DNA from: Nitrososphaerota archaeon
GTDB lineage: Archaea; Thermoproteota; Nitrososphaeria; Conexivisphaerales; DTJL01
Reading direction: 5' to 3'
DNA length: 64,000 nucleotides
NCBI GenBank assembly: GCA_021324115.1
Contig: JAJPJS010000025.1
Coordinates: 326,343-390,342, forward strand
Shown: positions 1-64,000 of the stretch, one piece after another
Position numbering within the stretch: position 1 is the first letter of the stretch
How the letters are laid out: every line of letters starts with the position of its first letter
The notes under the pieces: generated by a model
Databases searched by the model: none
The model's input: only the letters and a program-made list of their open reading frames with translations
What the model was told of the DNA's origin: nothing
Program-made: the position numbers and the translations under genes

Positions 1-15
1 TCAGACCCCGATTCC

Positions 16-561
16 ATGCTCGTCCGTAAGATTTACTCTCTTGTTTTCGGGAAACCAAGCAATTTTTCCTGGTTACGCCCAGGGAAGCTGGCGGGGTCTG
101 GGATGCCTTATGGACAAAGGGCATTCCGCTGGCTGAGAGACCATGGTGTCTCAGCCATAATTACCCTCACCGCGGAGGGTCTGGATGAACGCACATTGCA
201 ACAGCTCGGGTATACTTACAATCAGCAACCACTTGTCAACAGGGCCCCTGCAGACCCACCCAAGCTTGACGAGGCCGTGAATTTTATAACTAGTCAACTT
301 GCAGAAGGCCGAAGAGTTCTCGTGCATTGCCAGGCCGGACAGGGAAGAACGGGCATGGTGCTGGCGGCCTATCTGGTAAAGTCTGAAGGTATGTCAGCCG
401 AAGACGCCATTACAGAGGTCAGGCGGCTTCGCCCCGGGTCGCTGAAACGAGCTCCTCAGAGAGAGGCGGTAAAAAGGTATGAGGAGTATCTTCGGTTGGG
501 GGAAAGAGAGAGGTTGCAGACTAAAAGTGAAAAAACGCCTGCGTCTAAATCGGCTCCGTAG
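16..561 (+). CDS. Dual-specificity/tyrosine protein phosphatase
   Basis: Cysteine-dependent phosphatase of the small DUSP type, expected to remove phosphate from Tyr or Ser/Thr of proteins in the cytoplasm. The P-loop HCQAGQGRTG is visible with nucleophile Cys105 and Arg111 (CX5R), and Asp80 sits where the general acid loop is expected. The length (181 aa) fits a single catalytic domain with a charged, Lys/Ser-rich tail from about residue 160. There is no signal peptide or membrane segment. The 3' end overlaps the convergent gene at 545-880 by 17 bp. The substrate cannot be inferred; an RNA or nucleotide phosphatase role is possible for this fold. Confidence 0.88.
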   Translation: MLVRKIYSLVFGKPSNFSWLRPGKLAGSGMPYGQRAFRWLRDHGVSAIITLTAEGLDERTLQQLGYTYNQQPLVNRAPADPPKLDEAVNFITSQLAEGRRVLVHCQAGQGRTGMVLAAYLVKSEGMSAEDAITEVRRLRPGSLKRAPQREAVKRYEEYLRLGERERLQTKSEKTPASKSAP

Positions 562-880
562 CCTTCGCGAATGAAATGCTGCCTTCCTTCATCGTTAGCT
601 CATACATGTCATTCACTTCAAAGCGAACCCCAAGCATGTCATACTCATTCTCGGACATTATCATTGTCATTTTGGGGATAACCATATCCCGGATTCCTTG
701 AATGGGAAGGCCGAACCCCTGAAGCTGGGAAAGTATTCCCTGCACCATCTGGGCTTCTTCACCATACCCGCGCTGGGGAGGCTGTCTCCTTCTCACTTCA
801 ACCAATTCTATCTGTTTGCCCAGCTTGCCAGTTTCAGGGTCGGTATAGCTGCTGACTCTGTTCACTTTGATGAGTACCAT
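545..880 (-). CDS. Small conserved protein, arcadin-1-like (tentative)
   Basis: A 111-residue protein with no membrane segment. I do not recognise it with certainty. The N-terminal VNRVSSYTDPETGK followed by a charged beta-like stretch, and the C-terminal MSENEYDMLGVRFEV block, remind me of arcadin-1, a small protein linked to the archaeal actin crenactin. The protein at 6362-6691 carries a similar C-terminal block (MSDREYSLLG, then V and L positions), so the two look like paralogues. No actin gene is present in the window. The ATG start at 880 is the only obvious one. Existence as a gene is well supported by composition; the family name is a guess. Confidence 0.6.
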   Translation of the reverse strand: MVLIKVNRVSSYTDPETGKLGKQIELVEVRRRQPPQRGYGEEAQMVQGILSQLQGFGLPIQGIRDMVIPKMTMIMSENEYDMLGVRFEVNDMYELTMKEGSISFAKATEPI

Positions 881-1434
881 GGAGAGCAGAGAACATTATT
901 ACATTCTTATCCTTTTTGGATGGAGGGTATTTACACCTGCGTAGGTAACCCTGAGAGAGGGATTTTTGATAAACTTCGAAAGCGACGCTTTCAGATAGTG
1001 GACAAATATAAAAGAAGGGGGCTTGCTTAATGGAAACAGGAATGTGTCAAACCTTACTTATGTGAATGATGACAAGCTCATGTTCAAGTTGAACTTAAAT
1101 GTGAAAAGATAGTCTGATTCAGTCCAAATCGACTAAAACACTGCTTAAGTTGCGGAAGATGTTTGAGAAACAACGGAAGCCGGGCAAACATCCAGTTGTC
1201 TTATTTTAGGCATGCCTCCGTCTGCTACAAGAGCAAGAAATGCTGTGAAGAGGGCAGGAACTATTATTTTTCACGCACTGAAAGCTTCGGAATCCTTCTT
1301 TGACTTGAGCTCTGTCCACATTGTGATCATCGAATTCAATGCAAGGAGCACGCCTACAGATGTGACAAATTGTTTAACGCTCGTTCCCTTCCCGCGCCTC
1401 CGCCTATTTATTTTTTATAGGATTACTTTAAGGA
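881..1434. other. Gene-poor interval
   Basis: About 550 bp without a convincing gene. A plus-strand open frame at 1212-1460 (82 codons) has a Lys/Arg/Ala-rich start but no family resemblance and no clear TATA box at the right distance, so I do not call it. The 881-930 part should hold the promoter of the minus-strand gene ending at 880. I see no repeat, tRNA or mobile-element signature. Confidence 0.5.
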
Positions 1435-1626
1435 ATGTTAGCTGCTTTGGCGATGATTGAGGTATCTATTCTTGGCCCGACACTGCTGGTCTACGTCTAT
1501 GTGAGGGGCGCGAGGAATCGCGAAATCAACCCAAAAAGCCTGGATAAGCGAGAAGAAGGAAGAGCTAAACCTCGAGAAACCGTACAGATCAGTAATGTCT
1601 TGACGATAATGGTCTATAGTTTCTGA
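1435..1626 (+). CDS. Possible small membrane protein
   Basis: A 63-codon open frame with one hydrophobic helix at residues 2-24 followed by a strongly charged tail. An A/T-rich box (TTTATTTTTTATAG, about 1404-1418) lies roughly 25 bp upstream of the ATG, the spacing expected for a leaderless archaeal transcript. I recognise no family. It stands in a gene-poor stretch just before another small membrane ORF. It could be chance; the promoter spacing is the main support. Confidence 0.3.
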   Translation: MLAALAMIEVSILGPTLLVYVYVRGARNREINPKSLDKREEGRAKPRETVQISNVLTIMVYSF

Positions 1627-1670
1627 TATTATGTATTTTAGGCAGTAACAAGTCAAGTATTGCTCGGGGT

Positions 1671-1859
1671 ATGAAGGTACTCAAGATACTCTCTATCCTG
1701 CAGATAATCTGCAGTGCTGTAGTCATGCTACTGATTCTCGCAGTCGCGGTCTCGTTCAAGGTGCCGCCTGCCCTGTACCTGTTATTCAGTATCGGCGTCT
1801 TTATATTCTCGATAGCAGGCTACATGGTAAGGGACAGCGAGAAAAAGAATCAGACATAA
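1671..1859 (+). CDS. Small two-helix membrane protein
   Basis: A 62-residue ORF with two hydrophobic segments (about residues 5-28 and 32-52) and a short charged tail, so a hairpin membrane protein is predicted. An A/T-rich stretch near 1630-1642 could be its TATA box. No homologue is recognised and the function is unknown. Composition (Leu/Ile/Val helices, Lys at the termini) is typical of real small archaeal membrane proteins. Confidence 0.5.
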   Translation: MKVLKILSILQIICSAVVMLLILAVAVSFKVPPALYLLFSIGVFIFSIAGYMVRDSEKKNQT

Positions 1860-2201
1860 GGTCCCAGAAGGACATCAATTGAGGTCTCGTTTCTTATACC
1901 TTCATTATCTGTAACGGCAACACAGTAAGTACTCCGCGCCTCCTGCCGGCATGTTGGATCGCTTCCACGCTGGATATGCATATCAACCTACATCAAACTT
2001 CCTGCATTAACGTTCTCTTGGCGGACATGCACGATTGTGTGGGTTTACCTGCCAGTGCCACTCGACTGCGACGATATACAAACGTACTCCATAATGAATA
2101 AATCTAATATGCCTGTCTGATTTTTTCTTCGGGAATAATTTGAGGACGACAACAGGGACAATTACTTTTGGACCCATAGCGAAACCTAGAATCACGCTCC
2201 A
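1860..2201. other. Intergenic stretch, weak minus-strand ORF only
   Basis: Holds a 62-codon minus-strand frame (2007-2195, GTG start) 6 bp after the zinc-ribbon gene stop. It begins with a hydrophobic segment and then becomes Arg/His-rich. It could be a translated downstream gene but lacks recognisable features. I see no repeats or RNA genes here. Confidence 0.4.
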
Positions 2202-2408
2202 TCAGTCTTTCTCGGTTATGATTCTCGGCTCCCTGAGTTCATCTACCCGTACATAGTGGTAAATGTTCCTGGCCTTTGTCCTCCTGTCCCTAGGATGCTT
2301 GAACTCCCAGTACCAGTATTCATTCTCCGGATTCTTGCCGGTTCTCTTTACTTTTCTGGGCTTCCAGGCCAGCTTCCCGCACTTCTCACATACATATCTG
2401 GCAGGCAT
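2202..2408 (-). CDS. Small CxxC zinc-finger protein
   Basis: A 68-residue protein with a single CEKCGK knuckle at residues 7-12 followed by a basic and aromatic segment (EYWYWEF) and a helical tail. Only one CxxC pair is present, so zinc would have to be bound with other residues or by a dimer. The mix of charged and aromatic residues looks genuinely coding, unlike the overlapping frames. No family is recognised; nucleic-acid binding is a reasonable inference. The copy of GGTGGCAACAC nearest the gene lies 3 bp before the start codon. Confidence 0.6.
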   Translation of the reverse strand: MPARYVCEKCGKLAWKPRKVKRTGKNPENEYWYWEFKHPRDRRTKARNIYHYVRVDELREPRIITEKD

Positions 2409-2410
2409 TC

Positions 2411-2593
2411 GGTGGCAACACTGTCACTTTGTGCCTATTTCTGTTTTTTGCCACCACTTTGGTCTGTCCGCCGAGCGTCATCGTGTTTGGCGGTTTTTTG
2501 CGGTTATCGCCAAAACCGGTGGCAACACCTAAGCCATCCCCATGCTTTGACAAAGATAATATCGGACGTCGTTGCCGGCTGTGGTGGCAACAC
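2411..2593. repeat. Three GGTGGCAACAC direct repeats
   Basis: Identical 11-mers begin at 2411, 2518 and 2583 on the plus strand. A related GTGGTGGCAA lies on the opposite strand near 2449-2458. They sit in a non-coding stretch upstream of the zinc-finger gene (minus strand) and downstream of the small membrane ORF at 2642-2788. They could be protein-binding sites or the remnant of a degraded repeat element. Spacing between copies is unequal (107 and 65 bp). Confidence 0.55.
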
Positions 2594-2641
2594 TTTCTAG
2601 TCTTTGTGGAGGCACTTCGGCTGAGGGCGGATTCGAAACGT

Positions 2642-2788
2642 CTAATGAAGTGCAGACTCATCTTCGGGATATCTGTCAGCTCTGTATGATTTCTCGAACC
2701 TCTCAACCTTTCTTCTATTCCAGTACCAGTAGAGTACGAGGAGAATCAATGCCAGAATGCCGAAGAGGTACGCCGTGATATCCGTCAA
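2642..2788 (-). CDS. Small single-span membrane protein (not in ORF track)
   Basis: Reading the minus strand directly gives a 48-residue protein: TTG start, a hydrophobic segment at about residues 6-23 (ITAYLFGILALILLVLYWYW), then a basic and acidic cytoplasmic tail ending RYPEDESALH. It lies 24 bp after the stop of the isoaspartyl peptidase gene and in the same frame, so it is probably the last gene of that operon. No other start codon is available in frame after the upstream TGA. The membrane segment with a strongly charged tail argues for a real protein; its function is unknown. Confidence 0.5.
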   Translation of the reverse strand: MTDITAYLFGILALILLVLYWYWNRRKVERFEKSYRADRYPEDESALH

Positions 2789-2812
2789 TTCAAACCATCT
2801 CTTTGTCTTGTG

Positions 2813-3775
2813 TCACAACCTTCTTAGCTTTTCCTGAACGGAATCGATACCGACTGATTCGACAACTTCGGATATCACAGCATTCTGAGAGCAACCCGCA
2901 ACCGCCATCGCCCTTGTGGTTGCGTATGCACCGCAGTTTCCCCTTGAATCGAGGACGATGGCACCTGCACTGCCCCGGCCGAACAATCTCTTCATCTCCT
3001 GTAACTCTCGAATGAGTACCATGTAAGGATCAACCCTGCCATCAAGGTCCCAGACAACTCTTGATGAAAGAGAATACCTCATTATATCTTCTCCCTCTCC
3101 GGTGGCCGAGACCGCTCCTTTGCCATTCATCGCATAGAAACCCGCTCCACATACCGGGCTATCGCCGATCCTTCCTGGCAGTTTGAATGCAGTTCCCCCG
3201 GTGCTTGTTGCGGCCGCAAGATTTCCATTTTCATCGATCGCGACAGCTCCGATTGTGTCCCTGACTGGTGGAAGCCGGTACTTAACAGGTAAAGTACGGA
3301 TCCATTTCTCCTTTGAGATGTATTGTTTCATTCTTCTATTGATGATATCTTTCCTAGCTTTGTCAACTTTCAGCTTGGAATACAAGCCGTACCCCTTTGC
3401 CAGGATTTCAGCTCCCCTTCCCGATATGAGCACATGGCGGGTATCGGTCATGATTTTGCGGGCCAGCTCTACTGGATTCGGCACGTTTCTTACCGAAGCA
3501 ACAGCACCAGCGCCTAATGTACGACCATCCATAAGTCCTGCATCAAGCTCGATATCGTACTCGATGTTAGGATATGCACCACTACCTGCATTGAATTTAC
3601 CCGAATCCTCCATCAAGGTAATCGCGGCAACCACTGCGTCCACCGAGGAGCCTTTCTTCATAATTCTTAATCCTTCGATCACTGCAGCTTTCATTTCCCC
3701 TCTAGCCTGTTCAACAGTTTTCGGTTCGACGTTCCACTCTCCTGCACCACCATGCACGAGTATCTTGGGTTTCAT
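2813..3775 (-). CDS. Isoaspartyl peptidase / plant-type L-asparaginase
   Basis: Ntn-hydrolase that cleaves isoaspartyl dipeptides and asparagine. The precursor should self-cleave before a threonine nucleophile; the conserved RDTIGAVA motif puts this at Thr174. The STGGT (about residue 193) and GAGFYA segments match the substrate pocket. The N terminus KILVHGGAG is the family hallmark. The length of 320 aa is normal. The ATG overlaps the stop of the upstream intein-containing gene by 4 bp (ATGA), so translation is probably coupled. It likely salvages peptides damaged by Asn deamidation. Confidence 0.93.
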   Translation of the reverse strand: MKPKILVHGGAGEWNVEPKTVEQARGEMKAAVIEGLRIMKKGSSVDAVVAAITLMEDSGKFNAGSGAYPNIEYDIELDAGLMDGRTLGAGAVASVRNVPNPVELARKIMTDTRHVLISGRGAEILAKGYGLYSKLKVDKARKDIINRRMKQYISKEKWIRTLPVKYRLPPVRDTIGAVAIDENGNLAAATSTGGTAFKLPGRIGDSPVCGAGFYAMNGKGAVSATGEGEDIMRYSLSSRVVWDLDGRVDPYMVLIRELQEMKRLFGRGSAGAIVLDSRGNCGAYATTRAMAVAGCSQNAVISEVVESVGIDSVQEKLRRL

Positions 3776-4968
3776 TTCAGTTCGTCTTCTCCTCTCTTTC
3801 TACCAATCCGTTGATTCTTCTCATTTCTGGGAATCCTGACCTTATAGAGACAGTTGTGTACGAGTGCGTTTGAAACAAGGTAACATCCGTCACTCGTTTC
3901 AAGATTATAAACAGGACCGGAAAAATGAAATCTCCTTACATGGGTCACAGGGACCCAGAATCCACTTCTGCCTTTCAGTGTGCCCTCTTTCGAAAAATCA
4001 ATTGAATAAAGATCGGGGTCCGTATTTAGCGATGTGTCCGCAGGTGCTTCGTCTTCATCAGGTTTAACCCGATGCAGTGCCGCAAACCTGCCCAGCCCTG
4101 CATACATCAATTGAATCTGAGTTGCCAGTACTGCGGATGAAACAATACGACGATGAGAATTCGACCGACTAACGGGACAATTCGAAAGAAGGCCCTCAAG
4201 AAATGCCCTTCTTACAGATATGTCCGGATGAAGTAAAATGTCTTGAGGTATGAAGAGCTCCTGGTTCGTATCAACCGCGCCTTCTTTGCTCAGGCTGTGT
4301 GACATCAGCAGAAGGCTAGCGGAAAACTCGGATATATTGAGCGAGGACCTATCGTCCTTTGTCACAAGCCGGCGAGTCTGCGAATCAGGTGAAAAAGAAG
4401 ATGATATACCAGAATAATTAGCCCATTGCGTCGTCATCTGCTGTGCAAGTGCCCTACCCTCAGATTTTGCGTCTTCAATGGATATACCTGACCTCAAATC
4501 TTCATTTGACCAATTGGTCGTCTTCTCCGATATTACGTCCGCTTCTGTTCCCTTGTGAGGCAGATGATGTGTATGATTGTGGAGAGAAGGCACCAGTAGA
4601 TAGTCGACCCTTTCGGCGCCGGATCCCGCGGGCATCAGTTTATACGCCGGTAACCAGTGAGCCTTTTGCAGCCTTCCGTCTGTACGGTGTGAGACGAACA
4701 AAGGATGTTCAGGCGTCACCCTGAAATCAAGGAGCCCAAGTGCTCCTATTACCAGTATGTCACCGTCGTATCGGTGCCTATTTACCCTTAGAACTCGCCC
4801 GGCTCCAGTTCTATCATATATTATATCATACGTCTTCATCATTGATATCGGTACCCGGCTTCCACCCACAACTGTGTCTCCTGGAAAGCACTTTGGACAG
4901 GTAGCATAATATTCGCTTTTACCCCGATAATTCCAGTTATATCCACAGTGGGCACAGCTCAGTTGCAC
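3772..4968 (-). CDS. Zinc-ribbon protein split by an intein
   Basis: The host is a tiny four-cysteine zinc ribbon. N-extein residues 1-26 carry CAHC and CPK; the C-extein is residues 373-398, starting CLYKVRIP. Between them lies a 346-residue intein: block A begins at Cys27 (CFPGDTVV), block B is TPEHPLF (85-91), and the C-terminal splice end is NALVHN before Cys373. Splicing would leave a 52-residue protein whose fourth zinc ligand is Cys373. The intein middle holds a decayed LAGLIDADG-like segment (FLEGLLSNCPVSR, about 256-268). The GTG start at 4968 gives Cys5 and Cys8. The host ribbon resembles small nucleic-acid-binding archaeal ribbons. It is co-transcribed with the peptidase by ATGA overlap. 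Confidence 0.88.
   Translation of the reverse strand: MQLSCAHCGYNWNYRGKSEYYATCPKCFPGDTVVGGSRVPISMMKTYDIIYDRTGAGRVLRVNRHRYDGDILVIGALGLLDFRVTPEHPLFVSHRTDGRLQKAHWLPAYKLMPAGSGAERVDYLLVPSLHNHTHHLPHKGTEADVISEKTTNWSNEDLRSGISIEDAKSEGRALAQQMTTQWANYSGISSSFSPDSQTRRLVTKDDRSSLNISEFSASLLLMSHSLSKEGAVDTNQELFIPQDILLHPDISVRRAFLEGLLSNCPVSRSNSHRRIVSSAVLATQIQLMYAGLGRFAALHRVKPDEDEAPADTSLNTDPDLYSIDFSKEGTLKGRSGFWVPVTHVRRFHFSGPVYNLETSDGCYLVSNALVHNCLYKVRIPRNEKNQRIGRKRGEDELK
3853..4890 (-). mobile_element. Intein with degenerate homing endonuclease
   Basis: This marks the 346-codon intein inside the zinc-ribbon gene. Class 1 splicing residues are all visible: Cys1, the block B TxxH (TPEH), and the His-Asn end followed by a Cys+1. 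The segment RRAFLEGL...LATQIQLMYAGLGR has the layout of the second half of a DOD (LAGLIDADG) endonuclease, but the acidic catalytic residue of the motif is replaced (LEGLLSNCP). No convincing first copy is seen in the Ser/Asp-rich region 150-240. It is therefore probably able to splice but no longer mobile. Confidence 0.85.
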
Positions 4969-4980
4969 AGGTCTGATGCA

Positions 4981-5000
4981 CTACCTACCTACTTACCTAC
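4981..5000. repeat. Tetranucleotide repeat in 5' leader
   Basis: Five CTAC-like units (CTACCTACCTACTTACCTAC; GTAG on the minus strand) lie just upstream of the GTG start of the intein-containing gene, between it and an A/T-rich TATA-like box (ATAAATAG on the minus strand, about 5002-5009). Slipped-strand length change here would alter promoter-to-start spacing. Confidence 0.6.
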
Positions 5001-5255
5001 CAGCTATTTATCGATTTAGTCACAGGGACATCATGGTGTATACCCTGTCAAAACCCATGATAACATAGCTCTGCGTACTTGCAACATTTGTTTTCCAACC
5101 CTTTTGCTATTCCGTTTGCAGGGAGGGTTCTCCGGTCGATCCAGTCTTATGATTGCTGCACAAAAGTAGCGAGGGTAAGGATTGTCCTTCTAGGGCCGAG
5201 GTCCTCAGATTAGTTTATCTGATTCCTTGGAATAATATCGGCTAGGGCGGTTCCA

Positions 5256-5801
5256 GTGCCCGATAGCTGGCTCGAAGAGATTGACGAATTCAGGTCGGCG
5301 AGAGAAGAAATCGTCCGGTCGTTAGTCTCTTCGCTTCGTTCAAAGGCGCAAGGAAAACTTTACAGGGGTTTGATCTATTATCCTCCTGACCCCCGTTTCA
5401 AGGTTAAGGGAAGCTTCGATCATTATGCCACTCCAATCAGGACTGAACTGGAAACCAGTAAGGGAGGGTCGGAACAGTGGTTGCTCATAGGAAGGATTAA
5501 TTTTAGTTTGAATGGCAAAGATATCACGCTCAACGCCTACAGATCAGAGAGTACAACAGGTAAGAGCGTCTTCGTACCATTCAAAGACTCGACTTCAGGG
5601 GTCAAAACCAGCGAAACCGGGAGGTATCTAAAGATAGAAACTGGCGAAGGCGGAAGGGTCATACTGGATTTCAACTATTCATGCAACCCGGACTGTGTTT
5701 ACAATCCAACACTATCCTCGCCGATTCCACCGCCCGAGAACTCCATTCCCGTGGCTATTGAAGCAGGTGAAATTGGTCCCGACTTTGCACCAGATGAGTA
5801 G
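5256..5801 (+). CDS. DUF1684 family protein
   Basis: A 181-residue protein matching the DUF1684 pattern: an N-terminal helix, FKVKGSFDHY, a central beta region (RINFSLNGKDITLNAY), FVPFKDSTSG, and the hallmark DFNYSCNPDCVYNP followed by PPPENSIPVAIEAGE. The conserved Cys pair with the Pro/Glu loop is characteristic. The biochemical role of the family is unknown to me. GTG start. No signal peptide, so cytoplasmic. It stands alone, with the cNMP-binding gene convergent downstream. Confidence 0.85.
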   Translation: MPDSWLEEIDEFRSAREEIVRSLVSSLRSKAQGKLYRGLIYYPPDPRFKVKGSFDHYATPIRTELETSKGGSEQWLLIGRINFSLNGKDITLNAYRSESTTGKSVFVPFKDSTSGVKTSETGRYLKIETGEGGRVILDFNYSCNPDCVYNPTLSSPIPPPENSIPVAIEAGEIGPDFAPDE

Positions 5802-5822
5802 GCGTGCGAGCTGTTATTCTGC

Positions 5823-6266
5823 TCAATCCGTAAGTGCTTTGTCCGTCGCCCGCAATCTGCGCGCTAGAGTCTTTAGAAGTTCGATCGCAACTTTTGGTTC
5901 TGAAAGAACAAGCGCCTCCCATTGCCATGCGGTCATGATGAGGCAAGTCGTGGGCTTTGTGGCGACGACATCCGCCGATCGTGGATACTTGTCCAGAAGG
6001 GACATTTCTCCAAAGAATTGCCCTCTTCCTAGCTTGGTGAGGACCTTGCTCTTTCTCCTTACTTCCACTTCGCCATCCAGTATCAGGTAGAACGCGACGC
6101 TGACTTCCCCTTCCTTCTCAATGAGGTCACCTGCGTTGTACTTCTTTTCTTTGAGTTCCTTCGCAAGGTTCTTCAGCTGTTTATCATTGAATGAGGAAAA
6201 TAGGGTGGAAGACTTCAGGAGTTCGATCGCTGAGTTTGCCTGCTCTCCCTTTTGTGGGTTGGGCAC
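5823..6266 (-). CDS. Stand-alone cyclic-nucleotide-binding domain protein
   Basis: A single CRP-type beta-roll (about residues 20-125) is visible with the phosphate-binding cassette FFGEMSLLDKYPRSADVVA; Arg96-Ser97 follow the expected R[ST]A pattern. At 147 aa there is no helix-turn-helix, kinase or channel domain, so it is a ligand sensor acting through a partner. The GTG start at 6266 lies 27 bp from the centre of a palindromic TATA box (GTTTATTTAAAC), suggesting a leaderless mRNA. The divergent neighbour is the arcadin-1-like gene. Confidence 0.85.
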   Translation of the reverse strand: MPNPQKGEQANSAIELLKSSTLFSSFNDKQLKNLAKELKEKKYNAGDLIEKEGEVSVAFYLILDGEVEVRRKSKVLTKLGRGQFFGEMSLLDKYPRSADVVATKPTTCLIMTAWQWEALVLSEPKVAIELLKTLARRLRATDKALTD

Positions 6267-6287
6267 GTTTTCATTCTTTCGGTGGGG

Positions 6288-6299
6288 GTTTATTTAAAC
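6288..6299. promoter_or_regulatory. TATA box of the cNMP-binding gene
   Basis: GTTTATTTAAAC is a near-consensus archaeal TATA element, palindromic, centred 27 bp upstream of the GTG at 6266 on the minus strand. The spacing predicts transcription starting at or next to the start codon. Confidence 0.6.
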
Positions 6300-6361
6300 G
6301 CTTATGTTACCTGAATCCTTGGTTTGTATCGTCCTTATTAACTTCAGCGGGCTTGGTGCCC

Positions 6362-6691
6362 ATGGCTCAAAATCTTGAACTAAGGGTTCGAGTAACTGGT
6401 GTAGCACAGTTCGACCTGACTAAACCGATTCTCCCGCCCGGTCTGGACACCGGTCGGGTATTCATCACATTGGTGCCCGTAGTTGAAACCGAAAGGTTGT
6501 CGGAAGGTTCAGGTGAAGAAGAAACTCACCACACGCAACGCCTTCGCCACATACTGACGCCTGGCATATTTGAACCGCCAAATCCTATGGTAATCTACAT
6601 GAGTGACAGAGAATACTCCCTTCTGGGTAGTCCGTCTGTTGGCGAAGAGTTGCTCCTCAAGGTTGGCTTGTTTGAGAAGAAGACACGTTAG
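6362..6691 (+). CDS. Small conserved protein, arcadin-1-like paralogue (tentative)
   Basis: The ORF track extends to 6191, but the coding character begins at the ATG at 6362, giving 109 aa; an A/T-rich box near 6334-6345 fits that start. The protein begins with beta-like repeats of charged and hydrophobic residues (LELRVRVTGV), has an acidic disordered insert (SEGSGEEETHHT), and ends VIYMSDREYSLLGSPSVGEELLL, which parallels the C-terminal block of the 545-880 product. The relation to crenactin-associated arcadin-1 is a guess. No actin is encoded in the window. Confidence 0.6.
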   Translation: MAQNLELRVRVTGVAQFDLTKPILPPGLDTGRVFITLVPVVETERLSEGSGEEETHHTQRLRHILTPGIFEPPNPMVIYMSDREYSLLGSPSVGEELLLKVGLFEKKTR

Positions 6692-6793
6692 GCCAATAGG
6701 CTCGCTTGTGGTACCATATTGCGTCATCGCTGATGTAAATTTAGGTGAACCGACGCTTGCATGTCAAATCATCCGACTTGGCATCGGTCTCCC

Positions 6794-7552
6794 CTATTTC
6801 ATATCCTCAAACTGAGGCTTTTCACGAACGATTGTAAGTAGAAGGTCGAAGAAGCGAGCGAGCTCTGCCATGAAATCGCGTTTGATCAGATTGGGGTTGA
6901 AGTTCTCGAAGAATGAGATCAATTCATTCTGCCTGCTTCTCAGACCCCTGCTTACACCTGCGAGGAATTCTTCGTTCGACCTGGCCATATGGCCTTGCGG
7001 GTCAAGCATGTTCCTTCTTTTGAGCGAAGATATTGCAAACGCATTCCGAACAAGGGAGGAAGCATCGTATATCGGATCGCCCGTTGGTCTGTTGGTTATC
7101 CATGACTCGAAGAATTTTTGCACCAACTTCTTTTCCCTATCGTTCATAACATCAAACACGATATCGTCCACGATAATGTTCTGCAGGTGGCTGAAGCTCT
7201 CCAGAAGGTAAGCTGTTTCCCTTTCACTCAAGCCTTCAACTTCCTTGTATCTTGCCAGGTAAGACTCCACCATCCCTAGATCGTGTGAAGGGAGTGCTCT
7301 CTCCGTAGAATAGATGTGTGAAAGCTCATGAAATAGGAATCCGCCAAGCATCTCGGAATCCAGTGCCCATTCTGAGGCTACGATGTAGTGCACGCCTCTC
7401 TTTTCTTCGGCATATCCCATGAACTCCAGTGAAGAGTCAACAACTAACTTTACCTTACCATCTATCCTGTAACCGGCTTTGTTCATTCTTTCAATGGCCC
7501 ATGTGAGGGCTGATTGCAGCGCATTATCGCTCTTTGCCAATTTAATCTTCAT
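6794..7552 (-). CDS. HExxH metallopeptidase-like protein, uncharacterised
   Basis: A 252-residue cytoplasmic protein with a zinc-peptidase motif FHELSHIYS (HExxH, about residue 94) in an otherwise helical protein, and a possible third ligand in the helical region around IIVDDIVFDVM. There is no signal peptide or membrane anchor. It resembles a group of archaeal HELSH proteins whose substrates I do not know. The spacing of the downstream acidic helix is compatible with a gluzincin-type site but is not diagnostic. The next gene in the same orientation (CBS protein) starts 590 bp upstream, so they are probably separate transcripts. Confidence 0.7.
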   Translation of the reverse strand: MKIKLAKSDNALQSALTWAIERMNKAGYRIDGKVKLVVDSSLEFMGYAEEKRGVHYIVASEWALDSEMLGGFLFHELSHIYSTERALPSHDLGMVESYLARYKEVEGLSERETAYLLESFSHLQNIIVDDIVFDVMNDREKKLVQKFFESWITNRPTGDPIYDASSLVRNAFAISSLKRRNMLDPQGHMARSNEEFLAGVSRGLRSRQNELISFFENFNPNLIKRDFMAELARFFDLLLTIVREKPQFEDMK

Positions 7553-7614
7553 GCCTCTTCTTTTGGGTTTCAGATGGAAAGGGATTTGAAGTGTACACTG
7601 AAAGTACTTTCTCT

Positions 7615-8142
7615 TCAGTCAGGATATTCGAGCTCCTGGAGCGCCTTCGCGCTGAGTAAGCTTTCACCCACTATCGCCCTCTGACTAATTATTCCCAATG
7701 GTTTCCCATTCTCCGTCACAAGGAGGCGTCTTATCCCTTTTTCGCCCATCAGTTTCATGGCATCTTTGACAGGTGTATCCGAAGATACGGTGAGCACGGG
7801 TGAAGACATTATCTTTCTCAAGGTTATAGTGGAGGGTACCAGATTTTCCGCAGCGACCTTGTAGAGTATGTCCCTCTCGGTAACAATCCCCACAGGCTTC
7901 CCCCGGTTCATAACGATAGTGCTCCCCAGGTTCAGCTCTCTCATCTTCTCCGCTGCGGTTAGGACCGTCTCTCCGGCTTCCAGTTGCAAGAAGTCTCTGC
8001 GCGTGAATTCCTTGACAACGGGTACTTTCTTCTCTTGGTGCCTCAGCCAAATGCCCATCGAATAATGGCAGGACGGGCACTCGTCTGGAGGATCCTTGCT
8101 CTGGACTACTCGTCCACATTTGTAACATTCCCACTTAGGCAA
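7615..8142 (-). CDS. CBS-pair protein with N-terminal zinc ribbon
   Basis: Residues 6-28 form a rubredoxin-like ribbon (CYKCG...CPSC). Two CBS motifs follow (about residues 50-108 and 112-168), with LNLGSTIVMNRGKPVGIVTERDILYKV and IRRLLVTENGKPLGIISQRAI as core strands. CBS pairs bind adenine nucleotides or related ligands, so this is probably an energy- or nucleotide-responsive regulator. TTG start at 8142, about 33 bp from the centre of a TATA-like AATGTATAAG on the minus strand (8171-8180). The 175-aa length has no room for an enzymatic domain. Confidence 0.87.
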   Translation of the reverse strand: MPKWECYKCGRVVQSKDPPDECPSCHYSMGIWLRHQEKKVPVVKEFTRRDFLQLEAGETVLTAAEKMRELNLGSTIVMNRGKPVGIVTERDILYKVAAENLVPSTITLRKIMSSPVLTVSSDTPVKDAMKLMGEKGIRRLLVTENGKPLGIISQRAIVGESLLSAKALQELEYPD

Positions 8143-8253
8143 TGCTTACTCATGTACAAATCGGCGGCTACTTATACATTGATTAGGATGCTTGCGTAGG
8201 TGAGCTGAAACCCATCTGAGCTGACGCTCTATCCGACGTGTGATATGACTTCT

Positions 8254-8283
8254 GTGAAACATATAATTCCTATTCTGTTTCAC
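8254..8283. promoter_or_regulatory. Inverted repeat GTGAAACA-N14-TGTTTCAC
   Basis: Perfect 8-bp arms flank a 14-bp A/T-rich spacer containing TATAATT. It lies between the divergent CBS and coiled-coil genes, about 110 bp from each start. It is probably a regulator-binding site; the target promoter is unclear. Confidence 0.45.
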
Positions 8284-8346
8284 TGGTGGATAAAACAGGT
8301 TCACCTGCAAATCAACTGTTCTTTTCATGCATCGTAAATATCCCAC

Positions 8347-8359
8347 GAACAGACTGTTC
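8347..8359. promoter_or_regulatory. Inverted repeat GAACA-GAC-TGTTC
   Basis: A short dyad directly downstream of a TATA-like TAAATATCC (about 8335-8343) and 15 bp before the ATG at 8374. Its position over the predicted transcription start would suit a repressor site for the coiled-coil gene. Confidence 0.4.
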
Positions 8360-8373
8360 ATCAGTGTGTCATT

Positions 8374-8634
8374 ATGGAGACAATAACGGAATTCGTCGGA
8401 AGAAAGTCCGCATATCAGGAAACCATAAGGTCTCTTGAAACTCAAAAACAGGTGCTGGCGAACCAGGTTGCTGAACTTCGCGAAAGGGTCGAAGCGCTCG
8501 AACTGCAGAGACAGATTGCAATCCTGAGAAACGAAGTAGATTCCTTACAGGCAGAAAAGGAATCGTTATCCAAGCGCGCATCTATCTACACCAGCACTTC
8601 GCCTAACGAACCCACCGAAGACCCACAGCTTTAG
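8374..8634 (+). CDS. Small coiled-coil protein
   Basis: An 86-residue protein, almost entirely alpha-helical from residue 12 to 68, with heptad patterning (LANQVAELRERVEALELQ, then LRNEVDSLQAEKESL) and a disordered polar tail. No catalytic motif or membrane segment. It is probably an oligomeric adaptor or scaffold; I do not recognise the family. A TATA-like box lies about 35 bp upstream of the ATG. Confidence 0.65.
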   Translation: METITEFVGRKSAYQETIRSLETQKQVLANQVAELRERVEALELQRQIAILRNEVDSLQAEKESLSKRASIYTSTSPNEPTEDPQL

Positions 8635-8696
8635 AAATAGACATCTGAACGATCTCACATCCTTTTTGTTTTTCTTCATCGACGTCTTAGTATCCT

Positions 8697-9218
8697 CTAG
8701 GGTCTCGGAGCACGATCCTGCACCTGCTGATATTCCGGGTTGTTTCTGAGAAATTCGAGGTTAAACAGGGAAGTTGCAGCAGAATTTTTGACTATCTCGT
8801 CCGGGTCGCCAAGAGCCTGTTCCAGAAAGGTCCTCGAGCTCTGGCTTCCGATGGAGCCAAGGGCGGCTGCGGACTCGTGTCTTACGATTGCATCTGGATC
8901 ATGTAGCATTGCTTGTATGAGTGCTTTATTGGCTGACGATAGCCCGATCTGTCCCATGGAAAACGCAGCTTCATGTCTTACGAGAGGATCCGGATCGTTC
9001 AAGAGAACGTCGGACAGGGCTTCGACCGAACGTTCACGCCCAAGTTCGGCAAGTATAGTGACTGCATGCACCCTTAACACAAGACTGGATTCTTCCTTGA
9101 GCACCTTTATGAAGTAATCCTCAGACCCGGTTTTGTATTCCTCTTCCATTTTCTTCATTATGCCCAAGCATCTCTCTTTGTCATCTATCAGCGTAGAGGT
9201 GTACACGCCAAACGGCAC
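8697..9218 (-). CDS. HEAT-repeat (PBS-lyase type) protein
   Basis: A 173-residue alpha solenoid built from about four 30-residue HEAT units; the clearest are DPDPLVRHEAAFSMGQIG and DPDAIVRHESAAALGSIG, plus DPDEIVKNSAATSLF. Two units keep a His-Glu pair (RHE). Deoxyhypusine hydroxylase is built from the same repeats with HE motifs as iron ligands, but it has four HE pairs in two halves; only two are seen here, so this may be a half-size relative or simply a scaffold. The start at 9218 follows A/T-rich sequence shared with the divergent padR gene. Confidence 0.75.
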   Translation of the reverse strand: MPFGVYTSTLIDDKERCLGIMKKMEEEYKTGSEDYFIKVLKEESSLVLRVHAVTILAELGRERSVEALSDVLLNDPDPLVRHEAAFSMGQIGLSSANKALIQAMLHDPDAIVRHESAAALGSIGSQSSRTFLEQALGDPDEIVKNSAATSLFNLEFLRNNPEYQQVQDRAPRP

Positions 9219-9255
9219 GTCTGAGGGCGATTTAAATTAACAACCGCATAAATGC

Positions 9256-9277
9256 AAATATAGGACATCCTATATTT
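9256..9277. promoter_or_regulatory. Perfect 10-bp palindrome at padR start (operator)
   Basis: Arms AAATATAGGA and TCCTATATTT are separated by CA and abut the TTG start of the PadR gene. The left arm includes a TATA-like AAATATA. PadR proteins commonly bind such dyads in their own promoter, so autoregulation is inferred. A closely related sequence occurs at 53385-53406 before the HtrA-like gene. Confidence 0.7.
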
Positions 9278-9664
9278 TTGTTGAGGACGTTGAGCAAGCG
9301 AACCCAGCTTGGAGGTCTTCTATCATTCACGATTCTCTGGGTTTTAAAGGAAAATAGACTGAGCGGGCAGGAACTTGCAGATGAATTGTACAGGCGGAGG
9401 GGCCAAAGGCCGACTCCCGGGACTCTTTATCCCGCCCTCAAAGAACTGCGTGAGAAAGGACTTGCGACAATGGAAAAGAGGGGGCGCTGCACATACTATT
9501 CTCTCACACCTGAAGGTTTAGCCACTGCTTCTGATTTTGCAAATTACCTTTGCCTGGCTTTCCAGGATGTATTCTCACAATCCGGATTCAATCAACAAAT
9601 CTCTTCACATGGTGGCAATGTATTTAGATTAAAGCACACTGACAGATTGGCCTCAGAGCCGTAA
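9278..9664 (+). CDS. PadR-family transcriptional regulator
   Basis: Winged-helix DNA-binding protein. Residues 12-85 carry the PadR signature: LLSFTILWVLKENRLSGQEL, then PTPGTLYPALKELREKGLAT, then a wing with RGRCTYYSLTPEGL. The C-terminal helix is short (total 128 aa), so this is a PadR-s2-like dimer. TTG start at 9278 (or 9281) directly behind the perfect palindrome at 9256-9277, predicting a leaderless, self-repressed mRNA. The effector is unknown. The HtrA-like gene at 53413 has a similar site and is a candidate target. Confidence 0.87.
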   Translation: MLRTLSKRTQLGGLLSFTILWVLKENRLSGQELADELYRRRGQRPTPGTLYPALKELREKGLATMEKRGRCTYYSLTPEGLATASDFANYLCLAFQDVFSQSGFNQQISSHGGNVFRLKHTDRLASEP

Positions 9665-9675
9665 ATCAGAAGAAC

Positions 9676-10230
9676 CTACTGTAACGGTTCTTCCGCCTGT
9701 TCAAGGAGTTCGTCCAAGAGGTCGAGTGTAGCCTGCTCGCCTGCTAGGTCCCTCAGGCTTCCAACATCCACTTCGGCGTTCCTGAGAATCGACAGAACGT
9801 CCATTCTATCCGTGAATCTTCTTTCCTCATCCTGAGTGACTTTGATTAACTTCAGTTTTTGCAGCACCAGAGGACCAGGCTCTTGAAGATAAGAAGGCAG
9901 CCCAAGTATTGTCACCTTTCGTCTCGGGACCGTCTCTTGAGTAAGTATGGCATCAAGCCTGAGTCCCTTTTTGCCTTCGAGTGTTGCGATTCTGTATTTT
10001 GACTCCCAAGCATTATTCAGCCTTTCAACCGTGCAGGAAAGGCCTACCTTTCTGAAAGCTTCCGCGAGTTTCTCAAAATCCTTCGGCTCTGCCTTTATTA
10101 TAACATCTACGTCCACCGTGGTCCGCGGCCTTCCGTAATATGAAACCGCCAGTGCTCCAGTTAATGCATATTCTATTCCCAGTGAATTCAGTTGGGCTAT
10201 CACCCTGCGTACGAAACTTGCATAATTCAA
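9676..10230 (-). CDS. Nucleotidyltransferase-superfamily protein
   Basis: A 184-residue protein of the AbiEii/MNT-like nucleotidyltransferase group. The N-terminal half has the fold signature TGALAVSYYG followed by TTVDVDVII, the Asp-X-Asp metal site. A third acidic strand is at GLRLDAIL (about residue 93). The C-terminal half is helical and acidic. Its ATG overlaps the stop of the small gene upstream by 4 bp. Such pairs occur as orphan or toxin-antitoxin-like modules; whether this one is toxic cannot be told from sequence. Confidence 0.78.
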   Translation of the reverse strand: MNYASFVRRVIAQLNSLGIEYALTGALAVSYYGRPRTTVDVDVIIKAEPKDFEKLAEAFRKVGLSCTVERLNNAWESKYRIATLEGKKGLRLDAILTQETVPRRKVTILGLPSYLQEPGPLVLQKLKLIKVTQDEERRFTDRMDVLSILRNAEVDVGSLRDLAGEQATLDLLDELLEQAEEPLQ

Positions 10231-10436
10231 TTACATTCATCGACTGAACCAGGTGAACGTCGATTCCATACACGCCTTGCGAACATGATCTGATACTCCT
10301 TTTCTGTCAGCCCCGGCTTCGTCTGAACCAATGAATCCCAGCAGATATCCAAGGTGACCGAAGTCATCTCTATTGCCATATGTAGTCTCTCCAAGGGAGA
10401 ATAATCAGCAAACTGGCTCTTGCTCAAACACCGCAT
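10227..10436 (-). CDS. Small partner of the nucleotidyltransferase
   Basis: A 69-residue helical protein (LERLHMAIEMTSVTLDICWDSL, then PGLTEKEYQIMFARRVWNRR). The pattern of a hydrophobic helix followed by a 'P-G-ltEkE' turn and a second basic helix is one I associate with small proteins encoded before nucleotidyltransferase genes. The ATGA overlap with that gene supports co-translation. A TATA-like ACTTATAAT (minus strand, near 10455-10463) lies about 22 bp upstream of the ATG. Confidence 0.6.
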   Translation of the reverse strand: MRCLSKSQFADYSPLERLHMAIEMTSVTLDICWDSLVQTKPGLTEKEYQIMFARRVWNRRSPGSVDECN

Positions 10437-10513
10437 CTTTAAACTGTCCAGATTATAAGTTTAATGCAAACCGGGGAAGGGGAAAATTGCCAGCACGATT
10501 CCATGTTTCATGG

Positions 10514-10551
10514 TTGTATTACAAATTCTTATATACAAAGATGTAATACAA
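10514..10551. promoter_or_regulatory. vapBC promoter with flanking inverted repeat
   Basis: Perfect 10-bp arms TTGTATTACA and TGTAATACAA flank an 18-bp spacer that contains the TATA element CTTATATAC. The TTG start of the antitoxin follows about 33 bp after the TATA centre. An antitoxin (VapB) dimer bound to both arms would bracket the TATA box and block TBP, a simple autoregulation arrangement. Confidence 0.7.
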
Positions 10552-10566
10552 TGAAGCGCGCAAACA

Positions 10567-10749
10567 TTGTCGGTAATCGTAACTGCAAGGATAGACAAAG
10601 AAATGCATAAGGCGGTTAAGCGATACAGGATAAATGTAAGCAAGGTCATGCGGGCTGCTCTTCGAACCGAAATAAAGCGAAGGGAAAAGGCGGCGTTGAA
10701 GGAAAAGCTGTCGGGTGCAAGAAGTATTCTGGCCAAGGCAAAGCAGTGA
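10567..10749 (+). CDS. vapB: VapB-type ribbon-helix-helix antitoxin
   Basis: A 60-residue protein with a beta strand (SVIVTARID) followed by two helices (EMHKAVKRYRINVSKVMRAALRTEIKRRE) typical of RHH/MetJ-Arc antitoxins. The basic C-terminal helix would bind the partner toxin. TTG start; the next gene follows after 8 bp. The inverted repeat at 10514-10551 is its probable operator. Confidence 0.78.
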   Translation: MSVIVTARIDKEMHKAVKRYRINVSKVMRAALRTEIKRREKAALKEKLSGARSILAKAKQ

Positions 10750-10757
10750 TCTAAGAC

Positions 10758-11276
10758 TTGTCAAACCAGACACGCGGAAGGAAATATCTTTTTGACGCTT
10801 CTGCTTTTACTCGTTTCTTGCTATATGGACCGGAACAGAAGGTTAGCTCGCTCATTCACACGATTGCTGTTCTCGATTCGGACCTCATAGATATTGGGCA
10901 GGAAGCTCTCAACAGCATTCAGAATACGAAGCTCAAAAGAATAGAACGATCTAGATTTCTAGACGCATTCGCCCAGTCTCTTCTTCTCGCAGCTAATGTA
11001 AAGATCCTTCCCTTGTATTTGAAAGAAGTGTGCAATCTCGCCATCAAAGAATCCATACCGTTGAAAAACGCATGTTTGATTTATGCAGCTCGCCGCTACA
11101 GACTCAGACTTGTAACAGAATCAGAGGAACTGGAGAGAGTTGCTTCAACTTACTGCAGAGTCGCTAGACTCGACGCTCTGCTCATCGTAAGGCCAAATAC
11201 CGACCAGAATCCTGCAACCGAAGATAAGGAAATGCAAAAGAAGAGTGTGCTAAAGGACGGCGTCCAAGGCCATTAA
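10758..11276 (+). CDS. PIN-domain (VapC-like) protein, atypical active site
   Basis: The fold is suggested by the N-terminal strand KYLFDASAFTRFLL (Asp13) and by the late region NACLIYAARRYRLRLVTESEEL, which matches the helix-strand-loop where PIN nucleases normally carry YDAxY and TxDxxL. Here the first Asp of that pair is missing and the second is Glu. Position after vapB (8-bp gap) supports a VapC toxin. The 172-aa length is slightly long and the tail is polar. It may be weakened, inactive, or use shifted acidic residues. The 3' end overlaps ctaB by 27 bp, convergently. Confidence 0.7.
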   Translation: MSNQTRGRKYLFDASAFTRFLLYGPEQKVSSLIHTIAVLDSDLIDIGQEALNSIQNTKLKRIERSRFLDAFAQSLLLAANVKILPLYLKEVCNLAIKESIPLKNACLIYAARRYRLRLVTESEELERVASTYCRVARLDALLIVRPNTDQNPATEDKEMQKKSVLKDGVQGH

Positions 11277-12104
11277 GACAAAAAGAATTGCCAGATAAGG
11301 AGCCGTGTACTTGAAAAGTCTCCACGCATTGGTCTCATCCGGTCTCCTGATCAACCAAGCGCTCATCACCAAAAGTGGAACGGCCAGCACAGCTGAAGAT
11401 ATCAGGGTAAGCGTATGGAATGGAGAACTCGGCAGAAACGGAAGTGCGATTGTAAACAGGGCTAGGAGGATGCTTGTGCTGGCAACACATCTGATTGCGG
11501 CTTTCACACCCACCACAACGGGTAGCATGGGTATGTTTGCCCTACCGTAGTCTTCTCTGGAATGTATTGCGAGGCTCCAGATGTGTATTGGTGTCCAAAG
11601 AACCACGATTGCCGCAAGGAAGAATGCTGTTATGTCAATCCTTCCGGCCAGAGCTGCGTACCCGACGAATGCAGGCACGCCCCCACTTGGGGCGCCGAGA
11701 ACTATATTCCAGGGGGTCTTTCTCTTCGTGAGTACGTTATACACCACGATGTTGTCGACCAGCCCCAAAAGCAGGATACCAGAATAAATAACTCCCGCCG
11801 GAACTGAAATTATCAATCCAGCTGAGACGAGGCCCATACCATACATCAGTGCATTGTTCGGGAGTATGATGCCAGACGGCAGAGGCCTGTTTCTTGTCCT
11901 GTGCATGAGGATGTCAATGTCTCTGTCTACGTAATTCGTAAGGGAACGAGCGCCCATGCTGCAAAGTGCAACCGAGGCGGTCACATCAGCAAGACGAACG
12001 GGATCGCCAAGGCCGCCAGCCATAATCCCTGCAGCGAAAGCTGTGAATACCAGGAGTGAGACGATGTTTGGGTTGGTAAGTTCCCAGTAACTACGGATAC
12101 TCAT
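11250..12104 (-). CDS. ctaB: Protoheme IX farnesyltransferase (heme O synthase)
   Basis: UbiA-family polytopic membrane prenyltransferase converting heme B to heme O for terminal oxidases. Diagnostic motifs: NYVDRDIDILMHRTRNRPLP (first Asp-rich site), NIVLGAPSGGVPAFVGY, and WTPIHIWSLAIHSREDY (the CtaB-type second site). About nine membrane helices in 284 aa, a normal length. Its presence implies a heme-copper oxidase elsewhere in the genome. A 62-codon frame overlaps its start by ATGA but looks low-complexity. Confidence 0.93.
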   Translation of the reverse strand: MSIRSYWELTNPNIVSLLVFTAFAAGIMAGGLGDPVRLADVTASVALCSMGARSLTNYVDRDIDILMHRTRNRPLPSGIILPNNALMYGMGLVSAGLIISVPAGVIYSGILLLGLVDNIVVYNVLTKRKTPWNIVLGAPSGGVPAFVGYAALAGRIDITAFFLAAIVVLWTPIHIWSLAIHSREDYGRANIPMLPVVVGVKAAIRCVASTSILLALFTIALPFLPSSPFHTLTLISSAVLAVPLLVMSAWLIRRPDETNAWRLFKYTAPYLAILFVLMALDAVL

Positions 12105-12430
12105 GCGACCACCTCTACGGTTGGTTTCGAGGTATTTTTCTCTTCTGCAGAGTTATTCCGGAGATAGCGCATGCTGATAGATGTAATGCGTATTGAAGTA
12201 CTTCTCTGTGTTTGTGAGTTAGCCATCTTCACCTTTTGCCAACATGGAATGAAGTTAGACAGTGAGAAAAACTGAATACGGGAACCCATTTGTGTCTGTG
12301 GACTTTATTTCTAAAGCAATTCGCTAAATGAATAAATGAGTATATGATCTGGAATAATCGGCGATGAAGCTAGCTGGTATTTCTGAACTGTGATGAATGA
12401 CATCAGAGCTGAGCCAAATTTCCATTAAAA
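12105..12430. other. Intergenic region between ctaB and RND gene
   Basis: About 325 bp downstream of the RND gene and upstream of ctaB (both minus strand). It holds A/T-rich sequence (12300-12350) and a Ser/Thr/Asn-rich 62-codon minus frame (12101-12289) that touches ctaB by ATGA. I see no family signature, so that frame is not called; it may be a 5' leader. Confidence 0.4.
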
Positions 12431-15400
12431 TCAATGAGGGTTTGTATTTTCGTCTGTGGTAAGCTGGCGCCTATTCCTTCTCGGATTGCCCGGCCACCAA
12501 TTCCACTTCTTCGCCAAGACCATTATGGCTGGCACGAACATCAGCCACACGATGAATGTATCCATGAGAACTCCAAGGGTCAGTGTAAGTCCTATCTGTT
12601 GCAGAAGCTTCACCTGTGAGAGTACAAGTCCGAAGAAAACCGAACCAAGAATTATGCCAAGCACTGTTATCACACCGGCAGTCGTCTCCGCAGTTCTGAT
12701 AAGAGCATCCTCGTCCGAATATCCCTTTGCGACTTCCTCACGAACCCTTGTTATCAGGAATATGTCGTAGTCCATTCCTACCCCCAGCATGGTAGTCACC
12801 AGGAACAACGGGGCGAATATGTAGATACTCAGTCCGGAGAGACCGTAGAATATTATCCACACTATGCCCAGTGTCCAGGTTACACTACTCAGGATCGTTG
12901 CAATAAGTCTCAAGGGAGTGAATACAGACCGGAGCTGAAGAAGAAGGACGACAAATATTGCTGCAACAAGGACTACTATGATCTTGGGAAGAATGCTGAA
13001 GACGTACTGTAGAACGCCGGCGGAGTCGGTCGATATCCCTCCCATGAGGATGGTGTAACCAGGAGCATTCATGGCAGACAGTGTATTTCCCAGAGTCGTA
13101 GCTTCCGAAAGGACCCTGTTACTGAAAGGATCTCCACCGAAGACCACCTTGAAGTAGGTTGTCTCATTATTCTTTGTCAGGTACCCAGATATTGCCTGAG
13201 CGTAAACCGCGCGCTGATCTTCGGGGAGGGAATTGATTGTCGAGACTGGTATGGATGCATTATAGGGTGATACTGGACCATAAACTGCATTAACCCCGGT
13301 CTGATTTCTTATGGTCGACTCGACCCGGGATAGGAGTTGGAGTTCTGCCTGATTGTAAGTGTTGTTGCCGGCGCTGAGGGGTGAGGGGAGACTCACCACC
13401 ACGTACTCCGGGAGCAGGGCGCTGCCGCCGAAGTTATTCGTGAGCTGGTCCAGACCAATCTTGCCTGGGGTGTTGGGCGCCAGTGAAAGAAAATTAACAT
13501 TGACAGGAAGCGTAACCGAAAGAACCACCGCACCAAGAGTGATAAGTACCAGAACCCCAACAACCAGTTTTGGTCGTTTCATACTTCTGCGAGTAATGCC
13601 AGTAAGCCTTGACGGTCTTACCCTAAGGGAATGGCCAGGCCAAAACAGCTTTCCTGAGGCAGATGTCATTGCCGCCGGGAGAAGTGACAGTGAGCAAGCA
13701 AGAATCACCGAGACGACGATAACATTCGCAGAGCCAACGTCACTGAATAGAGGTATGCCCGACAGGGAGAGTGCCAGGTAAGACATCACCACCGTGAGTC
13801 CGCTGGTGAATACTGCTTCACCTGCCCACCTGACGGTCGTAGCGCCAGCGGCTGGAGGGTCACCCTTGAGTTCCTGCCTGAACCTGTTCAGCATCAGTAC
13901 AGCATAATCCGAAGCTAAACCAAGCCCCAGGACGGCTATGATGATGGGACTGATGTAGCTCAAAGTCTGCCCCTGCAACTTCCCCAGAATTATGTCTATG
14001 AGACCGAAACCGACCTCGAGGGCGACTCCGAACATCAGCATCGGTATTAGTGCTGCAACAGGCGAAAGGAAGAAGAGGCCCGTCACGATGACAGCAACCA
14101 GTATCCCGAACGGTAGCGCGATACTTTCGCTGTCTGAAATCACAGCCTGGACGTCATTGTCAAGTATAGAGGTGGAAGTGTAATGAGTTTGAAACCCAGG
14201 GGAATTGGCCGACGTGACCAGTGATTCGAAGAGGGATTGAGCGGACTTTGAAGGAGGATTTTCAAACTGAAGAATCGCCACGGTTGTATTTCCAGAAGGC
14301 GATACGAACTGATTCAGCAAACCCTTTCCCGGGTATACAGGAAGCTGCTCTAAAGACCCGGACCATCCTGATTCACCCGAAAGAATATGATCCGCCGAGG
14401 ATGAAACAGTGAGAGAGCCATTCTGTACCCCATCGACCAGGTTCATTATCGCCGCAGGATTATACTCAAGGTAGAACACCTTGGCAATCCCAACTTCAAT
14501 AGATTGGGCCGTCAGATTTGTCGTGTAAGTCGACAATGCCGGATTCCCGGCTTGCGAGGCGTCGAACACATCGTCCACAAAATCTTGTACGGTGATATTG
14601 TAACCCTTCATTATTGCGTTCGAGAGAGTGTAGTTAGACGAAAAGACCTGACCCAGTATGCTTTTCTGGTATGAGTGTAACAATGTGCTATTTTCAGGCA
14701 CGCCGATGCTGTAAGCGTATGTAGCGAATTCCTGCAGGGTGAGATTGAGGCTCGAAGAAAGCGTACTTGTAAGTGAGGGGTCGTTGGCGATCAGGTTCCT
14801 GACGAAATAATTGATGGAATAAGAAGCCAGCGAGTCGTTAAGGCTGGAATAGTAAGCTCCGAGGGTAAAATCGAGCTGAGGCGAGGGAATCTGTTGGGAA
14901 AGTATGTATGTGGCAAGATTCACAAGTGATGTTGCCGAGGGATCCCTGCCCAGGGAAAAGGCTTGAGATGCCATCGTCGCCTGGGTTTGTGGTAGCCCGG
15001 ACGTGAAGATTCCAAGTGTGACAGAATCCAGCGCGGACTTTGATGCGAAGTCAGTGAGGTTAAATGAGCCTGCCACGGTCTGGATGAAGGTGGACTCGGT
15101 TTGGTTGAGATTTTCTGAAGCGATATACTGGGGTACAGTCTTGTTCACTGCTCCGCTTCCCATTTGTATAAGATTCATTTCGACCGAAGAAGGAGTCATA
15201 CCCTGTGTTTCCGAATACCAGTTCGAATAGAATCCGGAATAGTAAGCAAGTGCAGGCTGGCTGCCGCCGAAACCACCCGTTGACATGATATAGCTTGCGT
15301 TCGCTGCTGAGCTTATTTCGGGAGTAGACATCGAAGATCCAGAAGGTGATGTGAATATCGATGACCATACGGAGAGGTACCCGGACGGAATACCATAGAT

Positions 15401-16018
15401 CAGTCTTGCGGTGGAGTTGACCCGGTCAAGAAGGGAATACTCGGCATGATTAGTGTAGTTGATCTGATTTAACAGCGAAGTGAATGCTGCGGAGGAGTTT
15501 TGTGCTTCAAGGTAGATCTGATGCAGCGACAAGTCCGCGGCAGAAAGGTTCTGACCCAATTCAGTCAACGCCTGTGCGGTGTGGTTGACGAGTACAGATG
15601 TGTTCGAAAAAGCGGTAGGTATGTTGGCTGAGAGTTGGCTGATCAGCGAATATTCAAGGGAATAAACCGAGGTCACATTCTTCAATCCTGCAGACGCAAG
15701 AGAATTGAAGAGTGTCTGGTTCAGCTGTTGATACTTCTGGTAGAATCCGGGTGTCAGAACATTCTGTCCCTGCATTATGACATAGTAGGTGTTGTCAGGC
15801 TGCTGGTAGCTTGAAAACTGAGTTGAAACTATGTTTTCTGCAATCTGCGATTGATTGTTCGAAGTCGGGATGTTTATGGAATAGGAGACGATGTTCGCGG
15901 AGTCCAGCGCAAAAGGCACCATCAAAACCACAATGACGGCCCAGATTGCAAGTATGGGTCTTCTGTGTTTTACCACTAGCCTAGAGTAGCTCTCAAACAA
16001 GCCATCAAGAGAAGGCAA
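12431..16018 (-). CDS. RND-superfamily (MMPL-type) membrane transporter
   Basis: A large two-repeat transporter. One N-terminal helix (RRPILAIWAVIVVLMVPFALD) is followed by an unusually long external loop of about 550 residues rich in Asn, Ser and Thr with many N-glycosylation sequons, then five helices with GLGLASDYAVLMLNRFRQE. The second half has the same plan with a shorter loop and GVGMDYDIFLITRVREE. The paired GxxxDY motifs are the proton-relay sites of MmpL-like proteins. The ORF is open to 16180, but the family-like part starts near a TTG at 16018. Probably exports lipids or drugs by proton antiport. Confidence 0.85.
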   Translation of the reverse strand: MPSLDGLFESYSRLVVKHRRPILAIWAVIVVLMVPFALDSANIVSYSINIPTSNNQSQIAENIVSTQFSSYQQPDNTYYVIMQGQNVLTPGFYQKYQQLNQTLFNSLASAGLKNVTSVYSLEYSLISQLSANIPTAFSNTSVLVNHTAQALTELGQNLSAADLSLHQIYLEAQNSSAAFTSLLNQINYTNHAEYSLLDRVNSTARLIYGIPSGYLSVWSSIFTSPSGSSMSTPEISSAANASYIMSTGGFGGSQPALAYYSGFYSNWYSETQGMTPSSVEMNLIQMGSGAVNKTVPQYIASENLNQTESTFIQTVAGSFNLTDFASKSALDSVTLGIFTSGLPQTQATMASQAFSLGRDPSATSLVNLATYILSQQIPSPQLDFTLGAYYSSLNDSLASYSINYFVRNLIANDPSLTSTLSSSLNLTLQEFATYAYSIGVPENSTLLHSYQKSILGQVFSSNYTLSNAIMKGYNITVQDFVDDVFDASQAGNPALSTYTTNLTAQSIEVGIAKVFYLEYNPAAIMNLVDGVQNGSLTVSSSADHILSGESGWSGSLEQLPVYPGKGLLNQFVSPSGNTTVAILQFENPPSKSAQSLFESLVTSANSPGFQTHYTSTSILDNDVQAVISDSESIALPFGILVAVIVTGLFFLSPVAALIPMLMFGVALEVGFGLIDIILGKLQGQTLSYISPIIIAVLGLGLASDYAVLMLNRFRQELKGDPPAAGATTVRWAGEAVFTSGLTVVMSYLALSLSGIPLFSDVGSANVIVVSVILACSLSLLPAAMTSASGKLFWPGHSLRVRPSRLTGITRRSMKRPKLVVGVLVLITLGAVVLSVTLPVNVNFLSLAPNTPGKIGLDQLTNNFGGSALLPEYVVVSLPSPLSAGNNTYNQAELQLLSRVESTIRNQTGVNAVYGPVSPYNASIPVSTINSLPEDQRAVYAQAISGYLTKNNETTYFKVVFGGDPFSNRVLSEATTLGNTLSAMNAPGYTILMGGISTDSAGVLQYVFSILPKIIVVLVAAIFVVLLLQLRSVFTPLRLIATILSSVTWTLGIVWIIFYGLSGLSIYIFAPLFLVTTMLGVGMDYDIFLITRVREEVAKGYSDEDALIRTAETTAGVITVLGIILGSVFFGLVLSQVKLLQQIGLTLTLGVLMDTFIVWLMFVPAIMVLAKKWNWWPGNPRRNRRQLTTDENTNPH

Positions 16019-16137
16019 TTGGTGTCTTTGCTCCGCCTTTCCGCCTTTTTCACAGTATTCTTTATCCCTTATCCATAAATAGAAACGGGTGGCATGCAGG
16101 GTAAGTGGCGGTTCAAACGAACAGGGCGTCGAGATAG

Positions 16138-16716
16138 ATGAATCTATTCGCATCCGCAGCTTTTGGTGCTGGTCTCGCATTTTCCCTTGCAGTGCCTCCC
16201 GGCCCAGTCAACGCAATGATCGCTTCAGCATCTGTGTCTTCTAGTGGAATGTTCAAGGGAACAGCCATAGGGCTGGGCGCCATGACGGCTGACGCAACAT
16301 ATCTTGCCCTGATTCTTCTGGTCCACCAAATCATACCTACCGCTTTAGAACGTCCGTTGGCACTAGTTGGCGGATCATTCCTGATCTTCCTCGGATACTC
16401 CATACTGAGGAAGGAAGGGTCAGGCTTTGCATCCATGACGGGCAGAGGATACGTATCTGGTGTGCTGGTGGGGCTGTCAAATCCATACCAGCTGGGGTGG
16501 TGGCTGACCGCAGGATTGTCGATGGTGGATGCGCTCGGAGTCGCGTCCGCTGCCGGATTCTTCGGTGCCCTTCTCGTTTGGGTGATATTGTTCCCTTTCT
16601 CCCTCAACAGGATAACTCGAAGGTACGGGAGCTATTTTCCGAGGGCAATACGACTGGTTTCCGGTATTGCAGTCATTGCATTCGGTCTATACTTTATCGG
16701 ACTTGCTCTGGTATGA
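16138..16716 (+). CDS. LysE/RhtB-family exporter
   Basis: A 192-residue membrane protein with six predicted helices. The first helix carries VPPGPVNAMI, the signature of LysE-type amino-acid exporters, and SNPYQLGWWLTAG matches the conserved central region. The substrate (amino acid or other small metabolite) is not predictable. It is transcribed divergently from the RND transporter; A/T-rich sequence at 16070-16083 may serve both directions. Confidence 0.88.
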   Translation: MNLFASAAFGAGLAFSLAVPPGPVNAMIASASVSSSGMFKGTAIGLGAMTADATYLALILLVHQIIPTALERPLALVGGSFLIFLGYSILRKEGSGFASMTGRGYVSGVLVGLSNPYQLGWWLTAGLSMVDALGVASAAGFFGALLVWVILFPFSLNRITRRYGSYFPRAIRLVSGIAVIAFGLYFIGLALV

Positions 16717-16722
16717 AAAATA

Positions 16723-17607
16723 TCAGAGCCAGAATCTCACGATCCCGACCCAAAGCTTTCTGTGCCGTATCTTCAAGGATGAATCTGTTCTGTATCCCCT
16801 TTCTTCGAGAAAATTATTCAGCTCACTTGATTCGGTGGTAGCCACGACACCCTCTCCCGGATGGGAGAGAAGCTTGTCTATATGTCCCGCCAATCGCCTA
16901 TACAGTAAAATTATTCGTGCCTTCTTGGCCCCCCTGACTCCATAAGGTGGATTGGTAACGATTCTATTGAACTCATGATCCGGCTCGTACCTCGTGCTGT
17001 CCGCAAGCAGGAGGTCCAATTCTCCATCAACACCTGCAAATTTCGCATTCTTCCGAGCACCACTGAGGTGGTGGCTGTTTATGTCGATGCCAGCAGTCCT
17101 ATGTATACCGAATTTAATCTTAGAATGCAGACCGGCTTCCTTCAGGTAAAGTCTGTCTTCGATGACAATCGTCCCTCCGCCAACGAACGGGTCCAGAAGG
17201 TCACCATCCATCCTCGTCAACAGAAGGAGAGAAGCCGCGGTGGAAGGCATAATGGCAGAAGGATGATTGAATCGCCTGTAATCCCTCTTCCAAAGCTGAG
17301 TGGTGGAATTTACTTTTGCCAGGTCGGACGCCCTGGTGAACACACTCGCCAGTCCGCCTTCCCGTCCCCGGATTTCGGCCGATGCCATTGGCGTGTTTGG
17401 TTCATCCTGTCCTGGAGAAAGCGCAGAGGCGAGTGAAAGCCACTCGGCCGTCCTAATGTGTTTAGCATCCAGATCGGAAAGCCTCTCTTCAGTTCTGAAC
17501 ACAACCAAGCCATCCATCGTCCTGACGACGCTGTACCCCAGGGATTCAAGTTCGAGCTCGGAGCTTCTCTCAAGACCCTTGCAGCAACCCAGCACATACT
17601 CTTCCAT
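16723..17607 (-). CDS. RNA guanine-N2 methyltransferase, Trm11/Trm14-like
   Basis: SAM-dependent methyltransferase of the UPF0020 group that modifies tRNA guanines. The Rossmann core shows motif I LLDPFVGGGTIVIE (about residue 136), the AGIDIN ribose strand, LLADSTRYEP, and the catalytic motif IV TNPPYG (about residue 219). The N-terminal 110 residues are short for a full THUMP domain, so RNA recognition may be reduced. Length 294 aa. It could act on tRNA position 6, 10 or 26, or on rRNA; the sequence alone does not decide. Confidence 0.85.
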   Translation of the reverse strand: MEEYVLGCCKGLERSSELELESLGYSVVRTMDGLVVFRTEERLSDLDAKHIRTAEWLSLASALSPGQDEPNTPMASAEIRGREGGLASVFTRASDLAKVNSTTQLWKRDYRRFNHPSAIMPSTAASLLLLTRMDGDLLDPFVGGGTIVIEDRLYLKEAGLHSKIKFGIHRTAGIDINSHHLSGARKNAKFAGVDGELDLLLADSTRYEPDHEFNRIVTNPPYGVRGAKKARIILLYRRLAGHIDKLLSHPGEGVVATTESSELNNFLEERGYRTDSSLKIRHRKLWVGIVRFWL

Positions 17608-17722
17608 TCTGATGAGCCAGTGTGAACAGCCCTTGTAAAGGATTACGCTTTGCGTCGGATTCCAATTCCTTCTCCCATGTTTTTACGATAAAATTAAATG
17701 TAAGCAAAAAAACAGATGTTAT

Positions 17723-18163
17723 GTGATTGAGGAGAGGTCTGCGGGGGCGGTGGTATTTCTTCACAAACCGGACGGGCAGCAGTATCTTCTTCTTGACAAC
17801 GGCGGCAGGCTCGATTTTCCCAAAGGGCAACTTGAAAACGGAGAAACAGAGCTGGATGCTGCAAAGCGAGAAACCAAGGAGGAAACCGGCCTGGATACGG
17901 TATTTATTGATGGATTTCTGGAAAATGTAAGTTACTTCTACTCTAAACCAGGCGGGATTCGAGTGCACAAGATGGTTACATTCTTTATAGCGGAGAGCAA
18001 GTCCGCCGAAGTGAAGATTTCGAAGGAACATCAGGGGTTCGTCTGGTTACCATTCAAGGAGGCACTTCGCCGAGCCTCCTACACGACGACCCGCGCCCTT
18101 CTTGTTAGGGCAGACGACTTCCTGCGCCAGAAGATGCTTCAGAAGAGTCTGGACGCATATTGA
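17723..18163 (+). CDS. Nudix hydrolase
   Basis: A 146-residue enzyme with a complete Nudix box, GQLENGETELDAAKRETKEE then TGL (GX5EX7REUXEEXGU), at about residues 36-58. The N-terminal strand SAGAVVFLHKPDGQQYLLL is typical of Ap4A-hydrolase-like members, and the late HQGFVWLPFKEAL fits the same group. It probably cleaves dinucleoside polyphosphates or damaged nucleotides. GTG start, about 28 bp behind a TATA-like GATAAAATTAAA. Convergent with the histidine kinase. Confidence 0.9.
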   Translation: MIEERSAGAVVFLHKPDGQQYLLLDNGGRLDFPKGQLENGETELDAAKRETKEETGLDTVFIDGFLENVSYFYSKPGGIRVHKMVTFFIAESKSAEVKISKEHQGFVWLPFKEALRRASYTTTRALLVRADDFLRQKMLQKSLDAY

Positions 18164-18198
18164 AGATTGGCCACCGTTTGTTTACTCTAGATTTAGTT

Positions 18199-20163
18199 TC
18201 AGTGCTGGGCCTTTTCGGCCCTCTGCGACGTCTGCTGGGTTTGTTGCTGAGGCTGAGTCTGCACCTGTGTCGGCAACAGCACTTTGAAGGTAGTGCCCTT
18301 ACCTGGAACGCTTTCTGCTTCCACCTTTCCTCCATGGTCTTCTACAAACCTCTTGACCACGGTAAGACCTAGGCCCAGACCATGCTCCTTGGTGGTAAAG
18401 AATGGTGAGAACAGTTTCTTAAGAGTATCAGGGTCCATCCCCTTACCCGTGTCGGTCACACAGATGCACGTGTACCCCTCTCTCTGTTCGGTCCAGAACT
18501 TCAGCACCCCACCGGTACCTCCATCCTTCATGGCTTCGATCGCGTTTTTTGCAAGGTTCTGGAACACTCGGGTTAGCTCGGCCCTGTCTCCGTGCACCAC
18601 AAGTGATGGTTCGACCATATCGTCTTCGACCCTTATATTCTCTGGAATCGTGAGCATCTTCAAACTTTCCTTTATCAGGTCTCTGACTTTGATCGCAACC
18701 TTCCGAGCAGGCTTTGGTCTGACATACTGACTCAGATCAGATATGACGTCGTTGGCCTGCTTGACAGCCGTCCTCATGGTGGAAATAATCTTCGAAATTT
18801 CTTCCTTGTCTTTATCAGGTGACATGTTTTCGAGGGCGTAAAGGCCAAGGTCGATGGCTGTCAGAGGGTTTCTTACGTCGTGTGCAGCCTGGGCAACCGC
18901 CATCCCAGCGCTCATAAGCCTCTCCGCCTCGGGTAGGGATGAGTGAAGTTCATCGAGTTCCCTCATCCTGGCTTCAAGCTCGGACTGCAGTCTCGTGATC
19001 TCGGCTCTGAGATCTTCTTCAAGATTTTTCGCCTGGGATATATCGGCGAACTGCACGAAAATATATGGTATCCTTCCATTTGGGTCACGAACCGGTGCGT
19101 ATGCGACCCTGAGCGTTCTAATTTCCCCGGCCTTTGTTTTGAACCTTCTGTCGACCAAAGACTGAATATCATTATGTAAGACTGACTTCACGTCCTCAGC
19201 TACGTCGGGAGCGCCATCAGGTTCCGCCAGTTCGGTTATATCCTTTCCTAGAAGAGTGGTGCTATCGTAGCCGAGGATGGCCGCGGCCGAGTCGGAAATG
19301 TGTTGTATTTTTCCATCCTGTGTGACGATCGCAATTGGGGTCGGCATCTTCTGAAAGGCGAGTTTCAGCAGATCAGCATCCTCAACCATTTTTACTGATC
19401 CTGTATTATCTGCCCTGGCTTCGATCAGAATGGCAAAAAGGGTGGGGCCATCTTCAGTCCTGGCAGCTGCATAATGGGCCTCCATCAAGACCTCTGTGCC
19501 ACCCCTGGTAAGCACTTTGACCCTGGCGGCTCCCTTGCCATTCTCCCCCAGTATTGCCTGATCGAAAATTTCAGCAATCTTTGCAAGCACCTTCTGCGCA
19601 TGTCTTTCCGGTATGAGCATTCTGACGTTCTTCCCGAGTACCTCAAACAGGCTATAGCCAGTAGCGGCCTCGGCTGCCAGATTCCAGGACAGGATTCTTC
19701 CTTCCGAATCAAGTGAAATGGATGGCAATGGAATGTGGTCCCCCATGATTCTTGTTCTTGAATAAGCCGAATCGAGCTGGGCACGCAGCCTCTTCACCTC
19801 AGTCAGGTCCTCTAAAAAGCCTATGTAGCCCTGAACTTCTGAGTCAATTGAAAGGGGGATACCGATCTCGGCTATCACCCTGTAACCTCCGTCGGCATGC
19901 CTGATCCTGCTTTCGACGCGGTAACCCTTGCCTGCTCTGACTGCTTCCCTGTATATATTCACATGATTCTCTCTATCTTCTTGATAAATATCTTCCAGCC
20001 AGCCATCTCCACTGTCCTGCTCGGCTCGTCTTCCCGTGAATTTCGTCCAGGCCGGGTTGAAAAAATCTCTGAATGCATCACTGTCGGCATGCCATGCTGG
20101 AAAGGGGGTGTGACTGAGAAGGAGTTTCCATGCGTCCTTTGGAAATTCAACCACAGCTAGCAC
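18199..20163 (-). CDS. PAS-domain sensor histidine kinase
   Basis: A soluble 654-residue sensor kinase. Three PAS domains are evident (about 10-125, 140-255, 265-385), the first two followed by PAC-like strands (RVIAEIGIPL, VLMEAHYAA). A short coiled coil leads to the HisKA helix with phospho-acceptor His428 (AAHDVRNPL, a variant of HELRNPL). The ATPase domain has the N box NLAKNAIEAM, G1 DTGKGM and G2 GLGLGLTVV. The C terminus is a Gln/Thr-rich tail. There are no membrane helices and no response regulator nearby, so it is an orphan that senses a cytoplasmic signal. Confidence 0.92.
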   Translation of the reverse strand: MLAVVEFPKDAWKLLLSHTPFPAWHADSDAFRDFFNPAWTKFTGRRAEQDSGDGWLEDIYQEDRENHVNIYREAVRAGKGYRVESRIRHADGGYRVIAEIGIPLSIDSEVQGYIGFLEDLTEVKRLRAQLDSAYSRTRIMGDHIPLPSISLDSEGRILSWNLAAEAATGYSLFEVLGKNVRMLIPERHAQKVLAKIAEIFDQAILGENGKGAARVKVLTRGGTEVLMEAHYAAARTEDGPTLFAILIEARADNTGSVKMVEDADLLKLAFQKMPTPIAIVTQDGKIQHISDSAAAILGYDSTTLLGKDITELAEPDGAPDVAEDVKSVLHNDIQSLVDRRFKTKAGEIRTLRVAYAPVRDPNGRIPYIFVQFADISQAKNLEEDLRAEITRLQSELEARMRELDELHSSLPEAERLMSAGMAVAQAAHDVRNPLTAIDLGLYALENMSPDKDKEEISKIISTMRTAVKQANDVISDLSQYVRPKPARKVAIKVRDLIKESLKMLTIPENIRVEDDMVEPSLVVHGDRAELTRVFQNLAKNAIEAMKDGGTGGVLKFWTEQREGYTCICVTDTGKGMDPDTLKKLFSPFFTTKEHGLGLGLTVVKRFVEDHGGKVEAESVPGKGTTFKVLLPTQVQTQPQQQTQQTSQRAEKAQH

Positions 20164-20503
20164 GCCCCCTCCACAAAATCTACTCTTTCCTGCTCAGGTA
20201 TAGGCTTGTGTTCGATGAATTGTTATGGAACGAAGAAACCGCATCCATTGCAAAAATTTTATATTACCTGCTATATATCCATTGCGTATCACAATATTCA
20301 TATCAAAAAAGGATGAAAATTAGTGTTATACAAATAATTTCCTGATTAATTGGTTATAATGGAGGCATGTGGGTGTAAAAATAAACCAACGATTATTTTC
20401 TCTCCCATATTTTCGGTAAAAAGGAAATTCAAATTCAGGAGAAAGAAAATGGACAGAGCGCGGCTCAATTAAGGATATATGGAAGGCATAATTCGTAGGT
20501 GGC
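20164..20503. other. A/T-rich divergent promoter region
   Basis: About 340 bp between the histidine kinase (minus) and the MCM gene (plus). Several TATA-like runs occur (ATTTTATATTACC, CTATATATCC, GTTATACAAATAATTTCC). No ORF or RNA gene is apparent. It presumably carries the promoters of both flanking genes. Confidence 0.5.
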
Positions 20504-22150
20504 ATGAAAAGAAGGAGGGATCCGGTGGAAGAAACCCGGTCACGGTGGTTAAAGGCTCTTTCTTCTTCGCCATCGAGGAAAAGTGAATTTTCGAGCGAAG
20601 ATGGCATAGAATTCAGACCAATGTATGAACCGAAGGACTCCAATGAGGATTATCTGCAGAATCTCGGGTATCCAGGTTTTCCACCGTTTACGCGGGGGGT
20701 GTACCCCACGATGTACAGGGGTCGGGCCTGGACGATGAGGCAGTACTCAGGATATGCAAACGCCGAGCTTACAAACAGAAGATACAGGTTGCTCCTCCAG
20801 GCGGGAGAGACCGGCCTCAGCATGGCATTTGACCTGCCGACTCAGCTTGGACTCGACCCGGATGACCCACTTGCATACTACGAAGTCGGCCGGGTGGGGG
20901 TTCCGGTGCCTTCGTGGAAGGAAATGGACATCGTATTCAGGGGGATAAACGTGGAGAAGGTTTCGACCTCGATGACGATAAACGCTACCGCAATGGAAGA
21001 ACTTGCAATGTATGTCACTGTTGCAAAATCCCGGGGCGTTGACCTCAGGGTGCTTGCCGGAACCACTCAAAACGACATACTGAAGGAGTTTATCGCACGC
21101 AACAACTACATCTATCCGCCGTCCCCTTCAATGAGGTACTGTGCTGACCTCATATCATACTGTGCGAAGAACATGCCAAAGTGGAACGGCATAAGCATAA
21201 GCGGTTATCATTTCGAGGAGGCAGGTGCTACACCTTCGCAGGAAATAGCCTTTACATTGGCTGACGGTATCGCCTATGTTGAAGAGGTGCTCAGGCGCGG
21301 CATGAGTGTGGACGAATTCGCCCCAAGGCTCTCCTTCTTCTTCTCATCGAGAACCAATCTTATCGAGCAGGTGGCCAAATTTCGTGCTGCACGACGCCTC
21401 TGGTGCAGGGTGATGGAGGAACGTTTTGGGGCGAAAGACCCCAAGTCCAAGATGTTGAGGTTCCATGTTCAGACGGCCGGAGTGCAGATGACTTCGCAAC
21501 AGCTCGACCTTAACATCGTCAGAACCACTTTGCAGGCGCTAGCGGCTGTTCTCGGTGGTGCCCAGTCCCTTCATGTGAATTCCTACGACGAAGCGCTCGG
21601 CCTGCCGACAGAACATGCGGCCAGGCTATCTGTGAGAGTGCAACAGGCTCTCCTTCTTGAGACTGACGTAGCAGATTCGATAGATCCGCTGGGCGGTTCC
21701 TATATGGTGGAGAGCCTGACGGACGAACTGGAGGAGCGTGCGGTAAAAATTATGAAGGACATCGACAGGATTGGAGGGATGGTTCGAGCAGTTGAGACAG
21801 GGTTTCCCCAGAAGGCGATCGAAGAATCAAGCTACAGGTATCAAAAGATGGTCGAAAGTGGGCAAAAGCCAGTTATAGGAATAAACATTTTCAAGGAAGA
21901 TGAACCTGAGAACTTCGAGCCGCTCAAGATCGACCCCGCAGCAAGAAAGAAGGTGATATCGAGGCTTGAATCCCTCAAGCGGGACAGGGATGGATCAAGG
22001 GTTTCTCACTCGCTTTCTGCACTGACAAGGGCAGCAGAAGGGGATGACAACCTGTTTGAGTACATTCTGAAAGCGGTGGAAGCCGGTGCGACTGTTGGCG
22101 AAATCAGTGGTGCTCTGAGGGATGTGTGGGGCGTCTGGGACAGAAGATGA
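20504..22150 (+). CDS. mcmA1: Methylmalonyl-CoA mutase, large (catalytic) subunit
   Basis: Interconverts methylmalonyl-CoA and succinyl-CoA with adenosylcobalamin. The TIM barrel is complete: YPTMYRGRAWTMRQYSGY, the AFDLPTQLGLD loop, MTINATAMEEL, AGTTQNDILKE, ISISGYHFEEAGA and SLHVNSYDEALGLPTE. Tyr in PTMY and Arg in ARNNYIYPP are where methylmalonyl-CoA mutase has its specificity residues, which favours MCM over isobutyryl-CoA mutase. The B12-binding domain is absent (548 aa); it is encoded at 45437-45889 beside the epimerase. Confidence 0.9.
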   Translation: MKRRRDPVEETRSRWLKALSSSPSRKSEFSSEDGIEFRPMYEPKDSNEDYLQNLGYPGFPPFTRGVYPTMYRGRAWTMRQYSGYANAELTNRRYRLLLQAGETGLSMAFDLPTQLGLDPDDPLAYYEVGRVGVPVPSWKEMDIVFRGINVEKVSTSMTINATAMEELAMYVTVAKSRGVDLRVLAGTTQNDILKEFIARNNYIYPPSPSMRYCADLISYCAKNMPKWNGISISGYHFEEAGATPSQEIAFTLADGIAYVEEVLRRGMSVDEFAPRLSFFFSSRTNLIEQVAKFRAARRLWCRVMEERFGAKDPKSKMLRFHVQTAGVQMTSQQLDLNIVRTTLQALAAVLGGAQSLHVNSYDEALGLPTEHAARLSVRVQQALLLETDVADSIDPLGGSYMVESLTDELEERAVKIMKDIDRIGGMVRAVETGFPQKAIEESSYRYQKMVESGQKPVIGINIFKEDEPENFEPLKIDPAARKKVISRLESLKRDRDGSRVSHSLSALTRAAEGDDNLFEYILKAVEAGATVGEISGALRDVWGVWDRR

Positions 22151-22177
22151 GCAAGGACGGCTCTGAAATGGAATATT

Positions 22178-23467
22178 CTAGCTGATATCAGGTGCAGGAC
22201 CCCGAACCAAACCATACCGCTCACCAAATCGTCTCACCGCACTCTCGAACATGCCCATGGGGAATACCACAAGTCCGGCTCCGATCTGACCGACTCCAGC
22301 CATTTTGTGGGCTACACCGGTGTTTATTTCGGGTGTTATTCCGGTTTTCACCACCTTCCGTATGTCAACGCCCGTTGGTGTGCCGCTGAAATCCATTGCC
22401 GGGATCAGGAAGTGCCTGTTCTTGGTGAATGTTATCCTGTACATTTTTTCTGTCACTTCGATGGCCTTCGACGACGTACCTCCCACCCATGAAATAATAG
22501 CAGGGGCGGCTGCCATTGCGAAGCCACCGAAGCCGGCTGTTTCCGTTATTGCGCTGTCCCCGATGTCGGGGTTCGCATCCGATGCTGTGTAGCCAGGAAA
22601 CCAAAGGCCGTTGACGTTGGGGGCGGGGGACGTAAACCATTCATCTCCGAGACCGCTGATCCTTATTCCGGTTTCAGTTCCGTTTCTCGCCATCGTGGTA
22701 ACTATTGTGCTGTACCTGATGTTGCTTGCCGCCATCGTCATCGCCTTCGCGGTGGCCATCCCCAAATTCAGAGTGGTGAAGTTGTTCCCGTTTATGAAAT
22801 CATACACCTCAAGCATTTCCTTTCTGTCCACGCCAGACCTGATAAGATATGGAACGAATTCTCTCATGAAGAGGGATGTTGCAGCGTTGTACCTGTTATG
22901 ACAGTCGTCTCCCATCGTAAGTGCCTGCGCGATTATCTTCTTGAACTGCAATCCGGGTTTTTCCTTTTTGAGCTCTTGAAGTGAGGCCCTGATTACGTCA
23001 TAGAAGGTAGTGCTGAGCCACCTGAGTTTTGAAATAACATCCTCACTGTAAGCACCATATCGGAGAACCTTCCCTATTCCTTCATTTAGATTAGAGAATG
23101 CCTTTACGCCCGAACCATCCTGCACCTGGTAAACTGGCATGGACGGCGAAATGACTCCAGCCATGGGACCCACAGCTCCATGATGGTGGCAGGGGTCCAG
23201 GTGCACCTTGCCTCTGACCAGCAATTTTTCAGCTTCTTCGGGGGAGGATGCCCATCCCTCGAATAAACATGCCCCAATCAGAGCCCCTCTCAGAGGACCA
23301 GAAGCCTTCTTCCATTCGATCGGCGGACCTGCATGCAGCAGCATCATATCCCCGAAGCCCGGAACGAGATCTTTCGCAAGGCCAATGTCGTTCCAGACCG
23401 GTTCAGAATCCATCATTCTTTCGACTGCTGTAGCATTAGCAACCTCCACTTCTTCTCTGATGCTCAT
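22178..23467 (-). CDS. DUF1116 protein, AllG/YlbE-like
   Basis: A 429-residue protein of the DUF1116 family. Hallmarks are LDPCHHHGAVGPMAGVISPSMPV, MGDDCHNRYNAATSLF and NGTETGIRISG. In E. coli the homologue (YlbE, AllG) works with FdrA (AllF) and YlbF (AllH) as oxamate carbamoyltransferase at the end of allantoin breakdown. The divergent neighbour here is an AllF/FdrA-like gene, 66 bp away. No carbamate kinase or AllH-like gene is visible in the window, so the reaction may differ. Confidence 0.85.
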   Translation of the reverse strand: MSIREEVEVANATAVERMMDSEPVWNDIGLAKDLVPGFGDMMLLHAGPPIEWKKASGPLRGALIGACLFEGWASSPEEAEKLLVRGKVHLDPCHHHGAVGPMAGVISPSMPVYQVQDGSGVKAFSNLNEGIGKVLRYGAYSEDVISKLRWLSTTFYDVIRASLQELKKEKPGLQFKKIIAQALTMGDDCHNRYNAATSLFMREFVPYLIRSGVDRKEMLEVYDFINGNNFTTLNLGMATAKAMTMAASNIRYSTIVTTMARNGTETGIRISGLGDEWFTSPAPNVNGLWFPGYTASDANPDIGDSAITETAGFGGFAMAAAPAIISWVGGTSSKAIEVTEKMYRITFTKNRHFLIPAMDFSGTPTGVDIRKVVKTGITPEINTGVAHKMAGVGQIGAGLVVFPMGMFESAVRRFGERYGLVRGPAPDIS

Positions 23468-23533
23468 GAGAAGGGTCCGTCAGAGCATGCTAATTAATTT
23501 AGAGTTGATGGGGCCGAAAGAATATCTACCCCC

Positions 23534-25216
23534 ATGGGGTCGGCACCACTAGGAGAGACAGAATTGGCGTCGGTAAGGACCGTCAACATAGTCAAGCGAA
23601 ACTTCTTCAGGGATTCACTCCAGCTGATGAGGTTAACGGACAAAGCAAAACAGACTTTGAAAGGAATATCAGACGTCGCGGTGGTGATGGGAACAACAAC
23701 CAACAAGGACCTTCTGAGGGATATCGGTTTACTGACTCCCGAGGGGGAGCAGGCGACACCATCCGACACTTTGATCGCGGTTAAATTAGAAACTGATACT
23801 TCTCTTGAAGGTGTGATTCAGTCTATAGAAAGACTCCTTGAAGAACCGACGCAAACCTCCGGAACACAAGAGTCAGGAGTAAGCTTTTCTTCGGTTGAAG
23901 AAGCTTTTGAGGCGCTACCAGACGCGAACCTGGCCCTGGTGTCGGTGCCTGGGAGGTATGCAACAGATGTGGCTTTCAAGATACTTGAAAGGGGGGTAAG
24001 CGTGCATCTGTTCAGCGACCACGTGTCTCTTGAGGAGGAAACCAGGTTGAAAAGGTATGCTGCAGACAAAGGTTTACTGGTTTTGGGCCCGGGTGCCGGA
24101 ACATCGATCATCTCCGGCAAGGGTATAGCATTCGCCAACAACGTAAAGCGAGGCCAGCTTGGGGTGGTCGCCGCAGCGGGTACCGGGCTTCAGGAAATCA
24201 GCGTTCTTGTGGACAGGGCGGGATTCGGTATCTCTCAGGGTTTAGGTGTTGGCGGCGGTGATGTCAAGTCCGAGGTGGGTGGCATTATGTCAAAGGTATG
24301 CATCGAAAGGCTGGAGAGGGATGAGGAAACAAGCGTGATCTGTTTTGTGAGCAAGCCCCCCAGCCCGGAGGTTTCCGAAGAGCTGGTGAATTTTATGGGT
24401 ACCAAAGGCAAGCCGTTTGTGGCATGTTTGATCGGTGGCTCCGCCGTGAAAAATGTTCCGAACAACGTTTACATGGTGGAAACGCTGCACAAAGCGGCCG
24501 CCAAATGCTTGAATCTTATGGGTGACAGTCTGACAATAGCGACAACACGTAAAAAGCTGGAATCGATCTGGACTTCTGCCTCTTTCCGGCTGGGCGAAGG
24601 TCAGAAGTATGTGAGGGGGCTGTTTACAGGGGGGACGCTTACCTACGAGTCCCTCGTCATAACATCGGAAATGCTGGGCGAAGTGTGGTCAAACGCACCA
24701 ATAGATGCGACTCACAAATTAGATGACCACAGGGTGAGTAAGCACAATACGCTCATAGACATGGGGGAGGAGGAGTTCACAGAAGGAAGAGCGCACCCGA
24801 TGATGGATCCCACTCTCAGGAAATTGAGGCTGCTGGAAGAGGCAAAAGACCCAGAAGTTGGTGTCATAATGCTGGATTTTGTGCTGGGGTATGGAAGCCA
24901 CCCGGATCCCGCGGGCGCCATGTCTGACGCAATAATTCGTGCAAATCAGCAGGCGACCAAGGAGGGTCGGCAGATCGTCATACTTGGGCATGTATGCGGC
25001 ACGGAAAAGGACCCTCAGGTTCTTTCCTCCCAGGAAGCCAAACTTAGGGAGCTGGGAGTGATACTCTTCCCTACCAATGCGGAGATGGCCCTTAGTGCGG
25101 CGGTTATAGCAAGAAGGGATTTTCTAATCACTGACACGGCCCGAGGTGCAGATACACATGAAAAATGGAAGAGCCTTGAGACGCCGATGAAGAAATTTCT
25201 GGGAGGAACCCTTTGA
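23534..25216 (+). CDS. FdrA/AllF-like acyl-CoA-synthetase-fold protein
   Basis: A 560-residue protein built like the succinyl-CoA synthetase alpha chain: an N-terminal domain beginning RDSLQLMRL, a CoA-binding-like Rossmann unit (VLGPGAGTSIISGKGIAFANNVKRG, GLGVGGGDVKSEVGG), and a C-terminal unit with GRAHPMMDPTLR and MLDFVLGYGSHPDPAG. This is the FdrA/AllF arrangement. It probably transfers a carbamoyl group between a ureide acid and phosphate. The stop overlaps the start of the 58-residue partner (TGATG). It is divergent from the DUF1116 gene. Confidence 0.87.
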   Translation: MGSAPLGETELASVRTVNIVKRNFFRDSLQLMRLTDKAKQTLKGISDVAVVMGTTTNKDLLRDIGLLTPEGEQATPSDTLIAVKLETDTSLEGVIQSIERLLEEPTQTSGTQESGVSFSSVEEAFEALPDANLALVSVPGRYATDVAFKILERGVSVHLFSDHVSLEEETRLKRYAADKGLLVLGPGAGTSIISGKGIAFANNVKRGQLGVVAAAGTGLQEISVLVDRAGFGISQGLGVGGGDVKSEVGGIMSKVCIERLERDEETSVICFVSKPPSPEVSEELVNFMGTKGKPFVACLIGGSAVKNVPNNVYMVETLHKAAAKCLNLMGDSLTIATTRKKLESIWTSASFRLGEGQKYVRGLFTGGTLTYESLVITSEMLGEVWSNAPIDATHKLDDHRVSKHNTLIDMGEEEFTEGRAHPMMDPTLRKLRLLEEAKDPEVGVIMLDFVLGYGSHPDPAGAMSDAIIRANQQATKEGRQIVILGHVCGTEKDPQVLSSQEAKLRELGVILFPTNAEMALSAAVIARRDFLITDTARGADTHEKWKSLETPMKKFLGGTL

Positions 25217-25392
25217 TGGATTCCACTAATAATGATACGTCGGCACCGAAGGAACTGAAGGTGATCAACGTGGGTGTGGAACTTTTCGCAGAGGAGCTCA
25301 GAAAGCAGGGGGTGAAAGTCATCCATGTCGATTTCAAACCACCCAGAAAACTGGACGAAGATATCGAGGAGATACTTTCAAAGATCATCTGA
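25216..25392 (+). CDS. 58-residue FdrA partner (not in ORF track)
   Basis: Read directly: ATG overlapping the FdrA stop by 1 bp, 58 codons, TGA at 25390-25392. The sequence contains VINVGVELFAEELRKQGVKV then HVDFKPPRKLDED, the pattern of the small 'fdrA domain' proteins found next to FdrA and DUF1116 genes (INvGl..Fae.L..qgv.VvhvdW.PP). It probably completes the FdrA complex as a third small subunit. The 3' end overlaps the convergent small subunit of the molybdenum hydroxylase by 15 bp. Confidence 0.75.
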   Translation: MDSTNNDTSAPKELKVINVGVELFAEELRKQGVKVIHVDFKPPRKLDEDIEEILSKII

Positions 25393-25863
25393 AGCGTGCT
25401 TCCGATAATGCTTCGCCGCTTCCTTTATCGCAGGAAGCATCTGATTGTAAGTCCCGCACCTGCAGATCAGGCCGCTCATGTATTCCTTTATCTCAGAATC
25501 GGTTGCTGTTGGATTCGTTGTGAGAAGACTGTGCGCGGTCAACACAAATGCTGGCGTGCAGAAACCACACTGCATGGCTCCATGCTCGACGAATGATTTC
25601 TGAAGGGGCGAAAGTGACTCTCCGCGTGACAATCCTTCGACTGTCGTTATTTTTGCCCCATCCGCCTCCACAGCCAGGATCAGGCAGCTCTTCACCGCCT
25701 TGCCATACATAAGCACTGAACACAGTCCACATTCCCCTCTCCAGCATGCAGCCTTTACGCTCTTCACGCCGAGTGTATCCCTCAGGACATCAAGCAGTAT
25801 CTCATTGTCTTCCACGTTTGCAGTTCTCCTTCGGCCATTCACGTTCAGGGTTATCTTCTTCAT
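25378..25863 (-). CDS. Molybdenum hydroxylase, [2Fe-2S] small subunit
   Basis: The electron-transfer subunit of a xanthine dehydrogenase/CO dehydrogenase-family enzyme. The plant-type cluster motif CWRGECGLC (about 40-48, with a further Cys at 60) and the second, helical cluster motif QCGFCTPAF plus CRCGTY are both complete. Length 161 aa is standard. It is the last gene of a large-medium-small operon transcribed from 29230 downwards; its ATG overlaps the stop of the medium-subunit gene by 4 bp. Confidence 0.92.
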   Translation of the reverse strand: MKKITLNVNGRRRTANVEDNEILLDVLRDTLGVKSVKAACWRGECGLCSVLMYGKAVKSCLILAVEADGAKITTVEGLSRGESLSPLQKSFVEHGAMQCGFCTPAFVLTAHSLLTTNPTATDSEIKEYMSGLICRCGTYNQMLPAIKEAAKHYRKHASDDL

Positions 25864-26762
25864 CGTACTCCAAGCACCTCCCTCAGAGCCTGCAACGTTA
25901 CCACCTCCATCAGATGTTTCCTGTATTCCGCACTGGCCAGGTTATCTTCAAGCGGCTGGGCAGAGTTCCTGACCCACAAAAGGGATTCCTTGATGATTTC
26001 GCTTGCATGTGCTACGCTATCACCCGTGACACCCCTCCTGAAGGCCTCCGTGATTCCCGTCGCCACGACTGGCGTATCGGCTATACCCCCATACACGAAT
26101 CGGGTATTTCTGGGGATGCCGTGCTCATAACCAGATGCAACAACGGCCAGATTCACGAGTCCGAATTCAGTGCCCTTGGCGAATTTGTAGTACCTCCCCC
26201 GCGAGTCTTTGCCAGGTTTGGGAATAGACACCGCGGTAACGAGCTCATCATTTTTCAAATCCAGCTGTGCCATTCCCCTTACGAAGGACTCCACAGGAAG
26301 CGTGCGTGTGCCAGAAGGACCAGTTATGATAACGCTTGATTGATAGGCAATCAGAGAAGGTGGCGAATCAACCCAGGGTGTAGCCTCGCACAGGTCACCC
26401 ACCAATGTGGACCTGTTCCTCAGGTTGTTGTCGCTCAGAACGGAAATGGACTCCCAGAGGGCAGGGTAGATCTTCTTCAACTGTCTGTTAGCAAGAATCT
26501 CGTTCAACGTGACCGTGGCACCGACCAGCAGACCCTTTGATTCTGAATATTCGATTTTGTGAAGTTCCGGGATTCCCTTAAGGTCTATGAGGGCCTTTGG
26601 ATCCATCAGTCTCTCCTTGAGCATGTTGATCAGGCCCACCCCACCTGCCATCAGCCGGGCATCGTCGCCATACTTCTGAAGCAGGTTCACTGCTTCGCCA
26701 ACAGATTTCGGCCTGAAGTATGTGAATTTGGGGAGGGTAAAATACGGTGAGCTGAAGCTCAC
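25860..26762 (-). CDS. Molybdenum hydroxylase, FAD-binding medium subunit
   Basis: A 300-residue FAD subunit linking the iron-sulfur subunit to the electron acceptor. FAD motifs are LMAGGVGLINMLKERL (a variant of AGGT/S) near residue 39 and NNLRNRSTLVGDLCEATPWVDSPPSLIAY (NIRNxATxGGN-like) near residue 110. The C-terminal CO-dehydrogenase-flavoprotein-like domain ends with the usual helix (RKHLMEVVTLQAL). The ATGA overlap with the small subunit indicates coupled translation. Confidence 0.9.
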   Translation of the reverse strand: MSFSSPYFTLPKFTYFRPKSVGEAVNLLQKYGDDARLMAGGVGLINMLKERLMDPKALIDLKGIPELHKIEYSESKGLLVGATVTLNEILANRQLKKIYPALWESISVLSDNNLRNRSTLVGDLCEATPWVDSPPSLIAYQSSVIITGPSGTRTLPVESFVRGMAQLDLKNDELVTAVSIPKPGKDSRGRYYKFAKGTEFGLVNLAVVASGYEHGIPRNTRFVYGGIADTPVVATGITEAFRRGVTGDSVAHASEIIKESLLWVRNSAQPLEDNLASAEYRKHLMEVVTLQALREVLGVR

Positions 26763-26779
26763 TTTTCAACACCCTTAAT

Positions 26780-29230
26780 TCAACTGGTCTCGTTCTGGCC
26801 CGATTTCACGCGAACAAGGGGCCGCTGCAGGTGGGTGGTGTCCGATGTACCGCCTAGCGCCTTCATGGCCTTCTCTAGCAGGTCCGGGCGCTGCTCCCTT
26901 ATTGCCAGCCATACGGTTTCGGGCGTCATTGGTTCATCCCTCAGAATCACACCCGTTGCCCGGAACACGGCGTTTGCGATGGCTGGTGCAACTGATATCA
27001 TGGTCATCTCTCCAACTCCTCTTGCACCCCATGGACCGTCCTCCTGTGGTGTTTCAATTGCAACCTTCCTGATCTCCCCGGGCATGTCCTTCATCCTTGC
27101 GATGTAATAGTTGCTGAAGTTGGGGTTGGTAACCCATCCCTGGCCGTCAACCTGCATCTTTTCCCACAGAGATATGCTCATGCCCATTATCATTCCGCCA
27201 TCCATCTGCTGCTCGACGCCCAGCCTGTTGATAACCCGTCCTATGTCCTCGACCTGGACACCTTTCTCGACGCATATCTCACCTGTAAGAAGGTTCAGGG
27301 TTATTTCCACACCCGTTCCTCCGAATGTGTGAAATATGGATGGAATCCCCTGGCCAGTTTCAGGGTTCAGGTATGAATTGAGTACGGACGTCCAGGTGCC
27401 GGTTCCAATCAGTGGCCCACCGATCGCATTTCCATTCGGGTACGTGTATGCCATGGCGATGTCGGAAAGCGGTATCTTCAACCAGGGTCTGCCCCGCACC
27501 GATGCGGCCCCATCCCTGACTACTACATCCTCCTTCGGGACCCTGAAGACCTGGGATGAAATTTCCACGATCTTTGCCTTGGCTTCCCTTATGGCTCCAA
27601 GCGTAGCATTACCGTCGACAAAGAGACCCCTACTTCCAACCGTCTGCCAGGTGTATGCCGTGCTGTCCGTTCCCCGCTCGAATGGAACTCTTACCTTCTC
27701 CAGCGGCAAGCCGAATTCCTCAGCCACAATCATGCACAGAGCGGTCGTCGTACCCTGACCGAATAGGCCGGTTCCGACAAGCAGGTCTATGCTACCATCT
27801 TCGTTGAACTTGAGTATGGAGGAGCCGGACGCGTTTGGTGGTTGTGAGGGACCCTTTACATTAAGGGCGAACCCCCTGGCCCTGATCACCCAGGGTTCCT
27901 TTGATTCTGGTATCCTACCGTTAGGTTTCAGCTCCTTCACTATTGTGGAAAGAACCCTTCTCGGATCACCAGCATCTTCTCTCAGATGTTCGCCCGTTCC
28001 CGTGGTGGACTCGCCAGGTTTCACCAGGTTGACGAGTCTTATCTTAACCGGGTCCAGATGTAGCCTTGCAGCCGCCCTGTCCAGCAGCTGCTCCAGGGGC
28101 CAGTGCCCCTCCGGGTATCCGAACCCTCTCATGGCGGTGGTGGGAACCTGGTTGGTGTAGACTGCCCTGCATGTAACATCCAGGTTTTCTATGTCATAGC
28201 TGCCATCTGCGGCATAACCGGTTGTCCTGCTTACATTGACTGTGTAGTCACCGTAACCGCCGCAATCCATTATGAAATCGGCCTGATAGGCTACAAACTT
28301 TCCATCCTTCTCAAATCCAGCCTTAACATGGGCGATGAAGGCTTCTCTGACCGCAGCAGAGACGAATTGTTCCTTGCGGGACAGGATCAGTTTCACAGGT
28401 TTGTTGTCCGCCATCTTGCTCAGAAGGGCCACCAGCGGTTCCCACCCGAGTCCTGCCTTGCCACCGAATCCACCCCCGCAAAACGGATGATGAATTATGA
28501 CATTGTTAACGGGCATGTTAAGCGACTGGGCCATAAGATACCTGGCGGCAAAGGGCGATTGAAGACTCGACCATACTTCTACGACCCCATCTCTCCTGTA
28601 AAGTGCAACCACCGTCTGTGTTTCCATGAAAGCATGGCTCACACGGGGCATCCTGAACTCTTCTTCGATAACGAGGTGTGCCTTGTCAAGTGCGGCCTTG
28701 GCATCACCTCTTTTCAATACAAATTTGTTTGCTATGTTCGTTCCAGGGACGGGGCTGAATGCAGGAAACACCCTGTATTCAGACATGTGTTCATGTATTA
28801 TCGGGGCCCCCGGTTTCAATGCGTCCCTCACGTTGAACACGGCCGGCAGGTCCTCGTACTGCACCTGCACCTTCTCTGCCGCCTCTTCCGCTGCTTGAAG
28901 GGTTTCTGCAATTACCGCGGCCACGGGGTGCCCTACCCATCTTACCTTGTCTGTCGCAAGCAGATCCCTGTCCCCTACGTAGATTCCTATTCTGAATGGA
29001 AAGTCAGAGCCCGTGGCTATCGCCACCACACCGGGTACCGATTTAGCTTCCTTTGTGTCTATGGACAGAATCTTGGCATGGGCCCTGTCGCTCGTGACGA
29101 GTTTGGCAAACAGCATTCCAGGTAGTTCGATGTCAGAGGCGTAAGTTGCTGTTCCCGTAACCTTCAGAGGAGAATCATTCTGAGGTATGGAACGGCCGAT
29201 GTATCTCGTCCTCGTTTTTTCGTTTCCCAC
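26780..29230 (-). CDS. Molybdenum hydroxylase, molybdopterin large subunit
   Basis: The 816-residue catalytic subunit. Cofactor motifs present are GGGFGGKAG (about residue 245), the TTAMRGFGYPEG loop, the GQGTTTAL region (about 490) and the catalytic Glu in GARGVGEMTM near the C terminus. The loop lacks the CSFR of aerobic CO dehydrogenase, so oxidation of a heterocycle or aldehyde (xanthine-dehydrogenase-like) is more likely. Together with the flanking FdrA/DUF1116 and cyclase genes, a purine or N-heterocycle substrate is an inference. Confidence 0.9.
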   Translation of the reverse strand: MGNEKTRTRYIGRSIPQNDSPLKVTGTATYASDIELPGMLFAKLVTSDRAHAKILSIDTKEAKSVPGVVAIATGSDFPFRIGIYVGDRDLLATDKVRWVGHPVAAVIAETLQAAEEAAEKVQVQYEDLPAVFNVRDALKPGAPIIHEHMSEYRVFPAFSPVPGTNIANKFVLKRGDAKAALDKAHLVIEEEFRMPRVSHAFMETQTVVALYRRDGVVEVWSSLQSPFAARYLMAQSLNMPVNNVIIHHPFCGGGFGGKAGLGWEPLVALLSKMADNKPVKLILSRKEQFVSAAVREAFIAHVKAGFEKDGKFVAYQADFIMDCGGYGDYTVNVSRTTGYAADGSYDIENLDVTCRAVYTNQVPTTAMRGFGYPEGHWPLEQLLDRAAARLHLDPVKIRLVNLVKPGESTTGTGEHLREDAGDPRRVLSTIVKELKPNGRIPESKEPWVIRARGFALNVKGPSQPPNASGSSILKFNEDGSIDLLVGTGLFGQGTTTALCMIVAEEFGLPLEKVRVPFERGTDSTAYTWQTVGSRGLFVDGNATLGAIREAKAKIVEISSQVFRVPKEDVVVRDGAASVRGRPWLKIPLSDIAMAYTYPNGNAIGGPLIGTGTWTSVLNSYLNPETGQGIPSIFHTFGGTGVEITLNLLTGEICVEKGVQVEDIGRVINRLGVEQQMDGGMIMGMSISLWEKMQVDGQGWVTNPNFSNYYIARMKDMPGEIRKVAIETPQEDGPWGARGVGEMTMISVAPAIANAVFRATGVILRDEPMTPETVWLAIREQRPDLLEKAMKALGGTSDTTHLQRPLVRVKSGQNETS

Positions 29231-29484
29231 ATTTAGATGACTTTGCCATTCTCATAAAAGTGTTTCTATAGCAATCTTATGCTGTCAGAATCGGCTCCAT
29301 TCTGGAATGGTCGTTACCTCGTCGTCTTTTCAAAGGATCAAGGTTCAGGATGAAAAGGTATTGTAAAATGACCATGGTTACCAAGGAATATATGTATCAG
29401 GTAACGGTGCGCATAGGAACTGTCTTTGATTTGATGCTGGGATATTCTTATCTGTCGGTTGAAATTTATCCCTGGTTGGCCATC

Positions 29485-30291
29485 TTACTCGTCTACGAAC
29501 GCCACAACCCTTGCGAACGCAGCCTCGCCCCCCTTGAAAAGCCAGGGAAAGCAACCAATAGTAACTCTTCTGTTCAGCAGCTGGTCTATTTGTCCTCCCA
29601 GATTCTCAATATGTATACAATCGTAGGGGAAAAGAGCGTTATGCGTAAGCTGATAATCTTCAGGTGGAAACATGCTATCCACTTTTTCTCTTCCGCCGAA
29701 CTTCTTTTCAGACAAAGAACGGACCTTGTCGCATACGCGGGGCAGGAATCTGCCGATCGGCAGGTTCATCGGATGGTCGGTTGAGACGGCATCGACGCCC
29801 CATAGCTTGATCTTCTTCTTCAAAAGCCACTCGACCATGTCTCTTCCGCCACCGGGGTGAAGATGAATGTAACGCTCCTCGTCCGCGGTGCCCTCCGGCT
29901 TTGGCTTCTGATACCAGGCATACTTGCTGAAGCCGGTGTAAAGTATCAGTATATCCCCATCCTTGACTTCGACCTTCGATTCTATGAGTTCTGGGGTGTA
30001 TAAGCCAAGGTCACCAACTTCGCTTACGTCTACGATAACACCCGGTCCGTAGAGCTGGGTGAGTGGTATCTGGTCGATCGACTTCCCTCCTGTTACGAAA
30101 TGAAGCGGTGCATCCAGGTGAGTTCCTATGTGATTCGCCGTCATGATGTACTGTGCATTTACCCCATGCTCCGCTTTTCGTTTTATGAACTTCACCTCAA
30201 ACGGCGGATAATAGGGCCAGAACGGGGTTTCCTGGTTCAGCGGCTGTGACAGGTCGTACAACTTCACCAAACAAAATTCACCGGCATGCAT
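29485..30291 (-). CDS. Cyclase-family (kynurenine formamidase-like) metal hydrolase
   Basis: The fold signature HIGTHLDAPLHF (HxGTHxDxPxHF) supplies metal ligands; a late His/Glu pair (IHIENLGG) completes the site. Enzymes of this family open amide or lactam rings (N-formylkynurenine, isatin). The ORF is open to 30411, but the domain begins KLYDLSQPL; starts at ATG 30291 or GTG 30267 fit the TATA-like ACTTATACTT on the minus strand (about 30304-30313). About 268 aa. A 23-bp tandem repeat lies just upstream of the promoter. The context suggests ring opening in N-heterocycle breakdown. Confidence 0.85.
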   Translation of the reverse strand: MHAGEFCLVKLYDLSQPLNQETPFWPYYPPFEVKFIKRKAEHGVNAQYIMTANHIGTHLDAPLHFVTGGKSIDQIPLTQLYGPGVIVDVSEVGDLGLYTPELIESKVEVKDGDILILYTGFSKYAWYQKPKPEGTADEERYIHLHPGGGRDMVEWLLKKKIKLWGVDAVSTDHPMNLPIGRFLPRVCDKVRSLSEKKFGGREKVDSMFPPEDYQLTHNALFPYDCIHIENLGGQIDQLLNRRVTIGCFPWLFKGGEAAFARVVAFVDE

Positions 30292-30324
30292 TCTGCCTAG
30301 GATAAGTATAAGTTTTCTCTGCAC

Positions 30325-30370
30325 GGAGTTGGAAAATGTGATGGCAAGGAGTTGGAAAATGTGATGGCAA
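30325..30370. repeat. Perfect 23-bp tandem duplication
   Basis: Two identical head-to-tail copies of a 23-mer (GGAGTTGGAAAATGTGATGG then CAA) at 30325-30347 and 30348-30370, followed by a partial third (GGAG). The unit sits directly upstream of the presumed TATA box of the cyclase gene and 82 bp before the sugar nucleotidyltransferase TATA box on the other strand. Confidence 0.85.
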
Positions 30371-30452
30371 GGAGCAGAATATCGGGAATTCGGTAAAACA
30401 TACCGTGGCACAGGAATAAGAAACCCCGCTGACGTTGCTTCAAACGAAATAG

Positions 30453-30462
30453 TTTATTTAAA
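30453..30462 (+). promoter_or_regulatory. TATA box of sugar nucleotidyltransferase gene
   Basis: TTTATTTAAA lies about 30 bp upstream of the ATG at 30488. The spacing favours that ATG over the upstream GTG at 30464 used by the ORF track. Confidence 0.55.
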
Positions 30463-30487
30463 AGTGAATTATCACCCCCAAAATGTC

Positions 30488-31276
30488 ATGAAGACAGCAC
30501 ATGGTGTGGTTATGTGCGGAGGCCTCGGAAGCCGTCTGAGACCCCTCACATATTATTTTCAGAAGACGATGCTTCCCGTGGGCGGTGCACAGAAACCGAT
30601 TCTCGAGTACATCCTGAACTCACTTCTACACTGTGGCATCGACAGAGTGTCTCTTCTTGCCAATTACAAGGTGGAGCAGATAATGAATTACTTTGGTGAT
30701 GGATCGAAGATGGGGATGAAACTGTCCTACGTTGTCGATGATCCTGAGCTCTCAGGAAGCGGAGGGGCTTTGCTGAATGCAAAGAGGAAAGGGGACCTTC
30801 AGGATGGAACTCTCTTGATATATTATGGCGACATCATAACCAGACTCAGGCTGGACAGGATGCTCAAGGAGCATATAAGGGCGGGCGCGGCTGCAACATT
30901 GGCTGTTTCAGCAAAATACAGGATCCCCGTAGGGGTGGCGGATATGTCGGGCAACCAGATCACAGGTTTCAGGGAAAAACCGGTTTTGGACCTTAACGTG
31001 GGGATAGGTATAATGGCGCTTGAAGCAAAGACACTTGACCTCCTCGAACCACTGAGCAAGAATAAGAAATCGGTGGACCTTATGGGAGACCTTCTCCCGG
31101 ACCTGCTGAGAAGGGGTGAGAAGGTCATGGGATACAGGTTCGATGACTTCTGGCTGGATGTTGGCTCGATAGAGGCATACGAGAAGGTGGACCACACCCT
31201 TATTGACACCATGTTTGCGGATATACTTCCGGAAGCCAGGAACAGGCGAAGACCGAGGCAGGCTGTAAGCCGATGA
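30488..31276 (+). CDS. Sugar-phosphate nucleotidyltransferase
   Basis: Forms an NDP-sugar from a sugar 1-phosphate and NTP. The signature GGLGSRLRPLT is at residues 11-21, followed by KTMLPVGG and, later, the metal-site strand IYYGDIIT and the substrate loop FREKP. The C terminus ends after the catalytic fold (about 262 aa) without a left-handed helix domain, as in glucose- or mannose-1-phosphate transferases of archaea. A TATA box supports the ATG at 30488. Likely feeds glycosylation of surface proteins or lipids. Confidence 0.88.
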   Translation: MKTAHGVVMCGGLGSRLRPLTYYFQKTMLPVGGAQKPILEYILNSLLHCGIDRVSLLANYKVEQIMNYFGDGSKMGMKLSYVVDDPELSGSGGALLNAKRKGDLQDGTLLIYYGDIITRLRLDRMLKEHIRAGAAATLAVSAKYRIPVGVADMSGNQITGFREKPVLDLNVGIGIMALEAKTLDLLEPLSKNKKSVDLMGDLLPDLLRRGEKVMGYRFDDFWLDVGSIEAYEKVDHTLIDTMFADILPEARNRRRPRQAVSR

Positions 31277-32041
31277 TTATCCCCGATATTTATTGAGAGA
31301 CGAGTTTTCCTGCACCTTTTTGCCCACCGCCTTTCCGAGAACAAGCAGGAATCCAAGCCCTCTCTGCATATCTTCATCCCTAAGTGTGGCTATCAACGCC
31401 CTGTAGCCTACCTTCGGTGGGTTGTTAAGGGCCTCAGCCACTTCTTCAGAAGCAGTTGCCTGGAGCATGGCCGAAACAGCTCCCGTAGTCAGGGGCTTTG
31501 CAAGGTCAGGAAGCAGTGGAACTATCTCCAGCAGTGAAGCCAGCTTTGCCGACAGGTTTGCTACAGAATCGTCAGTAAGCATGTCTCTGAGGGTCTTCAC
31601 AAGATACGCCATATCGAATAGTGCATCGAGTGTCCCGGCCCTTCTGAGTTCATCCAGACGGGATGCGGCGTAGACCAGGCTTTCCAGTTTCTCCTTGTCA
31701 AGGAGCTCAACCATCCTGTCCTTCACCTCAGGACGGGATACCGCCTTGCCAATTTCTATCAAAGAGCCTGCGGTCAAGGCCAGGTTGCCCACCGTGTCCT
31801 CATGAAGGGCATCCAAGAGAGTCTTTAGCGCATAGGTAAGGGAGGTCAGCGAATCCAGAGCGCCGCTCTGCTGCATGGCATCGGCCCTTTCGAGCAGCTG
31901 GTTGAGGACATCGGCTCTATCAAGCAGTTTCTCCAAGCTGGCTATCTTGTCGGGTTGAAGCTTGGATAGCATATCATCGAAGCTTGGATTGTGTGGAGGG
32001 GCAGCTGCTGTTTCAGAGTCTGAATTGGTTTCCCCCATCAT
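31277..32041 (-). CDS. DUF1641 protein, internally duplicated
   Basis: A 254-residue helical protein of the DUF1641 type. Two copies of a roughly 95-residue helical unit are visible: SGALDSLTSLTYALKTLLDAL then NLALTAGSLIEI, and AGTLDALFDMAYLVKTLRDM then NLSAKLASLLEI. The C-terminal GLGFLLVLGKAVG is the family signature. DUF1641 genes often travel with sulfide:quinone reductase-like flavoproteins, as here (last gene of the SQR-DsrE operon). Its role is unknown; it may be a membrane-associated adaptor. Confidence 0.82.
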   Translation of the reverse strand: MMGETNSDSETAAAPPHNPSFDDMLSKLQPDKIASLEKLLDRADVLNQLLERADAMQQSGALDSLTSLTYALKTLLDALHEDTVGNLALTAGSLIEIGKAVSRPEVKDRMVELLDKEKLESLVYAASRLDELRRAGTLDALFDMAYLVKTLRDMLTDDSVANLSAKLASLLEIVPLLPDLAKPLTTGAVSAMLQATASEEVAEALNNPPKVGYRALIATLRDEDMQRGLGFLLVLGKAVGKKVQENSSLNKYRG

Positions 32042-32075
32042 CTGCTCACCCTTTTTGCATCATACATCGTTTGAT

Positions 32076-32459
32076 TCACCATATCGAACTGACCTGACCG
32101 TTGACCTCCAGCACGAAGGATGTTATGCCCACGATATCATCCACAACTTCGGTGTAGCTATCTCTTGTAAAATTGAAGAGCTTGCTGGCGTAGGAACAGG
32201 CGTAAAGCTTCGCCTTACCGTTTTTCTTGGCCATCTGGAAGAGGTCCATATATGTCCTGTTGTCCTGTTTCGCTGCCTTTGAAGATTCCTGCTCGTCGGA
32301 GACTTTGGGTTCTTTCGTGAAGCCCTGTACGGCGTCCATCGTGAGAAACACGGACACCTCGTCACCCAGAGCCGTCCTCGTGACAGCTTCCATCGCAGCG
32401 AACACCAGCTTGCTGAGTTCGTTCGACCCCAAGACGATGCCATGCCTCAATTTCTTCAC
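32076..32459 (-). CDS. DsrE-family protein
   Basis: The domain starts KKLRHGIVLGSNELSKLVFAAM; a GTG at 32459 overlaps the SQR stop by 4 bp, giving about 127 aa (the ORF track extends to 32516 inside SQR). The DsrE fold is seen as alternating strands and helices with DEVSVFLTMDAVQGF and a single Cys (YACSYASKLF) where sulfur-carrying members have their active Cys. It probably accepts or relays sulfane sulfur from SQR. It is followed by DUF1641 in the same operon. Confidence 0.8.
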   Translation of the reverse strand: MKKLRHGIVLGSNELSKLVFAAMEAVTRTALGDEVSVFLTMDAVQGFTKEPKVSDEQESSKAAKQDNRTYMDLFQMAKKNGKAKLYACSYASKLFNFTRDSYTEVVDDIVGITSFVLEVNGQVSSIW

Positions 32460-33619
32460 ACAACCGCCTTGGCGGTCAGACTCCAGTAAAGCTTGTTGTA
32501 TGCTAGTTTTGCCCACCAGTGTATCGTTGAGGGTGGAGGCGGGACCGGCGGGTTCGCATAATTGAATCTGATGTAGGTGGCTGTATCGAAACCCGTAGCG
32601 ATGAAACAGAATACAGAACCATCATACATTTTTCTTGATTCATTCCCCCTGATCTCGGATGTGATGTTCTCCGCAACGGTGTAAGACTCGAAGTCTGCGG
32701 TTGAGCCAGCCTTTGATATGGGTATGTCGGTGGTGTCTCCCATGACGTATACATTCGAATGGTCCTTCATCTGCAGAGAATTCTTATCCGTCGGAATCCA
32801 GTTTCTCCTGTCACCGATCGCGGAATCCCCCACAACCTTTGTACCCATGTGTGGAGGTACTCCGAGCAGCAGGTCATACTTGATTTTCTCCCCTTCATTC
32901 GATTCTATCGTTTTAGCTTGCGGGTCCACCGCCTTGACAGTGAAAGGAGAAATTACCCTGATCCCTCTTTGCTCGAAGATCTTCGTCATTACTTTGTTCA
33001 CGTTGGGAATGCCAAAGACCCCCGCCACAGGGTAGGTGTAGACCAATTCGGTTTTTTCTTTCAGTCCCTTCCTCTTTAGGTAATCTTCGAGCATCAGAGT
33101 TTCCTCGAGAGGACCCACGGGACACTTATGTGGTAGCCTCGCAACATTGAACACCACTGTGCCGCCTGTGAAGTTTCTTATCAGGTTCCTGGTCTGCACG
33201 GCTCCGTCCATATCCCAGACTGTATGCATTTCCTCCTTTAATCCAGGAACCATTTCCCAGTCCAATGTCGAGCCTGTTGAAATGACGGCATAATCGTACT
33301 CATGGCTCTTTCCGTCAGATGTTACAAATGAATGATTCTGCACATCTATTTTGGTGATCTCGCCTGCTTTGCCATTAAGGAGCCTGACTTTCGGATTCAG
33401 AAGTTCTCTTTCATTTTTCACTATATCCGCAGGATTTTCAAGGCCCATTCCCACAAGAAGCTGGCTGGGTTGAAAAACATGATTTTCACTTTTGTCAAAT
33501 ACCGTTATGCTGACATCCTCCTTATCGACTTCTGGCTTCAACCTTTCGGCTAGCCTGTTAGCTGCTATTGTCCCTCCGATTCCCCCGCCCGCAACAAACA
33601 CCTTCTTCAATTGTGCCAA
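32456..33619 (-). CDS. sqr: Sulfide:quinone oxidoreductase-like flavoprotein
   Basis: Oxidises sulfide to sulfane sulfur and passes electrons to quinone at the membrane surface. The N-terminal FAD motif VFVAGGGIGGTIAANRL and the second nucleotide site YVMGDTTDIP are present. Two cysteines lie where SQR carries its redox pair: Cys166 in HKCPVGP and Cys338 in VFCFIATG; the third Cys of classical SQR is not seen. Length 387 aa. The C-terminal helix WWAKLAYNKLYW is amphipathic and may anchor to the membrane. Operon with DsrE and DUF1641, preceded by a TusA-like gene. Confidence 0.87.
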   Translation of the reverse strand: MAQLKKVFVAGGGIGGTIAANRLAERLKPEVDKEDVSITVFDKSENHVFQPSQLLVGMGLENPADIVKNERELLNPKVRLLNGKAGEITKIDVQNHSFVTSDGKSHEYDYAVISTGSTLDWEMVPGLKEEMHTVWDMDGAVQTRNLIRNFTGGTVVFNVARLPHKCPVGPLEETLMLEDYLKRKGLKEKTELVYTYPVAGVFGIPNVNKVMTKIFEQRGIRVISPFTVKAVDPQAKTIESNEGEKIKYDLLLGVPPHMGTKVVGDSAIGDRRNWIPTDKNSLQMKDHSNVYVMGDTTDIPISKAGSTADFESYTVAENITSEIRGNESRKMYDGSVFCFIATGFDTATYIRFNYANPPVPPPPSTIHWWAKLAYNKLYWSLTAKAVV

Positions 33620-33636
33620 TTCACCCCGAGATACAT

Positions 33637-33882
33637 TTACTTCGGCCTGGCCACCTCAAGCCTGAAGCCTTTGTCCACTTTCTCGTCCTTCATAATCTTC
33701 GCACCCACGCGAGAAGCCCATGCGTAAAGATCTTTTTTGTCCGAATCAGCACCGATCAGCACTTCCACATACTCTCCCTGTCGCAGTTCCTCATAGACCC
33801 CTGATAATTCGCCAATGACACCAGCACATGAGCTGCCCGTTAGGTCAATCGATTTGTACAGAGTAAAGGACACTTCGGTCAT
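33637..33882 (-). CDS. TusA-like sulfur carrier, variant motif
   Basis: An 81-residue protein with the TusA/SirA two-layer pattern: IDLTGSSCAGVIGELSGVYEEL, GEYVEVLIGADSDKKDLYAWA, then a final strand with basic residues. The sulfur-carrying Cys is at position 19, but the usual CPxP is replaced by CAGV. The position upstream of SQR and DsrE suggests a cytoplasmic sulfur relay. Other possibility: a non-sulfur TusA-fold protein. Confidence 0.75.
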   Translation of the reverse strand: MTEVSFTLYKSIDLTGSSCAGVIGELSGVYEELRQGEYVEVLIGADSDKKDLYAWASRVGAKIMKDEKVDKGFRLEVARPK

Positions 33883-34169
33883 AGATCACGCATTCACCCG
33901 CCAAAACATCCTCGTTTTCATTGCTTCTGTCTGTTTGTTGACCTCTAATTTTAATCTTTTTATAAGCCATTTATATCTTGCGTCGATAATCGATTAAGAC
34001 TTTGAAACAATCAAATCAATTCCTGTAATTTTTATAATAAAAGCACATAGGGGGATACCTTCATGCACGTTCAGATATGCTATGGATCGACCGAGTAAAT
34101 TTCTGAATAACAAGGCTGTAAAATATCCTTATATTCTCAATAGACAATGTACATTCAGCGGAGTCTCAA
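33883..34169. other. A/T-rich divergent promoter region
   Basis: Separates the sulfur operon (minus) from the Lut-like pair (plus). A/T-rich TATA-like elements occur at about 33958-33965 (TTATAAAA on the minus strand) and 34127-34139 (TATCCTTATATTC, about 35 bp before the ATG at 34170). No ORF of note. Confidence 0.5.
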
Positions 34170-35144
34170 ATGGTCTCGTTGTTGGATAGATTGGACATCT
34201 TCAAATCACTGGTCGACTATCAGCACAAATTTGGAAATCCACTCGGTTTATCGCCGAAGGAGCTCACTTCATGGTCTAAAGGGCTTCATTTCGACGGTGG
34301 GAACGGTACTTTCATCTTCACCGGCTCCCTCTACCAGATGGCCCCTTGGATGTCAGCTTATTCTTCTCAGATAGCCAGACTGGAGTCAGGCCCACTTCCC
34401 TCCGGTGCTCTGCTCAAGGCTGCCAGAAGAATGGGTTCTGTGGGTGCGGGAATGATATCTACCATAGCGGGGGTAGACAGACAGTTTTCTTCCAGATGCT
34501 CCTCGATCATAAAAAGAGCTTCAGAACTGCTGATCCAGGCTTCTATACCCCACGGGTACATGGGTGAAGCCGAACCATACAGCGGCGTGATCTTTATGGA
34601 GTTGGGTATGGAGGAAATGTTTTCCAGCGTCGCAAATAATGCATATTCGGTGTTCAGGGATAGGGGTGTAAAGAGGCTGATAACGCTGGACCCACATTCT
34701 ACAGTGGCATTAAGGGAGTGGTACCCAGAATTCGTTCCGGGTTTCGATATCCAAGTGGACCACTACCTGGAGGTGGTGAAACCAGGCAGACCTGATTCTT
34801 CGGGCACAATAAAGGGAGCTACAACAGAAAGAAGTTATGCGATTCATGACCCCTGCTTGCTTTCAAGGAGGTTGGGCCTTGACGAGAAACTGAGAGAAGG
34901 TCTGCAGCGTGCCGGAATAGAATATCGTGAGCCGGTCAGGTGCAGGCGTGGAACCTTCTGTTGCGGGGGTCCGATCGAAAGCGTAGCCCCCAGGGTCGCA
35001 GGTGCAATCGCAGAGAAAAGAAAAAAGCAGCTTCATGATGTCGGCGATAGGGCGCTCGTTGCCTGCCCTGTATGCCTTGCCAACCTCGGAAGGGATTCGG
35101 TTGGTGAAGACTTGCCGGTTTCTGACGTCCTGGAGGTGTTATGA
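34170..35144 (+). CDS. CCG-domain (HdrB/LutA-like) Fe-S oxidoreductase subunit
   Basis: A 324-residue protein with one clear cysteine-rich (CCG) domain in the C-terminal half: HDPCLLSRRL (about residue 227), CCGGPIESVAPRVAG and ACPVCLANL. The N-terminal half keeps the fold (FTGSLYQMAPWM) but lacks the matching cysteines, so probably a single special [4Fe-4S] site. Such proteins oxidise lactate-like 2-hydroxyacids or reduce heterodisulfides. The stop overlaps the next gene by ATGA. Confidence 0.85.
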   Translation: MVSLLDRLDIFKSLVDYQHKFGNPLGLSPKELTSWSKGLHFDGGNGTFIFTGSLYQMAPWMSAYSSQIARLESGPLPSGALLKAARRMGSVGAGMISTIAGVDRQFSSRCSSIIKRASELLIQASIPHGYMGEAEPYSGVIFMELGMEEMFSSVANNAYSVFRDRGVKRLITLDPHSTVALREWYPEFVPGFDIQVDHYLEVVKPGRPDSSGTIKGATTERSYAIHDPCLLSRRLGLDEKLREGLQRAGIEYREPVRCRRGTFCCGGPIESVAPRVAGAIAEKRKKQLHDVGDRALVACPVCLANLGRDSVGEDLPVSDVLEVL

Positions 35145-36352
35145 CTCTGGAGAGCTCCTTCAAGAAGGTAAAGGAACGAGTCTACGGTGCGCTTGAGAAT
35201 ACAGAGATGCAAACAGGAATCAATCGGGGCATGGATTCGTTTCAGTCCAAGATCCCCAGAATCCGTTCGAAAAATGATGTGCAGCAGCTGAGAAGCCGAG
35301 TGAGGGAGATCAAGTCATATTCATCCCGAAATCTCAATGAGCTGCTGAATCAGGTTCGCGAAGCGTTTCAGAATAATGGGGTAGCGGTTTACCTCGAGAA
35401 AACGAAGTCTGATGCATTGTCCAGATTTGAAAAGCTTACGGAGGGGGACAGGCTGATTGTCAAGTCCAAGAGCCTTGTATCCGAAGAAATAGGTCTGAGG
35501 GGTTTTCTTACCAGCAAGGGTAAAGAGGTCTGGGAGACCGACCTCGGAGAATTCATCATACAGCTGAGGGGGGAAAGACCCTCTCAGATGGTGGCACCTT
35601 CTCTCCATGTTCCTCGGGAAGCCGTCGCGAGACTTTTCGAAAGGAAGTTCGGGAGGCGTTTTCAGAGCGACGACCTTCAATCGATGGTGAATGCCGCAAG
35701 AGAATTCCTGAGAGAAAAGCTGGAAAGAGCAGATGTGGGGATCACGGGAGCGAATGCGATATCTGCCAACGAAGGGACTGTGGTAACTGTCGAAAACGAA
35801 GGCAATGTCAGGCTGACTATGACCCTTCCGAAAAAGCACATAGTCTGCACGAGCGTGGAAAAGGTGGTACCCACAACCATCGATGCTGTGAGTGTAGCCT
35901 TGACTCAGTCGTACTTTGCAGGCTATGATAAACCCACCTACATCAGTCTGACTTCGACACCGAGCGGTACCGGCGATATCGAAAAGGTGATTGTGAGGCC
36001 AGCCCAGGGGTCCAAAGAGATGAGCGTGGTGCTTGTGGACAACGGAAGGCTGGAAGCGTCCGGCGGAGAGCTATCAGACGCTCTCCGATGCATAAAATGC
36101 GGGGCCTGCCAGATGGTGTGTCCTACCTACTCCGTGGCTGGACCAGCATGGGGCGGACCTACCTACACCTCAGCAATAGGCCTTGTCTGGACCGCCATTA
36201 CAGGCGAGCCGGAAGAATCGGAATATCTTTCGTACTTCTGCCTAGGCTGCGACGCCTGCAACGAGATATGCCCTGTGGAGATAGATATAAGTCGTCTGAT
36301 ATCCAGGCTGAGAGCGAAAGGAACGGGAAATATAGTAAGTGATCTGAAATGA
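35141..36352 (+). CDS. LutB-like LUD-domain ferredoxin protein
   Basis: A 403-residue protein: a helical N terminus, a LUD domain (about 95-290, with GITGANAISANEGTVVTVENEGN), and a C-terminal dicluster ferredoxin with CIKCGACQMVCP and CLGCDACNEICP. This is the LutB architecture of lactate oxidation complexes. With the overlapping CCG protein it forms a two-gene lactate- or glycolate-oxidising unit; a separate LutC is not seen. The ferredoxin part probably passes electrons toward quinone. Confidence 0.87.
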   Translation: MTLESSFKKVKERVYGALENTEMQTGINRGMDSFQSKIPRIRSKNDVQQLRSRVREIKSYSSRNLNELLNQVREAFQNNGVAVYLEKTKSDALSRFEKLTEGDRLIVKSKSLVSEEIGLRGFLTSKGKEVWETDLGEFIIQLRGERPSQMVAPSLHVPREAVARLFERKFGRRFQSDDLQSMVNAAREFLREKLERADVGITGANAISANEGTVVTVENEGNVRLTMTLPKKHIVCTSVEKVVPTTIDAVSVALTQSYFAGYDKPTYISLTSTPSGTGDIEKVIVRPAQGSKEMSVVLVDNGRLEASGGELSDALRCIKCGACQMVCPTYSVAGPAWGGPTYTSAIGLVWTAITGEPEESEYLSYFCLGCDACNEICPVEIDISRLISRLRAKGTGNIVSDLK

Positions 36353-36390
36353 ACCGATGCGGCTTTTCATGCTCTTATGTGAGGCGGTAG

Positions 36391-37338
36391 ATGGTATTGG
36401 ATGTAATAACCACAGGGGCGGTAAACTGGGACGTCAACCTCTTCATTGAAAGTATAGAATTGCAGGGGATGGAAGCGCCAGTGAAGAGGATCACGCGGGT
36501 GCCGGGCGGAAAGGCAGCAAACGTTGCCGTTGCGGCGGCCAGGCTGCTGGGTCCTGGACGGGTCGGAATTCTGGGTGCAGTTGGAAATGATGAGATTGGT
36601 AGATCCCACATGGAGATCTTCGCCAAGGAAGGCGTTTCGACCGACCACCTTCTGGTGGTGAACGGTTCAGAATCCGGGCAGGCATACATACTGGTTGATT
36701 CGCGCGGCAGGAACCAGATATTCACACATTTTGGGGCAAATGCTTCACTTACCGCAGATATGGCAAAATCGTTGAAAATTGCATCTGTCCTCCACAACTC
36801 CAAGGTTCTGGTGGCGATGGACCCGCCGCTGGATTACACCGCTGAACTGTTCGCAGAGGCGGGCAAAGATTGCACTATCATTTGGGGTCCAGGGGTGAGA
36901 ACCATCAACAATCAGGAGAAGGTCTTATCGATGTTGGGATACGTGGACTACCTTCTCCTGAATCAGCAGGAACTCTTCGTGCTCACGGGAAAGGCGACCG
37001 CGGAAATGGGCTACGAAATGCTCAGCTCGTATTCGGATTCGTTAAAGTTGTTAGTCACGCTGGGAGAAGAAGGAGCGGCCATCCACAGCAGGGCCGGAGT
37101 GATCAAGGCGGGTGGGGTAGACCTGAGCAAAGGGGGCTATACCGTCGTCAACACCGTGGGCTGCGGGGATGCCTTCGTTGGCTGTTTTGCTGCGTCGCTT
37201 GCGTCCGGGCTTGAGGAATCGCAGGCTCTAACGAGAGCCAACTATGCTGGCGCCTTCAAATCAACGAAATATGAGACCAGAGGAAGCCCCACCTCTGATG
37301 AGCTGGACGAATTTGCGCGGAAGCTCAACTCGTCATAA
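36391..37338 (+). CDS. PfkB-family sugar/nucleoside kinase
   Basis: A 315-residue ribokinase-like enzyme. Substrate-side motif GGKAANVAVAAARL (about 48-61) and the catalytic signature NTVGCGDAFVGCF (Asp about 260, anion hole GCGD) are both intact. Substrates could be ribose, a nucleoside or fructose 6-phosphate; a nucleoside would fit the nucleoside hydrolase at 43.7 kb. It is separated from the SMC-like gene by 159 bp with its own TATA box. Confidence 0.88.
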   Translation: MVLDVITTGAVNWDVNLFIESIELQGMEAPVKRITRVPGGKAANVAVAAARLLGPGRVGILGAVGNDEIGRSHMEIFAKEGVSTDHLLVVNGSESGQAYILVDSRGRNQIFTHFGANASLTADMAKSLKIASVLHNSKVLVAMDPPLDYTAELFAEAGKDCTIIWGPGVRTINNQEKVLSMLGYVDYLLLNQQELFVLTGKATAEMGYEMLSSYSDSLKLLVTLGEEGAAIHSRAGVIKAGGVDLSKGGYTVVNTVGCGDAFVGCFAASLASGLEESQALTRANYAGAFKSTKYETRGSPTSDELDEFARKLNSS

Positions 37339-37465
37339 GGCTGGCTTCAGAACAGGCCGACCTTGTTCCAGTGAGCGTCAGGTTCGAAACAATTTTCGTG
37401 ATTAAATTTTCTGGTCACCCGTTTCCCTGCATGCCCCGTTATTTCCTTCAAAGAAGTTACAACAT

Positions 37466-37475
37466 CTTATATAAG
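37466..37475 (+). promoter_or_regulatory. TATA box of the mini-SMC operon
   Basis: CTTATATAAG is centred 27 bp upstream of the GTG at 37498. The spacing predicts a leaderless mRNA and supports that start. It shows the three-gene operon has its own promoter, separate from the PfkB gene. Confidence 0.65.
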
Positions 37476-37497
37476 TCAGAAAGTACGCGTAGCGACT

Positions 37498-39393
37498 GTG
37501 TCAGAGTCCGAACGAAAACCATTCATCAAAGAGGTCATACTGGAGAATTTCATGAGTTATGACTATGGAAGGATACCCCTGAGGTCCGGACTCAATGTTG
37601 TGCTGGGTCCCAATGGTGCCGGCAAATCAAGCATCCTTCTGGGAATTTCTGTCGCACTGGGACAGGCGTACACAGAGAGGTCTAGAAGGCTCAGCGATTT
37701 GGTCAAAAGGGGGAAGGATATTGCCAGGGTGACGCTGCTCCTCGACAATTCTCCAAGGGGCGGTAAGAGGCCACTCCCATTCAGGTCGGACCTCATACAC
37801 CTGTCCAGATACATAAGAAAGGATGGAACCTACTGGTTTGAAGTTGATTTCAAGGAAGCGAGCAAGATAGAAGTGACAGAAACGCTCCGCGGATTGGGTT
37901 TGAATCCTGATAATATGCTTGTTATAATGCATCAGGGCTTGGGGGATGCATTCAGTGTGGTAACCCCACAGGAGAAGCTCGCGATGGTCGAGGATGCGGT
38001 GGGGCTGGGAGACTACAGAAAGAGTCTCCTCGAGGCAAAGGAAAGGCTCGAGAAGATCAGGGCCGAGGAGGAAGAGCGCGAAAAGGACCTGCAGGCCGCC
38101 AGTGCTGGCCTGAGCAGATGGAAGGAGCAGTTTGAAAAGTACCTGCAGGTGAAGGAGCTCCATGATAAGAGCAGAAGTCTAAGGGTGGAGGAAGCGTGGT
38201 CTAAGGTGGATAAACTCACGAACTCTGTTCATCAATCCGAGGACAGGGTTTCGAGACTCCAGGAGGAGCTTTCGGCACTACGGGCTAGATTAAAAGAAAG
38301 GGAAACCGAGGCAGAAGCGGCTTCGAAGGACTTCGAAACTGTTCTTTCCACCTATTCGTCCGCTGAAAGGCAGAGGGAAAGGCTTAGGTTTGAGCAGCAG
38401 CTGGAAAGGGTCCTGCGCTCTTCCCAACAAGACGCCGGGGGACTTCGCCAACTTCAAACAGCTGGTTTGATATCCGATGAAACTTCTGAACTCCAAAAAA
38501 AGGTCGATGCTTCAGAGTCAAATGTGGCCGACATGCTTTCTGAACTCAAAGGTACGCTCGGTGAGCTCATACAGGCACGAGAGAAGGCCGCAGTTGACGG
38601 ATACAGAGTCTCAGAAATGGAAAAGGAACTTCGAAAACAGCAGAAGCAACTGGCAGACCTGAGGGAGGAAGAGGCTTCGCTGAAGGGCGATGCATCCATA
38701 CTCGGTGGGAGGCCTAACGAGGTCAGACAACTACTCGATGTCCAGGCCGAGCTCAGAGTCACGGAACTGAGGATCAAGGAGCTGGGGGACGTGCCTGCGG
38801 ACGCAGAGGCCATCTATCGTGATTATAAGGCAAGGATTGAGTCGTTGTCGGCCAGAATCACCGAGCTGCGCTCAAACAAGAATGCTACGCTGAGGGAAGT
38901 CAGCGAACGCTTCAGTGTCTGGAAAAGGGAGCTGGAGGCGCTGGTAATCGACCTCTCCAAACGTTACATGGATGTCCTTTCGATGGTGGGAGCGACTGGG
39001 AGGGTTTCCCTTTCCAACCCCGACGACCCAACCACAGCCGGCTTGGAAATACTGGTTTCGTTCAGAGGAGACCAGCTCGTTCCCCTTGATGCCTACGTTC
39101 AGAGCGGTGGCGAAAGGAGCAGCGCGGTGACCGCACTTCTTCTTGCGTTACAGGGAAGGGTGATCTCTCCATTCAGGGCAGTGGACGAATTTGACGTCCA
39201 TATGGACAAGCTTAACAGACAACTCTTCATGAAGAGCGTATATCAGCTATTTAACTCTGACAGTTCGGCTCAGTACGTCATCATTACGCCGGTGGAACCT
39301 GATGTATATGATCCAAATGCCAACTACATAATGGTGCACAAGGTCGCATCTTCATCAAAGGCGGGTGTAGCGGAGAAAGTTGCCCAAAGATAG
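37498..39393 (+). CDS. Mini-SMC/Rad50-like ATPase without hinge domain
   Basis: A 631-residue SMC-type ATPase. Head motifs: Walker A GPNGAGKSS (38-46), Q-loop MHQG (144-147), SMC-like PQEKLAMVEDAVGLGDYRKS (157-176), ABC signature SGGERSSAV (536-544) and Walker B RAVDEFDVHMD (560-570), the last like Smc5/6 (DEINQGMD). Two coiled-coil arms run about 175-305 and 330-490. They meet at a short turn (SSQQDAGGLRQLQTAGL, 308-324); there is neither a hinge domain nor a zinc-hook CxxC. Full SMCs are about 1,150 aa. It is followed, with overlap, by a kleisin-like and a MAGE-like gene, so it is probably a chromosome-organising or DNA-repair complex. Confidence 0.88.
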   Translation: MSESERKPFIKEVILENFMSYDYGRIPLRSGLNVVLGPNGAGKSSILLGISVALGQAYTERSRRLSDLVKRGKDIARVTLLLDNSPRGGKRPLPFRSDLIHLSRYIRKDGTYWFEVDFKEASKIEVTETLRGLGLNPDNMLVIMHQGLGDAFSVVTPQEKLAMVEDAVGLGDYRKSLLEAKERLEKIRAEEEEREKDLQAASAGLSRWKEQFEKYLQVKELHDKSRSLRVEEAWSKVDKLTNSVHQSEDRVSRLQEELSALRARLKERETEAEAASKDFETVLSTYSSAERQRERLRFEQQLERVLRSSQQDAGGLRQLQTAGLISDETSELQKKVDASESNVADMLSELKGTLGELIQAREKAAVDGYRVSEMEKELRKQQKQLADLREEEASLKGDASILGGRPNEVRQLLDVQAELRVTELRIKELGDVPADAEAIYRDYKARIESLSARITELRSNKNATLREVSERFSVWKRELEALVIDLSKRYMDVLSMVGATGRVSLSNPDDPTTAGLEILVSFRGDQLVPLDAYVQSGGERSSAVTALLLALQGRVISPFRAVDEFDVHMDKLNRQLFMKSVYQLFNSDSSAQYVIITPVEPDVYDPNANYIMVHKVASSSKAGVAEKVAQR

Positions 39394-40108
39394 AAAATCA
39401 AAAAATGCCGGAATCGAATACCGGGAAAGAATAGCGGCCCTCTCTGAAGAATTGAAGGAGACGGGAGCAGACCCGTTTGCAGTCGATGTCGACCATATCC
39501 TCGAAGAGCTGAGAAAGGACTATGCCGTATCAGACCCGAGGATACTCACGGCGGACGCGAAGGCGCTTGGGTCCGTGAGCGAGGTGGTCCAGATGCAGGA
39601 TACCTGGATAGGTAAGCAGCTTTCCGGGCTACAGGTGGATCCTGCCCTTCTCCTGGACAGGGTCAAGCGCCTTGGCCTCAGAAGTCTTGCAGCATCTCTC
39701 TACAGCAGTCAGCATCTGCCGGTGGGGGTCAAACAGGTGGCCACCAAGAGGCTACTCGAAGCGGCTGAATACTGGATTCAGCTTTCCGGCTGGGGCGGAC
39801 GGCTGAGCCTTCCGTCGAATCAGATGGGCGAGCTTCTTACAGAGACACTGGAGCTGACGCCAGAAGACCTGGAGCAGGAGGTGAAGGATATGTCAGAATC
39901 GGTGCTGCAGAGTGTTGCGGAGGGACCCGTTGCTTATGATGCACTTCTCGGTCAATCCACCGGAGCAGAACGTTTGAAAAGAGCGTTTGTTCTTTCACTT
40001 ATCTGCGCGAGGGGAGCAGTAACGCTGAGGTATGACCCCTTGCTGGGCAAATATGTTGTCCAGAGGGCCGAAGGGACGCCGGACAGTTCGGTGGCGATAA
40101 AAGTATGA
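39380..40108 (+). CDS. Kleisin-like subunit of the mini-SMC complex
   Basis: A 242-residue acidic helical protein; TTG start overlapping the SMC gene by 14 bp. The C terminus (LKRAFVLSLICARGAVTLRY then DPLLGKYVV) has the shape of the kleisin/ScpA/Nse4 winged helix that binds an SMC head (a helix, then a 'G-x-V-x-L' wing). The N-terminal 60 residues are helical, as expected for the neck-binding end. No ScpA-level sequence identity is obvious, so kleisin is inferred from context and fold pattern. Its stop overlaps the next gene by ATGA. Confidence 0.6.
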   Translation: MPKDRKSKNAGIEYRERIAALSEELKETGADPFAVDVDHILEELRKDYAVSDPRILTADAKALGSVSEVVQMQDTWIGKQLSGLQVDPALLLDRVKRLGLRSLAASLYSSQHLPVGVKQVATKRLLEAAEYWIQLSGWGGRLSLPSNQMGELLTETLELTPEDLEQEVKDMSESVLQSVAEGPVAYDALLGQSTGAERLKRAFVLSLICARGAVTLRYDPLLGKYVVQRAEGTPDSSVAIKV

Positions 40109-40701
40109 GTGAACCTGAGACTGAGAAAGAGAAGGAGGAGAAACTCGAGGCACAACTGAGAGAAAGCGCACGGGCAGGACTAAGGTTCCTGCTCATTCAG
40201 AGACGCAGCCAACCCGGGTGCAAGGGATGGGAGCTGAAAAGAGAGCTGGGAAGGAACTATCTTCAGATTCTCAGGCTTGTGAACGGCATGGCCTCGGACA
40301 TTGGCCTGAAGCTGGTTTCGGTGCCAGATGAGGACTTCCCTGATGACCCGGACAGGTCCAGGTATCTGCTGGTTTCAAAGGAGCCGCTCTCAGAAAAGGA
40401 CACGGGAAGCTGGCTCCGAATGGAGGAGGCGGCCAGTCTGGCGATCATACTTTCACACCTGTTCGTCAAGGGAGAGGTGGATTCAAAGGCCGTGGTGATG
40501 ACGATGGTGAGGGAGAAGCTTCCTTCCTGGAGGGCACAGCAGGTGGTGTCGAAGCTGACAAGGCTGGGGTACCTCGAGGATGATGCGGGTTACATAAGGG
40601 TCGGTTGGAGGACAAAAGTCGAAATAGACAGGGATGAGCTCTTGACCTCGATACTATCGAGGAGGCCTGAAGGTGGCGACCCGGCAAACCCGTCTACCTG
40701 A
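40105..40701 (+). CDS. MAGE/Nse3-like tandem winged-helix (KITE) protein
   Basis: A 198-residue protein. After a charged N-terminal helix come two winged-helix units. The first (GLRFLLIQRRSQPGCKGWELKREL, YLQILRLVNGMASDIGLKLV, RYLLVSKEPLS) follows the MAGE order: a helix, then 'GLxLxxV', then 'YxLVSK'. The second (ASLAIILSHLFVKGEVDSKAV, LTRLGYLEDDAGYIRVGWRT) parallels MAGE WHB ('I-F-x-x-G-x-x-S-E', ending 'YLxY..WGPRA'). The ATGA overlap with the kleisin-like gene implies a complex, as Nse1/Nse3 with Nse4 in Smc5/6. The assignment rests on pattern reading. Confidence 0.6.
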   Translation: MSEPETEKEKEEKLEAQLRESARAGLRFLLIQRRSQPGCKGWELKRELGRNYLQILRLVNGMASDIGLKLVSVPDEDFPDDPDRSRYLLVSKEPLSEKDTGSWLRMEEAASLAIILSHLFVKGEVDSKAVVMTMVREKLPSWRAQQVVSKLTRLGYLEDDAGYIRVGWRTKVEIDRDELLTSILSRRPEGGDPANPST

Positions 40702-43537
40702 TGAACCTTCTCAGGTTTCTTCTCCTCTCATATTCAACCAGGTCCGAAAAGAAGTCATCATCAGCCAGCACATGCTTCGAAAGAATCGACTCGGCTTCAT
40801 CTCCTTTGAGGCGATACGCAAGAACCATGACGGCGAGTGTCCCGTATTTCTCCACAAGTCTTCCGCTTGAAATTAGCTCGTCTCTCAACTTTTTCCCTTG
40901 AGCAGAAGGTTCCATGCCGACACTCAGTCTTCTTGCAAGCCTTTCGACCTTTTCTTCGTCTTCGGGAGGTACGGCGATGCGCTGCGAGCCGCAAACAGGG
41001 CACCTTGGCGCAATCCTGAGTTCCGAGACGTATACTCTGGATGTGTACTTCCAGCAGTTTGTGCACACCAGAAGGACCGAGGAACCGAGCACCCTCACTT
41101 TGGCCCCCTCGACTGCAAGCCTTTTCAGACGGTTCGGGTCCATGACCTCCCCCTTGCGGGACATCTCCTCAAGGGCAATCGAGGCAAGAGGGGTGGGCGT
41201 TTCGGTTTCCCCGATCACGGCCACCGATATTTCGCCCGTTGCAACCTTTGAAAGAAACCTGGAAAGACCCCTGACGTCAACATCCTCATGCAGAAATGTG
41301 CGCCAGGCTTCTTCAAAGGGAAGGCCATCCTTGTATGCGGCCATGACCCTGTCGAGCATGCCGCTGGTAAGGTCCGCGTCCCTTCCAAGAACACCAATCT
41401 TCCTCGCAACATGCATGAACCTGATCCTGAAAAATCCTGACTCTTCGCATGCGCTCTTCAGGATCGACTCTAGGTCGGCAGAAGCCAGATAGAGAAGGTT
41501 CCTGTGGACATCATCGCACGTCAATCCCCTGCCTTCGAGCATCACCCTGTAGGCATCTTCGCCTGTCACGATGCGCCTGTTTTCAGATAGCACCCTTGCA
41601 AGCAACCTGGACAGGGTTCTGTTGACCCTCAGCCCCCAGTGTGTGTGAATTATGACCATGCCGTTCCAGGATTCCAGTGTGACCGTTCTATCTGAAGGGA
41701 CGGGCTGGCCATTGGACAGTTGTTGCAATATTTCAACAAGAGCCCTCTTCCCTGAGGGAAGTTCCAGGCCGCTTTCGCCTGAAAGGGTCTGAAGCCACGA
41801 GTCGAATTCCGATCTTTTCCTGGCTAGGTCGGTGCAGATCCTCCTGTAGCTGCCCACCTTCAGAGCCACCTCGGATGGCACCGGTATCTCCTCGCCCACC
41901 CAGCTGGGTACCGCGCCCATCGGGTCCTCGGACCTTGTCACGTAAACTGTGCCGTTATGTACCTGCTCGATTCTCCAGGCGGCACCGCCGAGTATGAACT
42001 TCTTTCCTATTTCGCCCTCCTTAGCCACGAATTCTTCATCCAACATGCCCACATTCGTGGAATCCCTCGATACAACCGGGTACTGCCTCGTCTCAGGTAT
42101 CATTGATAAATTCTCAAAATAGTAGCGGAAGAGGGGTTTCGAGTCGAACGCCCTGGACACTGTATCCCCTCTCAGGCTGGCAAGTCGCGGCCTCATCGAT
42201 TCCATGAATTCCACACCCCTTCTGAGCTCGGCATCTGAAAGGTTCCTGAACACGTAGGACCTCCTGAATATTGTGAGCAGGTCGGGAAGATTCCAGCTTC
42301 TCCTTTCGATAAGAAGGCCAGCAAGCTGCTGCACCAGAACATCGTACGGCTTTTCATGAACTGACGTTTCCTCATAAGAACCCTTCATAGCCAGTTCGGA
42401 TATCGCGGCTGCCTCAAGGGTATCGTCAGAATCCTGTGTAATGACAAAGCATCGACTCACCTTCGAAAGGGTATGGCCACTCCTGCCCGCCCTCTGGACA
42501 AGTCTGGTGACCTGTCTTGGTGAGCCATACTGTACTATCAGCTTGACTGATCCTACGTCTATTCCCATTTCCAGACTGCTGGTGGAAACTATTGCTCTGA
42601 GGTCGCCTAGCTTCAGGCTTGTTTCCGCCAACGACCTTGCACCCCTTGAAAGACTTCCATGGTGCACGGCGAGCCTGATCTTTTCGTCCCACATTCTTAG
42701 CCTGCTCGAGAGAATCTCGGCCTCAGATCTGGTGTTGGTGAATACGATCGCGGGTCCTCTTTCTATAAGCGAAGCGAGTAACTTGACCCTGGCCACCACT
42801 TCGGGAAATGTCTGTATCCTTGAAGCATCGGCTTCGTCTTCCGGCCCTGCCGCCGGATACAGTATCTTGAATTCAAACTTCTTTTCCGTGCTGACCTTGA
42901 TCACTTCACAGGTTCTGGTCGGTCCCACGAGAAACGAAGCGACTACTTCGGGGGAACCGACGGTCGCCGACAGCCCCACCCTCTGAAAGTCTGAATCTGT
43001 CAGCTCTCTAAGCCTTTCCAGGCATACGCTCAGTTGGCTACCCCTCTTGTCGGTGGCGAGTTCATGTATCTCATCTATGACGGCCCATCTCAACGGTGAA
43101 AGGTACTGAGCCAGCCTTCTTGATACCAGGAGCACCTGCAGGGTTTCAGGAGTCGTTATGATGATGTCCGGCGGGGCAAGACTCTGTGCCCTTCTCTCCT
43201 CGAGCGCCGTATCCCCATGTCTCACTGACAACCTGATGTCGAGCTGCTTGCACCATGTTTCCAGTCTTCCGAGAAGGTCTCTGTTCAGCGCCCGGAGTGG
43301 GGTGACGTAAAGGGCCTTCACCCCCCGTTTTGAAGTTAGATTCTCGCGAATGATGGTGTCGAGGATTGGGATCATTGCAGCTTCAGTCTTCCCAGAACCG
43401 GTTGGGCTCACCAGCAGGATATTCTTGCGCTGAAGGACGACAGGAATACATTCAACTTGTGGCGGTGTGGGAGTCGTCATGCCTGACTCCCTAAGTAACT
43501 CATTCATCCTGGGTGTAAGGAACTCGAATACGCTCAA
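40694..43537 (-). CDS. lhr: Lhr-family DNA/RNA helicase
   Basis: A 947-residue superfamily 2 helicase. Motifs: Walker A SPTGSGKTEA (45-54), PLRALNRDL, TTPETLQVLL, DEIHEL (Walker B, normally DEVH), SATVGS, then IVFTNTRSEAE, VSTSSLEMGIDVG and QRAGRSGH. The Lhr winged-helix and core beta domains follow (about 430-780). The C terminus carries a zinc ribbon CTNCWKY...CPVCGS (about 845-865) and a helical tail, an arrangement seen in archaeal Lhr-like proteins. Likely in DNA repair or recombination. Converges with the MAGE-like gene by 8 bp. Confidence 0.9.
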   Translation of the reverse strand: MSVFEFLTPRMNELLRESGMTTPTPPQVECIPVVLQRKNILLVSPTGSGKTEAAMIPILDTIIRENLTSKRGVKALYVTPLRALNRDLLGRLETWCKQLDIRLSVRHGDTALEERRAQSLAPPDIIITTPETLQVLLVSRRLAQYLSPLRWAVIDEIHELATDKRGSQLSVCLERLRELTDSDFQRVGLSATVGSPEVVASFLVGPTRTCEVIKVSTEKKFEFKILYPAAGPEDEADASRIQTFPEVVARVKLLASLIERGPAIVFTNTRSEAEILSSRLRMWDEKIRLAVHHGSLSRGARSLAETSLKLGDLRAIVSTSSLEMGIDVGSVKLIVQYGSPRQVTRLVQRAGRSGHTLSKVSRCFVITQDSDDTLEAAAISELAMKGSYEETSVHEKPYDVLVQQLAGLLIERRSWNLPDLLTIFRRSYVFRNLSDAELRRGVEFMESMRPRLASLRGDTVSRAFDSKPLFRYYFENLSMIPETRQYPVVSRDSTNVGMLDEEFVAKEGEIGKKFILGGAAWRIEQVHNGTVYVTRSEDPMGAVPSWVGEEIPVPSEVALKVGSYRRICTDLARKRSEFDSWLQTLSGESGLELPSGKRALVEILQQLSNGQPVPSDRTVTLESWNGMVIIHTHWGLRVNRTLSRLLARVLSENRRIVTGEDAYRVMLEGRGLTCDDVHRNLLYLASADLESILKSACEESGFFRIRFMHVARKIGVLGRDADLTSGMLDRVMAAYKDGLPFEEAWRTFLHEDVDVRGLSRFLSKVATGEISVAVIGETETPTPLASIALEEMSRKGEVMDPNRLKRLAVEGAKVRVLGSSVLLVCTNCWKYTSRVYVSELRIAPRCPVCGSQRIAVPPEDEEKVERLARRLSVGMEPSAQGKKLRDELISSGRLVEKYGTLAVMVLAYRLKGDEAESILSKHVLADDDFFSDLVEYERRRNLRRFIR

Positions 43538-43716
43538 TCCCGCTCCGCGTCCTTCAACTCCCTAACCCCACTCCGAGCGATATATCAGTTTCATACGTTT
43601 TCATTTCGATGTATTATGAATTCGCCTCAAAGCATTTCCACAAGTCGTCCCAAGTACCGAGGAATCTGAATAAAAAGGAGTTAGCATACGACGGATGGAG
43701 AGGGGCGGGTAAGGGA

Positions 43717-44649
43717 TTGTCGTCGAGGGTAAGAAGAATGTTCCTGGACATGGACCCCGGAATAGATGATGCGGTGGCGATGCTGCTTGCTTCACAGCTA
43801 AAGGATGTCGAAGTCCTGGGTGTGAGCACGGTTGCAGGAAACGTAGATGTGGTGAAGACTACGCGCAATGCGCTGAAGATTGTTGAATTCCTTGGATTGA
43901 GGGCTGGTGTATATCGTGGGTCCAGCCGACCCCTGATAAGGCCTCATGAAAACTCTGCAGACATTCATGGGAACGACGGACTCGGAGGCGTTGCACTGCC
44001 TGAGCCGAGGATTCGTGCCGACCCACTGCCGGGCCCCATGGCTATGGCAGAATTCGCCAGGGCAGAGCCTGGAAAGGTTACGCTTGTCGCCACCGGTCCT
44101 CTTACCAATGTTGCGATCGCCTGCATGCTGGACATGGATTTCCCCGGACATGTGAAGCAGCTTGTAATCATGGGTGGGGCTTTCTCGCTTGCCCCATACG
44201 GAAAGGGCAACGTGAGTCAGTTCGCGGAATACAACATATATGCAGACCCCGAGGCGGCAAACCTAGTGTTCACAAGCTTTCAAGATATTTTATGCGTGGG
44301 ACTGGACGTTACGATGCACCCGGACCTACTGGTAAAACAGGAGGACCTGAATCGCCTGAGAAAAAGCGGTTCAAGGATGGGCTCTCTCGCTGCGGATATC
44401 ATGGGATTCTCCGTAAGAAGAATGGGTTATTTCGCTCCACATGATCCTCTGGCTGTGTACTGTGTTCACGACCAGGCCATCGTGTCTACAAAGAGGGGAC
44501 GAGTGAAGGTTGTCACAGACCTTCAGGGGGAAAGGGGGAGGACCATCCTGGAGACAGATTCGGAGAAGTCGAATGTTTCTGTGGCTTCTGCAGTGGACGG
44601 AACCAGGTTCAAGGAAGAGTTGCTTGGTGCACTGGAACGAGCTCGATAA
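43717..44649 (+). CDS. Nucleoside hydrolase (IU-NH family)
   Basis: Hydrolyses the N-glycosidic bond of ribonucleosides. The calcium/ribose site DMDPGIDDAVAM, GNVDV, TGPLTNVA and NIYADPEAANLVF are all present; HDPLA near the end supplies the last Asp. The ORF is open back to 43609, but its first 36 residues do not resemble the family; a TTG at 43717 (or ATG 43738) gives the usual N terminus. About 310 aa. With the NCS1 permease it suggests nucleoside salvage or catabolism. Confidence 0.88.
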   Translation: MSSRVRRMFLDMDPGIDDAVAMLLASQLKDVEVLGVSTVAGNVDVVKTTRNALKIVEFLGLRAGVYRGSSRPLIRPHENSADIHGNDGLGGVALPEPRIRADPLPGPMAMAEFARAEPGKVTLVATGPLTNVAIACMLDMDFPGHVKQLVIMGGAFSLAPYGKGNVSQFAEYNIYADPEAANLVFTSFQDILCVGLDVTMHPDLLVKQEDLNRLRKSGSRMGSLAADIMGFSVRRMGYFAPHDPLAVYCVHDQAIVSTKRGRVKVVTDLQGERGRTILETDSEKSNVSVASAVDGTRFKEELLGALERAR

Positions 44650-44666
44650 CAAGACAAGACTGAATC

Positions 44667-44674
44667 CTTATAAG
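44667..44674 (+). promoter_or_regulatory. TATA box of the three-helix membrane gene
   Basis: CTTATAAG is centred about 28 bp upstream of the ATG at 44699. It supports a start much shorter than the ORF-track frame beginning at 44510. Confidence 0.55.
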
Positions 44675-44698
44675 ACAAGGGAGCGCCCATATATCGAA

Positions 44699-45007
44699 AT
44701 GATACCGGATGCTATTTTTGCGACGGTCCCGGCCTATGGATCAATCATAAACATGGTGCTGCTCTTCGCGGACGGTGCACTGTTCGGGTTAGCAGTAAAG
44801 AAGGGTCTGATTTCTATCGTTCTTCTCGCCGTTGCACTTGTTCTGGCTGGATACCTGGGTCTTAGCATACCTTTTCTCACACCTTCACTCATAGCGACTC
44901 ACCTCGTTAACATACTGGCAAGCGTGTACAAATCTGTCGGGCCCGCATTCTTCGCGTTTCCGATACTTTTCATTCTGGGATTTGCGCTTGCGCTGTGGAA
45001 AGGTTAA
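44699..45007 (+). CDS. Small three-helix membrane protein
   Basis: The ORF track runs from 44510, inside the nucleoside hydrolase; TATA spacing and hydrophobicity place the start at ATG 44699, giving 102 aa. Three helices are predicted (about 12-30, 35-57 and 78-100), joined by short loops with a few Lys. No family recognised. It follows the nucleoside hydrolase by 49 bp but has its own TATA-like box. Confidence 0.6.
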   Translation: MIPDAIFATVPAYGSIINMVLLFADGALFGLAVKKGLISIVLLAVALVLAGYLGLSIPFLTPSLIATHLVNILASVYKSVGPAFFAFPILFILGFALALWKG

Positions 45008-45025
45008 AGCGGTCGTCTGGAAAAG

Positions 45026-45436
45026 CTACTCCAGCCTCTTTACTATCTCCAGCAGCACTCCGCCCGTGGATTCCGGATGTACGAAGTTAACCTCCCTTAA
45101 GCCTGGTATCACTTCTACATCGGAATAAACCAGCTTCATTCCCTTTTCCCGGAGTCGGTCAGAAGCAGACCTTGCATCGGCATAGGTAAACGCGATATGA
45201 TGAATACCCGGCCCTCTCTTTGACAGAAACCTGGCAACTGCGCCATCCGCGGTAAGGGGTTCAAGCAGCTCTATCCTTGAATCGCCGATCCGGAACATCG
45301 CTATCCGTACATTCTCTTCCTTGACTTCCTCGACCGACAAGAGTTCAAGGCCGATTTTGTCCCTGTACATGGAAATTGCTTCAGAAAGATTTCTCACGGC
45401 TATTCCTATATGATCCAGCTTCAGTGGAAGGCTCAT
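45026..45436 (-). CDS. mce: Methylmalonyl-CoA epimerase
   Basis: A VOC-fold metalloenzyme that interconverts the R and S forms of methylmalonyl-CoA. The 136-residue length and the motifs LDHIGIAVRNL (metal His), RIELLEPL, GPGIHHIAF (second His) and GGVLLEIV (Glu) are all in place. The gene starts directly after the stop of the B12-binding subunit (TGAATG), so both are co-translated, while the large mutase subunit is at 20.5 kb. Confidence 0.92.
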   Translation of the reverse strand: MSLPLKLDHIGIAVRNLSEAISMYRDKIGLELLSVEEVKEENVRIAMFRIGDSRIELLEPLTADGAVARFLSKRGPGIHHIAFTYADARSASDRLREKGMKLVYSDVEVIPGLREVNFVHPESTGGVLLEIVKRLE

Positions 45437-45889
45437 TCAGTCGCCTCCATCCGCTGCAGAACGAACGATGGAAACCGCTTCCTGAAGCGAAGTGCCGGGT
45501 CCGAGTACCGCAAATATTCCCATCTTCCTGAGCCTCGGGATATCGTCAGGCGGCACTATCCCACCGAATATCACCCTGCATCTGGCTCCGTTCTTGTTCA
45601 ATTCAGAAAGAAGGTCCTTCGCCAGCTCGAGGTGGGCCCCTGACAAAATGCTCACTGCAAGCACGCTGGCATCCTCCTCGATGACAGCCTTAACAACCTG
45701 CTGCACAGACTGATGCACCCCAAGGTAGACGACTTCAAAACCCGCTTCAGCCAGGCTCCTCGCAATTACCTTGGCGCCTCTATCATGACCATCCAGCCCG
45801 AGCTTCGAAACCAGGACTTTGGGCACTGCCCCTCGTCTGGCTGACCCTCTTCCTTCATCCTTGGCATGTCTGTTACGGGAAGACTGCAT
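45437..45889 (-). CDS. mcmA2: Methylmalonyl-CoA mutase, B12-binding subunit
   Basis: A 150-residue cobalamin-binding domain that completes the split mutase. The signature KLGLDGHDRGAKVIARSL (DxHxxG, with the axial His) is followed by the SxL strand VSILSGAH and the GG strand VIFGGIVPPDD. The N-terminal 20 residues are basic and probably disordered. Operon with mce. The MCM-associated GTPase (MeaB/ArgK) is not seen in the window. Confidence 0.93.
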   Translation of the reverse strand: MQSSRNRHAKDEGRGSARRGAVPKVLVSKLGLDGHDRGAKVIARSLAEAGFEVVYLGVHQSVQQVVKAVIEEDASVLAVSILSGAHLELAKDLLSELNKNGARCRVIFGGIVPPDDIPRLRKMGIFAVLGPGTSLQEAVSIVRSAADGGD

Positions 45890-45952
45890 GTCTGCAGCTT
45901 GGCAGCTCAGGTGTGATAAAGCTTAGGCCAACCATGTAATGTTTATCTTCTG

Positions 45953-46915
45953 ATGACGACCATATTTCAGGATATGGTCGAAAATTCTATCGGCGTGGAT
46001 ATCGGGGCTTCGAAAATGAGGGTCTGCCTGGTTTCAGAGGAATCAGACATTTTATGGTCGAAAAGCGCTCCGCTCGGCCCGTCACCATCGCCGCAGACGA
46101 TAGCTAGACTACTTGAGAGGTTGATAAGAGACATACGTGATGATTTTTCATATGCGGGTGTCGGCGTAGCTGGATTCGTTTCTACGCCGAAAGGAGAAGT
46201 AATCAAGATGCCCAATGCACGGATCAATCACTTCCCTGCTGCCAGCATATTCGCTCGAATCCTGAAAAAGAGGCCCATCGTTGTAAATGATGCCGTGGCT
46301 GCGGTGTATGGGGAAGCGGTTGCTGCGAAATCCGACCTGGACTTGGTTTACCTGACTGTGAGCACAGGTATTGGGGGTGCTGCAATGCTGAACGGAAGAG
46401 TTGTTGCTGGAAGAGATGGAAATTCCCACGAGGTAGGCCACATCATCGTGGACCCCAGAGGAAGACTGCGGTGCGGATGCGGTGGGAGCGGACACTGGGA
46501 AGCATACTGTTCTGGAAGCGGGATCCCTAATTTTGCCAAATGGTATGTCCTGGATTCCGAAGCCAAGAAATCCAAGGAGTTCAAAAAACTGGTTGAATCG
46601 CCATCATTGAAGTCTGCTCAAATATTTCAATTTGCCCGGACGGGTGACCCGACCTGCTTGGATTTTATGGATGAGCTGGTTAACATAAATGCTGCGGGTT
46701 TAGCCAGTGTAATCAATGTATACAGCCCCTCATTGATCATAATTGGCGGTGGTGTTGCGTTTGGAAGATGGAAGGATTACATTCTGCGTTCCTTCGATGC
46801 GGCTGGGCGTCTGCTCGCTGGCAGGCCCCCCAAATTGCTCAGGGCGGCGCTTGGCGACCTTTCCTCCGCCTATGGAGCCGCCCTGTTGGCGAAGAACCCG
46901 GCATCGCTTGGATAA
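45953..46915 (+). CDS. ROK-family sugar kinase
   Basis: A 320-residue kinase, probably glucokinase-like. Features are the phosphate-binding N terminus SIGVDIGASKMRVCL, catalytic NDAVAAVYGE (Asp about 109), the ROK ATP region STGIGGAAMLNGRVVAGRDG, HEVGHIIVD, and a variant zinc loop CGCGGSGHWEAYCSG (CxCGxxGxxE). It is divergent from the mutase-epimerase operon, 63 bp away. ATG at 45953 or 45974 (MVENSIG) are both possible. The substrate (glucose, N-acetylmannosamine or other) is not decided by sequence. Confidence 0.87.
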   Translation: MTTIFQDMVENSIGVDIGASKMRVCLVSEESDILWSKSAPLGPSPSPQTIARLLERLIRDIRDDFSYAGVGVAGFVSTPKGEVIKMPNARINHFPAASIFARILKKRPIVVNDAVAAVYGEAVAAKSDLDLVYLTVSTGIGGAAMLNGRVVAGRDGNSHEVGHIIVDPRGRLRCGCGGSGHWEAYCSGSGIPNFAKWYVLDSEAKKSKEFKKLVESPSLKSAQIFQFARTGDPTCLDFMDELVNINAAGLASVINVYSPSLIIIGGGVAFGRWKDYILRSFDAAGRLLAGRPPKLLRAALGDLSSAYGAALLAKNPASLG

Positions 46916-47052
46916 TGCCGTTCCGTTTCAATCGGGTATGGAGAATCGCTTTATGGTATATGCAGGCAATTATGAAGATGTTTGCTAAAGACTGGCAAAA
47001 ATGGATACCCAATACCCCTGACACCTTTTGACAGAGGCAAAATTCTAAGAAT

Positions 47053-47997
47053 ATGTTTCCTAGAAGATTGACGGGGCATATGAACAGCTCAAGGGGGATC
47101 AGGTTCGGCGTCTGCCTTCCCAACTACGGCAGTACGTTCGACGGCGACGGCTTCCTGACATTCGCGAAGAAGGCGGAAGAGCTGGGATTCGACTCGGTCT
47201 GGTCTACAGACCATATTCTGATGTCGGCGAAATCGGGCACTCCATATGAAAGGATACTCGATTCGATCACAGCTCTGGCAGGTGTTGCAACCGTGACAAG
47301 AAGGGTTAGGCTTGGCGTATCGTCGCTTGTTATGGCCATGAGGAATCCGGTTGTAGTAGCAAAGCAACTCTGTACACTCGACGTTCTTAGCGGCGGAAGA
47401 ACAATGCTCGCAACCGGGGCTGGATGGAATGAAAGAGAATTCAAGAATCTTGGGGGGGACTTTCGCCATAGGGGTGTAAGGTTGGACGAATCCATATCGC
47501 TGATCCGGCTCCTCTGGGGTTCCAACGGAGACCCTGTCGACTTCGAGGGGAAAAGGCTTTCAAACCAAATCGAGAATGGGGTTTTTTCTCCGCCACCGGT
47601 ACAAAAGAAGCTGGAAATATGGGTAGCTGGTGCGAGTGAGAAGGCCATGGAGAGGGCGGCCAAGCTGGGTGATGCCTGGCACCCGAACTTGCAACCACTC
47701 GAAAAATTTAGCAGGTCGGTTTCCCTATTCCGCAGCATTCCAGGAGGCAGTTCAAAACCCATCTGTGTGAGAGTCGCGTACAACCCTGACTATACTGAGA
47801 ATGAGTATGTCAGCCCTCAGGGAGAGCGGAGGGTGGTCCTCTCGGGTAACGTCAAAGACAATGAATCCATACTCGAGCAGATACAAAATTTAGGGGTTTC
47901 TTACGTGTTACTCGCACCCGATCCTCTTGGAAACTTGAGTGTGCCGAGACAGATTGATGGACTCCAAAAGTTTGCATCGAGTTTCATTGAAAGATGA
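47053..47997 (+). CDS. LLM-class flavin/F420-dependent oxidoreductase
   Basis: A luciferase-like TIM-barrel enzyme of about 305-314 aa. Motifs: RFGVCLPNYG, ELGFDSVWSTDHIL (Ser-Thr-Asp-His, the substrate/flavin loop), VRLGVSSLVMAMRNPVVVAKQ, and GRTMLATGAGWNEREFKNLG. F420H2 or FMN is the cofactor; archaeal context favours F420. ATG at 47053 or 47080 (MNSSRGIRFG); the second fits the family N terminus better. The substrate is unknown. Confidence 0.85.
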   Translation: MFPRRLTGHMNSSRGIRFGVCLPNYGSTFDGDGFLTFAKKAEELGFDSVWSTDHILMSAKSGTPYERILDSITALAGVATVTRRVRLGVSSLVMAMRNPVVVAKQLCTLDVLSGGRTMLATGAGWNEREFKNLGGDFRHRGVRLDESISLIRLLWGSNGDPVDFEGKRLSNQIENGVFSPPPVQKKLEIWVAGASEKAMERAAKLGDAWHPNLQPLEKFSRSVSLFRSIPGGSSKPICVRVAYNPDYTENEYVSPQGERRVVLSGNVKDNESILEQIQNLGVSYVLLAPDPLGNLSVPRQIDGLQKFASSFIER

Positions 47998-48061
47998 AAA
48001 TATCTTTGATTTGGAATTAAAATGCTTAAATAAGTCATCGGCGGATATTTAATCCACACAG

Positions 48062-49783
48062 TTGTCATCATCAACTGATCCGAAGGATAATACCACGCAT
48101 TCTGTATCGACTCAACCATCGCAGAGTTCCCTTGAACAGAAGGCGGACCTGAAGTCGCTGGCACAAACGATTGACAGAGCCGGCGTAACTCACTATGACA
48201 AGGCAAGAGGACAGATAGAACTCACCAAAGAGATTCCGGAGGAGAGTTACCTCTGGAATCCTGACTTCCATCCTACACCGATCAGACTGAGAACGTGGGG
48301 CTCGGGTACATTCTTCGCAATCTGGCTCGGTATGGTTGTAATTGTACCTACCTGGACATTGTTCGCGGCGGGAATGTCGTTCGGGCTCAACTGGTCGACC
48401 ACGCTGGCACTGATGTTTCTGGGAAACCTCATCGTTCTGATACCCACTCTCGTCCAGTCCCATGGTGGTGCGCGCTACGGCATGGCGGAACCCCAGCTCA
48501 CGAGGTCCAGGTGGGGAATATACGGAGCGCAGATTCCCTCTTGGATTAGAGCCATAATATCAATGGGCTGGTGGGGGGTGGAATCATTCATCATCGCGGA
48601 AGCTGCAGGATACATCTACCTTCTTGCTGTCGCCCCGTCCGACCTCACTCAACTGATGTCGAAGCTGGGAGCAGGCGCGCTTCCCCTTGCCTTCCCCCAG
48701 GTATTCTGGACAACATTCGCCCTCGTGATCATAGCACAGCTTCTTCTTTTCTGGAAGTCCCCACCCATTGAGGCGCAGCCCGCGTTGAAGTGGCTCGCAA
48801 GAATAGCCGCACCGATAATGATAGTCGGGTTCGCCGTGATGTTCTACTCATTTCTTTCTGCTGCAAACTTCAACTTCTCCCCGATCATTTCAACACCTAC
48901 TTCGGTTTCGGGTACAGCCTACTGGCTGACGGTCCTTGCTTTTCTGAATTCGAATGTGGCCTACTGGGCCACGATGGCGGTGAGTATGCCAGACTACACA
49001 AGATTCGCAAAGTCACAGTTTTCACAAACCGTAGGCCAGATTCCCATGCCCCTTATGATGACCATAGTGGGAGCGATGGGAATACTGAGTTGTGGAGCCG
49101 CAATGTCAGCCGGCTGGATAAACATTACAAACCCGATTCAGTTCTTCAGCTATGACCCCGTTCAGATGATCGCGCTGCACCTTCCTACAGCCCTTGCATA
49201 TGCCCTCCTTCTGGTGGTCATAATCGCCACATTCTCTGTCAACGTGTTCGCAAACTCTGTGGCTCCTGGATATGATATTGCAAACACATATGCCAAGAAG
49301 CTCACCTGGTTCAGAGGAATCGTTATCGGGGTAGTTCTCAGCCTCCTCGTCGGAGCTTATACGGCGTACAGCAGCAGCGCACACAACTATGTATTCAACT
49401 GGCTGCTTACCTACGGGGCCTTGCTGGGAGCGGTTGAAGGGGTGATATTCTTCGACTATGCCCTGATAAGGAGATTCAAATTCGAAACGGTTGACACCTA
49501 CCTCAGTTATGGAAGGTTCAGGTATGCCGGAGGATTCAATCCCGCTGCGATAATCGCCTTCCTCGTAGGTGTGTTTCTAACGTATCTTTCGTACTGGGGA
49601 ATCCTCAACAACACAATCACACAGGCGATTTACAACAACTCCTGGATCTCGGCATTCCTGTTTTCGGGGATCATATACACGGTGCTGATGGTCGCATGGG
49701 TGATACCTCGCTACCAGAAATTCCTCAAGGGTAACCTGGCTAAGGGATACATAAGCGATGATGTGAGAAAGATATTCGAATAA
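48062..49783 (+). CDS. NCS1-family nucleobase/allantoin permease
   Basis: A 573-residue secondary transporter with 12 predicted helices. NCS1 hallmarks: NPDFHPTP and RTWGSGTFFAIWLGMVVI at the first helix, RYGMAEPQLTRSRWGIYGAQIP, and GWWGVESFI. The N-terminal 70 residues are soluble and polar. TTG start 17 bp after a TATA-like GATATTTAAT (48045-48054), slightly close. It probably imports uracil, allantoin, hydantoin or cytosine with Na+ or H+. The amidase gene follows after 68 bp, suggesting import and then hydrolysis. Confidence 0.9.
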   Translation: MSSSTDPKDNTTHSVSTQPSQSSLEQKADLKSLAQTIDRAGVTHYDKARGQIELTKEIPEESYLWNPDFHPTPIRLRTWGSGTFFAIWLGMVVIVPTWTLFAAGMSFGLNWSTTLALMFLGNLIVLIPTLVQSHGGARYGMAEPQLTRSRWGIYGAQIPSWIRAIISMGWWGVESFIIAEAAGYIYLLAVAPSDLTQLMSKLGAGALPLAFPQVFWTTFALVIIAQLLLFWKSPPIEAQPALKWLARIAAPIMIVGFAVMFYSFLSAANFNFSPIISTPTSVSGTAYWLTVLAFLNSNVAYWATMAVSMPDYTRFAKSQFSQTVGQIPMPLMMTIVGAMGILSCGAAMSAGWINITNPIQFFSYDPVQMIALHLPTALAYALLLVVIIATFSVNVFANSVAPGYDIANTYAKKLTWFRGIVIGVVLSLLVGAYTAYSSSAHNYVFNWLLTYGALLGAVEGVIFFDYALIRRFKFETVDTYLSYGRFRYAGGFNPAAIIAFLVGVFLTYLSYWGILNNTITQAIYNNSWISAFLFSGIIYTVLMVAWVIPRYQKFLKGNLAKGYISDDVRKIFE

Positions 49784-49851
49784 GCTAGCAAAGATTTTTT
49801 AAATTTTCTTCCCTTCCGGCTATCTGCGATAATCGCAAAGTCTAATGATAT

Positions 49852-51249
49852 GTGATTGCTAAGGTGGAGGACGTGAATGCCCATGCTCTGTCGGCGCATG
49901 AGCTTGGCACCTTATTTGCGAAGAGGGAGCTTTCGCCCCTCGAATACGCTAAGGAAATGTTGTCTCGTATCAGAGAGTCAAAGCTGAACGCATTCATCAC
50001 GGTTCCCATGGACCTTACATTGGTCGAGGCTTACAAATCAGAAAAGCGGACAAGAAGCGGCTCGAGACTGAGTCTTCTTGATGGAGTACCTATTGCGATA
50101 AAGGATAATATATCAATTACGGGAATTAGATGTACAGCTGGCTCCAAGATACTTTCCAAAAATATACCCTATAACGATTCTGACATCGTGAAAAGCCTGC
50201 GTAGGTCGGGGCTGGTCACGGCGGGCACAACAAACATGCATGAATTCGCTTCAGGAGTAACTTCCGTTAACCCACACTGGGGGGCCGTAAGAAACCCCTA
50301 TGGTAAATTCAGAATAGCGGGTGGATCGAGTGGAGGCTCGGCCGTGGCGGTAGCTGCGGGGCTTGTGCCATTGGCTATAGGTACAGATACGAGCGGTTCG
50401 GTAAGGATTCCAGCTTCGCTCTGTGGGGTTTATGGCTTGAAGCCAACATACGGAACCATAAGCCTGAAGGGCACATTTCCACTGAGCCCTTCCCTCGACC
50501 ATGCCGGCCTGTTTGCGCGGAACAGTATCGACGCACGCCTGCTTCTTAAAGTGCTGACTGGAAGAACTGCAGAACTGGGGAATCACGGAAATGAGATTGG
50601 AAGAGGGACTGAAACTCACCGGTTCAAGAAGGCGCTGGTGCCCGGCTATTTCACTGGGATTGCGACGGAGGAGGTCAAGGAAGCGCTTGCGAAATTTCTC
50701 GACAGGTTGACCGGACTTGGCCTCTCTGTTATCCGTTCAAATGACGATGACAACGTCTTCTCTTCGGCAAGAGAAGCGTGGACACCTGTAAGACTCGCAG
50801 AGGCTTCAGCCATACATCGTCCATGGATAGAGTCGTATTCGATGTACTATGGAGAAGATGTACTTGAAATGCTGTCAAGGGGACTCTCCGTAACAGCGGT
50901 CGAATATATTCGGGCAAAGAACCTGGCGAAGGAGGTGTATCGACGCCTCATGAAGATGGTAGGCAGGGAGACTGTACTTGTGACCCCGACGTGCCCTATG
51001 ACAGCGCCGATGTTAGGGCAGGTCGAAGAGGAGATAAACGGCGAAGTCCAAGACATTTACTCAATACTTTCAAGAAACACAGTCGCATTTAACGTAACAG
51101 GGTTCCCTGCAGTCTCTTTCCCTGCTTTTCTATCGGGCGAGGGTTTGCCGATTGGTATCCAGCTTGTGGTGAGGCCAGGTGAAGAATTCCAGCTTCTTGA
51201 ATTGACGGAAATAATAGAAAAGAAGTATGGGATCAACACTTCCTTATAA
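49852..51249 (+). CDS. Amidase-signature family hydrolase
   Basis: A 465-residue enzyme with the Ser-cisSer-Lys triad: Lys in PIAIKDNI (about 84), GGSSGGSAVAVAAGL (cisSer about 160) and TDTSGSVRIPASLCG (nucleophile Ser about 184). It hydrolyses small amides; family members include GatA, biuret/allophanate hydrolases and N-carbamoyl amidases. Without GatB/C nearby and next to an NCS1 permease, a catabolic amidase is more likely than GatA. GTG start. Confidence 0.87.
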   Translation: MIAKVEDVNAHALSAHELGTLFAKRELSPLEYAKEMLSRIRESKLNAFITVPMDLTLVEAYKSEKRTRSGSRLSLLDGVPIAIKDNISITGIRCTAGSKILSKNIPYNDSDIVKSLRRSGLVTAGTTNMHEFASGVTSVNPHWGAVRNPYGKFRIAGGSSGGSAVAVAAGLVPLAIGTDTSGSVRIPASLCGVYGLKPTYGTISLKGTFPLSPSLDHAGLFARNSIDARLLLKVLTGRTAELGNHGNEIGRGTETHRFKKALVPGYFTGIATEEVKEALAKFLDRLTGLGLSVIRSNDDDNVFSSAREAWTPVRLAEASAIHRPWIESYSMYYGEDVLEMLSRGLSVTAVEYIRAKNLAKEVYRRLMKMVGRETVLVTPTCPMTAPMLGQVEEEINGEVQDIYSILSRNTVAFNVTGFPAVSFPAFLSGEGLPIGIQLVVRPGEEFQLLELTEIIEKKYGINTSL

Positions 51250-51314
51250 CATGAGGAAGGACGTAGAAAAATACATAGGACCTATCAACCGGACCTGCTG
51301 CATTCTGGTCTATG

Positions 51315-51359
51315 GAGCCGGCAGGCTCTAATCCATGAAGCACCGAAGTGGTTTCGGTG
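51315..51359. other. Two adjacent hairpins after the amidase gene
   Basis: GAGCC-GGCA-GGCTC (51315-51328) and CACCGAA-GTGGT-TTCGGTG (51341-51359) can each form a perfect stem. No U-tract follows, so not an ordinary terminator. They could be a structured 3' end or a small RNA. The 26-codon ORF starting 51251 (ATG one base after the amidase stop) ends inside the first hairpin. Confidence 0.35.
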
Positions 51360-51414
51360 TCACCATGATTGAAGTTGCGAAATACGCATATAGGGGAAGG
51401 GTGCAGTAAAGAAT

Positions 51415-51930
51415 ATGGCAACAGAGCGAAAATTTGCCGATTTTTACGTGGGTGCACTTCCCTTTCAGATGGACAAAATTCCAGAAGGAGGCATGTGCCT
51501 TTCGGCCTTCCTGGTCCTCTGGAAGGGAAACCAGCACAATGTTTTACTTGGCAAGGTGAATCCGGCCAGCGACTGGGTTCAATTGGGCGCGCTGAGCAAG
51601 GAAAGGGCGGAAAAGATTAGCGACAGATGGATCCTGCCATCCAGCCACCTGCTGCTGTACGAATCCCCCCATGAAGCTGTGAGAAGAATCTCGAGGGAAC
51701 AGCTCGGTTTAAACTGGTCGGATGTGAAGTCGCCGGAACTCCTTGTCTTTTCTGAAGCTTACAGCGTGCCGACCCACTGGGATATCGAGTTTGTATTCAA
51801 GGGTGAACTGGAATCGCTCCCACGGAGCGCCGTCTGGAAAGAGCTGACGTTCGTCGACGTTTCCAAAGCGCATGACAAGGATTTCGCGAGGAGCCACCAG
51901 GACATATTAACCGAGGTCGGGCTCAGGTAA
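51415..51930 (+). CDS. Nudix-fold protein with degenerate catalytic box
   Basis: A 171-residue protein with a Nudix-like order: strand CLSAFLVLWKGNQHNVLLGK, then SPHEAVRRISREQLGL in the place of the Nudix box (the REUxEExGU Glu residues are mostly lost: REQLG), then HWDIEFVFKGEL and WKELTFVDVS. It probably binds rather than cleaves a nucleotide, or acts as a regulator. An open frame without a start continues beyond its stop in another frame (51876-52103). Confidence 0.6.
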   Translation: MATERKFADFYVGALPFQMDKIPEGGMCLSAFLVLWKGNQHNVLLGKVNPASDWVQLGALSKERAEKISDRWILPSSHLLLYESPHEAVRRISREQLGLNWSDVKSPELLVFSEAYSVPTHWDIEFVFKGELESLPRSAVWKELTFVDVSKAHDKDFARSHQDILTEVGLR

Positions 51931-52103
51931 GATGGTTAAAGGAGGTCTTCACTTTCGATCATTCATCACTTGTCCAATCCACATCCGATTCCTCAATTCT
52001 TGAGAAGCGCGAAATCATAGGTAAACCGGGTATCCCAGAAAAGGCGTCCGAAAATGTAGAAAGGCTGCTCGCGAAATTGGCTGATACAGGGGAGACAGGT
52101 TGA
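51876..52103 (+). pseudogene. Open frame without start, possible frameshifted tail or gene remnant
   Basis: A 75-codon stretch in the +2 frame relative to the Nudix-like gene. Its second half reads like protein (LEKREIIGKPGIPEKASENV, ERLLAKLADTGETG) but no ATG/GTG/TTG precedes the coding-like part. It overlaps the 3' end of the Nudix-like gene, so a frameshift would extend that protein by about 60 residues. Alternatives: remnant of a lost gene, or chance. The rest to 52251 shows nothing. Confidence 0.3.
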
Positions 52104-52251
52104 GAGAGACTCCAGCTCACAAAGCACAGAATAGGAATGGAGAACCCCATTATGCACTCATGGCCCAAGAGACATCTGGCCGAGAAATTGAATTCGTAAA
52201 ACCGAATCTACTCAATTTGTCACCTACAGTCGTATGATTCTATTCATGAGT

Positions 52252-53289
52252 CTAGGTCAGGGCGAGAGATTCAAGAATTAGCTTCGCTGCAATCTGCGCT
52301 CCCTGGAACTTTTTAGGTGGAGTCCTTCTTCCAACATGCTGCTGTATAAGTACGTCCAGCCTGTCAATATCCTCAAAGGTGAACCCCAAGGCTTCTGCGT
52401 TTCTGACCTGTTCGACGTGATTCTTGAAAGGGATCGCGATAATAGGCGTCCCCTCGCTGAGCGCTTCGTCAATGGTGCTCTTCCCGGCTGATGTAATAAC
52501 CAGATCTGAATACGCAACGAGTTCATGATTGTCCCTGACAAACCCCAGAGGATGAATGTTATGTGCCTTCGTGGACACTGAATCTATTCCTGAAAGTACC
52601 AGCCTTGCATCGACGAGGCCTGCCTTTAGGAAAGCTCGGGCAGTACGCTCCGCGAAGTAGTAACCCAAACCGCTTCCACTCATGCTGAAGGTAATCAGAG
52701 TTCCTGCAGGGGATATTCCCAGAGATGAAAGAAGCTGCTCCTTTGTCTTTGTGACACGCCTCACGATCGGAGGCGTGTGCCTGATGTTCATCTGGTCTTC
52801 TCCTTCCTCCGGGACGATGATCATGGCGGTCTTGGATTGCAGATTCTTGTACCATTTCTCCACCCTCTCTTCGATCGCGCGGGAAAACCAGGACTGTGCA
52901 AAGCCAAGTTCAAGTTCATCCGAGACCATTGCATGGCGCAGCCCCAGCTCCTGAGCTAATGAAATGCTCGCGAATTCCTCATCGCCCACAACCAGGTCGT
53001 ACCTGCGTTCAGGGATTAACCTGCTCAGTACCTGTTTGTTGCGCCGGTATGCCCTCCAGTATTTTATGTACCAAAGACCTGGATACATCATTCTGCCGTC
53101 CTTTTCGGTTGGGTTCGGACCCGTTATGATATTCTGTGAATTGAATCCATAAGAAGAAATGAGCGAATTTGCCTGGCCACCAGTCATGAATTCGACATTT
53201 GCACCCTGTCGAACAAGTTCGGAGCCCACCGCTACCGCACGGGTGGCATGGCCAAGTCCGATGGGGCTCACACAGAACACTATATTCAA
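52252..53289 (-). CDS. MurG/UGT-like glycosyltransferase (GT-B fold)
   Basis: A retaining- or inverting-type GT-B glycosyltransferase of about 345 aa. The N-terminal acceptor domain begins NIVFCVSPIGLGHATRAVAVGSEL (MurG-like GxGHxxR). The C-terminal donor domain has LITFSMSGSGLG, HPLGFVRDNHELVAYSDLVITSAGKSTIDEALSEGTPIIAIP and FKNHVEQVRNAEAL, the nucleotide-sugar signature. The track start (53373) overlaps the HtrA promoter; a TTG at 53289 matches the domain start. Likely glycosylates a lipid or cell-surface component. Confidence 0.85.
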   Translation of the reverse strand: MNIVFCVSPIGLGHATRAVAVGSELVRQGANVEFMTGGQANSLISSYGFNSQNIITGPNPTEKDGRMMYPGLWYIKYWRAYRRNKQVLSRLIPERRYDLVVGDEEFASISLAQELGLRHAMVSDELELGFAQSWFSRAIEERVEKWYKNLQSKTAMIIVPEEGEDQMNIRHTPPIVRRVTKTKEQLLSSLGISPAGTLITFSMSGSGLGYYFAERTARAFLKAGLVDARLVLSGIDSVSTKAHNIHPLGFVRDNHELVAYSDLVITSAGKSTIDEALSEGTPIIAIPFKNHVEQVRNAEALGFTFEDIDRLDVLIQQHVGRRTPPKKFQGAQIAAKLILESLALT

Positions 53290-53384
53290 GTTTGATCCGG
53301 CTTGGCGATGGCATCTAAAAAACGAATTCAACAAATTAAACCAATGAGCGTGAATACATGTCGCAAAATTCATTGGGCAATATT

Positions 53385-53406
53385 AAATATAGGACACCCA
53401 ATATAT
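53385..53406 (+). promoter_or_regulatory. PadR-like operator over the HtrA promoter
   Basis: AAATATAGGA-CA-CCCAATATAT matches the padR palindrome (AAATATAGGA-CA-TCCTATATTT) exactly in the left 12 bases and loosely in the right arm. It includes TTAAATATA as TATA box, about 25 bp before the GTG at 53413, so bound protein would block TBP. Confidence 0.55.
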
Positions 53407-53412
53407 CGAACC

Positions 53413-54354
53413 GTGGGTACAGAAGAAGAAGAGGTAATAGCCGCGGTAGAAAAGGCAAGAAAATCCGTTGTAAGCATAACGACGTTCGGGCAGACAAGGG
53501 AGTTATTCTCAATGAGGCCCGTACAGGGAATGGGTTCGGGTGTGATCGTCCACCCTGAAGGTTACATTACGACAAACTACCATGTCGTCGAAGTGGGTGG
53601 CAGGGTGAACGTAATTCTCAGTACTGGTAAGGAGCTTACCGGAAGGATAGCCGGAGTAGACCCATCGAGCGACCTGGCCGTGGTCAAGGTTGAAGAGAAG
53701 GGTCTTCCAGCGGCCGAGCTGGCCGATTCGGACAGCCTGAGAGTTGGCCAGACGGTGATGGCCATAGGAAGTCCGTACGGGTTTTTCCTCGGGGGTCTCA
53801 CAGTAACAAAGGGAGTGGTCAGCGCTGTCCACAGAGACATCCAACTTGAAGACAACATCATAGAGGACCTGATTCAGACAGATGCTGCAATAAATCCAGG
53901 GAACAGCGGAGGCCCGCTGATCGACCTGCAGGGCCAGGTGGTTGGACTCAATTCAGCCATGATACCCTTTGCGCAGGGAATCGGTTTTTCGATACCGTCA
54001 AACACGGTGAAAAAGGTGGTGGAAGGGCTGATACTTTATGGAAGGGTATCAAGAAGCTGGTTGGGTATAGCAGGATTGACAATCGATGAAAACATAGCCA
54101 GACAGTACCGGCTAAGCGTGTCTAGTGGCGTCGGAGTAGCTAGTGTCGCAAGGAACGGTCCAGCGGACAGGGCAGGTTTGAGGAGCGGTGACGTCATAAC
54201 GGAAGTCGACGGCTCACCCGTTGGTTCGATCAAAGAGCTTAGAAGGCTAGTGAGGGAGAAGAAACCCGGCGAAAGGTCTGTGCTTCAGGTGATCAGGAAT
54301 GGAGAACGCTATTCTGCGACCGTGGTTCTTTCGGAAGAAAATCAGCTGGCATAG
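53413..54354 (+). CDS. HtrA/DegP-like serine protease with PDZ, no signal peptide
   Basis: A 313-residue trypsin-like protease. With the GTG start at 53413 the triad is His57 (TTNYHVVE), Asp87 (DPSSDLAVVKV) and Ser165 (NPGNSGGPL). One PDZ domain follows (about 215-300; GLRSGDVITEVDGSPVG). There is no signal peptide or membrane helix in either start version, so it is predicted cytoplasmic, unlike bacterial DegP. The ORF track begins at 53302, but the TATA box and PadR-like site favour 53413. Probably protein quality control under stress. Confidence 0.88.
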   Translation: MGTEEEEVIAAVEKARKSVVSITTFGQTRELFSMRPVQGMGSGVIVHPEGYITTNYHVVEVGGRVNVILSTGKELTGRIAGVDPSSDLAVVKVEEKGLPAAELADSDSLRVGQTVMAIGSPYGFFLGGLTVTKGVVSAVHRDIQLEDNIIEDLIQTDAAINPGNSGGPLIDLQGQVVGLNSAMIPFAQGIGFSIPSNTVKKVVEGLILYGRVSRSWLGIAGLTIDENIARQYRLSVSSGVGVASVARNGPADRAGLRSGDVITEVDGSPVGSIKELRRLVREKKPGERSVLQVIRNGERYSATVVLSEENQLA

Positions 54355-54377
54355 TGAACTGTCTTCCTGCTGGATTC

Positions 54378-55364
54378 TCAATATTCTGACTTGTTGATAA
54401 CATTCGCCGGGGTGCCGCCCTGAATGAAGCGGATTACGTTTTGAACAGCTTGGTATGAAGGCTTTCCGGTGGGCTGAGAGCTTACTCCGGCCACGTGAGG
54501 CGTTACGAGGTAATTATCCAGACCTCTGAACTCGTTATCCGGGTCCGCCATTTCCTTACCTTTTTCATGCCACCCCACGTCAGTCGCATACCAGAAATTC
54601 GGATGTGTTTTCAGATGTCGGAGCATGGCAGTTCTTTCGACAATGTCTCCTCTTGCAACGTTGACCAGTATCGCCTGTTCCTTCATCATGGAAAGCTCGG
54701 CGGACCCAATTATTCCTCTCGTGTTTTTCGTCAAAGGGAGTGAAAGCAGCATTACGTCAGATATTCTTAACAGCCTGTTCAACCCCTCCTTTCCCTGTAG
54801 AATCTCGACCCCTTTGTCCTGAGGATCGCTCCTCCTAGAAAAGGCGACAACCTTCATACCGAAGGCCTTGGCCATGGAGGCAAATGAAGAGCCGATTCCA
54901 CCATATCCTATGACGCCTGCCGTCCTTCCCTCCAGACTGACCATCCTCGCCGCGATCCCAAACATCCTGTCCATGAAGAATGGTTTATCCCTGGGAAGCG
55001 TGAGGAACAGGGGGATGCACTTTGAAGCAGCTAGAGTGAGCGCCCACGCATGCTCCGCGACCTCCTGGGAATATGCTCCTGCATTGCTGCATAGAAGGAC
55101 GTGAGATGGTATAATTGAAACGGGCAAAGAATCCACGCCCGCGAACAGGCACTGCACCATTCTCAGGTTTTCCATTTTCGCTATCTTTTGCTCGGTCAGG
55201 GACGAAGGCCAGGACGCCGTGAGCAATATGTCGATCGTGGGCAGCGCCGAATCGAGATTCTGTTTATCTTCGAGGTCATGAAGATGTATCACGTTTGCAA
55301 CTTCAGACAGCCTGTCAAGGTCCTCCTTACGGAACCAGCCTCCGGAAACCAGAACATTCTTCAA
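54378..55364 (-). CDS. D-2-hydroxyacid dehydrogenase
   Basis: A 328-residue NAD(P)-dependent dehydrogenase of the phosphoglycerate/glyoxylate reductase superfamily. Rossmann motif GVIGYGGIGSSFA (about 150), catalytic Arg in LVNVARGDIVE, and the final His in LVTPHVAGVSSQPTGKPSYQ are in place; the Glu between them is in DVGWHEKG (approximate). No ACT domain, so not a SerA-type regulatory enzyme. The substrate may be glyoxylate, hydroxypyruvate or another 2-oxoacid. ATG start and 3' end convergent with the HtrA gene. Confidence 0.87.
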   Translation of the reverse strand: MKNVLVSGGWFRKEDLDRLSEVANVIHLHDLEDKQNLDSALPTIDILLTASWPSSLTEQKIAKMENLRMVQCLFAGVDSLPVSIIPSHVLLCSNAGAYSQEVAEHAWALTLAASKCIPLFLTLPRDKPFFMDRMFGIAARMVSLEGRTAGVIGYGGIGSSFASMAKAFGMKVVAFSRRSDPQDKGVEILQGKEGLNRLLRISDVMLLSLPLTKNTRGIIGSAELSMMKEQAILVNVARGDIVERTAMLRHLKTHPNFWYATDVGWHEKGKEMADPDNEFRGLDNYLVTPHVAGVSSQPTGKPSYQAVQNVIRFIQGGTPANVINKSEY

Positions 55365-55593
55365 GCAACAGGGCCTCCTTCCACCATGTTTGGATTGGAG
55401 GATACATTAACTGTTTGCTGTGAGCGCGTAACTTGGGTGTATATGGAAATTACGGAACGCTTTCAAGGAATGGAACATGCAAAGAACGGAATCATAAGGT
55501 AAAGGATTTTGGCTCACGTTACAACACAAAGGCCTATCGAAGTCAGAGGAAAATCTTACAAGGCACGGTTACTGTGTTCTGACATCGTAGAAA

Positions 55594-57021
55594 TTGCCTT
55601 CCGTTGAACTCGTGGTGGCGGCGTTCCTGGGAATAATGACCATTGCATCAATTCTTTCACAGAAGGTCAGAATCCCCTATACAATGGTGCTTGTGCTTCT
55701 TGGAGTAGGACTTGCCGCCGCCTCCCTTTCGATAATCCTCGGCGTCGACCTCATCTACGACCAACTGATTGGAGGCGGCCTTTTTGTTGGGCTGGTAGTC
55801 CCGCCGCTGATCTTCTCCGCGCTCCAGGAAGTTCCAAGAAGTGAGTTCAGGGCAATCGCGAGGCCCGCCTTTGTTCTTGCTACGGTCGGTGTGGTGATAT
55901 CTACCTTTGTTGTCGGGATTCTCCTGTGGCAGCTTGCAAGATTGCCCCTTTATGCATCCTTCCTTTTTGCTGCTGTCATTTCGCCCACAGATGTAGCAAC
56001 CGTTATTGAGATATTCAAGCGAGCAAAGGTTCCGACAAGGCTGGCTACACTCATGGAAACCGAGGCTGCATTCAACGATGCTACGGCCATAGTTGTCTTC
56101 ACCATACTGCTGACAGGTGAGGGGCTGACGAGACACCTGTTCTTATCCGCACTTGCCGAATTCTCATACGTCTTTGTAGGGGGGGTCGCCGTTGGGTTCG
56201 CCATCGCATTCGCTGCGAGATTTCTTTCTAAACTTACGAAGGACCCTCTATCCGAGATAGCCCTCACGATGGCCTCCGTCTATGGTTCGTATACGCTTGC
56301 CAGCTCCATTTCGGTGTCTGGGCTAGTCGCGGTGGCAGTTGTGGGCCTCTACTACGGAGGCTCCAGGCCCCGTGCGGGGTCGCCTGTCAGGATATTCTGG
56401 GAGATAGCGGCTTTCGTGGCAAACTCGGTCGCATTTCTCTTCATAGGTCTGAGCACGGATGTGGTCAAACTCGCGTCAAGTATATTGCCCATAGCAGTGG
56501 CATTCCTGGCCGTTGTATTAGCCAGAGTCGCATCCGTATACCCGATCCTGGGAGTATCTGACAAGACAGGATTAAGGACACCTCTGAAATGGAAAAACGT
56601 GGCAATGCTGGGCGGAATGAGGGGAGCACTTTCTATAGCTCTCGCAGCCTCCATCCCAGCAACGGTTGCTTCAAGGGATTTGATAGCCACCATGGTCCTG
56701 GGTGTGGCCTTTATTTCAATAATGGGACAGGGGCCAGTACTTTCCAGGTATATCACCTCAAGGTTCAAGGAGGAAAGCAAGCAGGGTAGGGAGTCGCTTG
56801 ATGTGAGGCTCGAGGCGGCTCTGTTGCGTCTGCAGGACCTGCACCAGCTAAGGCTTGAAGGTTTGGTTACTGACGAAGATTACCTTGAAAGGTCGGAATC
56901 CGCCAAAGCTGAGATTGATGATGTGCTCAGGGACATAAGAAATATCTCCAACGACGAAAAGAATGGCGAAACCAAATCAGAAGCCGTAAAGGAACCAGTT
57001 GACGAAAAAGGGCAGACCTGA
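55594..57021 (+). CDS. NhaP-type Na+/H+ antiporter
   Basis: CPA1 antiporter, 475 aa, 12-13 helices. Ion-binding sites: ISPTDVATV (TDxxxV in helix 5) and METEAAFNDATAIVVF (ExxxND, the CPA1 Asn-Asp pair). A cytoplasmic tail of about 90 residues is acidic and helical (LLRLQDLHQLRLEGLVTDEDY). TTG start. Maintains pH and sodium balance. It stands alone; the acyl-CoA dehydrogenase follows after 95 bp. Confidence 0.9.
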   Translation: MPSVELVVAAFLGIMTIASILSQKVRIPYTMVLVLLGVGLAAASLSIILGVDLIYDQLIGGGLFVGLVVPPLIFSALQEVPRSEFRAIARPAFVLATVGVVISTFVVGILLWQLARLPLYASFLFAAVISPTDVATVIEIFKRAKVPTRLATLMETEAAFNDATAIVVFTILLTGEGLTRHLFLSALAEFSYVFVGGVAVGFAIAFAARFLSKLTKDPLSEIALTMASVYGSYTLASSISVSGLVAVAVVGLYYGGSRPRAGSPVRIFWEIAAFVANSVAFLFIGLSTDVVKLASSILPIAVAFLAVVLARVASVYPILGVSDKTGLRTPLKWKNVAMLGGMRGALSIALAASIPATVASRDLIATMVLGVAFISIMGQGPVLSRYITSRFKEESKQGRESLDVRLEAALLRLQDLHQLRLEGLVTDEDYLERSESAKAEIDDVLRDIRNISNDEKNGETKSEAVKEPVDEKGQT

Positions 57022-57116
57022 TACCCCTTTTGAGGGGTAATGTGAGGGCAAGCTTATGCGTGAAATGTTTTATCAAATGTCTTGTTTCCGCAATATAAGT
57101 AAACTCCACACAGCTT

Positions 57117-58262
57117 ATGTCTATGGCATTGCACTTCCCTGACATGGGAGAATCTGATTCTAGGTCGGCACTACTGAACGGTGTAAGAGAGTTTGCTGAG
57201 CGAAGGATAGCCCCCATAGCTTCAAAGGTGGATGAAGAAGATAGGATACCTCCCGAATTTTACACAGAAATGAAGGAACAGGGTTTGATGTCCATGCTCG
57301 TTCCGGAAGAGCAGGGCGGGCTCGGCCTTTCCACTTCTCTTTTCGCAGAGGTGCTGGAGATGATAAGCGGTTACTCCGGGGGGATCGGGCTTAGTCTGGA
57401 GGCCCACAACAGCCTGGGATTGGGTCATTTTTCGAAGTATGGGAGCAAAGAACTCATCAAGAGTACCATGCCAGGAATATTGGAAAGCGGGAAACCGGTT
57501 GCATGGGCACTCACCGAGCCGCGGGGGGGCTCGGACGCAAGGGGAATGGAGACCAGAGCTACGCGCTCCGGGAATGGTTTTATGATCAGGGGTACCAAGA
57601 CCTTTATCACACATGGATACACCGCAGACTACATTGTCCTGATGGCAAAAACAGAGAAGGGCATCACAGCTTTTCTTGTCGACGGCGGCTCGGATGGATT
57701 GAAACGGGAACAGATCAAGGGAAAGCTCGGCACAAGGGGGCCGGATACTGCGACGCTGTCCTTTGATGACGTGTTTGTTCCCGAAACAAATGTTCTGGGC
57801 GAGGAAGGACATGGCTTTGAACAGGCGATGGAACTGCTTGACGGTGGGAGGATCGCCGTGGGGGCGATGGGCGTGGGCATAGCCAGAAGAGCGTTGTCCC
57901 TTTCAGTCGACTACGCAAAACAGAGGGAAGCATTCGGTTCCAAAATCGCCGGATTCGAAGGTATCAGGTTCGGGCTCGCTGAACTTGGGACGAGTACCGA
58001 GGCATCGGCACTTCTTGTTAAAAGGGCGGCCGAGCTAAGGGATGCCGGACAGCCTCACAGAAAGATGGCTGCGATGGCCAAGTACCTGTCCAGTCAGGTA
58101 GCGATGGAAGCAACAAGGTATGCGATACAGGTGCACGGGGGCTACGGGTATTTTAAAGGAAACGTGGTGGAAAGAATGTACAGAGACGCAAAATTGCTCG
58201 AGATTGGGGAAGGCACCAACGAAGTACTAAAACTGGTGATATCGAGTGAAATGTTCAGGTAA
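57117..58262 (+). CDS. Acyl-CoA dehydrogenase
   Basis: FAD enzyme that makes the alpha-beta double bond of acyl-CoAs. Motifs: AWALTEPRGGSDARGMETRA, FMIRGTKTFITHG, QREAFGSKIAGFEGIRF and the C-terminal IGEGTNEVLK, whose Glu is the catalytic base of short/medium-chain members. 381 aa, typical. No CaiD-like partner in the window. With the split mutase it fits oxidation of branched or odd-chain acyl groups. Confidence 0.93.
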   Translation: MSMALHFPDMGESDSRSALLNGVREFAERRIAPIASKVDEEDRIPPEFYTEMKEQGLMSMLVPEEQGGLGLSTSLFAEVLEMISGYSGGIGLSLEAHNSLGLGHFSKYGSKELIKSTMPGILESGKPVAWALTEPRGGSDARGMETRATRSGNGFMIRGTKTFITHGYTADYIVLMAKTEKGITAFLVDGGSDGLKREQIKGKLGTRGPDTATLSFDDVFVPETNVLGEEGHGFEQAMELLDGGRIAVGAMGVGIARRALSLSVDYAKQREAFGSKIAGFEGIRFGLAELGTSTEASALLVKRAAELRDAGQPHRKMAAMAKYLSSQVAMEATRYAIQVHGGYGYFKGNVVERMYRDAKLLEIGEGTNEVLKLVISSEMFR

Positions 58263-58291
58263 AATCCCAGATATTGCCTTCACTAATGAAA

Positions 58292-60694
58292 CTAGAGTAC
58301 TTCGGCTTGCCTGCGCCTTATGATTATCAGCACAAGCAAGGCGGCGACCACTATTATTGCCACTATGATGAGAACGTATGGGAAGGAGAACAGCGTCTGA
58401 ATGAATGAAGGCTTTTTCACCGGCTGGATGAAGTTGACGTTAATGCTCTGAGTGAGGTGACCTAGCTGAGATGATGTTATCGTCGCTGTCACCGTTGCAG
58501 TGCCTGGCGTACCCGAGTTAAGCTCCGTAGTTGCCACGCCCGACTGCCCAATCACTGATTCAGTTGGGTTCAGAACACCAAGATTGGAGCTCCAAACTAC
58601 GGTGGCGCCCTGGACACCCGTCCCCATAACATCGAGCGACAGTGTGATTTGTACAGGGGTACCAGTTTGTACACCGTTCCCCGACGGTTGTAGTGACAAT
58701 GTGAGCGGGTATGAGGAAACAGTAACAGGCTGCTGCGCAGACTTGAAGCCCGTGGATGACGCGGTGAGCACAGCTGAAGCAGACGTCTTGGGTCCCACCA
58801 GCTGGGGACCGCCGAAGGTGACATATGAGACAGCCTCAGTGCTGCCCGGAAGAATCGTAAATACGAGTGCTTGGCTTAATACTGTGGAGTTGGAAGAAGT
58901 CACGGTAACCTGAATGGGTGAAGTGGCCCTGGCGGGGTTGCCCTGCGAATCCAGCAGTTGAACCACAACAAATGCATCATTACCGAACGGCATATGATAC
59001 GAGTTCGATGGGGCCACGGACAGTCCCAGAGAAACAGCGCCGGGCTGAACCGTAGTCACTGTCGCCGAATCACCAGCATACCCCTGCGATGTGACTGAGA
59101 TGGTGGAGCTACCGGGTGAAAGGGTTGTCGTCACGGTCGTAAGTGCAGCCGTGTATCCAGCGGGTATTGTAACCACTGTAGGAACGGTCGCAACACTCGG
59201 GTTGCTCGATGAAAGCTGTATGGTCTTGTTGACTGGAGCGATTGCGGGATTACCATTCTGGTCAACCAGCCCAACAGCAAGAACCGTGTAGGTACCACCG
59301 TCGGCAGGCAAAGTTATCGAACTTTGCTGTATCTTTATCTTTGATGGTATGAAACCGAATGTATTCACTGGAGCCTGCGCCGACGCCAATCCAGCCGCCT
59401 GCGCAGTGATGGTTGTTACTCCAACAGTATATGTTGATGTGAAATTGGCGGTCGCATAGTTCCGTCCGACCGGTATGGTTATGCTTTGCGTGACAGAACC
59501 TATGTTCAATGATGATGAGGTCAGATTCACCCTTATGTTGGTGGTCGCCACCGCGGGGGCCCCGTTGTTTACGAGTGAAACAAAGACGGCCCTGTAGTTG
59601 TGGCTGTCAGCCAAAACTGGATTGGGAGCGATCGTAACCAACAGACCATTCGCTACCGCGGGGCTCAGTATCTGCAGCGTGGCAGTGCCGGTTTGCAGAT
59701 TCTGCGAGCCCGCCGTTATCGTCACGGAACCGGGCGCAAAGGTTGTGTAATTTGCCATGACACTTATGTTGCCGGCCGGAATGCTTATGGTGGAAGGCAC
59801 ACTCGCCAGCGAACTATTACTGGAAGTGAGGGTTATCGGAATATCCTGTGGAGCGCGCGCTGGATTTCCGGAAAGGTCGGTAAGCGCTACAACAAGTCCA
59901 GAAGTTGAATGGGCTACCGCAACTGGAGGGGTCAGCTCTACCTTGAGGGCAAGGGGTGCAACACCAACGACATTTATCGTTGTCAGGCCAGAGAGGAATC
60001 CTGTCGCGGACGCAGTTACGGTGGATTGGCCGGTTACAAGAGATGTATTATACGCTGCAAGGGCCATCATCGTACCCTTCGAAATGGTAACCGTGTTATG
60101 GGGGAATCCGAGGATAAGCGCATTCGAGGATGAAAGTGTAACTGTGGTGTCACTAACCGCCTTCGCGGGGATGTGATTGCTATCCTCCATCTCCACAATA
60201 AGGGCGCCACTGCTGAGCGGCTCGGCAAGCTGAGATACTGGAACTGGAAAGACCGCAAGCTGAGTCGGGAATCCACTTGGCGGAACTGTCTGGATCACCG
60301 GTTGCTGGGATGGAGGGGTTATACCTACCGAAGACGCTGTGATTGTGGTCGTTCCGGGAATCGTGGTGGTTGTGAAGTTGACCACAACGTACGGCTGACC
60401 CGCGGGGATGGTGATTGATGAGGGTACGGTTCCCACATTTGGCTGCGAGGAAGCAAGGTAAACAGTAGTGCTGTTCTGGAGAATGGCTGGGGAACCTGAA
60501 CCCGTAATAAGCTCAACAACCAACGCCGGATAGGTTCCACCATCAGAAGGCAGCTTGGTCGGTATTGGGGTGACGGAAAGCTGAACCCCACCTGCAGCTG
60601 CATGCCCAACCTCACCGTACGGAACAAAGGAGGCTACAAATCCGAACGTCAGCAGGAAGGCAAATAGAACAAATAGTTTTATGCTACGCAACAA
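58292..60694 (-). CDS. Cell-surface protein with tandem Ig-like repeats
   Basis: An 800-residue secreted protein. A Sec-type signal (LFVLFAFLLTFGFVASFVPYG, about 7-27) is followed by about seven Big2-like Ig repeats of roughly 95 residues, each with 'xSSNxSxASVPstItIPaGxxxv' (e.g. LTSSNSSLASVPSTISIPAG). A single C-terminal helix (YVLIIVAIIVVAALLVLIII) with RRR anchors it. Many N-glycosylation sequons (NFT, NTS, NST) lie on the outside. TTG start with TATA-like TTAAATAATT about 25 bp upstream. Probably a surface layer or adhesive fibre. Confidence 0.87.
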   Translation of the reverse strand: MLRSIKLFVLFAFLLTFGFVASFVPYGEVGHAAAGGVQLSVTPIPTKLPSDGGTYPALVVELITGSGSPAILQNSTTVYLASSQPNVGTVPSSITIPAGQPYVVVNFTTTTIPGTTTITASSVGITPPSQQPVIQTVPPSGFPTQLAVFPVPVSQLAEPLSSGALIVEMEDSNHIPAKAVSDTTVTLSSSNALILGFPHNTVTISKGTMMALAAYNTSLVTGQSTVTASATGFLSGLTTINVVGVAPLALKVELTPPVAVAHSTSGLVVALTDLSGNPARAPQDIPITLTSSNSSLASVPSTISIPAGNISVMANYTTFAPGSVTITAGSQNLQTGTATLQILSPAVANGLLVTIAPNPVLADSHNYRAVFVSLVNNGAPAVATTNIRVNLTSSSLNIGSVTQSITIPVGRNYATANFTSTYTVGVTTITAQAAGLASAQAPVNTFGFIPSKIKIQQSSITLPADGGTYTVLAVGLVDQNGNPAIAPVNKTIQLSSSNPSVATVPTVVTIPAGYTAALTTVTTTLSPGSSTISVTSQGYAGDSATVTTVQPGAVSLGLSVAPSNSYHMPFGNDAFVVVQLLDSQGNPARATSPIQVTVTSSNSTVLSQALVFTILPGSTEAVSYVTFGGPQLVGPKTSASAVLTASSTGFKSAQQPVTVSSYPLTLSLQPSGNGVQTGTPVQITLSLDVMGTGVQGATVVWSSNLGVLNPTESVIGQSGVATTELNSGTPGTATVTATITSSQLGHLTQSINVNFIQPVKKPSFIQTLFSFPYVLIIVAIIVVAALLVLIIIRRRQAEVL

Positions 60695-60891
60695 ACGAAG
60701 CTTATGGCCTAATTATTTAAGGGCTTTGACATGGCGCCGTCTCGTGGTTTAGGTTAAACCTTTCACCAACAATCGTTGACAAGCTTTGTAAAAGGCTTCG
60801 ATCAGCTCAGGCTGACATGAGCTTGAGTGTTCGCATCAGTTCTCCACTATAGCCGCCTTCGGACGGTGCGCCGAGGTTGAATCTGATACAT
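60695..60891. other. Intergenic region
   Basis: About 200 bp between the surface protein (minus) and the DUF35 pair (minus). The left end holds the TATA-like TTAAATAATTAGG of the surface protein. I see no gene and no clear terminator. Confidence 0.5.
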
Positions 60892-61320
60892 TCACTTTGG
60901 AACAAATCCCATCAGGTCGGCGATAGTTCCCTTTCTCTCCTTCGGAGGGGCGAAGGCGGGAATTACGTTTGAACCGATGTTCGCTTCTTTGAGCAGCCTG
61001 TGGACAAGCCCTCCCTTGATGCGAGGGAAGGTCACATAGCAATAGGTTTGTTTCCCACTGTGGGTCAATCCCGCGATCTTTCCTTCCTTTGGTACCTCCA
61101 CGTATTTCTCTATCCTGTGGAAGCACTTTGTGCAGTATGCCTTTGGCGGCAGGAACCTCGTAGAGCAGTTCGTGCACTCGGAAGCATAAATCAGACCCTT
61201 TTTCAGACCTTCCACAAACTTCTGTCCAGATTTGCCAAGAGTGTAGGCATAGGTCAAAGGCAGCTCTTGGTCCCAGTGTCGCGCTCTTGAAACGTCGGTA
61301 AGTCTTTCTCTCAGAGGCAT
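60892..61320 (-). CDS. DUF35 zinc-ribbon/OB-fold protein
   Basis: A 142-residue DUF35 protein: rubredoxin-like ribbon CTNCSTRFLPPKAYCTKC at about 48-65, then an OB-fold (KYVEVPKEGKIAGLTH... RIKGGLVHRLL, VIPAFAPPKERKG). DUF35 proteins join thiolase and HMG-CoA synthase into a channelling complex in archaea. Here no thiolase is next door. It follows the next DUF35 gene by 9 bp, so the two are one operon. Confidence 0.87.
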   Translation of the reverse strand: MPLRERLTDVSRARHWDQELPLTYAYTLGKSGQKFVEGLKKGLIYASECTNCSTRFLPPKAYCTKCFHRIEKYVEVPKEGKIAGLTHSGKQTYCYVTFPRIKGGLVHRLLKEANIGSNVIPAFAPPKERKGTIADLMGFVPK

Positions 61321-61329
61321 GTCGCTCTG

Positions 61330-61842
61330 TCACTCCTTCAGGGGTCGGAAATATTTTATATCCAGTATGCTTCCTGTTCTTTCCTCCGGCGGCTTCCATA
61401 CGGCCTTGACGCGCATGCCAATCTTGACCTTTTTGGGGGCAATCTCATCAACGTAATGCAGGATACCCATCAAGGGAGATGCGCCATCAAGATCGACCAC
61501 GGCTATAGTTATCGGTGTGTTCCTCCTGCTTGCGTCGGCATTGACCCAGCAGATAGAATATGTGTTTATCCTCCCCGTGTCCTTGACTCTCACCCATTCA
61601 TCATTGGGTCTGAAGCAAAATTCACAGTACATGCGGGGAGGCACCACAACCCTCCCGCACTTCACACACCTTCTTCCCCAAATTTCTCCCTGCTTTAGTC
61701 CTTCTAGGAATCTGGTAATCGCAACACCCGATGTATACGAGTATTTCAGTTTCGCCTGATATTCGTAGAATGAATATCTGTTCGATTTTAGATCTTCATG
61801 GGTGATCTCCGTGCCCGGAAGGGAACGAACCTTGGACGACAT
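61330..61842 (-). CDS. DUF35 zinc-ribbon/OB-fold protein
   Basis: A 170-residue DUF35 protein with ribbon CVKCGRVVVPPRMYCEFC (about 59-76) and OB-fold strands (EWVRVKDTGRINTYSICWVN, PITIAVVDLDGASPLMG, GMRVKAVWKPPEERTG). Both zinc pairs are intact. The long helical N terminus (residues 1-50) could dock on a thiolase. Paired with the shorter DUF35 downstream; the two may act with separate thiolases or form a heterodimer for acyl-CoA chemistry. Confidence 0.87.
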   Translation of the reverse strand: MSSKVRSLPGTEITHEDLKSNRYSFYEYQAKLKYSYTSGVAITRFLEGLKQGEIWGRRCVKCGRVVVPPRMYCEFCFRPNDEWVRVKDTGRINTYSICWVNADASRRNTPITIAVVDLDGASPLMGILHYVDEIAPKKVKIGMRVKAVWKPPEERTGSILDIKYFRPLKE

Positions 61843-61984
61843 ATCTAGCTGCCCCTTCTTCTGCAGTGTGTAACCAGACTATTTAAGCAGAAGGTGAGGT
61901 ACCGAAAATTTCCCAAGGACGACCCTATCCAAAAATACAATTTATAAGCGGCTTAAGTAAAGCTCATGGGCATTACCGAGGCGA

Positions 61985-62728
61985 ATGGTGCTGACTGAAG
62001 AAGACAAGAAGGATGTTCAGAAAGAAAATAACGAAGGGCAGGATGAATCTCGCCGTAATTTTCTGAAGACCCTATTCGCGGCGGGCGCCATCGCGACTAT
62101 AGGAGGACTAGGGAGTGTGGGTAGGTACCTGACACCCCAGGTTACATGGGCAAAGGCCTGGCCGGTGTTGAAACTGGTGCCGCTGAGCAGCATCAACCAG
62201 GTGAACATTGATAAGCCTACCACGTTCAACTACCCTCTCATCAACCAGCCCAATTACCTTCTGAAGCTTGGAATCAAGGCCAAGCTCGGAATCGGACCGG
62301 ACGGAGATATCGTTGCGTTCAGCCAGATCTGCCAGCATCTGGGCTGCTATTGGAAGCCGTATCAGGGTGGCAGCCATCCCATATGCACGGCTGCCGGGAA
62401 CTACACATATCCCACTCCATTTGGTTTTTGCTGCTGCCATGGTAGTCACTATGACCTCACGAATGGAGGCGCGCTGCTAGAGAATGATTTTCAGACTCCT
62501 GCGCCTCTCCCGCTCCCACAGGTGATTTTGGATGTGGATTCCAGCGGCAACATAATTGTGAAGGGTATGACTCCTCCAAACATATACGGGTTCGGACCCA
62601 CGCCAAGGCTGCCTGCGAGTGCCAACCCGAAGGATATACCGAACGTGACCCAGGCGGAGCTTCTCGAATACGACACATTCAACGGCACGCTGGTTGACGA
62701 AAACACAATAAACGTTCAGCCGGGGTAG
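61985..62728 (+). CDS. Rieske [2Fe-2S] protein
   Basis: Iron-sulfur subunit of a bc-like quinol oxidoreductase. The N-terminal SRRNFLK twin-arginine motif and hydrophobic segment (LFAAGAIATIGGLGSVGRYL) suggest Tat export with a retained anchor. Cluster box I is CQHLGC (Cys116, His118, Cys121) and box II CCCHGSHYD (Cys149, Cys151, His152), with the loop disulfide Cys121-Cys151. The insertion of 27 residues between boxes resembles SoxL/SoxF-type proteins of acidophiles. Followed after 6 bp by cytochrome b. Length 247 aa. Confidence 0.92.
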   Translation: MVLTEEDKKDVQKENNEGQDESRRNFLKTLFAAGAIATIGGLGSVGRYLTPQVTWAKAWPVLKLVPLSSINQVNIDKPTTFNYPLINQPNYLLKLGIKAKLGIGPDGDIVAFSQICQHLGCYWKPYQGGSHPICTAAGNYTYPTPFGFCCCHGSHYDLTNGGALLENDFQTPAPLPLPQVILDVDSSGNIIVKGMTPPNIYGFGPTPRLPASANPKDIPNVTQAELLEYDTFNGTLVDENTINVQPG

Positions 62729-62734
62729 AGACAA

Positions 62735-64000
62735 GTGGGCGAGAAGAAGAAGGATCCGATTTCCAAGCTTATAGGGTTCATAGATAGCCGTGTCGGTTTT
62801 ACAAACACCTTTCTCAAACCGCTTCCTGTCACGGGCCTGAACCCGTTCGCCTGGCTTGGTGCTCTGGCTGTCCTTGCATTCTTTGCGCAGGGTGCAACCG
62901 GAGTTCTGATGATGCTTTACTATGTGCCAAACCCCGACAGTGCGTATCAGTCCACTACTCAGGTGATGACAAAGATACCCATGGGTTCTGTAATAGAAAC
63001 CTTCCACCTTTACATGGCGTACGCCATGATTCTGATCGTTTTTCTGCATCTCATGAGAAACTACTTCACAAGTGTGGGAAAGAAGCCAAGGGAGCTGATG
63101 TGGGTGGTCGGCTTCGTTATGGGCGTGCTGACCCTTGCACAGGGTTTAACCGGTTACCTCCTACCCTGGTCCGTTCTTTCAAAAGCTGCCACCGACGTCT
63201 TCATAGGAACACTTCAATCCCTGCCCCCCCAGCTTTTCCTTCCAGTCAAGTACCTTCTTGAAGGAACCGGGTCAGATGCCCAGGAGTTGATGCACTTCTA
63301 TGTGTTCCACACCGTGGTCATCCCATTTACGCTTCTGCTGCTTATTGTGCTGAAGCTTTACATGTATGAAATCCACGGCCATGCGGAAACCGGAAGTGTT
63401 GATACAGAAGGCAAGGTGAAGAAGGTGCCTTTCTTCTGGGATGAGACCTGGTATGTGCTGATGATCGGCTCTGCATTCGTCGCAGTGGTTCTTGTCCTGG
63501 CTTCGATATTCCCTCTGAAGCTACCACCTCAGTATTCTGCAGCTGCGGCAGCAAATGTAATCGTTCAGCCGGACTGGTACTTCCTCTGGATCTACCAGGT
63601 GCTGAAGTTCTCTATGTTCGTGGGGGCAAACGAACCGGTCGCACTTGCGGTGGTCACGCTAATCTTCATACTCCTTCTCCTGGTACCATTCATCGACAGA
63701 AACAAGGAAAGAGTGGCGACGCGGAGGCCGATATACACCACGATTGGTGCCATATTCATAGCAGAAGTGATCGTCCTTACGATCTGGGGCTATGCAACGC
63801 CGGGTGTGAATGCACCCACCAGCCAAGTCGTGGAAATAGTGGGGGGCACCGCGCTACTCGTTGGAGCAATATTCCTTCTCTACTTCAAAGCAAGACAGGC
63901 CCTTACGAGGGAGGTTGTCCAGATGCCAACGGTATCCAGTTCAGTCAGATTTTTGAAGATCCCATTCAAACACAGCCGCTACACATTGCTTTTCCTGGTG
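62735..64000 (+). CDS. Cytochrome b of Rieske/b complex, partial (runs off window)
   Basis: Not in the ORF track because no stop occurs before the window end; I read 422 codons from GTG at 62735. The first heme pair FHLYMAYAMILIVFLH has the normal 13-residue spacing. The Qo motif is QPDWYFLW (PDWY, as in many non-mitochondrial forms). In helix D the first His is in YVFHTVVIPF, but the partner His expected 15 positions later is Lys (IVLKLYMY). The N-terminal b and C-terminal helices are fused in one chain. Cotranscribed with the Rieske gene. Confidence 0.92.
   Translation, partial: MGEKKKDPISKLIGFIDSRVGFTNTFLKPLPVTGLNPFAWLGALAVLAFFAQGATGVLMMLYYVPNPDSAYQSTTQVMTKIPMGSVIETFHLYMAYAMILIVFLHLMRNYFTSVGKKPRELMWVVGFVMGVLTLAQGLTGYLLPWSVLSKAATDVFIGTLQSLPPQLFLPVKYLLEGTGSDAQELMHFYVFHTVVIPFTLLLLIVLKLYMYEIHGHAETGSVDTEGKVKKVPFFWDETWYVLMIGSAFVAVVLVLASIFPLKLPPQYSAAAAANVIVQPDWYFLWIYQVLKFSMFVGANEPVALAVVTLIFILLLLVPFIDRNKERVATRRPIYTTIGAIFIAEVIVLTIWGYATPGVNAPTSQVVEIVGGTALLVGAIFLLYFKARQALTREVVQMPTVSSSVRFLKIPFKHSRYTLLFLV

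Follow-up and report, generated by a model that had tools for sequence, protein, structure and literature searches.

The three overlapping genes at positions 37498-40701 of the window (the whole stretch of archaeal DNA analyzed, 64,000 nt) probably constitute a second SMC-kleisin-KITE system, which lies on the Smc5/6 branch and is distinct from the Smc-ScpA-ScpB system that the genome also encodes. The three protein families (a mini-SMC ATPase, the putative kleisin P2, and the putative KITE protein P3), their co-inheritance, the predicted folds of P2 and P3, and the lack of any known hinge were shown by computation; complex formation and activity are inferred.

Gene layout and distribution

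The ORF check recovered three overlapping ORFs on the + strand (Table 1), with 14 bp shared by the SMC gene and gene 2 and an ATGA overlap between genes 2 and 3. These overlaps had been described in an earlier note made without database searches, and they held; the TATA box that the note placed in front of them is supported by its consensus only. The spacing of CTTATATAAG may fit a leaderless archaeal promoter and a single operon transcript, which is inferred from sequence alone. An Lhr-type DNA helicase gene was convergent and downstream in 39 places across the compared loci. It is a conserved neighbor; membership in the complex was not shown.

Table 1. Features of the operon and its surroundings (window coordinates)
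Feature	Position	Strand	Details
TATA-box-like CTTATATAAG	37466..37475	+	~27 nt upstream of GTG; read in sequence
SMC ATPase gene	37498..39393	+	GTG start, TAG stop, 631 aa
Walker A GPNGAGKS	37606..37629	+	Core residues invariant in family alignment
Coiled-coil arms	38023..38907	+	Residues about 176-470, with the turn near 310-330; hinge and zinc hook absent
ABC signature SGGERS	39103..39120	+	SGGE invariant in family alignment
Walker B DEFDVHMD	39184..39207	+	Read from sequence and printed alignments
Gene 2 (P2, putative kleisin)	39380..40108	+	TTG start, TGA stop, 242 aa
P2 N-terminal helical domain	39380..39628	+	Residues 1-83; AF2 pLDDT mostly 85-97
P2 C-terminal winged helix	39860..40066	+	Residues 161-229; AF2 model, Nse4_C region
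Gene 3 (P3, putative KITE)	40105..40701	+	ATG start, TGA stop, 198 aa
Lhr-type DNA helicase gene	40694..43537	-	Convergent with operon; Pfam DEAD, DEAD_assoc, WH_Lhr

At least one of the three genes was found in 131 of 300 genomes of the phylum and all three in 122 (mini-SMC, 128; P2, 126; P3, 125), usually with one P3 match per genome. The triplet recurred with all genes on the same strand in 115 loci, a number in which some loci present in two collections are counted twice; such recurrence is more than chance. It was kept across phyla, the genes persisted in genomes where the operon is broken up, and the KITE gene was also found in Hadarchaeota and Methanophagales. The triplet is thus a large archaeal family, and not the oddity of a single genome. 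A pattern scan that covered only part of the matches showed no Asgard archaeon, which is not evidence of absence.

An alternative is that the operon is an anti-plasmid or anti-phage defense system like Wadjet or Lamassu. The SMC does score against the defense ATPase models mad3 and LmuB (PADLOC); most coiled-coil ABC ATPases score against such models. Against this alternative, P2 and P3 matched no PADLOC model and no nuclease or other effector gene was found in the operon. In addition, whereas defense islands are sporadic, the operon was single copy, kept its gene order, and occurred in the majority of members in many families. We consider a defense role very unlikely.

SMC heads

The window SMC matched Pfam SMC_N at 5.7e-27, a match to SMC_N was obtained for all 38 SMC family members searched, and Walker A, the signature, and Walker B were kept across the family (38-57 members aligned). 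The counterparts of Walker B in the alignments were DEFDVYMD in human SMC6 and DEFDVFMD in yeast Smc6. When the mini-SMC family profile was compared with the whole PDB, Smc6 (7.4e-64, 220 bits) and Smc5 (1.3e-57, 199 bits) ranked above the first canonical SMC (1.1e-46, 163 bits) and SMC2 (148 bits); the ten top distinct sequences were all Smc6 or Smc5 (220-184 bits). As a control, the genome's own canonical SMC matched SMC, SMC2, SMC3, SMC4, and SMC1, with no Smc5/6 match to 1e-20. By profile scores and by this reciprocal control, canonical SMC and SMC1-4 are all more distant from the mini-SMC heads than Smc5/6 is.

The maximum likelihood tree, which contains three long eukaryotic branches, joined mini-SMC and Smc5/6 with support 95/88 and the canonical SMCs with 98/97. 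A grouping of Smc5/6 with canonical SMC was not rejected (AU test, p about 0.17). In a published, denser tree, archaeal SMC5/6-related proteins group at 100/0.99 (PMC9389158). Archaeal "SMC5/6-related" SMCs have already been reported, and they very probably are the same protein family as the mini-SMC. Hinge loss and the kleisin and KITE partners of that group are unmentioned in the sections of PMC9389158 that were considered; no report of hinge loss or of Nse4-like and Nse3-like partners was found in the literature searched, and an earlier description of the partners is not fully excluded.

Missing hinge

Pfam SMC_hinge gave no match at E ≤ 1 in the window SMC and was not among the 25 families most frequently matched by the 38 family members, whereas the genome's own canonical SMC matched it at 6.6e-21. 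No CxxC zinc hook was present in the window SMC, and the motif was absent from nearly all family members. The distance from Walker A to the signature was 438-562 aa in 103 of 104 members, compared with about 1060 in the canonical SMC. Conservation was lowest at the mid-coil (0.21-0.36 at residues 241-360). One family member, L178, has a longer coil with CDKC (CxxC) at mid-coil and is the only one with such a motif; no kleisin or KITE partners were found in its genome, and the head can therefore exist without partners.

Computation shows that no known hinge is present in the mini-SMC, which is therefore Smc5/6-like and not an Smc5/6 of standard architecture. It remains possible that the arm tips dimerize through an unrecognized short element; the SMC fold itself is without a structure prediction.

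The missing hinge might also suggest a Rad50-like DNA-end machine, in which short-armed heads and accessory winged-helix proteins act at broken ends. The CDKC of L178, which resembles a zinc hook, and the helicase adjoining the operon also speak for this explanation. Against it, Rad50 was far down the PDB list of the mini-SMC profile and formed a separate outgroup in the tree, and no Mre11 gene was found in the operon. The operon instead has a kleisin and a KITE, foreign to Rad50 complexes, which are without such partners (PMC10586767). A Rad50-like machine is thus very improbable.

Kleisin (P2)

Single-protein scans of P2 against Pfam and NCBIfam gave no match; matches were obtained with family profiles alone. 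With 59 members, the P2 profile matched Nse4 first in the PDB (2.7e-5), followed by human NSE4/EID3 (0.0014) and, weakly, ScpA. Pfam Nse4_C was matched in 44 of the 59 members (best 5.3e-6); window P2 alone falls short of an Nse4_C match. Sorting nexin-25, the top match with a first small profile (0.0019), was gone with 59 members. In the fold search no match fell under E 0.001, and the ranking was unanimous: the five best matches were all kleisins, Nse4, ScpA, Scc1, and RAD21 among them.

In the AF2 model the N-terminal domain is helical with a long third helix, and the small P2 profile matched the ScpA N-domain 6ivh at 0.0034. This domain is predicted to bind the SMC neck, and the C-terminal winged helix (fold matches 4i99_C, TMt 0.75, and 1w1w_E, TMt 0.71) to bind the SMC head cap; both roles are predicted from sequence and model alone. 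P2 was also colinear with canonical ScpA in hhalign (9.5e-4). In contrast, the canonical ScpA that this genome encodes matched ScpA, CNDH2_C, and Rad21_Rec8. P2 is likely a kleisin of the Nse4 type, with head bridging inferred.

KITE protein (P3)

P3 likewise gave no match in single-protein Pfam and NCBIfam scans, and family profiles alone gave matches. Its AF2 model shows tandem winged helices (pLDDT 89.4). The top five Foldseek matches among 350,542 chains were MAGE-G1/NSE3 and NSE1 (1.4e-6 to 2.4e-4), and ScpB was not among the 50 listed. The family profiles matched MAGE at 0.0014 and 0.014, three family members matched Pfam MAGE (best 3.6e-4), and an Nse1 Pfam match was also obtained for the family. 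No RING was found in P3. Two comparisons carry little weight: Pfam MAGE matched nowhere in the own genome or the controls, which is uninformative, and hhalign of P3 with four canonical ScpB gave no match, four sequences being a thin profile. P3 is probably a KITE of the MAGE/Nse3-Nse1 type; its dimerization and kleisin binding are inferred. The single kleisin and KITE matches are weak, and strength is reached solely at the family level.

The main rival is a second condensin of the Smc-ScpAB type that diverged in archaea and lost its hinge, with the likeness to Smc5/6, Nse4, and Nse3 being merely generic to SMC-kleisin-KITE complexes. Its three-subunit plan would be the same, the kleisin also matches ScpA by N-domain and by colinearity, and the AU test is not decisive. 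However, the SMC, the kleisin, and the KITE, each taken by itself, match their Smc5/6 counterparts better than the canonical subunits. Such agreement among three independent comparisons is improbable for a generic likeness, and we regard this rival as unlikely.

The relationship to eukaryotic Smc5/6 is thus supported; its direction, its age, and ancestral hinge-lessness were not shown. Most of the earlier note held: a 631-aa SMC-type ATPase without hinge or zinc hook, a Walker B resembling that of Smc5/6, a kleisin-like C-terminal winged helix, and MAGE/Nse3-like tandem winged helices. Its reading of a miniature Smc5/6 subunit set (Smc, Nse4, Nse3) is supported by all three families, and the head phylogeny that it asked for gave the grouping above, with alternatives not rejected. 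Of its proposal of an archaeal ancestor or minimal relative of Smc5/6, the ancestor part was not shown. The outcomes that it named as refuting were not met: both partners gave matches, Pfam showed no hinge in the window SMC, and the neighbors in other genomes were not unrelated.

Discussion

Stoichiometry, clamp mechanism, and biological role are inferred. The complex would consist of two hinge-less SMC copies, one Nse4-like kleisin, and the single MAGE/Nse3-like KITE as a dimer. The N-terminal helices of the kleisin would hold one SMC neck and its C-terminal winged helix would cap the other head, with the KITE dimer on the middle part. ATP would engage the heads, and the KITE dimer would close over the DNA duplex to form a head-kleisin-KITE clamp, as seen in DNA-bound Smc5/6 (PMC9191643). 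With no hinge closing the arms, the clamp and the kleisin compartment would hold the DNA, and a large SMC ring would not. The system would probably serve to hold or sense DNA in repair or replication, and not to condense it over long range.

A bolder reading, which in our judgment could fall either way, is that the archaeal ancestor of eukaryotes already had two separate SMC-kleisin-KITE machines and that the second, in these archaea a hinge-less DNA clamp, gave rise to Smc5/6-Nse4-Nse3 as a complete set. If so, such a machine can do without a closed hinge ring. Wells et al. (2017) left open whether Smc5/6 gained Hawks and later lost them or forms a branch of its own, apart from cohesin/condensin (PMC5228436). 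A complete archaeal Smc5/6-type set beside an ordinary Smc-ScpAB in one cell favors the distinct branch and makes the question testable. It suggests that the split of the Smc5/6 repair machine from cohesin and condensin predates eukaryotes, and would offer a three-gene, homomeric Smc5/6 model and a natural test of the purpose of the hinge.

Comparison with known systems

Rad50-Mre11 shares an ABC head with a coiled coil and no SMC hinge; the archaeal system lacks the zinc hook and Mre11 and has a kleisin and a KITE instead. ASRPs (coalescin, Sph) are also short archaeal SMC-like ATPases, most with a zinc hook (PMC9389158), whereas the window SMC has no CxxC and reaches 41.6 bits where the cut-off is 300 bits. 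Smc-ScpA-ScpB has the same SMC, kleisin, and KITE in a three-gene operon, and the genome studied here carries it as well (L229); the SMC of that system is hinged and 1189 aa long, and its ScpA matches CNDH2_C and Rad21_Rec8. The archaeal SMC5/6-related SMC (PMC9389158) is likewise archaeal and is placed with SMC5 and SMC6 in the published tree. The eukaryotic Smc5/6 core is alike in all three subunits, with the heads nearest to Smc6/Smc5, the kleisin nearest to Nse4, and the KITE nearest to MAGE/NSE3 and NSE1. The archaeal system differs from it in having no hinge, arms of approximately half the length, and no RING; counterparts of Nse2 and Nse5/6 were not seen in the operon, the only place considered. 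Whereas eukaryotic Smc5/6 has two SMC genes and a RING-bearing Nse1 beside Nse3, the archaeal operon has one SMC and one KITE gene, and homodimers are therefore expected.

Organization and distribution of the operon

The positions proposed in an earlier note for the three genes, which encode the hinge-less SMC ATPase (mini-SMC), the Nse4-like kleisin (P2) and the KITE protein of MAGE/Nse3-Nse1 type (P3), all held when checked in the sequence. Walker A, SGGER and DEFDVHMD are present in the window SMC.

Features of the operon, its neighbors and compared loci (window positions unless prefixed by a locus; L229 is in the window's own genome)
Feature	Position	Strand	Remark
CTTATATAAG	37466-37475		compatible with a leaderless promoter (sequence only)
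SMC gene	37498-39393	+	
P2 gene	39380-40108	+	14-bp overlap with SMC gene
P3 gene	40105-40701	+	ATGA overlap with P2 gene
Lhr-type helicase	40694-43537	-	convergent; 3' end overlaps P3 gene by 8 bp
Canonical Smc (1189 aa, hinge), ScpA, ScpB	L229:4169-8902		in tandem
Topoisomerase IB, eukaryotic-type	L072:202-1746	-	divergent from operon
229-aa protein	L083:1136-1825	-	no Pfam match
1039-aa mini-SMC family member	L178:1921-5040	-	longer coil

Mini-SMC was found in 128 of the 300 genomes of the window's phylum, P2 in 126 (after removal of three borderline C-terminal matches) and P3 in 125; all three genes occurred together in 122 genomes, and any of the three in 131. P3 was also found in the phyla of Hadesarchaea (21/28 genomes) and Methanophagales (29/247). 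According to contig matches, which covered no Asgard genomes, the system spans Bathyarchaeia, Nitrososphaeria, Methanomethylicia, Methanodesulfokora (Korarchaeia), Thermofilales, Hadesarchaea and Methanophagales. All three genes were absent from the listed genomes of one family within the window's class.

The order SMC-P2-P3 was kept in 20/20 first relatives, in most of 60 loci drawn across families and in most archaeal loci of a further locus comparison. The operon was broken in four loci (L085, L096, L091 and L103), with P2 and P3 lacking an adjoining SMC gene; the SMC was present elsewhere in all four genomes: three had it on the same contig, at a distance of approximately 6-10 kb, and the fourth on a different contig. 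In L085 and L096, P2 and P3 were separated by two genes whose products have hydrophobic N-termini and look pilin-like by eye.

The 229-aa protein was the divergent neighbor of the operon in 21 loci. The Lhr-type helicase was convergent with the operon in 39 places over the compared loci, and topoisomerase IB was a neighbor common to six loci. These two neighbors are compatible with a possible role in repair or replication, but prove nothing.

Affinity of the three proteins

When the SMC family profile was searched against all PDB sequences, Smc6 (7.4e-64) and Smc5 (1.3e-57) ranked ahead of all canonical SMCs (canonical SMC, 1.1e-46; SMC2, 4e-42). The canonical SMC from the window's genome, used as a control, showed the opposite pattern, matching SMC2, SMC3, SMC4 and SMC1, with no Smc5/6 match down to 1e-20. 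The alignment with yeast and human Smc6 spans both lobes and the Walker B neighborhood of mini-SMC (SPFRAVDEFDVHMD vs. SPFRCLDEFDVYMD in human Smc6). In a 36-head tree that had Rad50 as its outgroup, mini-SMC grouped with Smc5/6 at 95/88 (canonical SMC, 98/97). Eukaryotic branches were long, and alternative placements were not rejected by AU tests (p about 0.17). A larger published tree places the archaeal "SMC5/6-related" SMC with SMC5 and SMC6 at 100/0.99 (PMC9389158).

The window P2 alone had no match in a Pfam scan. The P2 family profile matched the ScpA N-domain (0.0034); when it comprised 59 members, its hits included yeast Nse4 (2.7e-5) and human NSE4/EID3 (0.0014). Pfam Nse4_C was found in 44 of the 59 members (best, 5.3e-6). 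By hhalign, canonical ScpA aligned over most of P2's length. In the AF2 model (pLDDT 79), a poorly ordered middle part separates a helical N-domain from a C-terminal winged helix. The model's top five PDB matches, none under E 0.001, were all kleisins (two Nse4, ScpA-C, Scc1-C and RAD21).

P3 is predicted to adopt a tandem winged-helix fold (AF2, pLDDT 89). The top five matches of this fold among 350,542 chains were MAGE-G1/NSE3 and NSE1 (1.4e-6 to 2.4e-4), with MAGE-A11 and MukE next in rank; ScpB was not among the 50 listed. MAGE also ranked first in the sequence search of the PDB (0.0014 and 0.014), and Pfam MAGE (3.6e-4) and Nse1 (0.007) each matched a small number of family members. Because P3 has no RING, we liken it to Nse3 or to an ancestor of Nse1 and Nse3.

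Absence of a hinge

SMC_hinge had no Pfam match in the window SMC, and the hinge was not among the 25 commonest Pfam families over 38 family members; the control, the same genome's canonical SMC, encoded alongside ScpA and ScpB, matched at 6.6e-21. The distance from Walker A to the signature was 438-562 residues in 103/104 family members. The mid-coil was the least conserved stretch, opposite to the pattern expected of a hinge. The lack of a hinge is inferred from sequence alone, without a structure of the SMC.

The long family member in L178 carries CDKC at mid-coil, like the Rad50 zinc hook, and searches of its genome yielded neither P2 nor P3. Possibly this SMC changed to a Rad50-like life, or the assembly may lack its partners.

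Comparison with known systems

Archaeal SMC5/6-related proteins were already named in a 2021 paper; in the open-access literature searched, which did not include that paper, hinge loss and the partner genes were unreported. Whereas the P2 family matches Nse4, the canonical ScpA of the window's genome gave weak Pfam matches to condensin-II and cohesin kleisins (CNDH2_C and Rad21_Rec8). Since two systems share one genome and their kleisins match differently, the split between cohesin/condensin and Smc5/6 types is already visible in archaea, which bears on a question left open by Wells et al. 2017 (PMC5228436).

In yeast, Smc5/6 bound to DNA forms a clamp out of its engaged heads, Nse4 and Nse3 (PMC9191643). 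By inference, without an experiment or a complex model, the archaeal proteins would form a complex acting as a homodimeric ATP-gated clamp. The hinge ring of Smc5/6 is without counterpart in the archaeal operon, whereas the clamp parts (heads, Nse4 and Nse3) all have one.
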